Part shown: positions 1 through 45,707 of the stretch, one piece after another
Numbering within the stretch: the stretch's first letter is position 1
How the letters are laid out: each line of letters begins with the position of its first letter
Assembly (NCBI GenBank): GCA_023246005.1
Contig: JAHFJG010000010.1
Coordinates: 1 to 45,707, forward strand
DNA length: 45,707 bases
Origin: Candidatus Doudnabacteria bacterium
GTDB taxonomy: Bacteria > Patescibacteriota > Doudnabacteria > UBA920 > O2-02-FULL-48-8
Direction of reading: 5' to 3'
The notes under the pieces: model-generated
Told to the model about the DNA's origin: nothing
Database searches by the model: none
Seen by the model: only the letters and a program-made list of their open reading frames with translations
Made by a program: the position numbers and the translations under genes

Positions 1-318
1 GACGCTACGTTTAATTTGGGAATCCTAAGTTTGCAATGGCCGGCAATGACGATTTCTGCCAATGGTCACGCAGAAAAAACTTTCACAGTGAAAATTAACA
101 GCACATTCCCAGGCGGTTCGGACTATGTCATGACCAACATCTTTGGCAATACAGTCAATATTCAAGTTGCCCATGTCTTAGGAATATTCATAGCTCCGAA
201 AACTGGCGCGACATCCACGATTGCGTTTGTTCTAGCATCAGTTACGGTACTAGGTTTTGTTGGCTTCAAAAAACGCTTAGCAATTAAATTATTGTTAGCT
301 AAAGCAATCCATATTTAA
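1..318 (+). CDS. C-terminal end of a surface protein with LPXTG-like sorting signal (partial, 5' truncated)
   Basis: Frame open from base 1; C-terminus ...APKTGATSTIAFVLASVTVLGFVGFKKR = (L/A)PKTGA + hydrophobic segment + basic tail. Confidence 0.6.
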   Translation, partial: DATFNLGILSLQWPAMTISANGHAEKTFTVKINSTFPGGSDYVMTNIFGNTVNIQVAHVLGIFIAPKTGATSTIAFVLASVTVLGFVGFKKRLAIKLLLAKAIHI

Positions 319-329
319 AAATAGACTTG

Positions 330-394
330 CAGCGCCTTGGGGATAAATCCTCACGCCAAAAGTATGGTGTGGGGATAAACCAAGGCGCTGTTTT
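330..394 (+). terminator. Long stem-loop terminator
   Basis: cagcgccttgg (330-340) / ccaaggcgctg (380-390) perfect inverted repeat with inner cacgcc/ggtgtg stem, followed by ttttgattt. Confidence 0.65.
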
Positions 395-512
395 GATTTG
401 CCCCTATAATCTTTGAAATTTGCAGAGCGATTGTTTGTTGTTTATGATGTAGGTAACAAACATATTTCAAACAAAAACCGAACAATTTGTCGGTTTTATT
501 TTTAATACCACC

Positions 513-1532
513 ATGTCTAATGCCGGAAAAATTTTAATTACCGGAGGCGCTGGGTACATTGGCTCTCATACGGTGAAGCTCTTGCAAGAGCAGGGGATGG
601 ATGTTTTGGCGCTTGATAATTTGTCCACTGGACACGCGGATAGCGTTAACTGCCCTTTAATCGTAGGGGATTTGTCTGATAAAAATTTACTTGGAAAAAT
701 ATTTTCTGATTACCAAATCGATGCCGTGATTCATTTTGCCGGTTCTTTGATTGTCGAAGAATCTGTATCGTTCCCGCAGAAATATTTTGAAAATAATGTT
801 GCCAATGGTTTGAATTTGCTAGACGCCATGGTCAAACGGGGTGTAAATAAAATTATTGACTCGTCTTCTGCAGCGGTTTATGGGGAGCCGCACTACATGC
901 CGATTGACGAAGATCATCCCCGGAAGCCAGTCAATCCTTATGGTGAAAGTAAATTAGTTTTTGAGAAAATTTTGCGGTGGTATGCGCAAGCCTTTGGATT
1001 GTCTTCAGTCAGCTTGCGTTACTTCAACGCTGCCGGTGCCAGTCTAGACGCAAGTTTAGGAGAAGACCATCCAGTCGAGACTCATTTGATTCCAAAAGTT
1101 TTGCGAGTCGCGGCTAGACAGGAAGAAGTTCTAAAAATTTTTGGGAATGATTATCCAACGCCGGACGGCACATGCATCCGTGATTACATTCATGTTGTTG
1201 ATTTGGCGCAAGCGCATTTTTTATCCTTAAATAAATTGAATCAAGATTCAGGCTGCTTTAGCTACAACGTTGGAACTGGCAAGGGTCGATCCGTCGGTGA
1301 AGTCGTCAATGCAGCCATGGAGGTAACACATAAAATGATCCCGATTGAATATGCGCCAAGACGCGCTGGGGATCCGGCTATTTTAGTGGCAGACGCAGAA
1401 AAAATCAAAAACGAATTAGGTTTTGAAGCCAAATATTCTGATTTGGAAATCATAATGAAAACCGCCTGGGCGTGGCATCAGAAGCTTTTGGATAACCATA
1501 AATATAAACAGCAAGAATTACAGATGCACTAA
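513..1532 (+). CDS. galE: UDP-glucose 4-epimerase
   Basis: GGAGYIGSHT Rossmann motif, SSSAAVYG, YGESK; full-length SDR epimerase. Confidence 0.93.
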   Translation: MSNAGKILITGGAGYIGSHTVKLLQEQGMDVLALDNLSTGHADSVNCPLIVGDLSDKNLLGKIFSDYQIDAVIHFAGSLIVEESVSFPQKYFENNVANGLNLLDAMVKRGVNKIIDSSSAAVYGEPHYMPIDEDHPRKPVNPYGESKLVFEKILRWYAQAFGLSSVSLRYFNAAGASLDASLGEDHPVETHLIPKVLRVAARQEEVLKIFGNDYPTPDGTCIRDYIHVVDLAQAHFLSLNKLNQDSGCFSYNVGTGKGRSVGEVVNAAMEVTHKMIPIEYAPRRAGDPAILVADAEKIKNELGFEAKYSDLEIIMKTAWAWHQKLLDNHKYKQQELQMH

Positions 1533-1571
1533 AAATCGCCTAAATGGCGATTTTTTGATATGATTTAAACT
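1533..1571 (+). promoter_or_regulatory. Terminator hairpin fused to -10 box (tatgat) 7 nt before ATG
   Basis: aaatcgcc-taaat-ggcgatttttt then gatatgatttaaactATG. Confidence 0.6.
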
Positions 1572-2483
1572 ATGCATTGGTTTTTTATTGCCTTGATTTC
1601 TCCTTTTTTATGGAGTATTTCAAATCATATTGACAAATACCTTATAGGAGGATATTTAAAGAAAATCAAATTTACCTCTTTTGTGATTACGACCTCAATT
1701 TTCACCGCGGTTTTCGCATTAGGGATTTTTGCATTCAAGCCGTCGGTTATTCATATTCAATTCGATTATTTTTTATTGCTGATTTTAGACGGCATTTTTT
1801 CCGCAATTTATTTATTTCCTTATTATCAGGCACTGGTTTACGAAGAGGCTTCGATTGTGGTTCCCATGTTTCAAATGATTCCGATTTTGGGATTTATCTT
1901 GGGTTTTATTTTTCTTGGAGAACATTTAAAGCTTGAACAAATTTTAGCAGGAATAATAATTATTTCTGGCGCCTTGGGTTTGTCATTGGAGTTAAATGAA
2001 AGAATTCGTCTTAAGAGCAAAGTTTTTTTTCTTATGCTTGTTTCTTCGCTGATTGTTTCATTCGGGGTTTTGATTTATAAGTTTGTCGCTCTGCATACGG
2101 GATTTTGGACTGCGATTTTTTGGCAGCAAATTGGCATCGTCTTGACAGCTTTAAGCCTGATGATTGTCCCGGACTATCGGGAAAATTTTATGGAAATGGT
2201 TTTAAGGCAGAATTCGACTTTTCTGATCTGGGAAGGAATTAATGAGATTGTGTCTCAATCTGCTGCATTGATCTTTGGTTACTCTTATCTGCTGGCTCCA
2301 ATTGCTTTAGTCCAGCTCGTAGGCTCAGTTCAGCCATTGTTTGTACTAATATTAGGAATTGGTGTAAGTATCTTTCCTGCTAAATTTTTTCCAGAAGACA
2401 TTTCACGCAAATTTCTTATACAGAAAGTCATGTTTATTTGCTTAATTTTATTTGGAAGCTACTTGCTGTTCAGAAATTTGTAA
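1572..2483 (+). CDS. EamA/DMT-family transporter
   Basis: About 10 hydrophobic segments, two-fold EamA-like organisation (LGFIFLGEHLKLEQILAGIIIISG). Confidence 0.75.
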   Translation: MHWFFIALISPFLWSISNHIDKYLIGGYLKKIKFTSFVITTSIFTAVFALGIFAFKPSVIHIQFDYFLLLILDGIFSAIYLFPYYQALVYEEASIVVPMFQMIPILGFILGFIFLGEHLKLEQILAGIIIISGALGLSLELNERIRLKSKVFFLMLVSSLIVSFGVLIYKFVALHTGFWTAIFWQQIGIVLTALSLMIVPDYRENFMEMVLRQNSTFLIWEGINEIVSQSAALIFGYSYLLAPIALVQLVGSVQPLFVLILGIGVSIFPAKFFPEDISRKFLIQKVMFICLILFGSYLLFRNL

Positions 2484-2535
2484 AAATTGTTCGAATTTGG
2501 TATAATCTTCTATATTATTGAACTTAGAAACCAAT

Positions 2536-3267
2536 ATGTCTGACACAATCAAACTTTCCGTTATCATTCCGGCGTACAACGAAGAAAAGCGCATTGAAAA
2601 AACTTTACTGGACGTAGATGGTTATTTAGAAAAGCAAAATTATAGCTATGAAATCATAGTTGTAGACAATAATAGTAACGATCACACCTTCGAAATCGTT
2701 AAAAAATTAGAGACCACATCTGTCCAAAACGCAAAAGTCATAAATCAAACGATTCAGGGCAAGGGCGCTGCGGTGAAGTTGGGAGTAGAACAGGCCTTGG
2801 GCCAATACATTATGTTTATGGATGCGGACGATGCCACGCCGATTTCCGAAATTGAAAAATTTTGGCCTTATTTAGAACAAGGCATTGAAGTTGTGATTGG
2901 CGATCGATATCTGGATATGACGCATCAGGCCAAGCAGCCATGGTATCGGACAATTCTTTCCAGGGGAAGCAACTTGTTGATCCAGATTGTTTTGATTCCT
3001 CATATTCATGACACTCAAGCCGGTTTCAAGGCATTCAACGGAATTGCTGCAAAAGAAATATTTAAGCTCATCACAATTTACGGTTGGGCGTTTGATATGG
3101 AGTTGTTGGCAGTCGCCTTGAAATTGAGTTTCCGAATCAAGCCTGTGTCAATCATCCGCGAGGAACGCGGCGGCAGCACGGTCCCAGCCTCGGCATTTCT
3201 ACAATCACTCCGCGATTTATTCATAATCAAGTGGAATTCTTTAAGAGGGAAATATTCCGCTAAATGA
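2536..3267 (+). CDS. Glycosyltransferase family 2 (dolichyl-phosphate glucosyltransferase-like)
   Basis: LSVIIPAYNEEKRIEKTL, VVDNNSNDHT, DADDATP, DTQAGFKAF; ATG at 2536 preferred over the upstream TTG. Confidence 0.85.
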   Translation: MSDTIKLSVIIPAYNEEKRIEKTLLDVDGYLEKQNYSYEIIVVDNNSNDHTFEIVKKLETTSVQNAKVINQTIQGKGAAVKLGVEQALGQYIMFMDADDATPISEIEKFWPYLEQGIEVVIGDRYLDMTHQAKQPWYRTILSRGSNLLIQIVLIPHIHDTQAGFKAFNGIAAKEIFKLITIYGWAFDMELLAVALKLSFRIKPVSIIREERGGSTVPASAFLQSLRDLFIIKWNSLRGKYSAK

Positions 3268-5081
3268 TACAAAATTTTCGGTTAACTTATCCAAAAATTC
3301 TTTTCGGCATTTTGATGCCAGTTTTTTTATTTATTTTTGCTCCGCACCGCCTCCAAACCGAGTTCCGGCTCCGAGCTCTGGATATAACAACTACCGATCC
3401 GTTTTTCACCTCCAAGGATACTGATCCGGACAAGCAGTGGTATTTGCCGAAAACAAAAATTCTCGATGCTTGGGGATATAGCAAAGGATCAAATAACGTG
3501 ACAGTGGCGATTATTGATACTGGTATTCACGCCAGTCATATCGAATTGAATGATGGCCGCGTAATCAGCGGTTTCAACACAATAACCAATCAGGCGATTC
3601 CGGCTAGCTCCGATTCGGACGATAATGGGCATGGCACTGCTGTTGCCGGAGTTATCGGCGCCATTCCCAATAACGGCAAAGGGATTGTTGGAATTAACTG
3701 GAATATTAAACTGATGCCAATTAAAGCTTTGGCAGCAGATGGGACTGGCGATATATCGACAGTTGCTGCGGGAATCGTTTGGGCCGCCGATCATGGCGCG
3801 AATATTATCAATTTAAGCTTAGGCGGCGAAGGGTTTCCAGCAGACATAAATTTAAGCGCTGCCATTACTTACGCTTTCCAGCATAATGTTTTAGTTGTGG
3901 CAGCAGCAGGTAATGATAATGCTGATCAAGGATTGAATTTGGACGTTGCTCCTGTTTATCCAATTTGCGCGGATAATGGTCAAAATATGGTATTAGGCGT
4001 CACAGCTACCGATGTCAATGATCAAAAAGCTAATTTTTCTGATTTTGGGCATAATTGCGTGGACATTTCAGCGCCAGGCAAACGAATTTTAACTACGGCA
4101 TTTATACCATCTGATCCTTCGAACAACGTGCTTATTTATGGTTCTGGAACTTCAATGGCCGCGCCAGTTGTTTCAGGCATTGCCGCGTTAGTTAAATCTG
4201 TTAATCCGAATTATACGAATGTTGATTTGGAGAACGTATTAATGAAAACCGCTGATAACATTGATCCTTTGAATCAAACTGCTTGTTCGGGCGGCAATTG
4301 CAATGGTTTTCTGGGCAGCGGACGGGTTAATGCTCTTCGGGGCATAGTGCCTCAGCCGATTCTAAACGGCAGTTTAGTTCGGGAAGCATTAAGCGGAAAT
4401 ATTTATTCTGTTTCAAATAATACGAAACGTTTGGTTTCTAGTTTCGTCATGAATCAACGCGGACTTGATCCAAATAAAATAATAAATGATACGCATGGCC
4501 AATTGGCAAATTTTATTTTAGGCTCTGCTTTGCCGCCGCTTGATGGGACATTAATTAAAGTCCCCGACGACCCAGAAGTTTATATTATTCTCCAAGAATT
4601 GAAACACCCCCTGACATATCTCGTTTTTATATCTAGAGGATTAAAGTTTTCCGATATTAAGATTGTATCTCAAACAGATATCAATTCTTACGCTGAAGGA
4701 GATTGGTATTGGCCGCCGGATGACACAACAGTCTTGATTAAGGGTAATCCTTTAGTTTTTGTCATGAATCAGCAAGTCGCCAAGCCAGTGACTTATTTTG
4801 TTTTCATCCAGCGGCATTTGTCATTTAATAAAATTATCTCAGTAAGCCTTGATGAGTTTCTTCATCTGCCAAGGTCTACGGATATTTATTGGTTAGCTCC
4901 TGTAGACGGGACATTGGTTAAATCAGATACTGCTTCAGCGGTTTATATCATACAAAATGGAACCAAGGTCTTGTTGTCCGCTCAAGCTTTTTTTGCACGT
5001 GGCTATAGTTTTAGGAATGTTAAAACTTTGCCTGAATCGGAAATTGCGGTCATAGCACCGGGCGGCATAATAGGGTCCTAA
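3264..5081 (+). CDS. Subtilisin-like S8 serine peptidase with C-terminal tandem repeats
   Basis: Catalytic triad motifs VAIIDTG, DNGHGTAVAG, GSGTSMAAPVVSG. Confidence 0.92.
   Translation: MIQNFRLTYPKILFGILMPVFLFIFAPHRLQTEFRLRALDITTTDPFFTSKDTDPDKQWYLPKTKILDAWGYSKGSNNVTVAIIDTGIHASHIELNDGRVISGFNTITNQAIPASSDSDDNGHGTAVAGVIGAIPNNGKGIVGINWNIKLMPIKALAADGTGDISTVAAGIVWAADHGANIINLSLGGEGFPADINLSAAITYAFQHNVLVVAAAGNDNADQGLNLDVAPVYPICADNGQNMVLGVTATDVNDQKANFSDFGHNCVDISAPGKRILTTAFIPSDPSNNVLIYGSGTSMAAPVVSGIAALVKSVNPNYTNVDLENVLMKTADNIDPLNQTACSGGNCNGFLGSGRVNALRGIVPQPILNGSLVREALSGNIYSVSNNTKRLVSSFVMNQRGLDPNKIINDTHGQLANFILGSALPPLDGTLIKVPDDPEVYIILQELKHPLTYLVFISRGLKFSDIKIVSQTDINSYAEGDWYWPPDDTTVLIKGNPLVFVMNQQVAKPVTYFVFIQRHLSFNKIISVSLDEFLHLPRSTDIYWLAPVDGTLVKSDTASAVYIIQNGTKVLLSAQAFFARGYSFRNVKTLPESEIAVIAPGGIIGS
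4366..5078 (+). repeat. Four ~57-60 aa repeat modules at the C-terminus of the S8 peptidase
   Basis: Repeating GTL(I/V)K...VYII...K.(P/L).(S/T)..VF..R.LSF..I..VS..E pattern. Confidence 0.75.
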
Positions 5082-5083
5082 AA

Positions 5084-6811
5084 ATGAAACCAACACTGTC
5101 GACAATTTGTTTGCTGATTTTGTTCGCAGAATTAGTCCCTAACTTATCTTCCTTTGCACTAGCGCAAGGTTCAATTGACTCGGCGTTTAATCCGAGTCTG
5201 ATTATTCCAGATTCAGCGTTTGCGGATGTCGGAACATTTGGCACCGCGGCCGGAATTCAGAAATTTTTGGAGTTAAAAAATTCGGCGCTGGCTAATACCA
5301 CTCCTGATTTTTTGGCTAAGTTAAAAGAGCCGGACACTTTGACTAAAGTTGCCTTAGAAGATTCGGAGCCAAACTTGACCAGGCTTAGAACAGCGGCCGA
5401 ATTGATTTATGATTCTGGGACCAAATGGGGACTTAACCCCCAAGTGCTTTTGGTCATGCTTCAGAAGGAACAAAGCTTGATTACAGGAACCTTTAGTTCT
5501 GATAGCAGTTTGCAGACAGCGCTTGATAGAGCAGTTGGTTTTGGCTGTCCGGACGATCAGCCGTGCGGCAATATTTTTATTGGTTTTTATCGGCAATTAT
5601 TCGGTAGCTTTGATTATAGCGGCAGCCGATGGCTGGGCACATCAGCTTCTCTGATCAAATCATTTAATGCTCAAATCGATGGCGTGCGCGTCGGTCGAGG
5701 ACCTGCAGTGAATAGTTTAAACCAAACGTTTGGCAGTCCAATCATTCGGACTGCGAGAAAAGGGGACACAGTTATCTTTGATAATACTTTAGGCGGGTAT
5801 GAGGGTGTAACGCCGCAGCAGACTGTGACTTTGGGCAATTTTGCTACGACTGCTTTGTATCGTTACACGCCGCATGTGTTTAATGGCAATTATAATTTTT
5901 GGAAATTTTATACAGCCTGGTTTAAATACCCCAACGGGACAATTGTTCAAAAAATTGCCGATACGGCCCAGTACGTGATTGACAATGGCACGAAGCGGCT
6001 GTTTTCCAGTTTTGTCGCAAGCCAGCGCAAGCTTAATCTGACAAATATAATTACAGTTTCCCAAACTGAATTTGATTCTTATCTTACTGAAAAACCACTC
6101 ACCCCGCTTGAAGGGACTTTGATTAAGGGCGATATTGATCCCACCGTGTATTTAGTTGCTGATTCCAGCGTTCATCCAATTTCAGGTCCAGTGTTTGCTC
6201 AACGCAAACTTTCATTTAAGAAAGTCATAACTATTCAGAAGGCAGAAGTTGCATCATACGATCAAGGCAGCTTCGTCGCCCCAGTCAGTGGGACTTTGAT
6301 TTTGGGTTTAACCGATCCGACTGTGTATATTATTGATGACGGATTCAAGCGGCCGATTTCTGCCGACATCTTTAAAGTCCGCAAACTTTCGTTTAGGAAG
6401 CTTATGAAACTTTCTGACGCCGAAATAACCAGTATCCCAATCGGTCCTTATTTGACCCCGCCGGAAAAAACCGCATTTAAAACCAAAACTGATTCATTGG
6501 TTTGGTGGTATCAGGACAATTTAAAACATACGGTATCAGCATTTGTCTTTAAACAAAGAGGAATAAGAAATTTTCCTTTGCTGACTTTGTCTGACGCGGA
6601 AGTCACGAATATTCCAACAGGTAACCCGCTGGCGCCGATTGATGGAACAGTTTTCAAGGGTGACCAGTCAGCCGCGATTTATAAAATGATCAGTGGATCC
6701 AAGCGCATGTTTACAGCAGCCTCTTACAAGAAAGCTAGATATCCGAAAGCTACCATTTTGCCGCAAGTTGAAGTTGATCAGTATCAGCCCGGAGATGATA
6801 TTGTCAAATAG
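5084..6811 (+). CDS. Secreted protein with lysozyme/glucosaminidase-like N-terminal domain and C-terminal repeats
   Basis: Signal peptide; AAELIYDSGTKWGLNPQVLLVMLQKEQSLI resembles lytic transglycosylase/glucosaminidase cores; five repeat modules shared with the preceding protease. Confidence 0.6.
   Translation: MKPTLSTICLLILFAELVPNLSSFALAQGSIDSAFNPSLIIPDSAFADVGTFGTAAGIQKFLELKNSALANTTPDFLAKLKEPDTLTKVALEDSEPNLTRLRTAAELIYDSGTKWGLNPQVLLVMLQKEQSLITGTFSSDSSLQTALDRAVGFGCPDDQPCGNIFIGFYRQLFGSFDYSGSRWLGTSASLIKSFNAQIDGVRVGRGPAVNSLNQTFGSPIIRTARKGDTVIFDNTLGGYEGVTPQQTVTLGNFATTALYRYTPHVFNGNYNFWKFYTAWFKYPNGTIVQKIADTAQYVIDNGTKRLFSSFVASQRKLNLTNIITVSQTEFDSYLTEKPLTPLEGTLIKGDIDPTVYLVADSSVHPISGPVFAQRKLSFKKVITIQKAEVASYDQGSFVAPVSGTLILGLTDPTVYIIDDGFKRPISADIFKVRKLSFRKLMKLSDAEITSIPIGPYLTPPEKTAFKTKTDSLVWWYQDNLKHTVSAFVFKQRGIRNFPLLTLSDAEVTNIPTGNPLAPIDGTVFKGDQSAAIYKMISGSKRMFTAASYKKARYPKATILPQVEVDQYQPGDDIVK
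5929..6808 (+). repeat. Five ~57-60 aa repeat modules, same family as 4366-5078
   Basis: EGTLIKGDIDPTVYLVADSSVHPISGPVFAQRKLSFKKVITIQKAEVASY and similar. Confidence 0.75.
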
Positions 6812-6830
6812 TGTAGTATAATGATTGGAC

Positions 6831-7751
6831 ATGGAAAATATTATTGAGGTGAAAAATTTAGCCAAGAAATACGGCAGCTTCACAGCAGTAGACGGAATCA
6901 ATTTCTCCGTCCAGGCCGGTGAGGTTTTTGGCATTCTGGGTCCCAATGGCGCAGGCAAGACCACCACCCTCGAAATGATTGAAGGCTTAAAGCCCATGAC
7001 TTCTGGAGAAGCAGTTTTGGATGGCCACAATGTCAGTCGCGAAACCAGGCTGGTCAAATCCTTGATTGGGGTTCAACTGCAGTCGTCTTCGTTTTTTGAT
7101 GCTTTGAATCTTAAAGAACTTTTGGAAATTTTTGCGTCTTTGTACAACCGCAAGGTTGATGCCATGGAATTATTGCGAGAAGTCCAGCTGGACGAAAAAT
7201 GGAAAGCACAGGTTAAAGAGCTTTCCGGCGGACAGAAGCAGAGATTTTCTATTGCCGCGGCTTTGGTCAATGATCCCAAGGTTTTATTTCTAGACGAACC
7301 GACCACTGGCCTTGACCCGCAAGCGCGCCGAAATTTGTGGGATTTGGTCACATTGATAAACAAGAAAGGCAAAACTGTTGTGCTTACAACTCATTATATG
7401 GATGAAGCCGAAGTTTTGTGCGACCGGATTGCAGTTATGGATCACGCGCACATTGTGGCTATGGACACGACGGAAAATTTACTCAAAATGCCCGGACTGT
7501 CTACGATTGCGCGTTTTCGAGTAGACAAGCCTTTAGTTGATGGAGCGCGGTTAAAAACTTTGACTGGCGTTACCGAAGTTGAACACGAGGATCACACTTA
7601 TCGACTCACAACTGATAATTCGGAAGCGACTTTGGCTGATTTGTTTAAGTTCGGCCGAGAAGCGGGATTTAAATTACTTGATTTGCAGCTGCATCAGCCG
7701 ACATTGGAAGACGTGTTTTTAAAGTTAACTGGTCACGCTTTAAGGGACTAA
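6831..7751 (+). CDS. ABC transporter ATP-binding protein
   Basis: Walker A GPNGAGKTT, signature LSGGQKQR, Walker B VLFLDEP; TATAAT at 6817-6822. Confidence 0.95.
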   Translation: MENIIEVKNLAKKYGSFTAVDGINFSVQAGEVFGILGPNGAGKTTTLEMIEGLKPMTSGEAVLDGHNVSRETRLVKSLIGVQLQSSSFFDALNLKELLEIFASLYNRKVDAMELLREVQLDEKWKAQVKELSGGQKQRFSIAAALVNDPKVLFLDEPTTGLDPQARRNLWDLVTLINKKGKTVVLTTHYMDEAEVLCDRIAVMDHAHIVAMDTTENLLKMPGLSTIARFRVDKPLVDGARLKTLTGVTEVEHEDHTYRLTTDNSEATLADLFKFGREAGFKLLDLQLHQPTLEDVFLKLTGHALRD

Positions 7752-7752
7752 T

Positions 7753-8835
7753 ATGCGCACCCTTGCAATACTAACTTGGTCAGCCATCAAAATGTTTGCC
7801 AGAAATAAGCAAGCTTTGTTTTTCACATTCTTTTTTCCGATTTTACTAATGACGGTTCTTGGGCTGATCAACTTTGATAAAACCTCCAAGATTGACGTTG
7901 GATTAGTCCTTACTGGCCCGCCCAACCAAGCTACGGCGCAGTTTGTCGGGGCGTTGAAAAAAATTGACTTCTTTACGATCCACGAAGGCATCGAAACCGA
8001 CGAACGCCAGGCGTTAGTAGACGATAAGCGAGCCGCGGTGTTTATTATTCCATGGAGTTTGATCCCTGGGCCATCCAAAGTCACAGTGGTCAGCAACGTC
8101 GGCAACCCGCAGGGAGCGGCCACAGCGTTAAATATCATCAGTGGAATGCTGGATAAAACAGCGTTGAGCATCACGGGCGCCAGCAATTTTTTCAACGTCA
8201 TCAACGAAGAAGTAAACACTCATCACTTAAAGTATATTGATTTCTTGCTGCCTGGGCTGATCGCGCTGTCCGTTATGCAAATGTCAGTTTTCTCCGTGGC
8301 TTTCTTATTCGTCAATTACAAAGAAAAAGGAGTGCTGAAACGATTGATTGCCACGCCAATGCTGCCATCGATTTTTGTCACTTCCAACGTTATTACCCGA
8401 ATGATTGTGACTTTATTGCAAACTACATTATTTATTGCGCTCGGCGTGTTTATTTTTCATGCTCACGTTATCGGCTCGTATTGGTTGATTTTTTTAATCG
8501 CGGTTTTGGGCAGTATTATGTTCTTGGGATTGGGCTTTACCATATCGGGCATTGCTTCCACTGTGGAATCAGTTCCGCCGCTGGCTAACCTTATAGTCTT
8601 CCCAATGTTATTTTTGGGTGGCACGTTTTTTCCGGTTGATTCATTCCCAGCGTGGCTGGGACACATTGCCAAATATTTGCCTTTGACTTTTTTCTCTGAC
8701 GCCATGCGTTCGGTCATGACCAAAGGTTATACGATTTCGCAAATTTCAAACGATTTGTTATGGATGTTTGGCTGGGCTATAGTCATGGTTGTCCTGGCCA
8801 ACATTACGTTTGGGTTTGAAGAGAAAAGACAATAG
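7753..8835 (+). CDS. ABC-2 type transporter permease
   Basis: Membrane protein directly downstream of the ATPase; ABC-2 architecture (LLPGLIALSVMQMSVFSVAFLFVNYKEKGVLKRLIATP). Confidence 0.9.
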   Translation: MRTLAILTWSAIKMFARNKQALFFTFFFPILLMTVLGLINFDKTSKIDVGLVLTGPPNQATAQFVGALKKIDFFTIHEGIETDERQALVDDKRAAVFIIPWSLIPGPSKVTVVSNVGNPQGAATALNIISGMLDKTALSITGASNFFNVINEEVNTHHLKYIDFLLPGLIALSVMQMSVFSVAFLFVNYKEKGVLKRLIATPMLPSIFVTSNVITRMIVTLLQTTLFIALGVFIFHAHVIGSYWLIFLIAVLGSIMFLGLGFTISGIASTVESVPPLANLIVFPMLFLGGTFFPVDSFPAWLGHIAKYLPLTFFSDAMRSVMTKGYTISQISNDLLWMFGWAIVMVVLANITFGFEEKRQ

Positions 8836-8875
8836 AGAGCAATTTCTAATTGACCTAATTGGTCTAATTTTTAAG

Positions 8876-8903
8876 CAAAAATCGCCAGTTGGGCGGTTTT
8901 TTA
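8876..8903 (+). terminator. Rho-independent terminator
   Basis: gcaaaaatcgccagttgggcggtttttt. Confidence 0.65.
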
Positions 8904-8914
8904 CTTGTCTAATA

Positions 8915-8934
8915 TTTTGTCCGATCGGACAAAA
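8915..8934. repeat. Perfect 20-bp palindrome ttttgtccgatcggacaaaa
   Basis: Self-complementary by direct reading. Confidence 0.9.
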
Positions 8935-8940
8935 AGTTGT

Positions 8941-8979
8941 ACATTGCCTAAATGGCGGTTTTTTGGTATGATTTGAAAT
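8941..8979 (+). promoter_or_regulatory. Second copy of the terminator-promoter cassette
   Basis: tgcctaaatggcggttttttggtatgatttgaaatATG; closely matches 1537-1574. Confidence 0.6.
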
Positions 8980-9519
8980 ATGAAAGAAGTTGAAGTCAAG
9001 GCCAAACTGCGGAATAAAGATAAAGTTGTGAAAAAACTTCAGGATTTAGGTTGTGACTTGTCTGAGGAGATCATTCAAACAGATAAGGTTTTTGCGCCAA
9101 ACGATGTTACTAATTTACCAACGGGCAGGAATTTACCGTTTTTGAGGATTCGTGAATCCAAAGACAAGTATTTGCTGACTTTAAAAATTCCGCAAAGTAA
9201 TAGTTTGGACAAGTACGAACAGGAAACCTATGTTACAGATCCTGCTGCCTTGGAAAACATTATCTTACGTATCGGATTTAAACTCATGGTGACAATTCGC
9301 AAGTATCGAAGAAAATGCACTTATAATAGCTGGGAAATTTGTGTGGACAAAGTTGAGGGTTTGGGTGATTTCGTGGAAGTTGAGCAATTATCAGAAGATG
9401 GGGACAGTGAAAAAATTCAATCTGAATTATTTAATTTTCTTAAAACTCTGGGCATCGAGGATGCTGATCGCGAGCATTTTGGTTATGATGTGTTGATTTG
9501 GCAGAAACAAAATAAATAA
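8980..9519 (+). CDS. CYTH-domain protein (class IV adenylate cyclase-like)
   Basis: MKEVEVKAKL (ExExK), LRIRESKDKYLLTLK, WEICVDKVEGLGDFVEVE. Confidence 0.85.
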   Translation: MKEVEVKAKLRNKDKVVKKLQDLGCDLSEEIIQTDKVFAPNDVTNLPTGRNLPFLRIRESKDKYLLTLKIPQSNSLDKYEQETYVTDPAALENIILRIGFKLMVTIRKYRRKCTYNSWEICVDKVEGLGDFVEVEQLSEDGDSEKIQSELFNFLKTLGIEDADREHFGYDVLIWQKQNK

Positions 9520-9592
9520 AAAAACCGGTGAGAGGGAATCTCATCAAAAGGGCTCGACTTAGGAACTAGTTTATGATATTGTTTCCTTACTT

Positions 9593-9916
9593 TTGAAGGA
9601 GGTTTTCATGCAGTTTCCAAGCGAACGCAAGGTCGAGATTCTCGAACAAATCAACGTCCTGGCAGCTCCGTACGGACTGCGAGCCGAATACCTTGGTAAC
9701 TTCTCGACTGTAGGTGTTCAGGGTGATGACCGAAGCTACACGCCGACGGTGGTGTTGATCGGGCCTCACCCTGGCGATGAAGATCTGGCAGCACTTTCGA
9801 GGGCAATTTCGAACAACACGCCAGTCAACCGCGTGACGTTTGAGCTCGTAGCTGCAGGCAAGCCATTACCGTTTCATACATCGCTCAAACCACCAGCCAC
9901 GACCGAGATCTCATGA
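9593..9916 (+). CDS. Hypothetical protein, GC-richer, strong Shine-Dalgarno
   Basis: aaggaggttttcATG (ATG at 9608 has SD spacing, so start may be 9608); codon usage differs from neighbours. Confidence 0.55.
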   Translation: MKEVFMQFPSERKVEILEQINVLAAPYGLRAEYLGNFSTVGVQGDDRSYTPTVVLIGPHPGDEDLAALSRAISNNTPVNRVTFELVAAGKPLPFHTSLKPPATTEIS

Positions 9917-9990
9917 TCTTCGTCGTTTTTATTTGTGAAAGCAATTTATTGTTTGTATACTTAACTAAACATTCTTCAGGAGGAATGACC

Positions 9991-11355
9991 ATGGCTTTGA
10001 TTAAGAGGAGTCCTCGCAATGCCTTTCCTTCTGATGGAAAGGTGCTTGTAGTGGGCATGGACGCGCCGATCACATTGCATTCGCGGTTCATGAATCGGAC
10101 GTATTTCTGGTGGCCCGAGCAACTCCGCCGAGCTGAAGATTTTCCGCCGAAGGTCGCGGCCCTCATCCTGTCCAAGGATTTGGTACCCGGAGACGAACGG
10201 CGAATCCTAGACATCGCAGACAATAAAGGAGTGAAACAGATATCGAAGGCTAGCGGCCTCGTGAGACTTAAAGAACTGCTCAGTACGTATCTCAACGGCG
10301 TCGATATGGCCGTCAACCCGGCAGAACCTGACGGCAAGCCGGTTCTGTCGCCGCGCCCGAAACCACAGACACAGTTTCATCTCGTCCGGAAACCGGAAGC
10401 TGCTCTTGAGGACGAAGAAAAGATGCCCCCCGCGGGTCTAGGCGAGGTCCAGACCAGCTTAGGATTCTTCTGGATTCCAATCGGACGAATCCGCATCTTT
10501 GAAGATCAGCCGCGAGAGTATTTCGACCAGGTCAGCCTCGCGCTGCTGGCCGCAAGTATCTCTGAAGGCGGCCAAGAAGAGCCTATTTGGGTGAGACGTC
10601 TTACAGACGACTCAGATCACGACTACGAACTCGTCGATGGCCAGCGCCGTTACCATGCGTGCACGATAATCCATTTCACGCACATGAAGGCGGTGTTTAA
10701 GCTGCCCAAGAGCAAAATCGAGCAGTACAAGCTGTCGGTAATCGGGAACTTTGGGCAAGAACCTCATCCGCCGCTTGAGATTGCGAGATCGATCTACAAG
10801 CTAGCCTACGGATTGCCAGAGTTGCAAGCGCTGTCAATGACCAGGCGCATCGACTTTCTGTCGCACGTCTATGTGAAGTCGCCTGGTTGGGTTACCTATC
10901 ACCTGTCGCTTCTCAGGCTCGTGCCCGATGTGCAGGCGATGATGGAGCCCACAGTTCCGAAGGATCAACGCCTGCCGATCCTTATAGGCAGTTATTTGAG
11001 CACTATCGACAACAAGCCGTTGCAGATAGAAATCGCGAAGCTCGTCGTGACACAGGGACTGTCGGTTAACCAAGCGCGCGATTACGCTCGGAGGCGCGCC
11101 CTTGAACTTGGGGCTTCAGTCGGCACCGGCCGCAAAAGGCAACCCAAGGACGACTACCTCCGATTCATGAGGTTTGTGAATCGAATTGCAGCGGAAGGGA
11201 ATATCCAGCTCGAGATTTCAGATGAAGGGTTTGAGGCGATGTTCAAGCCGCGCACTCCTGCTGAGCGCAGCAATACCTCCGCGAAACTTGCAGACAACAT
11301 TAGGACACTCACAAAGTTAAAGGAGAAAGTTGATAAGATAGACAGAAAGGGGTGA
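9991..11355 (+). CDS. ParB/Srx-domain protein with an additional N-terminal domain
   Basis: IPIGRIRIFEDQPREYFD..LLAASISEGGQEEPIWVRR...YELVDGQRRYHA = ParB N-terminal nuclease-like motifs; aggagga SD before ATG 9985/9991. Confidence 0.75.
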   Translation: MALIKRSPRNAFPSDGKVLVVGMDAPITLHSRFMNRTYFWWPEQLRRAEDFPPKVAALILSKDLVPGDERRILDIADNKGVKQISKASGLVRLKELLSTYLNGVDMAVNPAEPDGKPVLSPRPKPQTQFHLVRKPEAALEDEEKMPPAGLGEVQTSLGFFWIPIGRIRIFEDQPREYFDQVSLALLAASISEGGQEEPIWVRRLTDDSDHDYELVDGQRRYHACTIIHFTHMKAVFKLPKSKIEQYKLSVIGNFGQEPHPPLEIARSIYKLAYGLPELQALSMTRRIDFLSHVYVKSPGWVTYHLSLLRLVPDVQAMMEPTVPKDQRLPILIGSYLSTIDNKPLQIEIAKLVVTQGLSVNQARDYARRRALELGASVGTGRKRQPKDDYLRFMRFVNRIAAEGNIQLEISDEGFEAMFKPRTPAERSNTSAKLADNIRTLTKLKEKVDKIDRKG

Positions 11356-11379
11356 TGATACAAGTCATTGCCCGTTTTT

Positions 11380-12006
11380 TTAAAGTTTTTGCCAATCCAG
11401 CCAGCTGGAAAGCTCGGAGGCTGATTGAACATAGCCTTTGATATTTATTTCAGTGCCTTTGTGAATTCCTAAATGCAAATGTTTACGTTCGCCATCGGTT
11501 TCGGTTGGCGGTTGACCTAAGAAGCCGATTTTTTCACCTTGAGATAGTGAGTCGCCAATATTTTTGACAATACTTTTGAGACTAACATGGCCGTAGATCA
11601 CTGTCACGGCCTGGTTATTGATCGTGCAAGATTGCACAAGAACGCCACCGTAGCCGGTAGCAGTTCGTTTGGTCAAAATTTTGCCAGGACAAATTGCGTA
11701 GAAGGGGATACTGGAATTTGTTTCTTGGGGAAAGGTTTCAAAATCAACACCAGTATGAAAGCCGGTAAATTTTTCCGGTTGCACTGGAGAAGTTTTCGGC
11801 GTGATATAAATTCCAAAAGGTTTTTTAGTCACGCGCTCACTAGCGCGATCAACCGGATCAGCCACAACTTTTGAAGGCGCGGGAGTCGGACTGGTATATT
11901 TTATGGTCGGGACTACTGCTTGTCTATGGACAAAAAAATAAATAATGCCTCCCAGGATTATGACCAATACAATAAAACCAATTTGCCAAGAATTTAGTTT
12001 ATTCAT
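11380..12006 (-). CDS. M23-family (LytM-like) metallopeptidase, membrane-anchored
   Basis: N-terminal TM; FHTGVDFET, YGHVSL, HLHLGIH. Confidence 0.88.
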   Translation of the reverse strand: MNKLNSWQIGFIVLVIILGGIIYFFVHRQAVVPTIKYTSPTPAPSKVVADPVDRASERVTKKPFGIYITPKTSPVQPEKFTGFHTGVDFETFPQETNSSIPFYAICPGKILTKRTATGYGGVLVQSCTINNQAVTVIYGHVSLKSIVKNIGDSLSQGEKIGFLGQPPTETDGERKHLHLGIHKGTEINIKGYVQSASELSSWLDWQKL

Positions 12007-12063
12007 AATCTAATTATGCGCTACTTCTTATTCTGCTCCAAATTCAGTATAATATAATAAGAT

Positions 12064-13491
12064 ATGCTACAAATCGGACGCAATATTTTAAGCCTTTTAG
12101 TTTCAAGGATACTGGCCGCGGTTATCCTGTTTTTAATTTATACTCGCTTGATCCAATACCTGGGTCCTTATGCCGCAGGGCAATATGGGCTTATGGCGGC
12201 TTATTTGACAGTATTTAGTTTTTTTATCGATTTAGGAATGCAGCAATTGGTGATTAAAAAAATCAGCGAGGACAAAACGCAAGCGTCAAAATATCTAACT
12301 AATTATTTTGGTATCCAATTTTGTTTCGGACTAGCGTTCATGCTAATCATATACACGATTGTTAGCCTAGCTCATTATCCGATCTTAGTTAGACACGCTT
12401 TATATATCACAGGATTCAGTTTATTGTTGTCATCCATGACCATGCCGTTTATGGCCGTCATCAATGCGTTTCAGAGATTATCAATCATTGCCAGAGTAAA
12501 TTTTGCTAATTCCGTAATCAATGCCAGTATGATGCTGGCAGCCATAGTTTTTCGCCGTAATATATTTTTTCTAGCATTCATTCCAGGTGTTGTCGCAGGG
12601 TTTGATATTATCATATACGGATTTGTCGTAGCGAAAAAATTCGCCAAGCTGACTTTTGATTTTGATTTTTCTTTTTGGAAAAAGATTTTTCTTTGGAACT
12701 TGCCCTTTATGTGGTTGACAATTTTCAGTATTTATAATCGGATTGACAGCTTGCTGTTGCCTCACCTGCGCAATTTCACTGAAGCAGGGTATTATTCCGC
12801 GGCGTATAAATTTTGGGACACTTTGGCTTTTTTGCCAGCAGTAGTGGCCGCGGCATTGTACCCTTATTTTGCGGACCGATTAATGCGGGGTGAGAAGGAA
12901 CAAGTTAGAGAAGTTTTGGAAACATACACCAGGTACATGATTGCTCTCGGGATTCCTTTAAGCATCGGGGCTTATTTTTCCGCCCAGAAAATTTTGTTGT
13001 TTTTTGCAGCATCATTTGTGCCCGCGGCTCCAGCCCTTTGGTTGCTGATCGCTGCTGTGTCCGTATTGTTTATTTATGTCCCGGTCAACAGCCTCATCAT
13101 TTCGCAGAAAACCAAAATTGCAACTATAATTACCGGATGCAATCTTTTATTTAATTTGATCGCAAATTTAATTTTTATCCCGAAATTCGGCTTTGTGGCC
13201 GCGGCTGTGATTACCTTAATGAGCGAAATCATCCAGCTGGTCGGCTATACGATAGTGGTTAAGCGGCAAATTATCGATTTTAATTATTTGTCAAATTTTA
13301 TCAAGCCAGTTATTGCCGGAATCATCATGGCCGCGGCACTGATGTTTTTGAAAAATTTGAATCTCTGGTTATTTATACTTATTGGGGCCTTTGTTTATAG
13401 TGTTTGTTTGATTTTGCTCGGGTTCTTCAATCATCATGACTGGGAACTATTGAAAGCGTCAATCAACTTTAGAAAGAAAATAGAAGTATGA
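12064..13491 (+). CDS. Polysaccharide flippase (Wzx/MurJ-like)
   Basis: ~12 TM protein of the oligosaccharide flippase family. Confidence 0.85.
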   Translation: MLQIGRNILSLLVSRILAAVILFLIYTRLIQYLGPYAAGQYGLMAAYLTVFSFFIDLGMQQLVIKKISEDKTQASKYLTNYFGIQFCFGLAFMLIIYTIVSLAHYPILVRHALYITGFSLLLSSMTMPFMAVINAFQRLSIIARVNFANSVINASMMLAAIVFRRNIFFLAFIPGVVAGFDIIIYGFVVAKKFAKLTFDFDFSFWKKIFLWNLPFMWLTIFSIYNRIDSLLLPHLRNFTEAGYYSAAYKFWDTLAFLPAVVAAALYPYFADRLMRGEKEQVREVLETYTRYMIALGIPLSIGAYFSAQKILLFFAASFVPAAPALWLLIAAVSVLFIYVPVNSLIISQKTKIATIITGCNLLFNLIANLIFIPKFGFVAAAVITLMSEIIQLVGYTIVVKRQIIDFNYLSNFIKPVIAGIIMAAALMFLKNLNLWLFILIGAFVYSVCLILLGFFNHHDWELLKASINFRKKIEV

Positions 13492-14591
13492 AAATAGGCA
13501 TAGAAGCAGAACGGGCGAATTTGCCCAACCCCACAGGAGTTGAGCGCTATGCCGCTGAAATGATCAAGAATTTCGCGCGGTTGGATCGCAAAAATGAATA
13601 TGTATTGTATTTTAGGACCAAACCGCAGCAATGGTTTTATGATTTGCCGAAAAATTTTTCCATGAAAGTTATTCCATTCCCAAAGTACTGGACACAGATT
13701 CGGATTTCATGGGAAATGGCGCTGCATCCGGTGGATGTGCTGTTTATCACAGCATCGGCCTTGCCGCTTTGGCATCCTAGGAAATCAATTGTGACTGTGC
13801 ATGACGTGGCTTGGAAAATGTTTCCATATGCTTTTACCAAATTTATGCGCAGGTATTTGGAATGGTCAACTTCGTTTGCCGTGAAAAATGCGGCAAAAGT
13901 CATCGCTGTATCCGAATCCACCAAACAAGATCTGGTAAAGTTTTATGATATAACCGCAAACAAAGTTATAGTCACTCATTTAGGCTTGGATGGAAATTTT
14001 CGGCCTATGAAGTATGAGGAGGTTCAGCCTATGTTAGATAAATATAATTTAGTTTATCAAAAATATATTTTATTTTTGGGCACAATCCAGCCTCGAAAAA
14101 ATATTATCCGCCTGGTTGAAGCCTACCAGCAATTGAAAAAACAAAATCACGTCGAAGAAAAATTGGCAATTTTCGGCGGACGCGGTTGGCTGTGGGAGCC
14201 GATTTTGAAAAAAATAAAGATGGTCGGTTTGGATGGCTCAATCAAGTATTTTGATTACGCGCCGCCTGAAGATTTGCCGTATTTATATGCTGGCGCCAAA
14301 CTACTCACTTTGCCGGCTCTATATGAGGGATTTGGTCTTCCTCCGCTTGAGGCCATGGTATCGGGTGTGCCCGTGGTTGTATCAAATGTTTCATCCTTGC
14401 CAGAAGTAGTGGGGGATGCAGGAATATTAGTTGATCCGAATTCTGCAGATTCGATTGCTGATGGATTGCTGAAAGTTTTGACTGATAATAATTTACGCGA
14501 GCAGATGATTGTTAAGGGCTTAGAGCGCGCTAAACAATTTACCTGGGAAAATACGGCAAAGAAGACGCTTGAAGTATTTAATAGTTTATGA
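13488..14591 (+). CDS. Glycosyltransferase family 4
   Basis: [41 protein letters not shown]. Confidence 0.92.
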
Positions 14592-15859
14592 AAGTATTAT
14601 TAATAATAATTTTTACAATTGCATCCATTGCCAGCTTTTGGCAATTTTTGCGCAGTAAATATAAATTATCGCCGCTTTTGCTGATGCTTTCGGCTTGGTT
14701 TATCGCCATCGCAATTTCACAATTACATTTATCAAGTTTAGAATTGATTTGGCCGATTAAATACTGGTATTTGATTTTTGTATCATTGGCAAGTTTTGTG
14801 CTAGGAGTAATTTTTGTTGATAAGGTTGTCATTCCGACCGATAAGGAAAAGCTTACAAACTCGCTCGGGATGACAGATACTCAAAAGCTTCGATTGATCA
14901 TCTACTTTCTCTTTGCAATTTCACTCGTTGCTCTATATTTCTTTTATAAAAAAGCTGGAAACTTCCCGCTTTTTGCCAAAGATCCGGACGCATTCCGGTT
15001 CGCGGCGGATGATCAGGTGCCGGGACTTATCAATTATTGCGCCCAACTTGCTCGAATTTTTATTCCACTTTCATTTTTTCTTATATTTTTCCAAACATTT
15101 TCGTGGAAGAAACATTGGAACTTAGTCTTTTTTAGTTTAATAGGGGCAGGCAGTTTAATTTTGTTTACTTCCCGCACGCAAATTTTCTTTATTGATTTAT
15201 GGGTCATGGCTTTATATTTGTTGATGCGCAAGCCAAATTTTAAGCAAGCCATCAAGTTTTACCCATTCTTTTTGGCAGTTTCGATTGTGGTTTTGGCCGC
15301 AGTGCCGCTGATCCGGCAATATAGAAGTTATGGCGCGGATTATTTGGGACATATTACGGGCATAAACATCGCGAGCGGTAATCAAATCGCTAAAGCTTTT
15401 TTGCCCATTTATGTCGGAATTTCGTTTAATCAGCAAGCGCTTTTGCGCGCGGAAAATTATTATCAGACTCACGAGTTGCTATATGGCAGAGTTTCACTTG
15501 ATCCGTTTACCAATTTGCTTGGCAAAATCATCAAGCCTTTGAATAAATTTAAATCGCATTATGATTTAGGCGCGATTTTTTATTCTTGGTGGAATACGGG
15601 GACGTATTTGTTCCCATTTGTGCAGGATTTTGGCACTGCCGCATTTTATTTCGTGCCGTTCATTATTGCCGGTATTTTGACGCTCGTCTGGCGTTACTGG
15701 GAGTCATCACCCAACTTTTTGTCTCTGAATTTATATGCTTACGCTATGTTTTTTATTGTCATGACCGTGTATTTATCGTTCACAGTGAGAGCGGAGATGT
15801 ACATAGATTTGGCGCTGTTGTTTGTCAGTTATTTTTTTGTTTCAAAAAATGAAGGTTAG
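14588..15859 (+). CDS. O-antigen/oligosaccharide polymerase-like membrane protein
   Basis: Polytopic membrane protein in a flippase/GT cluster. Confidence 0.65.
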
Positions 15860-16796
15860 CATAATTGTCGTCATTTATAACAGCAAAAAATGGATCAAAT
15901 TAGTTTTTGATGCGATTTTGGCGCAAACACATAAAGATTTAGAAACGATTGCCGTAATTTGCGGCAATGATGATGGATCAAAAGATTTTTTGCAAACTAA
16001 TTACCCAAGTGTAAAAATCATTGATCCAGGAAAAAATCTTGGTTTTTCCACAGCCAACAATCTTGGAATTAAAGAATCAACAGGTGAATTCATTCAGCTG
16101 GTGAATCCGGATTTGATTTTGGAGCCAAATTATATTGAGGTGCTGTTGAAAGCATTTGCTGATCCAAAGATTGCAGCTGCCACTGGCAAATTGCTTCGTT
16201 ATGATTTTGAAAATAATCAAAAAACCAAGATTATTGATTCAACCGGGATTGTCATGTCTGTTTCTGGTCGTGCCAGAGACAGGGGACAAAACCAAATTGA
16301 TATTGGCCAATTTGATAATCAAAAAGACGTTTTTGGAGTTTCGGGTGCAGGACCAATGTATCGTAGATCAGTTCTGGAAACAGTTAAGTTTGGCCAAGAA
16401 TACTTTGATGAGGATTTTTTTATGTACTGGGAGGACGCGGATTTGTCTTGGCGGTTCAACAATGCCGGATATAAAAATGTTTATGTTCCTAGTGCTGTGG
16501 CTTATCATGGCCGGACAGCAGGGCAGAGCGAAGGCGGGTACCTGCATATCTGGAAATTCATTCAACATCACAAAAAGTTAAATAAACAAATTCTTAAGCT
16601 TAATTACAAAAATCACATCTTGATGTATATAAAAAATGCCAAGAATCTTTGGCATCCGACTTTTTGGCTGCGCGAGATTGCCATGCTTGGATACATTGTG
16701 GTTTTTGAAACTAGTACTTTGAAAGTTATACCAGAATTGTTCCGTCAGATTCCCGGAATTTGGGCAAAAAGAAAAGCCGCAGCGAATTTACGCTGA
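15849..16796 (+). CDS. Glycosyltransferase family 2
   Basis: [45 protein letters not shown] at 15849 overlaps the preceding stop. Confidence 0.9.
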   Translation: MKVSIIVVIYNSKKWIKLVFDAILAQTHKDLETIAVICGNDDGSKDFLQTNYPSVKIIDPGKNLGFSTANNLGIKESTGEFIQLVNPDLILEPNYIEVLLKAFADPKIAAATGKLLRYDFENNQKTKIIDSTGIVMSVSGRARDRGQNQIDIGQFDNQKDVFGVSGAGPMYRRSVLETVKFGQEYFDEDFFMYWEDADLSWRFNNAGYKNVYVPSAVAYHGRTAGQSEGGYLHIWKFIQHHKKLNKQILKLNYKNHILMYIKNAKNLWHPTFWLREIAMLGYIVVFETSTLKVIPELFRQIPGIWAKRKAAANLR

Positions 16797-17087
16797 GGCG
16801 AGTACAATGAATCTTTTTGTTGAGTTGTCCCTTGAGGCGGCGATCTTTTTGGAAGTAGGCATGAGCGATCGCAAATCGCTGACAATTTCATCGATGGTGC
16901 CAGAAATGAGCGGAACCTGTTCGACAGCTTTGAAGTAGTTGATGGTCGCGGTAATCATCTCTGCCCGAAGGTCGAAATGGTTTTCATGCATGATCCCGGG
17001 TTTAATCTTGTCTTTGTATAGATTCAGAACAAGAGCGGCGAGAATGTCCTGTTCGACCATCGGATCTGCCTGATGTGTTGAACTCAC
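16788..17087 (-). CDS. Hypothetical protein, GTG start with SD
   Basis: TTGGAGGACACGTGAGT on minus strand; tail-to-tail overlap with the GT2. Confidence 0.5.
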   Translation of the reverse strand: MSSTHQADPMVEQDILAALVLNLYKDKIKPGIMHENHFDLRAEMITATINYFKAVEQVPLISGTIDEIVSDLRSLMPTSKKIAASRDNSTKRFIVLASA

Positions 17088-17153
17088 GTGTCCTCCAATG
17101 AAGTTGGGAATGCTTAGATTTTAGCAGTTTTTAGGTTATAATAGCAATACCTT

Positions 17154-18005
17154 ATGGATCTGTCGGTTATAATTGTCAATTACAATACAAAAAGTCTGCT
17201 CCAGAAATGCTTGGAGTCAGTTTTTGCATCTCAAACAAATTATCAATTTGAGGTTTTAGTTTCGGATAACGCTTCTACCGACGGCAGTGTTGAAATGCTT
17301 AAACAAAACTTCCCTAAAGCCAAATTAATTGAAAATACGGCAAACCTCGGCTTTTCAAAAGGCAACAATGTTGCTATCAAACAAGCTTTGGGAAAGTATA
17401 TTTTGTTGCTGAATTCAGACACAGAAGTTCGAATCGATACTTTTGATTTGTCTATTAAATACTTAGATGAACACCAGGAAGCGGGTATTATGGGATGCAA
17501 AGTTTTAATGCCGGATGGAAGTTTAGATAAAGCTTGTCGGCGCCGGTTTCCTAATCTTTGGAATTCATTTTTGCGACTGTTTGGGCTAAAAAAATTTAGC
17601 GACTATAACATCAATACGCCAATTGACCAGGAAACCGAAGTTGATGCAGTCATGGGCGCGTATTTAATGATTAGAAAATCAGTCGTTGAAAAAATCGGAT
17701 TGCTGGATGAAGAATATTTTATGTATGGCGAGGACATTGATTGGTGCTGGCGTGTGAAAGAAGCGGGCTTTAAGGTTATGTATTATCCGGCTGCTCAAAT
17801 TACGCATTATAAATATGGTTCAGCCCAGACAGCGCCGTTTAAAACAATCAGGCTTGCGCATGAAGCCATGAAAATTTTTTATCGCAAGCATTACGCCCAA
17901 AGATACAATTGGCTGTTTAATCAATTCGTTTATTTGGGAATCAATCTGCGCATGTATCTGGTTTTGATTTTAAATATGTTTAGGAAAAAGAAAACAGTCC
18001 ACTAA
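17154..18005 (+). CDS. Glycosyltransferase family 2
   Basis: MDLSVIIVNYNTKSLL, LLNSDTEV, YFMYGEDIDWCWR. Confidence 0.92.
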   Translation: MDLSVIIVNYNTKSLLQKCLESVFASQTNYQFEVLVSDNASTDGSVEMLKQNFPKAKLIENTANLGFSKGNNVAIKQALGKYILLLNSDTEVRIDTFDLSIKYLDEHQEAGIMGCKVLMPDGSLDKACRRRFPNLWNSFLRLFGLKKFSDYNINTPIDQETEVDAVMGAYLMIRKSVVEKIGLLDEEYFMYGEDIDWCWRVKEAGFKVMYYPAAQITHYKYGSAQTAPFKTIRLAHEAMKIFYRKHYAQRYNWLFNQFVYLGINLRMYLVLILNMFRKKKTVH

Positions 18006-18055
18006 CTGGCAGAGCTGAATTTACAAGAATAAATATTTTTGTTAATATTATTCCC

Positions 18056-19309
18056 ATGGACGATCAACCTTCTGAAACAAATTTGAGCTCCAAACAAATT
18101 AAGGTTTATGCCTTAGTGGCTGTGATGATAATTGCGGCATTTGGGTTTGGCTTTGCCGCAGGGCAAGGCAAGATTAAAATTAAATCCGGAAAAATTGAGA
18201 TTACCAAAGGGCAGCAGCCGCCTGCGACTAGCGCTGATTATTCGCTGCTTTGGAACGCTTTAGATCTTTTGAATGCCAAATACGTTGACCGGCCGCTTGA
18301 TCAGCAAAAATTGATGTATGGCGCGGTTGCTGGCTTAGTGTCGGCAGCTGGCGATCCTTACACTGTATTTTTTAATCCAACTGACGCCAAAGCGTTTACC
18401 GAACAGCTGCAGGGCTCGTTTGATGGCATTGGCGCCGAGCTTGGCATGAAAAGTGAACAACTGGTCATAATCGCGCCCTTGGAAGGCACGCCGGCGTCCC
18501 GCGCAGGACTGCTGGCTGGAGACGAAATTTTGGAGATTAATGGTGAAACTACGAGCGGAATGTCTGTGGATGTGGCAGTTTCAAAAATTCGAGGAAAAGC
18601 AGGGACTAGCGTCAAGCTGACAATTTTGCATAAAAGTAAAATGCAACCACAAGATATTACCATCACGCGGGCTAAGATTGTCATCAAGAGCGTTAAGCTT
18701 GATTCAAAAATTGTGGGCAACCCCAACGTTTCGGTCGGGGCAAGAAAAATTGCAGTGATCAAAATTAATCAATTCGGCAATGATACGAAAGGATTGCTTG
18801 ATTCAGCAATTGGCGCTGTTGTTTCCGGAAATTATGCCGGTTTGATTTTGGATTTGCGCAACAATCCTGGTGGTTACCTTGAAACAGCTGTGAGTACGAT
18901 TTCGAATTGGATTGACAGCGACAAAATCGCAGTCAAAGAGATTAGTTATGGAAATTCGGAAAAAGATTATACCACTGCCGGCGTGCCGAGATTAAAAGAG
19001 ATGAAAACTATCATTTTGGTTAATGAAGGCTCAGCTTCAGCTTCGGAAATTGTGGCTGGAGCACTGCAGGATTATCATGCTGCGACATTGGTCGGCGTGA
19101 AAACTTTCGGTAAGGGGTCAGTCCAGGAATTGCAAGATCTGACCGGTAATTCAGAAATCAAGATTACGGTGGCAAAATGGTATACGCCGAAAGGCCGCGG
19201 GATTAACAAAACCGGGCTTGAACCGGATATCAAAGTTGATTTAACTGCTGACGATATAGCCGCTGATAAAGACCCGCAAATGAATAAAGCGCTGGAATTG
19301 TTGAAGTAG
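18056..19309 (+). CDS. S41-family C-terminal processing peptidase (PDZ)
   Basis: PDZ domain; GLILDLRNNPGGYLETAV, EGSASASEIVAGALQD, GKGSVQ. Confidence 0.93.
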   Translation: MDDQPSETNLSSKQIKVYALVAVMIIAAFGFGFAAGQGKIKIKSGKIEITKGQQPPATSADYSLLWNALDLLNAKYVDRPLDQQKLMYGAVAGLVSAAGDPYTVFFNPTDAKAFTEQLQGSFDGIGAELGMKSEQLVIIAPLEGTPASRAGLLAGDEILEINGETTSGMSVDVAVSKIRGKAGTSVKLTILHKSKMQPQDITITRAKIVIKSVKLDSKIVGNPNVSVGARKIAVIKINQFGNDTKGLLDSAIGAVVSGNYAGLILDLRNNPGGYLETAVSTISNWIDSDKIAVKEISYGNSEKDYTTAGVPRLKEMKTIILVNEGSASASEIVAGALQDYHAATLVGVKTFGKGSVQELQDLTGNSEIKITVAKWYTPKGRGINKTGLEPDIKVDLTADDIAADKDPQMNKALELLK

Positions 19310-19335
19310 GGTATAGAGTTTAGGGTTTAGAAAGG

Positions 19336-19375
19336 CCGAGGCTTTCGCCTCGGTTTTATGTTATAATTTAAGCAT
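19336..19375 (+). promoter_or_regulatory. Terminator hairpin followed by TATAAT, 8 nt from the alaS ATG
   Basis: ccgaggctttcgcctcggttttatgTTATAATttaagcatATG. Confidence 0.7.
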
Positions 19376-21106
19376 ATGAATTCAAACGAATTACGCCAGA
19401 AATTTTTGAAATTTTTTGCAGAAAAAGGACATAAGGTTGCGCCTTCAGCTTCGTTAGTTCCGGCCAATGATCCGACAGTTTTGTTTACCACGGCCGGCAT
19501 GCATCCGCTGGTGCCTTTTTTGTTAGGCCAGGAACATCCTGCTGGCAAGCGTTTGGTTAATTTTCAAAAATGCTTGCGCACAGATGACATTGATGAAGTT
19601 GGCGACAATGTTCATAATACTTTTTTTGAGATGCTCGGCAACTGGTCTCTGGGAGACTATTGGAAGAAAGAGTCAATCGAGTGGTCATATGAATTTTTGA
19701 CTGACAAAAAATATTTAGGTTTGGGAAAAGAAAAATTAGCGGCGAGTGTTTTTGCAGGCGATAAAGACGCGCCGCCAGATGATGAGTCAGCTCAAATTTG
19801 GAAATCATTGGGATTAAGCGATGATCGAATTGCGTATCTTGGAAGGAAAGACAATTGGTGGGGGCCGCCCGGCCAAACAGGGCCTTGTGGCCCTGACACG
19901 GAAATGTTTTATTGGACGGGCAAAGATCCGGCGCCTAAAAAATTTGTTGCTCAAGATTCCCGGTGGGTCGAGATCTGGAACAATGTCTTTATGCAATACA
20001 ACAAGACTATTGACGGCAAATTCGAATCGCTCAAGCAGAGAAACGTTGATACCGGCATGGGCCTGGAACGCGCGACAATGGTTTTGGAAAGCAAAGAAAA
20101 TATTTATGAAACCGAGCTGTTTTTGCCAATCATCCAAAAGATAAAAAATTTGTCTGAGAAACAGGACCAAAAAGCGGAAAGGATAATTGCGGATCACATG
20201 CGTGCGTCAGTTTTTTTGCTGGCTGACGGCGTGATTCCGTCGAACAAAGATCGTGGTTATGTATTGCGCCGCTTGATTCGCCGCAGCATCACTTATGGAC
20301 AAAAACTTGGAATCGAACATGACTTCACTGGAGAGATTGCAGCTGTAATAACTGGCGAATACGGCGAAATTTATCCAGAACTAAAAAATGCCAAGATTGA
20401 GGAAGAATTGAAAAAAGAAGAATTAAAATTTCGAGAGACGCTCGGGAAGGGGATGAAGCTGTTGGAGAAGAAAGAATCAATCACCGGAGCTGAGGCATTT
20501 GATTTATTTCAGACATATGGTTTTCCGCTCGAACTCACCAAAGAATTTGCAACAGTTTCCAATCCAACCGAATTTGAGCAAGAATTCAAAAAACACCAGC
20601 AGCTTTCTCGTACTGCCTCTGCCGGCCAGTTCAAAGGCGGCTTGGCCAGCCATTCGGATAAAATTGTCAGACTGCACACTGCTACACATCTTTTGAATGC
20701 GGCGCTGCGGAAAGTTTTAGGAGACAGCGTCTGGCAAAAAGGCAGCAATATCACAGAAGAGCGGACGAGATTTGATTTTACTCATGAGAAAAAAATGACA
20801 GACGACGAGAAAAAGCAAGTTGAAGATTTGGTTAATGGCTGGATTGCAGCTGATTTGTCAGTCAAAAAAGATCTGCTGCCGCTTGAACAGGCCCAGAAGC
20901 TTGGGGCAATTGGCGTATTTGACGAGAAGTACCTAGACATAGTTTCGGTGTATACTATATATGATGGGAAGTCCGAAGAAGTCATTTCCCGAGAATTCTG
21001 CGGCGGCCCGCACATTGAACACACTCGTGTGATTGGAAATTTTAAGATTAAGAAAGAAGAAGCCGTTTCAGCCGGAGTGCGGAGAATTAAAGGAATAATT
21101 AACTAG
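19376..21106 (+). CDS. alaS: Alanine--tRNA ligase, short form without C-Ala/DHHA1 domain
   Basis: AlaRS catalytic motifs; editing-domain HTATHLLNAAL and CGGPH; ends at SAD domain (576 aa). Confidence 0.93.
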   Translation: MNSNELRQKFLKFFAEKGHKVAPSASLVPANDPTVLFTTAGMHPLVPFLLGQEHPAGKRLVNFQKCLRTDDIDEVGDNVHNTFFEMLGNWSLGDYWKKESIEWSYEFLTDKKYLGLGKEKLAASVFAGDKDAPPDDESAQIWKSLGLSDDRIAYLGRKDNWWGPPGQTGPCGPDTEMFYWTGKDPAPKKFVAQDSRWVEIWNNVFMQYNKTIDGKFESLKQRNVDTGMGLERATMVLESKENIYETELFLPIIQKIKNLSEKQDQKAERIIADHMRASVFLLADGVIPSNKDRGYVLRRLIRRSITYGQKLGIEHDFTGEIAAVITGEYGEIYPELKNAKIEEELKKEELKFRETLGKGMKLLEKKESITGAEAFDLFQTYGFPLELTKEFATVSNPTEFEQEFKKHQQLSRTASAGQFKGGLASHSDKIVRLHTATHLLNAALRKVLGDSVWQKGSNITEERTRFDFTHEKKMTDDEKKQVEDLVNGWIAADLSVKKDLLPLEQAQKLGAIGVFDEKYLDIVSVYTIYDGKSEEVISREFCGGPHIEHTRVIGNFKIKKEEAVSAGVRRIKGIIN

Positions 21107-21114
21107 GTTATAGT

Positions 21115-21927
21115 ATGATCAACTTAGAAACAATCTCTGGACTGCCTTTGGAACTTGATGAAAAAACTTTCAAGCTAAAGTTTAATCCGCCCTTAGCTGA
21201 AATAATTCCTGATATCCGCAAGTTTTCCGATATGATACCTGTTTTGATTGACAGGTCCGCGGAACCAAAATCGAAGGTTGAAGAAATGTACTACATGTAC
21301 CGGGATATTCATTTGCCTGCTGATGAGGCTGTAATTCGCAAAAATAATATCCGTTATGACATTACAGTTATCCCTCCGGTCATGATTGGAAAGGAATTTA
21401 ACAAAACTGTCGGACACTATCATCCCATTATTCCTGGCTCCCAAAAAATGTCTTATCCAGAAATATATGAAGTACTCGAAGGTCAGGCTTTGTTTTTAAT
21501 CCAGAAAATGGATCAAGATTTTAAACAATTAATTTCGTTTTATGGAATTGTAGCGTCAGTTGGCGATAAAGTGATTTATCCTCCAAACTACGGACATATA
21601 ATCGTCAATATAGGAAAAGGAGTGCTGGTAACCGGCAACTGGACTTCATACGGATTTAAATCTTTATATGAACCAATCAAAGATCGCCACGGTATGGCTT
21701 ACTATGTTTTAACTGATGATATTAAACCGTTTGTTATGGTCAAAAATGAGCATTATGCAGATCATCCGCCAGTGCGCATGCTTACAGTGGCTGATAAGAT
21801 TCGCACAGAGTTCGGTTTTGAATCCACGAAACCTATGTATACAAGTGGGATTAATAATCCAAAATTGTTAGAGTTCCTGAACAACCCGACCAAGTATGCA
21901 ATTGAGCTTTCCACGATTACTTCATAA
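21115..21927 (+). CDS. Cupin-type glucose-6-phosphate isomerase
   Basis: TVGHYHP...PEIYEVLEGQALFLIQ...VIYPPNYGHIIVNIG: archaeal-type PGI cupin motifs. Confidence 0.85.
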   Translation: MINLETISGLPLELDEKTFKLKFNPPLAEIIPDIRKFSDMIPVLIDRSAEPKSKVEEMYYMYRDIHLPADEAVIRKNNIRYDITVIPPVMIGKEFNKTVGHYHPIIPGSQKMSYPEIYEVLEGQALFLIQKMDQDFKQLISFYGIVASVGDKVIYPPNYGHIIVNIGKGVLVTGNWTSYGFKSLYEPIKDRHGMAYYVLTDDIKPFVMVKNEHYADHPPVRMLTVADKIRTEFGFESTKPMYTSGINNPKLLEFLNNPTKYAIELSTITS

Positions 21928-21945
21928 TGCTAGAATTACTTCATT

Positions 21946-23544
21946 ATGCCTCCAAAAATCATTAAATTAGCCAAAAAAGATGACATCGCAGCTGCAATTA
22001 AGCAGATCAAAGGCCTTCACGACCGCGAGGTGATTTTTGAATTAGAAAAAGGTTCGGTAGTGCTTGCGACTTCTGACAATCTTAAGCTTCTAAGAAGAGT
22101 CGGCGAGGCATTAGGGAAAAGTATAAAAGTTAAGACAGATGATGATGTCGGCCGGATTCTGGCAAAAAAAGCTGGTGTCTTGTTCGGCGAGGCAGAACAG
22201 CCAGGAAAATTACAAAGGCCATCTTTGATGCGTGTTGCTAGAAGCGATGTTAAGCCGAGGTTTTCTGATATTTTAGGAGCAAAAAGGGGATTGACCAAAG
22301 TGACAGAAGGGATTAAGAAAGTTTTACCTTTGTCGAATATTGAACCAGCGGTTAAATCATCAGTCAGTTTTTCTGCTAAAAGAGATTCAAGTTTCAAAAA
22401 ATCACGATATTTTTTTTCTAATATATTTATCATTCTTTTTGTAGTTTTGGTGCTAGGAGTAGTCGGTATGGCAATTTTTCTGCCGTCAGTTACGATTACG
22501 ATCACTGCCCGATCAGAGCAATTAAGCAGAGATTTGGAGATTACAGTTGATAAAAGTTTTTCAAATGTAGATTCAAACAAATTGCAAGTGCCAGGCATCC
22601 CCGTCACTCGCGAAGTTTCTGAAACTAAAAATTTTCCCGCTACCGGGATTAACTTGAATGGCACAAAAGCTGCCGGTAGGGTGACAATTTATAATTTTAC
22701 CAGTAATATTCTAACACTCAAGGCCGCGACCACCACCTTGAATGCCAATGGCAAGAAATATTTTTTTACTAAGGATGTGACTGGAATTAAACCAAACGGC
22801 CTTGCCAATCCTGACATTCAAGTTATCGCAGAACAGCCAGGGGAGAGTTATAATCTCGCCGCAAATACGAAGTTTCAAATCATCAATTCAGCTCTTGGCA
22901 GCGCCAATGTTTATGGTCTTAATTCGTCTGGTATAGGCGGTGGAAAAGCCACCAGTACTACGGTGTTATCTCAAGAGGATTTGGATAAGGCCGTTGATAG
23001 TTTAACTAATGCTATCGTGGTCCAGGCTGCGTCAGATTTAAGCCAACAAAATGGGGCCAAGGTCGAACTTGTATCTTCCGGCATCAGTAAGGAAATTTTA
23101 GCTAAAACCGCGAACAAAAATGTTGGAGACGTCACTAATAGTTTTGATATGACCATGATTGCCAAAGTTACGGGTTTGGCGTTTAAGGACAGCGATGCTA
23201 CCGGAGTGGTGTTGGCAAAAATCAATGAAGTCTTATCAAGCGATAAATATTTGGAAAGTGATGCCAAGTCTCAATACCGGGCCCAGTTTAAATCAATAGA
23301 TATTCCTAATGGCCACGGAGTTTTGGCCATGCACTTTGAAACTATTGTTGCTTACAAAGTTGATGCAAGCAACTTAACGAAAATTCTCGCCGGGAAGAAC
23401 GAAACCGAGATCAAGGAAATATTATTGAGCAAACCAGAGATTGACAAGGTCCAAGTAAAGTTCTGGCCTGATTGGTTTATTCACAAAGCTCCGCGCTTCA
23501 ACGGCAAGATTTATATCAATACTGTGCTATTGCAAAGTAATTAA
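21946..23544 (+). CDS. Membrane-anchored protein resembling CPR proteins annotated 'baseplate J/gp47 family'
   Basis: Central TM; KAAGRVTIYNFTSNILTLKAATTTLNANGKKYFF. Confidence 0.5.
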   Translation: MPPKIIKLAKKDDIAAAIKQIKGLHDREVIFELEKGSVVLATSDNLKLLRRVGEALGKSIKVKTDDDVGRILAKKAGVLFGEAEQPGKLQRPSLMRVARSDVKPRFSDILGAKRGLTKVTEGIKKVLPLSNIEPAVKSSVSFSAKRDSSFKKSRYFFSNIFIILFVVLVLGVVGMAIFLPSVTITITARSEQLSRDLEITVDKSFSNVDSNKLQVPGIPVTREVSETKNFPATGINLNGTKAAGRVTIYNFTSNILTLKAATTTLNANGKKYFFTKDVTGIKPNGLANPDIQVIAEQPGESYNLAANTKFQIINSALGSANVYGLNSSGIGGGKATSTTVLSQEDLDKAVDSLTNAIVVQAASDLSQQNGAKVELVSSGISKEILAKTANKNVGDVTNSFDMTMIAKVTGLAFKDSDATGVVLAKINEVLSSDKYLESDAKSQYRAQFKSIDIPNGHGVLAMHFETIVAYKVDASNLTKILAGKNETEIKEILLSKPEIDKVQVKFWPDWFIHKAPRFNGKIYINTVLLQSN

Positions 23545-23626
23545 TAAGAAGAAAAGACGAAAGGCCAACAGCGTAAGAGCAGCAATGGATTTATGTAGAA
23601 AATGGCTTAGATTAGCCAAAAAATTG

Positions 23627-23650
23627 ATCCTGAAACAAGTTCAGGATGAC
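23627..23650. repeat. Small palindromic dispersed repeat (atcctgaa-acaag-ttcaggatgac)
   Basis: 8-bp perfect stem; related to repeats at 42397-42468. Confidence 0.55.
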
Positions 23651-23666
23651 AATCAGCCATAATCGT

Positions 23667-23695
23667 TTGACAGCGATCGTTTATTTTGTTACTAT
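23667..23695 (+). promoter_or_regulatory. Sigma70-type promoter for the infA/ribosomal-protein operon
   Basis: TTGACA - 17 nt - TACTAT. Confidence 0.65.
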
Positions 23696-23756
23696 TGCTA
23701 AGCAATTCGCTTAACATCTACACATATTCCTACTGTTACTCAAGACTTCGGGTCGA

Positions 23757-23977
23757 ATGCCCCACAAAAAAATACCATTGAATTAGAGGGTAAAGTCGTA
23801 GAATCTCTACCCAATGCTGTTTTTCGTGTGCAGATTGAGTCCGGCCAGATTATTTTGGCTCATATTGCTGGCAAATTACGGGTAAATAAAATTCGAGTTC
23901 TGCCAGGTGATCGAGTCATTGTCGAAGTGACGCCTTATGATCTAACTCGAGGACGAGTAATTAGACGTCTTCGATGA
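23757..23977 (+). CDS. infA: Translation initiation factor IF-1, with apparent single-base frameshift in an A7 run
   Basis: [68 protein letters not shown]; the ATG at 23757 is in frame only if the A run (23766-23772) is 8 nt. Confidence 0.88.
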
Positions 23978-23986
23978 TAAGAGATG

Positions 23987-24091
23987 AATCCCGTTAGAAA
24001 TTTTACATAGTTTATTTTAACGCAAGATTATATTTAACGAGACAGTTATAATTAATAGAGTAATTCACTAATCATTATTTCTAAACGGGAT
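23987..24091. mobile_element. MITE-like/structured element with terminal inverted repeats, copy 1
   Basis: aATCCCGTTAGAAAT ... ATTTCTAAACGGGAT; inverted homologue at 38618-38720. Confidence 0.6.
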
Positions 24092-24203
24092 GAAAGTACG
24101 AGCATCAGTTAAACCCATGTGCAAGAAATGCAAGATCGTCCGTAGACGCGGCGTGGTTTTTGTTATTTGCGAAAATCCTAAACATAAGCAGAGACAAGGT
24201 TAA
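24090..24203 (+). CDS. rpmJ: 50S ribosomal protein L36
   Basis: [37 protein letters not shown]. Confidence 0.97.
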
Positions 24204-24206
24204 TTT

Positions 24207-24602
24207 ATGGCACTAGTACGTATTGCTGGAGTAACCCTCCCCCAACAAAAAAGAATCGAAGCAGCTCTGCCTTATATTTTCGGCGTGGGTTGGCCAGGTT
24301 CACAGAGAATTCTGGCGGCAACCAAGATTGATCCAAACAAACGAACATCAGAATTAACTGAAGCTGAAGTGGCCAAGATTCGTGAATTTATAGAAAAAAA
24401 TTATATGGTAGAAGGAGCCTTGCGCCAGCAGATCACCAGCAATATTAAATTAAAGAAAGAAATTGGTTCCTACCAAGGCATCAGGCACATTCGCGGCTTG
24501 CCAGTGCACGGCCAGCGAACCAAGACTAATTCCAGAACCAGACGCGGCAATGTCAGAAAGACCGCAGGCTCCGGACGCAAATCATCGGCAGAAAAGACTT
24601 AA
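24207..24602 (+). CDS. rpsM: 30S ribosomal protein S13
   Basis: [28 protein letters not shown]...[22 protein letters not shown]. Confidence 0.97.
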
Positions 24603-24639
24603 ATATAATTTCTAATTTTTAATTACTAATTTCTAAATC

Positions 24640-25080
24640 ATGGGTCAGCAAAAGGCAACTACAATTCTTGGAGAAGAAACGAAGGCTACTGCTACTAATG
24701 TCGCATCTCCGAAGCGCAAAAAATCCAAGATTAAAGTTGCGCGCGGCAAAATTTTTGTCCAGTCAACATATAATAATACCATCATCACTGTGACTGATCC
24801 TAATGGCAATGTCATTGGCTGGGGCAGCGCCGGCAGAACCGGATTTAAAGGCAGCAAGAAATCGACCCCTTATGCTGCGCAAAAAACCATGGAAGATACC
24901 ATTAACCGCTTGAAAGACACAGGATTAAACGAAGTTGATGTGTTTGTCAAAGGCATTGGCACTGGCCGCGAATCAGCAGTTAGAGCGCTGCAAGGATCAG
25001 GATTTAATATTTTATCGATTCAAGACCAAACTCCTATTCCACACGGCGGAGTCCGACCAAAGAAGGCTAGGAGAGTATAA
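24640..25080 (+). CDS. rpsK: 30S ribosomal protein S11
   Basis: IFVQSTYNNTIITVTDPNGNVI...TPIPHGGVRPKKARRV. Confidence 0.97.
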   Translation: MGQQKATTILGEETKATATNVASPKRKKSKIKVARGKIFVQSTYNNTIITVTDPNGNVIGWGSAGRTGFKGSKKSTPYAAQKTMEDTINRLKDTGLNEVDVFVKGIGTGRESAVRALQGSGFNILSIQDQTPIPHGGVRPKKARRV

Positions 25081-25084
25081 TTTT

Positions 25085-25231
25085 ATGACAAATCCGAAAT
25101 CCGAATATCTAAATCCGAGACAAATTCAAATATCGAATGTCCAAAATTCTAAACGTTTTGATATTTGTGCTTTGAATTTAGATATTGTTTCGAATTTAGC
25201 GCTTCGTGCTTCGAAATTAAGTCAGGAATAA
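25085..25231. repeat. Palindromic dispersed repeat between rpsK and rpsD, readable as a 48-codon ORF
   Basis: aatccgaatatctaaatccg.../...gaatttagatattgtttcgaattt and inner caaatatc/gatatttg arms. Confidence 0.55.
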
Positions 25232-25234
25232 AAC

Positions 25235-25843
25235 ATGGCGAGATACACTGGTCCTAAAATTCGATTGTCCCGCAAATTCGGCGAAGCCTTCACCAAGAAA
25301 GCCGAAAAGTATTTGGCTAAGCGCAATTATCGCCCTGGCCAGCATGGCCAGAATCCGCAGCGCGTTTCTGAATATGGCATGCAGCTTCGGGAAAAGCAAA
25401 AAGCCAAAATTATTTATGGCTTGATGGAGCGCCAATTCCGAAAATACTACGAAACAGCCAGCAAGAAAGTCGGCGCCACTGGTGATTTGCTGCTTCAACT
25501 TTTGGAATTTAGATTAGATAATGTGGTTTTTCGCATGGGATTTGCCCAGACCAGAGCCCAGGCCAGACAAATTGTTTCGCATGGATTCTTCGAGGTTAAC
25601 GGAAAAAAAGTTAACATCCCGTCGTATCAGGTTAAAGTCGGGGATGAGATTAAAATTCGAGAAATTAAACATAAATCGGGGTATGTTAAGAATTTAGTGC
25701 CGGTTTTGGCTGCTGCCAAAACAGCGGAATGGCTGTCTTTAGACCCTAAGAATTTTTCCGGTAAAGTTTTATCCAAACCTTCCCGCGAGCAGCTGGATAA
25801 CAGTTTGAATACGCAATTAATTGTTGAGTATTATTCAAGATAA
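25235..25843 (+). CDS. rpsD: 30S ribosomal protein S4
   Basis: S4 family; LDNVVFRMGFAQTRAQARQIVSHGFFEVNG. Confidence 0.97.
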   Translation: MARYTGPKIRLSRKFGEAFTKKAEKYLAKRNYRPGQHGQNPQRVSEYGMQLREKQKAKIIYGLMERQFRKYYETASKKVGATGDLLLQLLEFRLDNVVFRMGFAQTRAQARQIVSHGFFEVNGKKVNIPSYQVKVGDEIKIREIKHKSGYVKNLVPVLAAAKTAEWLSLDPKNFSGKVLSKPSREQLDNSLNTQLIVEYYSR

Positions 25844-25861
25844 TTAATTTTTTATAAACAT

Positions 25862-26791
25862 ATGGAAAATATTTCTTTGCCGAAAAAAGTTTCTTTCGAA
25901 GAGTTAGGGAAGAATAAATATAAAGTCATCATGGAGCCGCTGTATCCCGGCTACGGAGTTACTCTTGGCAATAGTTTGCGCCGAGTTCTGCTTTCGTCCT
26001 TGCCCGGCGCTGCTGTTGTAGCTGTAAAGATTAAAGGCGTGGATCATGAGTTTTCCACCATTCCTAATGTCAAAGAAGATGTGATTGAGATTATTTTGAA
26101 CTTAAAACAGTTGCGTTTGAAGGTTCACACTGATCAGCAAGTCAAACTTGAAATGAAAGTAAAGGGTGAAAAGGAAGTCACTGGCGCTGATTTCAAAAAA
26201 AATTCTGATGTTGAAGTCGAAAATACGGATTTACACATCGCAACATTGGACAACAAATCATCTGAACTTGAAATGGAAGCGGTAGTGAGCGTTGGCCGCG
26301 GTTATGTGCCAGTTGAACAGCGCGAACATGAAAAATTGGAAATAGGAATGATTGCGGTGGATGCTATTTATTCGCCGGTTCGATCAGTAAACTACGAGAT
26401 TAATAATGTTCGTGTCGGCCAAATCACCAATTATGACGAACTGATTTTGACTATTGAAACTGACGGCACGATCAATGGCAAGGATGCGATTGACCAAGCT
26501 TCTAAAATTTTAATGGATCATTTTGCTCTGTTTGGCAAAGACAATTTGGAGCAAACAGCAGCCCCAGTTCTCGACACGATAGCCGATGAAGGGATTAAAG
26601 TCGCTGAAGAAGATGACCTGAAATCTTTGGATTTATCTAACCGTTCATATAATGCATTGGTTAAAAACCATATTAATAAGATTTCCGAACTGTCAGCGCT
26701 TGATCATGACCAGCTGATGAATACTGAAGGCTTGGGTACGAAATCAGTTGAGGAAATTGAACGACTATTAGCAGAATATAAAGCAAAATAA
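25862..26791 (+). CDS. rpoA: DNA-directed RNA polymerase subunit alpha
   Basis: EPLYPGYGVTLGNSLRRVLLSSLPGAAV; C-terminal alpha-CTD. Confidence 0.97.
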   Translation: MENISLPKKVSFEELGKNKYKVIMEPLYPGYGVTLGNSLRRVLLSSLPGAAVVAVKIKGVDHEFSTIPNVKEDVIEIILNLKQLRLKVHTDQQVKLEMKVKGEKEVTGADFKKNSDVEVENTDLHIATLDNKSSELEMEAVVSVGRGYVPVEQREHEKLEIGMIAVDAIYSPVRSVNYEINNVRVGQITNYDELILTIETDGTINGKDAIDQASKILMDHFALFGKDNLEQTAAPVLDTIADEGIKVAEEDDLKSLDLSNRSYNALVKNHINKISELSALDHDQLMNTEGLGTKSVEEIERLLAEYKAK

Positions 26792-27189
26792 TGCGACACC
26801 TTAAGAAAGCGAAAATCGGCAAAGGCAGGGATCATGCCAGAAAACTGGTTCGCTCTTTGGCCGCGTCAGCAATTGTTTATGAAAAAATCCAGACCACCGA
26901 GGCCCGGGCCAAGATTGCCCGTATACTGGTAGAAAAAATGATTACTAAGGGCAAGTCCGCCCTAGGCGGATCCCTGCCGGCCGGGCAGGCGGGCGCCTCC
27001 GGCGGAAAAGATATCTCTTTGCATAATAAGCGCCAAATTTTTTCTGCTCTTCCCAACAATGCCGCACGCAAGGTCATCGAAGTCTTAGGTCCTAGATATA
27101 AGACACGGATCGGCGGATACACAAGAATTATTCGATTAGGTAAATCGAAAGACGGTATGCCGAAAGTGCAATTGGAATTAGTAGAATAA
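26791..27189 (+). CDS. rplQ: 50S ribosomal protein L17 with in-frame palindromic insertion
   Basis: MRHLKKAKIGKGRDHARKLVRSLAASAI...RIGGYTRIIRLG; 17-aa insertion SALGGSLPAGQAGASGG. Confidence 0.95.
   Translation: MRHLKKAKIGKGRDHARKLVRSLAASAIVYEKIQTTEARAKIARILVEKMITKGKSALGGSLPAGQAGASGGKDISLHNKRQIFSALPNNAARKVIEVLGPRYKTRIGGYTRIIRLGKSKDGMPKVQLELVE
26956..27006. repeat. GC-rich compound palindromic repeat inserted within rplQ
   Basis: TCCGCCCTAGGCGGA TCCCTGCCGGCCGGGCAGG CGGGCGCCTCCGGCGGA; 51 nt = 17 codons. Confidence 0.85.
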
Positions 27190-27190
27190 T

Positions 27191-27613
27191 ATGACCAAGA
27201 CATTCATCCCGAAAACGAAAGATATTAAGCGCGCCTGGTATGAAGCTGATGCCAGCCAGTTTACTTTGGGCCGGTTAGCTTCAAAAATAGCAACTATTCT
27301 TCGCGGCAAGCACAAAGTTACTTTTACTCCACACATGGACGTTGGTGATTTTGTGGTTGTGAAGAATGCCGAGAAAGTAAAGTTCACCGGCCGCAAGCTG
27401 GCGCAGAAAAAGTATTATCGGTTTAGCGGTTACCCGGGCGGACTTTACACAAAAAAATTATCTGACCGAATGGAAAAAGAACCGGAAAAAGTCATTCGCG
27501 ATGCGGTTTATAACATGATTGATTCTAATCGTCTGCGAAAGCATATTTTACGCCGACTGAAAGTCGTAGTCGGGGATAAGCATGAATTCATTGTAGAAAA
27601 GGAGTTAAAATAA
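27191..27613 (+). CDS. rplM: 50S ribosomal protein L13
   Basis: RAWYEADASQFTLGRLASKIATILRGKHK...YRFSGYPGGLY. Confidence 0.96.
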   Translation: MTKTFIPKTKDIKRAWYEADASQFTLGRLASKIATILRGKHKVTFTPHMDVGDFVVVKNAEKVKFTGRKLAQKKYYRFSGYPGGLYTKKLSDRMEKEPEKVIRDAVYNMIDSNRLRKHILRRLKVVVGDKHEFIVEKELK

Positions 27614-28158
27614 TGGAAGCTTTGCCAAAGAAACCCATTCATAAGTCAGCAGCTAAACTACACCCAGCTCACCATGCTGCAAGAAAACCGCGCGTAATCA
27701 AAGAATCGGCTAAGCCAGAAGCTGCGATTATGGAGCCTGAAGTTAAGCCAGTGGCGCCGAAAATTCCACACGGGAAAAGTTATCATGCTGTGGGACGCCG
27801 CAAAACTGCAGTGGCTCAAATTTTATTAACTCAAGGCGCTGGGGAGATTAAGATTAATCAATTGCCGTTTGAAGGATATTTCCAGACTGCAGATTTGCAG
27901 CAAATTGTCACGCATCCGCTGCGCCAACTCGGATTAGAAAAGCAGATGAATGTTAAAGCCAAAATTCATGGCGGCGGGATTCATGCCCAAGCTGAAAGTC
28001 TGCGCCACGCGATTTCTCGAGCTTTGATTGCGTTTAATCCAGAATCCAGACGAACCTTGAAAAAATTAGGTTTCCTTACCCGCGATCCAAGAGTGAAAGA
28101 GCGAAAGAAACCAGGCTTGAAACGCGCCCGCCGAGCGCCGCAGTTTAGCAAGAGATAA
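27613..28158 (+). CDS. rpsI: 30S ribosomal protein S9 with N-terminal extension
   Basis: HAVGRRKTAVAQILL...GLKRARRAPQFSKR; ~55-aa basic N-terminal extension. Confidence 0.96.
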   Translation: MEALPKKPIHKSAAKLHPAHHAARKPRVIKESAKPEAAIMEPEVKPVAPKIPHGKSYHAVGRRKTAVAQILLTQGAGEIKINQLPFEGYFQTADLQQIVTHPLRQLGLEKQMNVKAKIHGGGIHAQAESLRHAISRALIAFNPESRRTLKKLGFLTRDPRVKERKKPGLKRARRAPQFSKR

Positions 28159-28198
28159 GATTTGACTGAAATATTTCTTGCTTGTATGATAATTGTCC

Positions 28199-28369
28199 AT
28201 GACAATTACGAAATGCGACATTTGCAAGAAAGAGATAAAAGATTCTGATAAATCAGTCAGTGCCCGTTTCCATTGGGCTAGCAAACAATTTTGTATAGAT
28301 TGTGGCAAACTAATTACTAATTTTTTACTCAAAAATAAATTAATTTCGGCGGTAGAAATCAATAAATAA
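28199..28369 (+). CDS. Small zinc-ribbon-like protein (56 aa)
   Basis: MTITKCDICKKEIKDSDKS...KQFCIDCGKLITN: two CxxC pairs; tatgat -10 8 nt upstream. Confidence 0.55.
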   Translation: MTITKCDICKKEIKDSDKSVSARFHWASKQFCIDCGKLITNFLLKNKLISAVEINK

Positions 28370-28370
28370 T

Positions 28371-28685
28371 ATGGATGACAAAGACTTAAAGCAAATTAAG
28401 GACCTGTTTAAGCAAGAATTTAAGACCGGATTTAGAGAGAGTCTAAATGAATTTTGGGACGGGAATCTCGAACCTGCTTTTACGGATATACATAAAGATA
28501 TAGCCAATCTTCCGACAAAAACGTTTCTTACAGATAAATTGGCTAATCTGGAAGGTGATTTGGTTAAAAAACTTCGTAAAGAGGACGAAAAGATTAATCG
28601 ATTAGCGGAAATCTTGAAAGACAAAAATATTCTTACCGAGCTGGACATTCAGGAACTTGGCAATCTCCAAGTTTTTCCTAAATAA
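28371..28685 (+). CDS. Hypothetical coiled-coil-like protein
   Basis: 104-aa ORF following the zinc-ribbon ORF. Confidence 0.5.
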   Translation: MDDKDLKQIKDLFKQEFKTGFRESLNEFWDGNLEPAFTDIHKDIANLPTKTFLTDKLANLEGDLVKKLRKEDEKINRLAEILKDKNILTELDIQELGNLQVFPK

Positions 28686-28711
28686 TGAAATTCAAGCACT
28701 AAATTGCTTAC

Positions 28712-28740
28712 TAAAATCGCTCTCAACTGGGCGATTTTTG
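28712..28740. terminator. Bidirectional terminator between convergent genes
   Basis: aaaatcgc-tctcaactgg-gcgatttt. Confidence 0.6.
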
Positions 28741-28765
28741 TTTATAGTTAAAAAACTATCGCGGT

Positions 28766-29287
28766 TTACTTAGATATCGTCCATTCCAAAATAGTCTTGA
28801 GTTTGTTTTCAATTGTTGAACAGATGTTCTTTATAGTCGTTTGATGAACGCTGAAACTTCCATTTCCTGCTGGGTCTTTAATATCCTTATGGTTTTTTGT
28901 TATTTCCGAAAAAATATGTATTTTATTTTTCGCTTTAGGGAATTGGTTTAGTAAAGCATTTTTAGCTGTAGAAAACACTTTTTTGTCCATAGCAATAATT
29001 ACTGCCGTTTTTTTGATTACTGCAGGAGTTATTTTTTGGTAAAAGTGGTCAGTTAGATCAATCCTGAATTTCCGTAAAGTCGGCGATGCTGCTTTCCACT
29101 CTTTTCTATATTCAGTTAAATTTGTGTGTCTTGGTTTAGCAATGCCCATTGTTCCCTGTAAACCATACGATGCTACAGAAAATTTATTATCCAGATGATT
29201 TCTTTCCAAAACTTGAGAAAGATATTTTTCTGCAACCACAGAACGATGGATATTGCCATTACACACAAAAACAATCAATTTTTTCAT
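28766..29287 (-). CDS. Low-molecular-weight protein-tyrosine-phosphatase-like protein
   Basis: FVCNGNIHRSVVAEKYL P-loop (CxGNxxRS) and DPAG downstream. Confidence 0.75.
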   Translation of the reverse strand: MKKLIVFVCNGNIHRSVVAEKYLSQVLERNHLDNKFSVASYGLQGTMGIAKPRHTNLTEYRKEWKAASPTLRKFRIDLTDHFYQKITPAVIKKTAVIIAMDKKVFSTAKNALLNQFPKAKNKIHIFSEITKNHKDIKDPAGNGSFSVHQTTIKNICSTIENKLKTILEWTISK

Positions 29288-29311
29288 AAAGTATATTTAT
29301 TATAACAAAAA

Positions 29312-29345
29312 TCGGTGGGTGGGAACTAAAATTCAGTTCCCACCC
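29312..29345 (-). terminator. Terminator of the PEP-synthase-like gene
   Basis: Minus strand GGGTGGGAACT...AGTTCCCACCC...GATTTTTG; followed by TATAAT for the next gene. Confidence 0.75.
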
Positions 29346-29352
29346 TTCCTAA

Positions 29353-31818
29353 CTACGGCAATATCTCAACAATCCCTTTCGGCCCGTTCACTCGCACCCT
29401 CATCCCTGTTTTGAGAATTTGAGTGGCACGTTGGACGTTGAGAACTGCCGCAATGTTCATTTCCCGAGCGTAAATTGCCCCGTGAGCCAGAAGGCCGCCA
29501 ACCTCTGTGATCAGCCCTCCCTCTGCACCAAGAATTACTAGAACTGGCGACCAGGCAGGATCAGTTGTGATTGTAACCAGCACCTTGCCTTGGCAAAGTT
29601 GCAAGATTGGCTCGCTGTCCGTGAGGTTTCTGACAACCACCACTTCGCCTTCAGTTATTGCGTTGGTTACACCAATTCCCCTGAGCACATCGGAGTTGGC
29701 AGAGGTATATTTGCCGATTTCTTCTAACTGGTCGGCAAACATAATTGGTGGCACTTCTACCTTCCTTTCCTGTTTACTTTTCTTGCTCCTTTCCGTGGCC
29801 AGCTTTCGCATTTCGTCTTCGTTTTCGCAAAGACGAAATACTTCCTCTGGGTTGAGGTGAAAAATCAACCCGTCTGGCCACTGAAGCCGTTGCTCCATTT
29901 GTACTGCCAGTTGTCGCAACAGGGCGTATCCCTTGAGGAAATGAAACTTCACAGCTTCCCGCAAAGGCAGGTAGGTCCGAACCGCCCTAACTTCACGGCA
30001 AAGGTTAGAGCTTTCGCTCCCAACTCTGGCCGCAAGGTCTCTCAGCAGTTCTTCGACTTTCGCTTGAGCGTCGGCGTAGTCGGGTTCTAACAACCCAAGC
30101 TTCTCGGACAACTCGACTAAGAGTTGCGGCTGGTCGTGGTATCTTGGAGTTGAAATTTCCAGCTCGTGGCTCGCAAGATGACCATATCGGACAAGAACGG
30201 TGTCGAGAGTTACCTGTCCTTGTCTGAATAGCCTCAAGTCAGCGTTGAACTGAAGATTGGGGTTATCTTCGGGTGACACACCTCCTGTGAGAACGTTAAG
30301 ATAGCCCTCACCATCCTCTCCAAAAAGTTCACGCAACAAGTTACGCAAACGAGTGAAGGAGAAGAAGCCAAGCCGAGTGACCTTGACGAACAACAGGCAA
30401 GCTTGGGTGCGAAGCAGTTCACAGGCTTCAAAGTAACGTCTTTGAAGCTCGCAGATGTTACTCGAGGCCTCATTAGCTAAGTGAGAGATGTTACTATCCC
30501 ACTCGGCCAACGCAACTTGGGATTCCTTCTGCAGCGTATCTTCCAAACCACGAATTGAAGTAAAGAATTGATGATAAGCCAGAGCATATTGCTTTGCTCT
30601 TGCTGTCCCAAAAATCTTTGCTAAAAACTCGGGATCAGGATTTTGCTGATACAATTGCACTTCTGGATAATTACCCAGTGATGGATTTTCCTTGATACTG
30701 CTCAAGTAATAATCCACCAATCTGCAATAATCATCCAAAGGAACGCCCTTGATGCGATAGGTGAAGGCATCGTGAACGATACTGCACCTTGGTTGCCCAG
30801 CGACTAACTGAAAGAATCCAGTTTCTAACTCTTCGCCAATATCGTAGCCCATTTGGTTGCGAGCAGTTCTAATTGCACCCTGCCCGTGAGCAAAACAATA
30901 AGTGAAGAGGCCGAAACTCATCTGGGTTGGATGTGGAGTAAGTAGTTCACTGACGTTCTGATCACTCAGAGCATCAGGTAGTGTTGAACAGCCCAACCTC
31001 TCCAGTCTGATTTCTTCGTTTCGCAAGTCACTTCTCACTGAAGCGATAACTTCCTGAACCACGGAAGTCTTCCCGTTAGTTGTGATGTTGCGAGACTGGT
31101 TGAGATAAAGTAGTCCTGTTTCTTGTTCAATCGCCCATTCGATGTCTTGCCCCGTTCCAAAGAAATCACGTAGTTTTCGACCAACCGAGACAAGCTCGCA
31201 AAGCTGATGAGACGAAAGCGAAGGAGTAAGTGCCCCTTCTTCACTTAGCAATTCACCAGTGGTCGCATCCACGTAGTAACGCTTGGGTTCAGTTTGTCCT
31301 GATACCAAGCCTTCGGCAACGCCTGCAACGACTTCTATGACCATTGCTTTGTCATCTTGGGTTACAGGATGATGGGTGAACAACACACCAGCCACTTCGG
31401 CCGGCACCATTTCTTGCAAGATCAAGGCCAGTTGGTCTGAATTGACCCCGTGTAGTCCAGCATAGGTCTTTACGGCCTCGCTATTCAATGCTGCGGCACA
31501 ATCCAAGATAGCTGGTTCAAGTTCCTCTTGGTTTACGAATAACCTGCTCTTGAACTGCCCTGCCCAAGACAAGGCTCCGTCTTCACCGACAGCCGAACTA
31601 CGGACTGCGAGACCTGATTTGAAATCCAGATTGTCGTGAGTCGCTTTCAGCAGTTCCGAAGCAACCAAACCATCGGCGAGTATCGCTAAAACTTCGTCCG
31701 AACTGAGAATGATGGCTTCTTTTACCAGTAGCCCAAGGGACTGTATTTGGGCTAACCTGAAAGCCTTGCATCCAACGATTGTTTCGCCAAGGCTAAGAGC
31801 CTCAAGTAATTTACGCAT
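29353..31818 (-). CDS. PEP-synthase/rifampicin-phosphotransferase-like dikinase (821 aa)
   Basis: PPDK N-terminal ATP-grasp (LAVRSSAVGEDGALSWAGQF, QEMVPAEVAGVLFTHHP) and swivelling His domain EVGGLLAHGAIYARE; no C-terminal PEP-binding barrel; SD gaggagg. Confidence 0.8.
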   Translation of the reverse strand: MRKLLEALSLGETIVGCKAFRLAQIQSLGLLVKEAIILSSDEVLAILADGLVASELLKATHDNLDFKSGLAVRSSAVGEDGALSWAGQFKSRLFVNQEELEPAILDCAAALNSEAVKTYAGLHGVNSDQLALILQEMVPAEVAGVLFTHHPVTQDDKAMVIEVVAGVAEGLVSGQTEPKRYYVDATTGELLSEEGALTPSLSSHQLCELVSVGRKLRDFFGTGQDIEWAIEQETGLLYLNQSRNITTNGKTSVVQEVIASVRSDLRNEEIRLERLGCSTLPDALSDQNVSELLTPHPTQMSFGLFTYCFAHGQGAIRTARNQMGYDIGEELETGFFQLVAGQPRCSIVHDAFTYRIKGVPLDDYCRLVDYYLSSIKENPSLGNYPEVQLYQQNPDPEFLAKIFGTARAKQYALAYHQFFTSIRGLEDTLQKESQVALAEWDSNISHLANEASSNICELQRRYFEACELLRTQACLLFVKVTRLGFFSFTRLRNLLRELFGEDGEGYLNVLTGGVSPEDNPNLQFNADLRLFRQGQVTLDTVLVRYGHLASHELEISTPRYHDQPQLLVELSEKLGLLEPDYADAQAKVEELLRDLAARVGSESSNLCREVRAVRTYLPLREAVKFHFLKGYALLRQLAVQMEQRLQWPDGLIFHLNPEEVFRLCENEDEMRKLATERSKKSKQERKVEVPPIMFADQLEEIGKYTSANSDVLRGIGVTNAITEGEVVVVRNLTDSEPILQLCQGKVLVTITTDPAWSPVLVILGAEGGLITEVGGLLAHGAIYAREMNIAAVLNVQRATQILKTGMRVRVNGPKGIVEILP

Positions 31819-31913
31819 CGGTTTTCCTCCTCAAAGATGGAAAGTTGCAGCACAGAACAGATATGTTTTGTGCTCGTGTCTAACAATCTACGATTGCTAA
31901 TCACCAAAACAAA

Positions 31914-31998
31914 ACACCTTCCGCAAAATCCAGAAGGTGTCTCGTTTCTTATGAGTTAAGACAAACCTAACATTGGACTTTGCATAAAAGCAAAGCCC
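31914..31998 (-). ncRNA. Structured leader element A (hairpin + terminator-like hairpin)
   Basis: Minus: GGGCTTTGC-TTTTAT-GCAAAGTCC ... ACACCTTC-[TGGATTTTGCG]-GAAGGTGTTTTGTTTT, upstream of the dikinase gene. Confidence 0.65.
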
Positions 31999-32037
31999 GC
32001 CATCCGAAGCTATTTGATTGTTTTAATGTAAGGTAAT

Positions 32038-32730
32038 TCATATAGAGGTTATCTTTTTAACAGTAGCATCAAGTAAGATTTTCATTGTATCGTAGATTTG
32101 GAAATTGTCTTGCTTGGGTATTAGTAACTGCAAATCTGTGCAAGCCAGAATGATATTTTTAACCTTCTTTTTTCCGAAGTCCTGTATTATCTTTAAGAGC
32201 AGATCCCTATCTTTATTATCGTAACGATTTGATGTAATGTTAAGGATCAACTTGCCGATTTTAGCCTGTTGTAAACTGTCTGGAACAAGCGTGGCTATGC
32301 CGCTTGCTTTTAACAGTTTTTCATATAACTTATTTTTCGTTGTGATTGGTGTGGCAATAATACCGACTTTATTTATTTTTTGTTGTTTAAGAAATTTGGT
32401 AGTTTCTTCCAAAATGCTTAAGACGGGTATCTTCACTGCTTGCCTTATATCGTTGATAAACTTATGTAATGAATTGCAGGGCAATACCACAAAATCAGCT
32501 CCTGCTTTTTCCAAGTTCCTTGCTGCCGCTAAAAGTTGCGGCAAAATTCTTTCTTCTCCAATGCCGTCTACAATAGCATCCTTTTCAATATCAAACCTCA
32601 AAGGAATGCTGTTAATCAGAATGGGCGGATAGCTGGTTTTATCTATTTGTCTACACGAGAAAATTAGCTCTAAATAAAATTCAGAGGTTGTTTCAGGCCC
32701 AAGCCCACCAATTATTCCTACAGTTTTCAT
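32038..32730 (-). CDS. Aspartate/glutamate racemase family protein
   Basis: KTVGIIGGLGPETTSEFY, catalytic LPCNSLH and LACTDLQ. Confidence 0.9.
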   Translation of the reverse strand: MKTVGIIGGLGPETTSEFYLELIFSCRQIDKTSYPPILINSIPLRFDIEKDAIVDGIGEERILPQLLAAARNLEKAGADFVVLPCNSLHKFINDIRQAVKIPVLSILEETTKFLKQQKINKVGIIATPITTKNKLYEKLLKASGIATLVPDSLQQAKIGKLILNITSNRYDNKDRDLLLKIIQDFGKKKVKNIILACTDLQLLIPKQDNFQIYDTMKILLDATVKKITSI

Positions 32731-32759
32731 AATGATTATTAGTTAATTATAAACAAAAA

Positions 32760-32841
32760 ACACCTTCGCAAAGTCCTAAGGTGTCGTGAATGTTAGTCTA
32801 TTCTATAACACAAACTAGGGACTTTGCTTATTGCAAGCCCC
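32760..32841 (-). ncRNA. Structured leader element B, homologous to element A
   Basis: Minus: GGGGCTTGC-AATAA-GCAAAGTCCC ... ACACCTT-[AGGACTTTGCG]-AAGGTGTTTTTTG. Confidence 0.68.
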
Positions 32842-32887
32842 AGCTCCAGATATTCAATGTTATAGACTCATTTTTCATATTGGTTAT

Positions 32888-32916
32888 ATATTACCCCTTT
32901 TTACGGAAACTGTCAA
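32888..32916 (-). promoter_or_regulatory. Sigma70-type promoter upstream of element B
   Basis: Minus: TTGACA - 17 nt - TAATAT. Confidence 0.7.
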
Positions 32917-32949
32917 TGGGGGAGTAAGTTTTTGTTTTTGTCTTAATCT

Positions 32950-33138
32950 TTAGTGCTTGTTTGGGAGCAGGAGGGTATATGACCCTAGTTCATTCTGTTC
33001 AATGAAATAGGTCTTGCCTTTCCACTCAAATTTATAAAACCAGTCCTCCGGCTGGGTTTGTATCCAGGCATTAGCCGCCATAATGCCGGACCCGATTTGA
33101 TCCCTAGCGGCAGGGGTAGGAAATTTGATTATTCTCAT
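32950..33138 (-). CDS. Small hypothetical protein (62 aa)
   Basis: GAAAGGATTTAAATG upstream; MRIIKFPTPAARDQIGSGIMAANAWIQTQPEDWFYKFEWKGKTYFIEQ. Confidence 0.5.
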   Translation of the reverse strand: MRIIKFPTPAARDQIGSGIMAANAWIQTQPEDWFYKFEWKGKTYFIEQNELGSYTLLLPNKH

Positions 33139-33194
33139 TTAAATCCTTTCGTGGTTAATAGGGGAGTATTTTTATTTTTGTTTTGGTCTTAGAT

Positions 33195-33389
33195 TTAGAC
33201 TAATTGCTTTACAGCAATGTAGGCAGAAATCTTTTTGCCAAGAGCATTAAACTGCTCTGGCTGGTCAGCAACGAGTGAGCGTTGAAGCATAAACTCGTTG
33301 ATTGACTTTTGAAGAGAAGCCTTCATAATGTTTGACTTCATTTCGTTAGTTAAGCCAATTTGCTTAACCGCGATTTTCTTAGTCTTCAT
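33195..33389 (-). CDS. Small hypothetical protein (64 aa)
   Basis: AAAGGACACTATG start context. Confidence 0.5.
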   Translation of the reverse strand: MKTKKIAVKQIGLTNEMKSNIMKASLQKSINEFMLQRSLVADQPEQFNALGKKISAYIAVKQLV

Positions 33390-33557
33390 AGTGTCCTTTC
33401 TTTGCTTAATTATTACGGCCTGAAAACACCCGGCGCAGGCCTGGCAGTCAAGGGAGCTAAAATCATTTTATGGCTGACTGCAGATAAATTGATTTTACCC
33501 TTGATACTGACGGGAACGACGGGTATAATTGAAAGGCCATAAGTAAGCATTTATTCT

Positions 33558-34628
33558 ATGCCAGAACTACAACCCGTTGTAGAAAAACCAAAATTATTAA
33601 AAACTGACACAAGGCAATGGACATCAGGGAGAGTCAAATTTGCCGTGATCGGTTGGGTTGGTAAACCAGATCGTAATTATATCGTTTTGGAAAAGAATTT
33701 CTTTGGGAAATCTCGAAATCCGGATCAAAAGTTCAATTTACGAGAGTCTGATTGGGTCAATCTAAAAAAGTTAATTGATGGAGATTTGATAAAAGCAACT
33801 GAATGGCTCCCCACCGTTCAAATAATTGATCAGAAAAGTTTAGATGAATTTTTGAAGCAAAATCCGGATGCGTTAGAGAAAATTCTAGCGAGTCCTGATA
33901 TTCTAAAACTAAACGAGCAAAGTATTGAAAGTTTGAACAAATTGGTTGTTAAACTTTTCGAAATAAAAAAAGACCAAGCAGAAGTTATACTGAAACAATT
34001 AACGGCCGCATCGAAACAGGATTTAGAGTTATTTTCTAAATTATTAGAGGATTTGCGATTGAACCAAATTTCTACCTTAGCATCTTTGATTTATCAAAAA
34101 TTAAAAGTTATCGACTTACTTGAAACTGTTTGTATGGATTCAAGTCGGAGCGAGAGAGATGTGCATAAAATTTTTGAATCAAACACATGGCTTTTAGGTA
34201 AGCAGTTTGAAATTTTACAGAGCGATAAACCTTTATCTCAATATTTTGAGACGAATGTTAAGGAAGACCCCGAGACACGAAAAAGGCCGGATCTTATCCT
34301 AAAGCAACTTCCTTTCAGCAATGATATTGTTTTAGTTGAATTTAAAGCTCCAGGTATTAAGTTAAAGGCTAAACATATTGGGCAGGTTTTGGAGTATAAG
34401 GCTTTGATTCAACAAAATAAGCCCAATGTTAGCAATATCCACTGTTTTGTCTATGGCTACGAAAAAGACCACACTTTTACAAAATCAAATGATGTTGTTT
34501 TGAAGACATTTTCGGAAATCATTGCAGAATTAAGATCGGAATTCAACGAATACGAAAAATTACTTAATGAGAGCCAACAGGATATTGGAATTTTAGAGCA
34601 ACTAGACGACTCTGACATTCCATTCTAA
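33558..34628 (+). CDS. DUF4263/Shedu-like putative nuclease protein
   Basis: C-terminal SERDVHKIFESNTWLLG...RPDLILKQLPFSNDIVLVEFKAPG...KHIGQVLEYKALI: PD-(D/E)XK-like Shedu core. Confidence 0.65.
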   Translation: MPELQPVVEKPKLLKTDTRQWTSGRVKFAVIGWVGKPDRNYIVLEKNFFGKSRNPDQKFNLRESDWVNLKKLIDGDLIKATEWLPTVQIIDQKSLDEFLKQNPDALEKILASPDILKLNEQSIESLNKLVVKLFEIKKDQAEVILKQLTAASKQDLELFSKLLEDLRLNQISTLASLIYQKLKVIDLLETVCMDSSRSERDVHKIFESNTWLLGKQFEILQSDKPLSQYFETNVKEDPETRKRPDLILKQLPFSNDIVLVEFKAPGIKLKAKHIGQVLEYKALIQQNKPNVSNIHCFVYGYEKDHTFTKSNDVVLKTFSEIIAELRSEFNEYEKLLNESQQDIGILEQLDDSDIPF

Positions 34629-34773
34629 GCCTATTAGTTTGACCGTCTTCAAGCCAGGGTTTTTAACTGGTATAATATAGATATCTTTAAAAATCGAATA
34701 GTTTAAATCAGCTATGTGGTTTAGATTGAATTGAAGCAGACTCGTAGTATCCCGCAGTTTAGCAAACGCTAAA

Positions 34774-35340
34774 ATGTTTAAATCAAAAATCAAAATAGTT
34801 CTGGATATCATTGTTGTTATCGTCATTTTTATTGGCGCTTTTTGGCTAGGCAAAATAGCCCAGCAGAACATCCAAATCCAAATTGAGGTGGCACGCTTCG
34901 GTTATTTTGGAATTTTTATTGTCGCCCTGGTAACAGGCTTTAATTTAGCGGTTCCGATTCCAGCCATTTCTTTTTTACCGGCATTTGTGGCTTCCGGCTT
35001 AAATTTATATCTGGCGATTTTGATCATAACAGCTGGCGAGACGATTGCCGACATGGTAACGTATTTTATTGGAGCCGCCGGCCGGGGTTTGTTTGAGAAA
35101 GCGGCCAAAAGTAAGATCACCAAAAGATTGGATGCCTTGCGTCAAAGTCATCCATTGCTTCCAATTATTGGATTGTTTTTGTGGGCATCTTTGGTCCCTG
35201 TGCCAAACGAAGTTTTAGTAGGGCCTTTAGGTTTTCTTAAATATCGAGCTTATGCAATATTTTTAACAGTAGGCTCGGGGAATCTGGTGTTTAATATCTT
35301 GTACGCCCAAGGCGTAATCAAACTATTTTCAGTTATATAA
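34774..35340 (+). CDS. VTT/SNARE-associated (DedA-like) membrane protein
   Basis: Hydrophobic; GETIADMVTYFIGAAGRG...PVPNEVLVGPLGFLKYR. Confidence 0.7.
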   Translation: MFKSKIKIVLDIIVVIVIFIGAFWLGKIAQQNIQIQIEVARFGYFGIFIVALVTGFNLAVPIPAISFLPAFVASGLNLYLAILIITAGETIADMVTYFIGAAGRGLFEKAAKSKITKRLDALRQSHPLLPIIGLFLWASLVPVPNEVLVGPLGFLKYRAYAIFLTVGSGNLVFNILYAQGVIKLFSVI

Positions 35341-35346
35341 GCGCTA

Positions 35347-37170
35347 TTATTCGTTGTTTTGTTTCTTTTCTCTCTTTCGTTTATTTGGATCCAGAATTTT
35401 TTTGCGCAGCCTCAAACTTTGTGGAGTGACTTCCAGAAGTTCATCGGGACCAAGATATTCCAACGACTCTTCCAGGCTCATAGTTTTTGGCGGGCTTAAG
35501 ATCAAAGCTTCATCCGAACCAGAGGCTCGCATGTTGCTTAGTTTCTTGGTTTTGTTCACATTCAGTTCGATATCTTCTGCCTTGGCGTTTTCGCCCACGA
35601 TCATACCCATGTAAACCTCCACAGCTGGGCCGATAAACATGGTCCCGCGTTCTTGGGCATTGTTTAAGCCATAGGCGTTGCTAACACCCGACTCAGAGGC
35701 AATAAGCGAACCATGGGGCAAGTTCATTTGATTAGCCGCTTCTACTGGCCGGTATGAGTCAAAGATGTGGTTGATGATGACTGTGCCTTTGGTTTGAGTC
35801 ATGAGCTTGCTTTTTAATCCAATAATGCTGCGAGTGGACATGACATAATCCAAATGCACTTCGCCGTTTTGTGTGTGAATGATTTCGGCCAGATTGCCCT
35901 TTCGTCGGCCGATTTCTTCAATCACAGCACCCTGATAATCATTCGGCACAATCGCGGACAAGCGCTCGAATGGTTCGGTTTTGGCGCCGTTTTCTTGCTT
36001 AAAAATAACTTCTGGTTGAGACACCTGCAATTCATAACCTTCCCGGCGCATGGTTTCAATAAGGATTGCCAGGTGCAGCTCACCGCGGCCAGCGACTTGG
36101 AAAGTATCCGGACTGGCTGTGTCCGTGACTTTAAGCGCGACATTGGTTTCTAATTCCTTATAAAGCCTGTCGCGTAAATTTCTGGAAGTAACAAATTTGC
36201 CTTCGCGGCCGGCGAAAGGCGAGTTGTTGACAGCAAAAGTCATTTGCACAGTTGGTTCATCAACGATTATAGGATCTATCTGCTTAGGATTACTCGGGTC
36301 TGTAATGGTGGAGCCAATGGTGATATCTTCCAAACCAGCAACAGATACGATTTCGCCTGCAGATGCCTCTTCCACAGATTGTTTTTGCAATCCTTGAAAA
36401 ACCGAAATGTCTGTAGCGCGTCCAGTGAACTTAGTTTGGTCTGGCGCGATTTGCATGATTGATTGATTTTTTTTGATCGTGCCGGAAGTAATTTTGCCAA
36501 TGCCCGTTTTGCCTTTATAAGAATCATAAGTCAGAGCCAAAACCAAAATTTGCAGCGGCTCGTTTTCCATAATCGTAGGGCCGGGAATTTTTGCAACTAT
36601 TGTCTCGAAAAGGGGAGTCAGATCAGTACCTGGCTTATGATGATCAAGCGTGGCTAACCCAGCTGTGGCTTGAGCGTAAATAATTGGAAAATCCAGCTGT
36701 TCATCTGTGGCATGCAAATTGACGAACAAATCAAAAGTTTTATTGACTACTTCATCAATCTGCGCATCCGAGCGGTCAATTTTGTTAATCACAACAATGG
36801 CCTTGTGGCCTAATTCTAAAGCTTTCTTGAGCACAAATTTGGTTTGTGGCATTGGGCCTTCTTTGGCGTCAACAAGCAGCAACACTCCATCCACCATCCG
36901 CAACGTGCGTTCAACTTCACCGCCAAAGTCAGCATGGCCTGGCGTGTCAACGATATTAATTTTGACATTATTGAACACAACCGAGGCGTTCTTGGCTTTG
37001 ATCGTAATGCCGCGCTCCCGTTCCAAATCCATGGAATCCATGATCCGCTCGCCCAAATCCTCGATATTGCGGTGGGTGTGGGTTTGTTTAAGCATGGCGT
37101 CAACCAAGGTTGTCTTGCCATGGTCAACGTGAGCAATAATGGCGATGTTTCGAATGTCTGCTCTTTTCAT
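35347..37170 (-). CDS. typA: Translational GTPase TypA/BipA
   Basis: [36 protein letters not shown]; start at MKRADIRN (37170). Confidence 0.96.
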
Positions 37171-37245
37171 ATGTATATAAAATAAAATCGGCTGAGGCGC
37201 CGAAGCACTATCAATAGTAGCATACTCTTGTGCTATAATCAAGTC

Positions 37246-37473
37246 ATGGATCCTATCAAACAAGCCAAACTAAGCCACATCAAAGTTTGCGAAATTTGCA
37301 AACGACACGACCCAATGGTTAAAAACTATTCGGAAGATTATGATTTGCAAACTTCTATCCGCGATTACGTCGAAAAAACTACTGGTGAAAGAATTAATGT
37401 CGGCGATATCGCTCATCTTTGCGATTCGTGTTACGGTCTTGTAAATGATTCACGAGAAGAAGATGAAGAATAA
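37246..37473 (+). CDS. Small zinc-finger-like hypothetical protein
   Basis: CEICKRHD...HLCDSCYGL CxxC pairs; TATAAT 37234-37239, 6 nt before ATG. Confidence 0.6.
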   Translation: MDPIKQAKLSHIKVCEICKRHDPMVKNYSEDYDLQTSIRDYVEKTTGERINVGDIAHLCDSCYGLVNDSREEDEE

Positions 37474-37518
37474 AAATAGTGAGTAGTTGGCAGTATATAG
37501 TGAGTAGAAAATAATATA

Positions 37519-37546
37519 AAAATCCGTCTTTAGACGGATTTTTATA
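37519..37546. terminator. Bidirectional terminator between the zinc-finger ORF and rnpB
   Basis: aaaaatccgtctttagacggattttta. Confidence 0.75.
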
Positions 37547-37552
37547 TTGCTG

Positions 37553-37940
37553 CCTAAGTAAGCTGTAAGCCGAATTCTGTCTGTTCCGCCGAAGAGACGG
37601 AGAGGCAATCATCTATCTAGGCCAAACATTGCTGTTTGGCTCAAGCTGTCAACCCGCTCTCAAGGAGCCTATTTGACATTGCACTAAAAAGTAGGAATTT
37701 AGCCGTTTCACCTCTGGCATTACTGCCGGAGCTCGCCCTGAACCATTCGCTTGTGCTTCAGGTTCAGGGCGGTTTTGCGATCTCTCACAAAACCGTTTCT
37801 GTTCGCATCCCGAGGATTACTCCCGACGGGCGTTACCCGCTACTTTTGGTTGCATGAACTCATGAGAATTCCATTCAACCCACGTGTTCGGACTTTCCTC
37901 CCTCATTTTGCAATGAAGGCGATCGCCGCACTTGCTTAGG
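37553..37940 (-). ncRNA. rnpB: RNase P RNA (bacterial class A)
   Basis: Minus: CCUAAGCAAG...GAGGGAGGAAAGUCCG at the 5' end and ACAGAAUUCGGCUUACAG...CUUAGG at the 3' end. Confidence 0.93.
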
Positions 37941-38113
37941 AAGCAAAAGGAAGTTTAGCCTTTTTCGCCCGAAATGTCAAGATTGTTGACAATTCAAAGT
38001 TTTTCCTATACTCTATTTATGTTCCTTTAGTCGAAGGGAAGTACATTAAGATAACATAGGGTTCCTAGTTTGGTTTCAAATTAGTGCGTTTCCCTTTGTT
38101 TAAAGGCTAGAAA

Positions 38114-38437
38114 ATGGCAAAGAAACTTTTTGTCGGAGGCCTGCCTTACACCACAACCAGCGATGATCTGAAAAATCATTTTTCAGGCGCTGGATCTGTT
38201 GTGTCTGCGCAAGTCATTACTGACAAGTTCTCTGGACGATCCAAAGGTTTTGGATTCGTAGAGATGTCTTCGGATGACGAAGCCAACAAAGCTATTGAAA
38301 TGTTCAATGGCACTGACTTTGGCGGACGATCGTTGGCTGTCAACGAAGCACGCCCAAAGACCGAAGGCGACCGCGGTTCTCGCGGCGGATTTGGCGGCGG
38401 CGATCGTGGCGGACGAGGTCGTAGAGACAGCTATTAA
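38114..38437 (+). CDS. Glycine-rich RRM RNA-binding protein
   Basis: KKLFVGGLPYTTTSDDLKNHF, RSKGFGFVEM RNP motifs, GGFGGGDRGGRGRR tail. Confidence 0.95.
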   Translation: MAKKLFVGGLPYTTTSDDLKNHFSGAGSVVSAQVITDKFSGRSKGFGFVEMSSDDEANKAIEMFNGTDFGGRSLAVNEARPKTEGDRGSRGGFGGGDRGGRGRRDSY

Positions 38438-38449
38438 GCACTCGTTACG

Positions 38450-38542
38450 TTTGCAAAACTACCGGCTGTCGAAATTTTAACAAATTTCGCAGCCTGCGTT
38501 CTCGTCCCGCTAAGGCGGGATTGCGAAGGCTAGTTTTGCAAA
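38450..38542. repeat. Nested inverted-repeat structure
   Basis: tttgcaaaacta/tagttttgcaaa outer 12-bp arms; inner cgaaattt/aaatttcg and tcccgc/gcggga hairpins. Confidence 0.7.
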
Positions 38543-38572
38543 GTATCTCGTTAATAAAAAAAATGTCAAACA

Positions 38573-38598
38573 AGACCCCGGCGAAAGTCGGGGTTTTG
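38573..38598 (+). terminator. Rho-independent terminator
   Basis: gaccccggcgaaagtcggggttttgtg, followed by TATAAT. Confidence 0.7.
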
Positions 38599-38617
38599 TG
38601 TTATAATAAAGGTCATG

Positions 38618-38720
38618 AATCCCGTTAGAATAATGATTAGTTGGTTTATAGCTAATTAACATTTTAAGCGGAGAATTCTATTTTTCATGATGATTAACAA
38701 TGTTAAATTTCTAACGGGAT
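38618..38720. mobile_element. MITE-like/structured element, copy 2 (inverted relative to copy 1)
   Basis: aATCCCGTTAGAAT...ATTTCTAACGGGAT; reverse complement matches both ends of 23987-24091. Confidence 0.6.
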
Positions 38721-40140
38721 GAAGCGTTCAGAACTGCTATTTAATTTAATTTCAATACCAGTTGATCTATTAATGATGCTAATCGCAGGTATTGTAGCTT
38801 TTTATTTGCGCGTGAAATTAGAAAATTTGCGGCCAATTTTGTTTTCTTTAACTTTTCAGTCCTACTTTAATATTTTGCTTTTGACTAGTCCAATTATTCT
38901 GGTAATCTTGGGTCTCGCCGGATTATATAATCTGAAAGGCACGCGTAGAATTTCCTCGGAGTTAGTCAAAATTATTTTAGCCATATCATCAGGGCTACTG
39001 CTGGTCGTCATTTTGTTTTTTTTCAACCAAACAGTCTTCCCGTCCCGATTGATTATCTTGTTAACGTGGGGATTGACCATTGTTTTGATCAGTATTGGCC
39101 GAATTCTTTTGTTTCGCCTCCAAGTCAACTTATTTCGGCGGGGGATTGGTTTGCATCGCCTGGTCGTAGTTGAACCACCGGATAAAACCTATGGTTTGAT
39201 AAAAAAAATTGAAAAACGTCCGGAGCTGGGTTTTAAAATTTTAGCTAAGCTTAAATCCAATTCCTCTACAGATCAGCTGATTGCGGAACTTGAATCACTT
39301 CAGCGACAAGTTGGGATTGATGAGTTGTTACAGTCAGACCCAAACGTTGACCCAACCACGAGCGCCAAAATTTTGCAATTTTGCCGCGATTATGGCATTC
39401 GATTTAATTTCGTGCCGAATTTGTTTGAAACCGAAACCACAAACATTGCAGTGGAAACAATTTCAGGCATCCCAATTATTATTTTGAAAGGCACGCCGTT
39501 GGAAGGCTGGGGAGCAGTAGTCAAAAGAACTTTGGATATTTTGATTTCCGGGCTGGCTCTGATTATTTTGAGTCCAATTTTACTGATCATAGCCTTGATG
39601 ATCAAATTAACTTCCAAAGGTCCGGTGTTTTTTCATCAGCCGCGCGCCGCAGGCTTGGGTGATTTTGAATGCTATAAATTTCGAAGCATGCACCATGAAA
39701 TGAGCGAAGGGACTGAATCTGGCGATAAGATGCGGGAAGAAATCGAAAAGCAAAATGTCCGCCAAGGCCCGTTTGTTAAAATAAAAAACGATCCGCGAGT
39801 CACTCCTGTGGGTAAATTTTTGCGCAAAACTAAACTGGATGAATTGCCTCAACTTTGGCATATATTTGTTGGACAAATGAGTTTGGTGGGGCCGCGCGTG
39901 CATATGGTGAAGGAAGTTGATCATTTTCGCAAAGATTATAAGTATTTATTTATTATAAAACCAGGGGCAACCGGGCTGACTCAGATTACGCAAGCAACAG
40001 ACAGACCCGAGCTTTCCTGGGAAGAAGAAATTAAGCTTGATGAATTTTACATTGAAAATTGGTCGATTTGGCTGGATCTGTATATTATTCTGAAAACATT
40101 TCTGATTTTAATTGGCCGCAAACCGAAAGTTGATTATTGA
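38719..40140 (+). CDS. Exopolysaccharide biosynthesis polyprenyl glycosylphosphotransferase
   Basis: N-terminal TMs; KRTLDILISGLALIILSPILLIIALMIKLTSKGPVFFHQPR; KLDELPQLWHIFVGQMSLVGPR. Confidence 0.93.
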   Translation: MKRSELLFNLISIPVDLLMMLIAGIVAFYLRVKLENLRPILFSLTFQSYFNILLLTSPIILVILGLAGLYNLKGTRRISSELVKIILAISSGLLLVVILFFFNQTVFPSRLIILLTWGLTIVLISIGRILLFRLQVNLFRRGIGLHRLVVVEPPDKTYGLIKKIEKRPELGFKILAKLKSNSSTDQLIAELESLQRQVGIDELLQSDPNVDPTTSAKILQFCRDYGIRFNFVPNLFETETTNIAVETISGIPIIILKGTPLEGWGAVVKRTLDILISGLALIILSPILLIIALMIKLTSKGPVFFHQPRAAGLGDFECYKFRSMHHEMSEGTESGDKMREEIEKQNVRQGPFVKIKNDPRVTPVGKFLRKTKLDELPQLWHIFVGQMSLVGPRVHMVKEVDHFRKDYKYLFIIKPGATGLTQITQATDRPELSWEEEIKLDEFYIENWSIWLDLYIILKTFLILIGRKPKVDY

Positions 40141-41270
40141 TGAAAATTGCTTTAGTGCACGAATTTTTAAACCAGCTTGGCGGGGCGGAACGCGTGCTTG
40201 AGAATTTTTTGGAAATCTGGCCCGCCTACGCCAAGGCTTCGGCGAGCGAGCTGGATGCTACAGTCCATGTGATTTTGTACGACAAAGACAAAACGCTTGG
40301 AAGATTTGAAGAATACAAAAAGAGGATTAGCTGGCTCAATGCTTTGCCTGGCGTAAAAAGACACCCAAGATTGTTTTTGATTTTAATGCCGGGTGCAATT
40401 GAGGGTTTCGAATTTGACGATTACGATGTAGTTTTGTCAGACTCGTCGTCTTTTGCCAAAGGCGCCAATGCGAGAAATAAACTTCATATTTGCTACTGCC
40501 ACACACCCACAAGATTTTTGTGGACTGAACCGGAATATTTGGACTATCAGGAATATCCAGCCCTGCTTAAATTTTTTGGGCACCTTGTTTTACCAAGGCT
40601 CAAGCGATGGGATTACCAGGCGGCCCAGAAGCCGAATTTTTTCATTGCCAATTCTTCAAACGTCCAGCACCGCATCAAGAATTATTACAAGCGCGATTCA
40701 GTCGTCATTTATCCGCCTGTCGACACGGATTTTTTCAAGCCTCTAGGTGAGAAAAAAAATTATTTTTTTACCGCTTCCAGGCTTGAGCCCTATAAGAAAG
40801 TGGAAGCGATTATTGAAGCCTTTAACCGCCTGGGCTGGCCTTTAAAGATTGCTGGAAAAGGCACGCACATGGAAAAGCTTAAACAAATATCAAAGCCGAA
40901 CATTGAGTTTTTAGGCCGCGTGTTAGATGAAGACTTGCGCCGGCTTTATTCGGAAGCTAGAGCGTTTGTGTTTGCGGCCGAAGAGGACGCGGGAATTGTT
41001 TTGATCGAAGCCAATGCTTGCGGTACGCCAGTAATTGCCTTTAAAGCCGGCGGGGCGAAAGAAATGGTGAAGGAAAACATAACAGGAATGTTTTTTAACG
41101 AACAAACCGCCGATTCTCTGATGGAAGCCTTAAAGAATTTTGATGTAACCAAATTTGATCCCTTGAAGCTGCGCGAACATGCGGAAAAATTTAGCAAAAA
41201 ATTTTTTCAGCAAAAGATTAAAAATTTTGTTGACGAGAAATATCTCGAGTTTCAGAAAGGAAAGCTATGA
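40137..41270 (+). CDS. Glycosyltransferase family 4
   Basis: GGAERVLENFLEIWP, SRLEPYKKVEAIIEAFN, AAEEDAGIVLIEANACGTPVIAF. Confidence 0.9.
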   Translation: MMKIALVHEFLNQLGGAERVLENFLEIWPAYAKASASELDATVHVILYDKDKTLGRFEEYKKRISWLNALPGVKRHPRLFLILMPGAIEGFEFDDYDVVLSDSSSFAKGANARNKLHICYCHTPTRFLWTEPEYLDYQEYPALLKFFGHLVLPRLKRWDYQAAQKPNFFIANSSNVQHRIKNYYKRDSVVIYPPVDTDFFKPLGEKKNYFFTASRLEPYKKVEAIIEAFNRLGWPLKIAGKGTHMEKLKQISKPNIEFLGRVLDEDLRRLYSEARAFVFAAEEDAGIVLIEANACGTPVIAFKAGGAKEMVKENITGMFFNEQTADSLMEALKNFDVTKFDPLKLREHAEKFSKKFFQQKIKNFVDEKYLEFQKGKL

Positions 41271-42445
41271 AGATCGGATTAGATTTGCGTATGGCGGGCG
41301 GCGGATCGGGAATTGCCCGATACATTAGTGATCTTTCGCACGAAATTTTAAGCCAGGATTCCGCCAAAGGCGGATCCGCCTCCGGCGGAAAAAAAAACCA
41401 GTATGTTTTATTTTTTAGAGACACAGAGCAATCGGAAGACTACAAGCAGTTTGGCCAAAAAATTGTCATAACCGGCATCAGGCACTATTCTTTGGCTGAA
41501 CAGTTAAGACTCCCAGAAATTTTAAAAAAAGAAAATCTTGATCTAGTTCACTTTCCGCATTTCAATGTGCCGATTTTTTATCGCCAGCCGTTTGTGGTGA
41601 CCATTCATGATTTAACTCACACCTTGTTTCCTGGAAAAAAGCCATCACATTTTTTTCATAGACTGGCTTATTATATGGTATTTAATGCAGCAATCACGAA
41701 TTCCAAAAAAATTATTACAGTTTCAGAATCAACCAAAAAACAAATTTTACAGCACTTTCGCGTTGATGAGAAAAAAATTTTAGTTGTTTATGAGGGCCAT
41801 AATCAGGCCTATAAAATGCTTGGCAAGGATGAAGCTTTCCAGCAAGTTTCTAAAAAATTTAACATCAACAAACCATATTTGCTGTACGTCGGAGTATGGC
41901 GCAGATATAAAAATCTGCCCATGCTTGCTAAGGCTTTTGATCGCTTGCTTGATCAGGGCTTTGACTTACAGCTAGTTTTAGCCGGCAGTCCAGATCCAAA
42001 TTATCCGGAAATCAAAAGTCAGATAACAGATATCAGAAATCAAAATAGGATCAAAATGCTGGGAAGAGTCAGTGACGAAGATTTGAATTTACTTTACAAT
42101 GCAGCTGAATTGTTTGTTTTGCCCTCTCTGATGGAAGGATTTGGCCTGACTGCCTTGGAAGCGTCAGCTTGCGGCGTGCCCATTGCTTGTTCCGATATTC
42201 CGGCTTTGCGGGAAGTATTGGGCCAGGGCGCGGAATACTTTGATCCAAATAATTTGGAAAATATGACTGATGTGTTATTTAGTTTGTTGAAACGACCGGA
42301 AAGGCTGGAAGAATTAGCCAACCTGGCTCTCAAGCGCGCAGATTTGTTTAATTGGAAAAAAGCTGCTGAGGAAACGGTCGAAATTTATTCTACAAGTGTC
42401 AGCGCAATGCTGAACTTGATTCAGCATCTTAAAACAAGATCCTGA
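41267..42445 (+). CDS. Glycosyltransferase family 4
   Basis: LYVGVWRRYKNLPMLAKAF, PSLMEGFGLTALEASACGVPIACSD. Confidence 0.92.
   Translation: MKIGLDLRMAGGGSGIARYISDLSHEILSQDSAKGGSASGGKKNQYVLFFRDTEQSEDYKQFGQKIVITGIRHYSLAEQLRLPEILKKENLDLVHFPHFNVPIFYRQPFVVTIHDLTHTLFPGKKPSHFFHRLAYYMVFNAAITNSKKIITVSESTKKQILQHFRVDEKKILVVYEGHNQAYKMLGKDEAFQQVSKKFNINKPYLLYVGVWRRYKNLPMLAKAFDRLLDQGFDLQLVLAGSPDPNYPEIKSQITDIRNQNRIKMLGRVSDEDLNLLYNAAELFVLPSLMEGFGLTALEASACGVPIACSDIPALREVLGQGAEYFDPNNLENMTDVLFSLLKRPERLEELANLALKRADLFNWKKAAEETVEIYSTSVSAMLNLIQHLKTRS
41360..41389. repeat. GC-rich palindromic repeat in frame within a glycosyltransferase gene
   Basis: TCCGCCAAAGGCGGATCCGCCTCCGGCGGA, 30 nt = 10 codons (SAKGGSASGG). 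Confidence 0.85.
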
Positions 42446-42468
42446 CTTTCGTCAGGATTGCGAAAGAT
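42397..42468. repeat. Double-hairpin dispersed repeat spanning the end of a GT gene
   Basis: atgctgaa-cttga-ttcagcat and atcctgac-tttc-gtcaggat. Confidence 0.7.
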
Positions 42469-42473
42469 AAATT

Positions 42474-43568
42474 ATGAAAATATTACTAGCCGGCGGCGGT
42501 AGCGGTGGCCCTGTAACTCCCATTCTGGCTGTGATCCTGGAAATAAAAAAACTTGAACCCCGGACACAATTTTTATTTGTGGGCACCAAACGAGGTCCAG
42601 AGTCTATTATGGTAACTGACGCTGGATTTAAGTTTATTTCAATCCCAGCTGCCAAATGGCGGCGTTATTTCTCAATAAAAAATTTATTTGAACCGTTTAT
42701 TTTTGTCGCGGGATTCATTCGAGCTTGGTTCATTATCAAGCAATTCAAGCCTGATGTCGTGTTTGCTGCCGGCAGTTTTGTCTCTGTTCCGATTTGCTGG
42801 GCTGCGAAAATTAAAAAAGTAAAAATTGTGATTCACCAACAAGATGCCAGAGTCGGTTTGGCCAACAGATTAATTGCTCCGGTCGCTGATCAAATTACCA
42901 CAGCGTTTGAACAAACCAGTAAGCAATTTTATTCCGGCTCTGGCATGGATCCGAACAATCTCAAACCAGCCGCAGAATGGGTGGGAAATCCGGTCAGGCC
43001 GGATTTGCTGATCAAAAATAATTCAGCCAAATTTTTTTTCCATCTTCACGAAAGTTTGCCGATTTTGCTGATTCTTGGAGGTGCAACTGGCTCGGCTCAA
43101 ATTAATCAATTGTTGTCAGAAATATTGCCTGATTTGGTGAAAGCGCATCAGGTGATTCACCAAACCGGTAAAGGCAAAAATATCATTAATTTTAAACACG
43201 AGAATTATCATGCGATTGAATTGATTCCGTTTAGGGAATATGCTTCGATTTTGCAAATGGCGCATTTGGTCGTTGCTCGCGCAGGCCTCTCGACGATTGC
43301 CGAGCTTTCGGCGCTTGGCAAGGCAGCAATAATCATCCCGATGCCTAAGACGCATCAGGAAGAAAATGCTAAGATATTAGCAAGCTTATATGCTGCGATA
43401 GTCCTGACAGGCACAGACGCGACTTCAGACAATCTTAATCGTATAATTAATAAACTTAAGTTTGATTTAAAATTTACAGAAGCGCTGGGGGAAAATATTT
43501 CTGCAATCATTCCCACAGATGCAGCTCGCCGCTTGGCCGAAATTATCATCAAAACCCATGCTCAATAA
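42474..43568 (+). CDS. murG: UDP-GlcNAc:undecaprenyl-pyrophosphoryl-MurNAc-pentapeptide GlcNAc transferase
   Basis: LLAGGGSGGPVTPILAV, GGATGSAQINQLL, VVARAGLSTIAELSALGKAAIIIPMP. Confidence 0.94.
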   Translation: MKILLAGGGSGGPVTPILAVILEIKKLEPRTQFLFVGTKRGPESIMVTDAGFKFISIPAAKWRRYFSIKNLFEPFIFVAGFIRAWFIIKQFKPDVVFAAGSFVSVPICWAAKIKKVKIVIHQQDARVGLANRLIAPVADQITTAFEQTSKQFYSGSGMDPNNLKPAAEWVGNPVRPDLLIKNNSAKFFFHLHESLPILLILGGATGSAQINQLLSEILPDLVKAHQVIHQTGKGKNIINFKHENYHAIELIPFREYASILQMAHLVVARAGLSTIAELSALGKAAIIIPMPKTHQEENAKILASLYAAIVLTGTDATSDNLNRIINKLKFDLKFTEALGENISAIIPTDAARRLAEIIIKTHAQ

Positions 43569-44547
43569 TCGTCCAAAAATTGGCATTGCTTTATCCGGAG
43601 CTTCTGGGCGGGCGATTGCGCACATTGCGGTGCTGGAAGTTTTGCGCGAACATCGCATTCCAATCGATATTATTGTCGGATGTTCGTCTGGCGCCATAAT
43701 TGCCGCAAGTTTCGCAGTCGGGACCATGGACAAGCTTAAAATTTTTATCCATGAGCTGACTTTTCCAAAACTTTTGCGGTTGTGGTCAACAAAAAACGCC
43801 AAAGGCGGCTTGTTCCATTTACATAACGATCACATGAACAAAGAACTCAATGTAATTACTAGGGGACTGAATTTTGAAGACATTCAATCAGTTAAGCTTG
43901 CGTTTTCTGCAACTGATTTAAATACCGGGGAACTTGTAACTTTGTCCAAAGGAAACATAAATAAAGCTTTTAAGGCTTCTGTCGCAATACCAGGTTTGTT
44001 GGAGCCTATGGTTTCCGAAGGGCGAGTTTTGGTCGATGGCGGCTTGGTTAATATCGTGCCGACATTGCCGGCCAAACAGTTAGGCGCTGATATTGTGATT
44101 GGCATAAATTTGGCGGCCACAAAATTTATTTACGAAAAAAGAATGCCGATTTGGCGCGGCTATAGATTTTTGACTAGATTGATGGGTCTGCAATTTATTC
44201 GCGAAAAAGTAATTCCGAAATTATCCCCTAGGCTGTTGTTTCGCATAGATACCCAATCAGATGTTTTAGAAGCAAAGGACATAAAAATTCCAGGAGTCAT
44301 GTCGGTTTTGTCCAAAGCCATTGATCATTCGTTTGAAATCTCCGAGCAATGGGACGAATCACACGTGGCTTGCGATTTGATGATTGAACCGAATGTCAAA
44401 CATTTCGGAAAAGTTGAACTTAGGAGTTTGGAAAAAATCTATGAGGAAGGCAGAAGGGCAGGTGAAGCGGCGATCCCGGAAATAAAAAAATTAATTGCTG
44501 AATTTGAATCATCAGTCTTATCTCAACAAGCAGAAGTCACAGCATGA
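43558..44547 (+). CDS. Patatin-like phospholipase family protein
   Basis: IGIALSGASGRAIAHIAVLEVL, GCSSGAI nucleophile elbow, VDGGLVN dyad. Confidence 0.9.
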   Translation: MLNNRPKIGIALSGASGRAIAHIAVLEVLREHRIPIDIIVGCSSGAIIAASFAVGTMDKLKIFIHELTFPKLLRLWSTKNAKGGLFHLHNDHMNKELNVITRGLNFEDIQSVKLAFSATDLNTGELVTLSKGNINKAFKASVAIPGLLEPMVSEGRVLVDGGLVNIVPTLPAKQLGADIVIGINLAATKFIYEKRMPIWRGYRFLTRLMGLQFIREKVIPKLSPRLLFRIDTQSDVLEAKDIKIPGVMSVLSKAIDHSFEISEQWDESHVACDLMIEPNVKHFGKVELRSLEKIYEEGRRAGEAAIPEIKKLIAEFESSVLSQQAEVTA

Positions 44548-45707
44548 CGATTAAAGATGCAAAAAATATCTATTGTTTGGGTATCGGCGGCATTGGCGTC
44601 TCGGGCTTGGCTCGCCTTTTTTTGAGCATGGGCAAGCAAGTTTCTGGATCAGATCTCAAACAATCGCAGATAACAGAAGAGTTACAAAAACTCGGGATAC
44701 AAGTTTCAATTGGTCCTAATCCTGAAAATTTACCAGATAAACCGGATTTGGTGATTTACTCGCAAGCCGTGCCACTGCAAGATTTAGATCAATTCAGAGC
44801 TGAAAAATTATCTCAAGCCGAAGCGATAGGAGAGTTGATGCAGGACAAATTTGGAATTGGAGTCACTGGCACAAATGGCAAATCAACCACAACGGCTTTG
44901 TTAGGCCTGATACTCGATCATGCTGATTTGGATCCAACTGTTTTGATCGGATCAATCTTAAGTCCCAAGAATGAGACTGAAAAATTCAAAGCCAATGTGA
45001 GATTAGGAAACGGCCAGTACTTTGTGGCTGAATCTGACGAATACCGCCGTAAGATGCTGGAAAATAAGCCAAAGATGATTGTGGTAACGAATATTGCTTT
45101 GGATCATTTGGATTATTATAAAAATTTGGATGATATCAAATCAGCTTTTCTAGAATATATCAAATTACTGCCCAAAGACGGAATTTTGATTTATAACGCG
45201 GATGATCATAATACCGTAGATGTCTGCAAGCATGCTGCTTGCCACAAATTCACTTTTGGCATCCATCATTATGCGGATTTGCAAGCCATCAATCAGATAA
45301 CAGATAACAATAAACAAATATTTGATTTGCATTATGATGATGTGAAAATCGGGAGTTTTGAACTTCACGTACCAGGCTTGTTTAACATTTCTAACGCTCT
45401 CGGAGCGACTTTGGCCGCGATCAAGCTCGGAGTCAAGATCAAAGTGATCCAAAAGACCCTCCAGGATTATGCTGGAATCTGGCGGCGATTTGAAGTTGTC
45501 GGAGAGTTGCAAGGTAAACCCGTGATCTCTGATTATGCTCATCATCCAGCCGGAGTTGAACAGACCATTGCGGCGGCCAAGGAATTCTACCCTAAGAAAA
45601 AAATTTTGACGGTTTTCCAGTCGCATCATAGGAATCGGACCAAAGCTTTATTTTCCGAATTTGTCGATTCGCTGGTGAGAGCAGATGAAATTATTTTGTC
45701 TGAAATT
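44544..45707 (+). CDS. murC: UDP-N-acetylmuramate--L-alanine ligase (3' truncated by window end)
   Basis: IYCLGIGGIGVSGLARL, GVTGTNGKSTTTALLGL, ISDYAHHPAGVEQTI; ATGA overlap with the patatin stop. Confidence 0.94.
   Translation, partial: MTIKDAKNIYCLGIGGIGVSGLARLFLSMGKQVSGSDLKQSQITEELQKLGIQVSIGPNPENLPDKPDLVIYSQAVPLQDLDQFRAEKLSQAEAIGELMQDKFGIGVTGTNGKSTTTALLGLILDHADLDPTVLIGSILSPKNETEKFKANVRLGNGQYFVAESDEYRRKMLENKPKMIVVTNIALDHLDYYKNLDDIKSAFLEYIKLLPKDGILIYNADDHNTVDVCKHAACHKFTFGIHHYADLQAINQITDNNKQIFDLHYDDVKIGSFELHVPGLFNISNALGATLAAIKLGVKIKVIQKTLQDYAGIWRRFEVVGELQGKPVISDYAHHPAGVEQTIAAAKEFYPKKKILTVFQSHHRNRTKALFSEFVDSLVRADEIILSEI

Follow-up and report, generated by a model that had tools for sequence, protein, structure and literature searches.

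The window analysed here, a stretch of 45,707 nucleotides from a Candidatus Doudnabacteria contig, carries on its minus strand a gene cluster comprising an amino-acid racemase, a PEP-synthase/Rph-like protein and a low-molecular-weight (LMW) phosphatase, in which the racemase and the PEP-synthase-like gene are each preceded by a structured leader. The preliminary description had placed these leaders on the minus strand at 31998-31914 (copy A) and 32841-32760 (copy B), where both are indeed present. The two structures are explained by short leader-peptide ORFs, absent from that description, and the functional elements consequently begin upstream of the range it gave, A from 32041 and B from 32878. 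Along the minus strand, the features are the following:

32888-32916, minus strand: promoter of leader B, with TTGACA at 32916-32911, 17 bases and TAATAT at 32893-32888
32828-32878, minus strand: leader peptide ORF B, MKNESITLNIWSWGLQ, with Trp codons at 32848-32846 and 32842-32840 and the stop codon at 32830-32828
32818-32841, minus strand: hairpin 1 of B (regions 1 and 2), with arms at about 32841-32833 and 32827-32818, region 2 being GCAAAGTCC at 32827-32819
32754-32784, minus strand: terminator of B, with its hairpin at 32784-32760 (ACACCTT at 32784-32778, AAGGTGT at 32766-32760) and a U tract to about 32754
32768-32776, minus strand: region 3 of B, GGACTTTGC, inside the terminator of B
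32038-32730, minus strand: amino-acid (Asp/Glu-type) racemase gene behind leader B
31967-32041, minus strand: leader peptide ORF A, MNYLTLKQSNSFGWRALLLCKVQC, with a single Trp codon at 32002-32000
31975-31998, minus strand: hairpin 1 of A, with arms at 31998-31990 and 31983-31975, region 2 being GCAAAGTCC at 31983-31975
31910-31940, minus strand: terminator of A, with its hairpin at 31940-31914 (ACACCTTC at 31940-31933, GAAGGTGT at 31921-31914) and a U tract
31923-31931, minus strand: region 3 of A, GGATTTTGC, inside the terminator of A
29353-31818, minus strand: PEP-synthase/Rph-like protein behind leader A, with PPDK_N and PEP-utilizers mobile domains
28766-29287, minus strand: LMW phosphatase family protein, the last gene of the cluster

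Elsewhere in the window, the plus-strand ORF at 33558-34628 gives a weak, below cut-off match to the Shedu SduA C-terminal domain (Pfam PF14082), and a bacterial class A RNase P RNA (Rfam RF00010) lies at 37551-37938 on the minus strand. Right after the terminator of A, a second inverted repeat (31850-31913; GTTTTGGYG ... CRCC-AGCG-CAAAAC) is found, which also occurs at loci L007, L008, L009 and L010; following several terminators, it would stand at the front of the read-through mRNA.

The pattern of the leader peptides was first visible in the leader of another genome of the same order (G034), whose peptide is MKIIRRQLNSWWRALFIRKVRS followed by a stop codon. In this leader, as in A and B, hairpin 1 has Trp codons exactly at its 5' foot; copy A contains one, B two (WxW), and the further homologues described below have WW, WxW or WWW, while the peptide sequence outside the Trp region varies widely among the leaders. 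The promoter claimed for B in the preliminary description is confirmed, the string TTGAC-N18-TANNNT-N9-ATG occurring once in the window against 0.02 expected. In both B and G034 a TTGACA-N17-TARTAT promoter is followed, 6-9 nt past the -10 box, by the ATG of the leader ORF, so that the leader mRNA would be leaderless or nearly so, and for B the predicted start of transcription is at most about 3 nt away from this ATG. A clear promoter of its own was looked for at copy A and none is evident; here the leader ATG overlaps the stop codon of the racemase (ATGA), which suggests translational coupling and two attenuators in series.

The homology of A and B to each other, proposed on first reading, holds and extends to leaders elsewhere, found by covariance-model search. 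The two copies share GCAAAGTCC-N33-GACACCTT with the same spacing, and the 673-kb assembly has no further match. The complementarity between the terminator loop and the 3' arm of hairpin 1 is equally real: GGAYTTTGC pairs with GCAAAGTCC, the best duplex in A and B also extends into the terminator's 5' arm, and its energy is better than that of dinucleotide shuffles (A, p=0.010; B, p=0.006).

A covariance model (R1) extending from hairpin 1 to the U tract, with the upstream peptide excluded, was searched against 50 genomes of the same order. The model alignments were padded with N, since MAFFT alignments broke the terminator arms. Beyond the training sequences, matches at E<1e-3 were obtained in G001, G046, G019 and G035; in every one of them tandem Trp codons accompany a promoter and an ATG, the peptides reading AAWNWALL, AAWRWTLA, QVWWQALR and LVWWQALC, respectively. 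The Trp idea has its cleanest test in these matches, found with a model that lacks the peptide. R1 does reach, in its first columns, the second Trp codon of G001 and G046, as it does that of B; it contains neither their first Trp codon nor the ATG or the promoter. Weaker R1 matches (G029, AWWVG; G044, TWWTA) and matches of a second model, R2 (G047, TWRWD; G049, AWWALP; G298, NWWWT), were retained since structure and peptide both fit; R2 includes the Trp-codon columns, so its members are not independent evidence. A scan of loci fetched via the racemase or TrpR added L138, L154, L155 and L165, L161 being doubtful. In total 17 leaders were compiled, several of them accepted partly for having Trp codons; many carry a sigma70-like promoter from which transcription would begin on or close to the leader ATG. 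An intrinsic terminator, hairpin plus U tract, stands upstream of the structural gene in A, in B and in the homologues. Weak model matches across the order and the phylum (E above about 1e-3) were rejected, being mostly plain terminators without a Trp ORF. The pattern CTAGT-ATG...TGGTGG gave, in 389 genomes, nothing convincing beyond the known leaders of G029, G043 and G044, and a scan for codon-pair enrichment was too noisy as stand-alone evidence. In the phylum scan about 10 candidates were scored per genome, and the spread is thus a lower bound. All sequences derive from metagenome assemblies, and all of the evidence is computational.

In the covariation alignment (A8), hand-trimmed in a way that favours pairing (bulges dropped, unpaired spacers turned into A), 96% of the cells of hairpin 1 and the terminator are paired across 12 members, and 11 of 17 pairs have changed on both sides, with 0 of 500 shuffles as good and all slid registers worse. 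Regions 2 and 3 are paired in 92% of cells in the same 12 members, against at most 47% in slid registers; their variation is mostly one-sided (G-U) and, by pair type, barely above shuffles; support for 2:3 comes more from complementarity and the slid-register control than from double changes. Across the 17 members, the antiterminator duplex that the RNA following the Trp codon forms with the terminator arm plus loop beats shuffles (Fisher p=7e-11), and the best duplexes mostly begin 13-19 nt from the start of the last Trp codon, just past the expected edge of the ribosome. In most members these duplexes take in part of the terminator 5' arm, which makes the pairings mutually exclusive, and three alternative helices (1:2, 2:3 and 3:4), with exclusive use of region 2, are found.

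The folding was then computed with the ribosome footprint masked, the first free base being 12 nt after the start of the A-site codon. With the ribosome stalled at Trp and the nascent RNA extended to region 3, the antiterminator forms in both A (-19.6 kcal/mol) and B (-19.0 kcal/mol), and the nascent stalled energies are better than those of shuffles (Fisher p=9e-19). When the stall site is moved, pairing of region 3 is strongest with the last Trp codon in the A site, give or take about one codon, and drops on both sides. Placing the ribosome on the stop codon restores the terminator in all 17 leaders; in these folds region 2 is free when the ribosome occupies the regulatory codons and not when it has reached the stop codon. 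For the full leader of B stalled at Trp, the antiterminator (-20.2) beats the terminator; for the full leader of A at equilibrium, the terminator is favoured even with a stalled ribosome. The antiterminator is outright favoured over the terminator at the Trp codon in just 7 of the 17 leaders, and the others would, by this model, need kinetic help. Copy A, with one Trp codon and a terminator favoured at equilibrium, is the weaker case in these calculations, and its response to Trp may be weak.

The genes behind and beside the leaders include several of clear tryptophan function. In G047, also a Candidatus Doudnabacteria, an orthologue of the window racemase (79% identity) lies between a Trp leader and trpS; in G035 the leader is followed by a SerK-like gene and a TrpB-like enzyme, in G019 by a 104-aa ORF and DAHP synthase, and in L154 (Nomurabacteria) by TrpE and then the racemase. 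The order in L155 is TrpS, TrpR, leader, short ORF, racemase, and that in L165 is TrpR, leader, PEP-synthase-like gene, LMW phosphatase, with the racemase divergent; here the PEP-synthase-like protein is a homologue of window 29353-31818 (25% identity, nearly full length) and the phosphatase, in the same position, of window 28766-29287 (62% identity). The pair of PEP-synthase/Rph-like and LMW-phosphatase genes thus recurs behind a Trp leader, with the racemase nearby, in a distant Patescibacterium, as a conserved module. For other leaders, among them those of G001, G034 and G298, the genes that follow show no clear connection to Trp. TrpS was not found in the window genome, an assembly about 80% complete. 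The window racemase and PEP-synthase-like genes are putatively tied to tryptophan, by orthology and gene order only. Racemases about 42-79% identical to that of the window (L153-L208) are widespread in Patescibacteria and also present in records that bear a DPANN archaea label, a distribution suggesting either horizontal spread or binning error.

TrpR-family genes adjoin the leaders in G034, G035, G019, G029 and G044, as well as in L138, L154, L155 and L165; the window genome has a single TrpR-family gene, located elsewhere. CTAG palindromes, such as GTACTAGTAC, stand at the leader start near TrpR-family genes in L012, L034, L138, L154, L155 and L165; those at several of the leader promoters resemble TrpR operators and may be repressor sites. 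In addition, a perfect 28-nt palindrome, GGTATTAGCATACTAGTATGCTAATACC, without a convincing Trp leader, was observed at L257 (G029:C58, about 2899-2933) as a possible repressor site.

We consider it very probable that each leader is a tryptophan-responsive, ribosome-mediated transcription attenuator of the trp type; the computed basis comprises the leader ORFs, the Trp codons, the covarying helices, the stall-dependent folding and the Trp-related neighbourhoods of the homologues. At B, RNA polymerase would start at or next to the leader ATG, with a ribosome following the polymerase. When charged tRNA-Trp is scarce, the ribosome would stall on the Trp codon or codons at the foot of hairpin 1, covering region 1, so that region 2 (GCAAAGTCC) would pair with region 3, that is the terminator loop and part of its 5' arm; the terminator would then fail and the downstream genes would be transcribed. 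When Trp is plentiful, the ribosome would reach the stop codon and cover or pass region 2, the terminator would form and transcription would end after about 125-130 nt. Ribosome stalling, efficient termination by the polymerase and the direction of the response are what we infer from this model. Leader B would control the racemase and leader A the PEP-synthase-like and phosphatase genes; since A follows the racemase directly and no promoter of its own is evident, serial action of the two is probable.

The preliminary description had raised the possibility of a new attenuator or riboregulator family. The analysis supports its idea of an attenuator whose one arm can pair with either of two mutually exclusive partners: homologues were found by covariance model, pairing is kept with compensatory changes, and Rfam gives no match in the leaders (4227 models, Rfam 15, no family at the gathering threshold or at E up to 5). 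It supports neither a new riboregulator family nor a ligand-binding RNA, the sensor being best explained by ribosomes that read the Trp codons in translation, as long known from trp-type attenuation. A metabolite-binding riboswitch or another ribosome-independent attenuator, with a ligand or protein deciding which of hairpin 1 and the antiterminator forms, would account for a structured leader with exclusive pairings and for the missing Rfam match, and Rfam attenuator, T-box and riboswitch families gave no match in 15 homologous loci either (one tRNA only). We nevertheless judge it very improbable, for no sequence resembling a ligand pocket is conserved, both the spacer and hairpin 1 vary from homologue to homologue, while the ORF with Trp codons persists at a fixed place and the neighbours are Trp genes. 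It is just as hard to believe that these are plain terminators, a repeated sequence of which A would end the racemase transcript and B an upstream one: each copy does end in a strong hairpin and U tract, and A lies directly behind the racemase stop codon, but B, with its own promoter just before it, would terminate an RNA of 125 nt, and the conserved hairpin 1, the 2:3 pairing and the leader peptides would be left unexplained.

The rifamycin-associated element is a conserved 19-bp palindrome before rifampicin-response genes, and the preliminary description had suggested comparing hairpin 1 with it; on such a reading hairpin 1 would induce the Rph-like gene upon rifamycin exposure. The left half of hairpin 1 of B may resemble this element, which in Actinobacteria is situated some 20 bp past a promoter start (PMC10719064; see also PMC12802891), and the protein behind A is distantly Rph-like; the better resemblance (B), however, precedes the racemase and not the Rph-like gene, the palindrome is not retained in homologues such as L155 and L165, and the protein behind A scores 214 bits against a 999-bit Rph cut-off. 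Among homologues, moreover, the sequence of hairpin 1 varies while Trp codons and pairing stay, and the nearby genes of clear function are tryptophan genes; the link is not supported, and we hold its probability to be close to nil. An action in trans of the terminated 125-nt RNA and/or the peptide, besides or instead of attenuation, is unlikely, with somewhat more in its favour: promoter and terminator would yield a discrete short RNA, and rnTrpL and peTrpL of Sinorhizobium meliloti offer a precedent (PMC7298713), but the peptides diverge outside the Trp region and the gene neighbourhoods in cis already account for the leaders.

What the leaders most probably represent is thus a new case, in Patescibacteria, of a known mechanism, tryptophan attenuation by the ribosome, and not a new riboswitch; the new biology is in the genes predicted to be regulated, the amino-acid racemase on the one hand and the module of PEP-synthase-like protein and LMW phosphatase on the other, which had not previously been linked to tryptophan. 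In the literature covered, to which most subscription papers do not belong, no report of amino-acid attenuation in Patescibacteria was found. If the reading is true, these reduced and largely uncultured bacteria sense their own Trp supply and, with TrpR-family genes beside the leaders, the sensing may be two-layered; genes behind Trp leaders would be predicted to be important under Trp shortage, which offers a handle on their function. A broader proposal, possible and offered tentatively, is that a two-layer Trp regulon, made of a TrpR-family repressor and a leaderless attenuator, is common to Patescibacteria and includes an unrecognised pathway, whose racemase, LMW phosphatase and PEP-synthase/Rph-like enzyme would be switched on by a lack of Trp and would support Trp acquisition or salvage, or protection from Trp analogues, in cells dependent on others for amino acids.

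In the textbook case, the attenuator of the Escherichia coli trp operon (trpL), control depends on ribosome stalling on the Trp codons of a leader peptide, and the TrpR repressor is a second layer. The leaders described here, in ultra-small and mostly uncultured bacteria, share with trpL a leader peptide with tandem Trp codons, the 1:2, 2:3 and 3:4 pairings and a U-tract terminator, and in several homologues a TrpR-family gene adjoins the leader. Unlike in E. coli, the terminator loop holds most of region 3 and the 5' arm only a part, the leader mRNA would be leaderless or nearly so, the genes regulated are not a full trp operon and no Rfam model matches. The S. meliloti trpLE(G) attenuator (rnTrpL, peTrpL), in which the transcript begins at the ATG of a leader ORF with consecutive Trp codons (PMC7298713), is similar in its transcript start and Trp codons; it belongs to an alphaproteobacterium, precedes trpE(G) and has known trans activities. 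Actinobacterial trp attenuators, finally, combine leader peptides with double or triple UGG codons and terminator/antiterminator structures, some of them before Streptomyces trpS (PMC1262725), as the G047 leader stands upstream of trpS. They are GC-rich, have a conserved complementary triple of their own and come from another phylum, and those reported in that work do not precede racemase or PEP-synthase-like genes, which is where leaders B and A stand.
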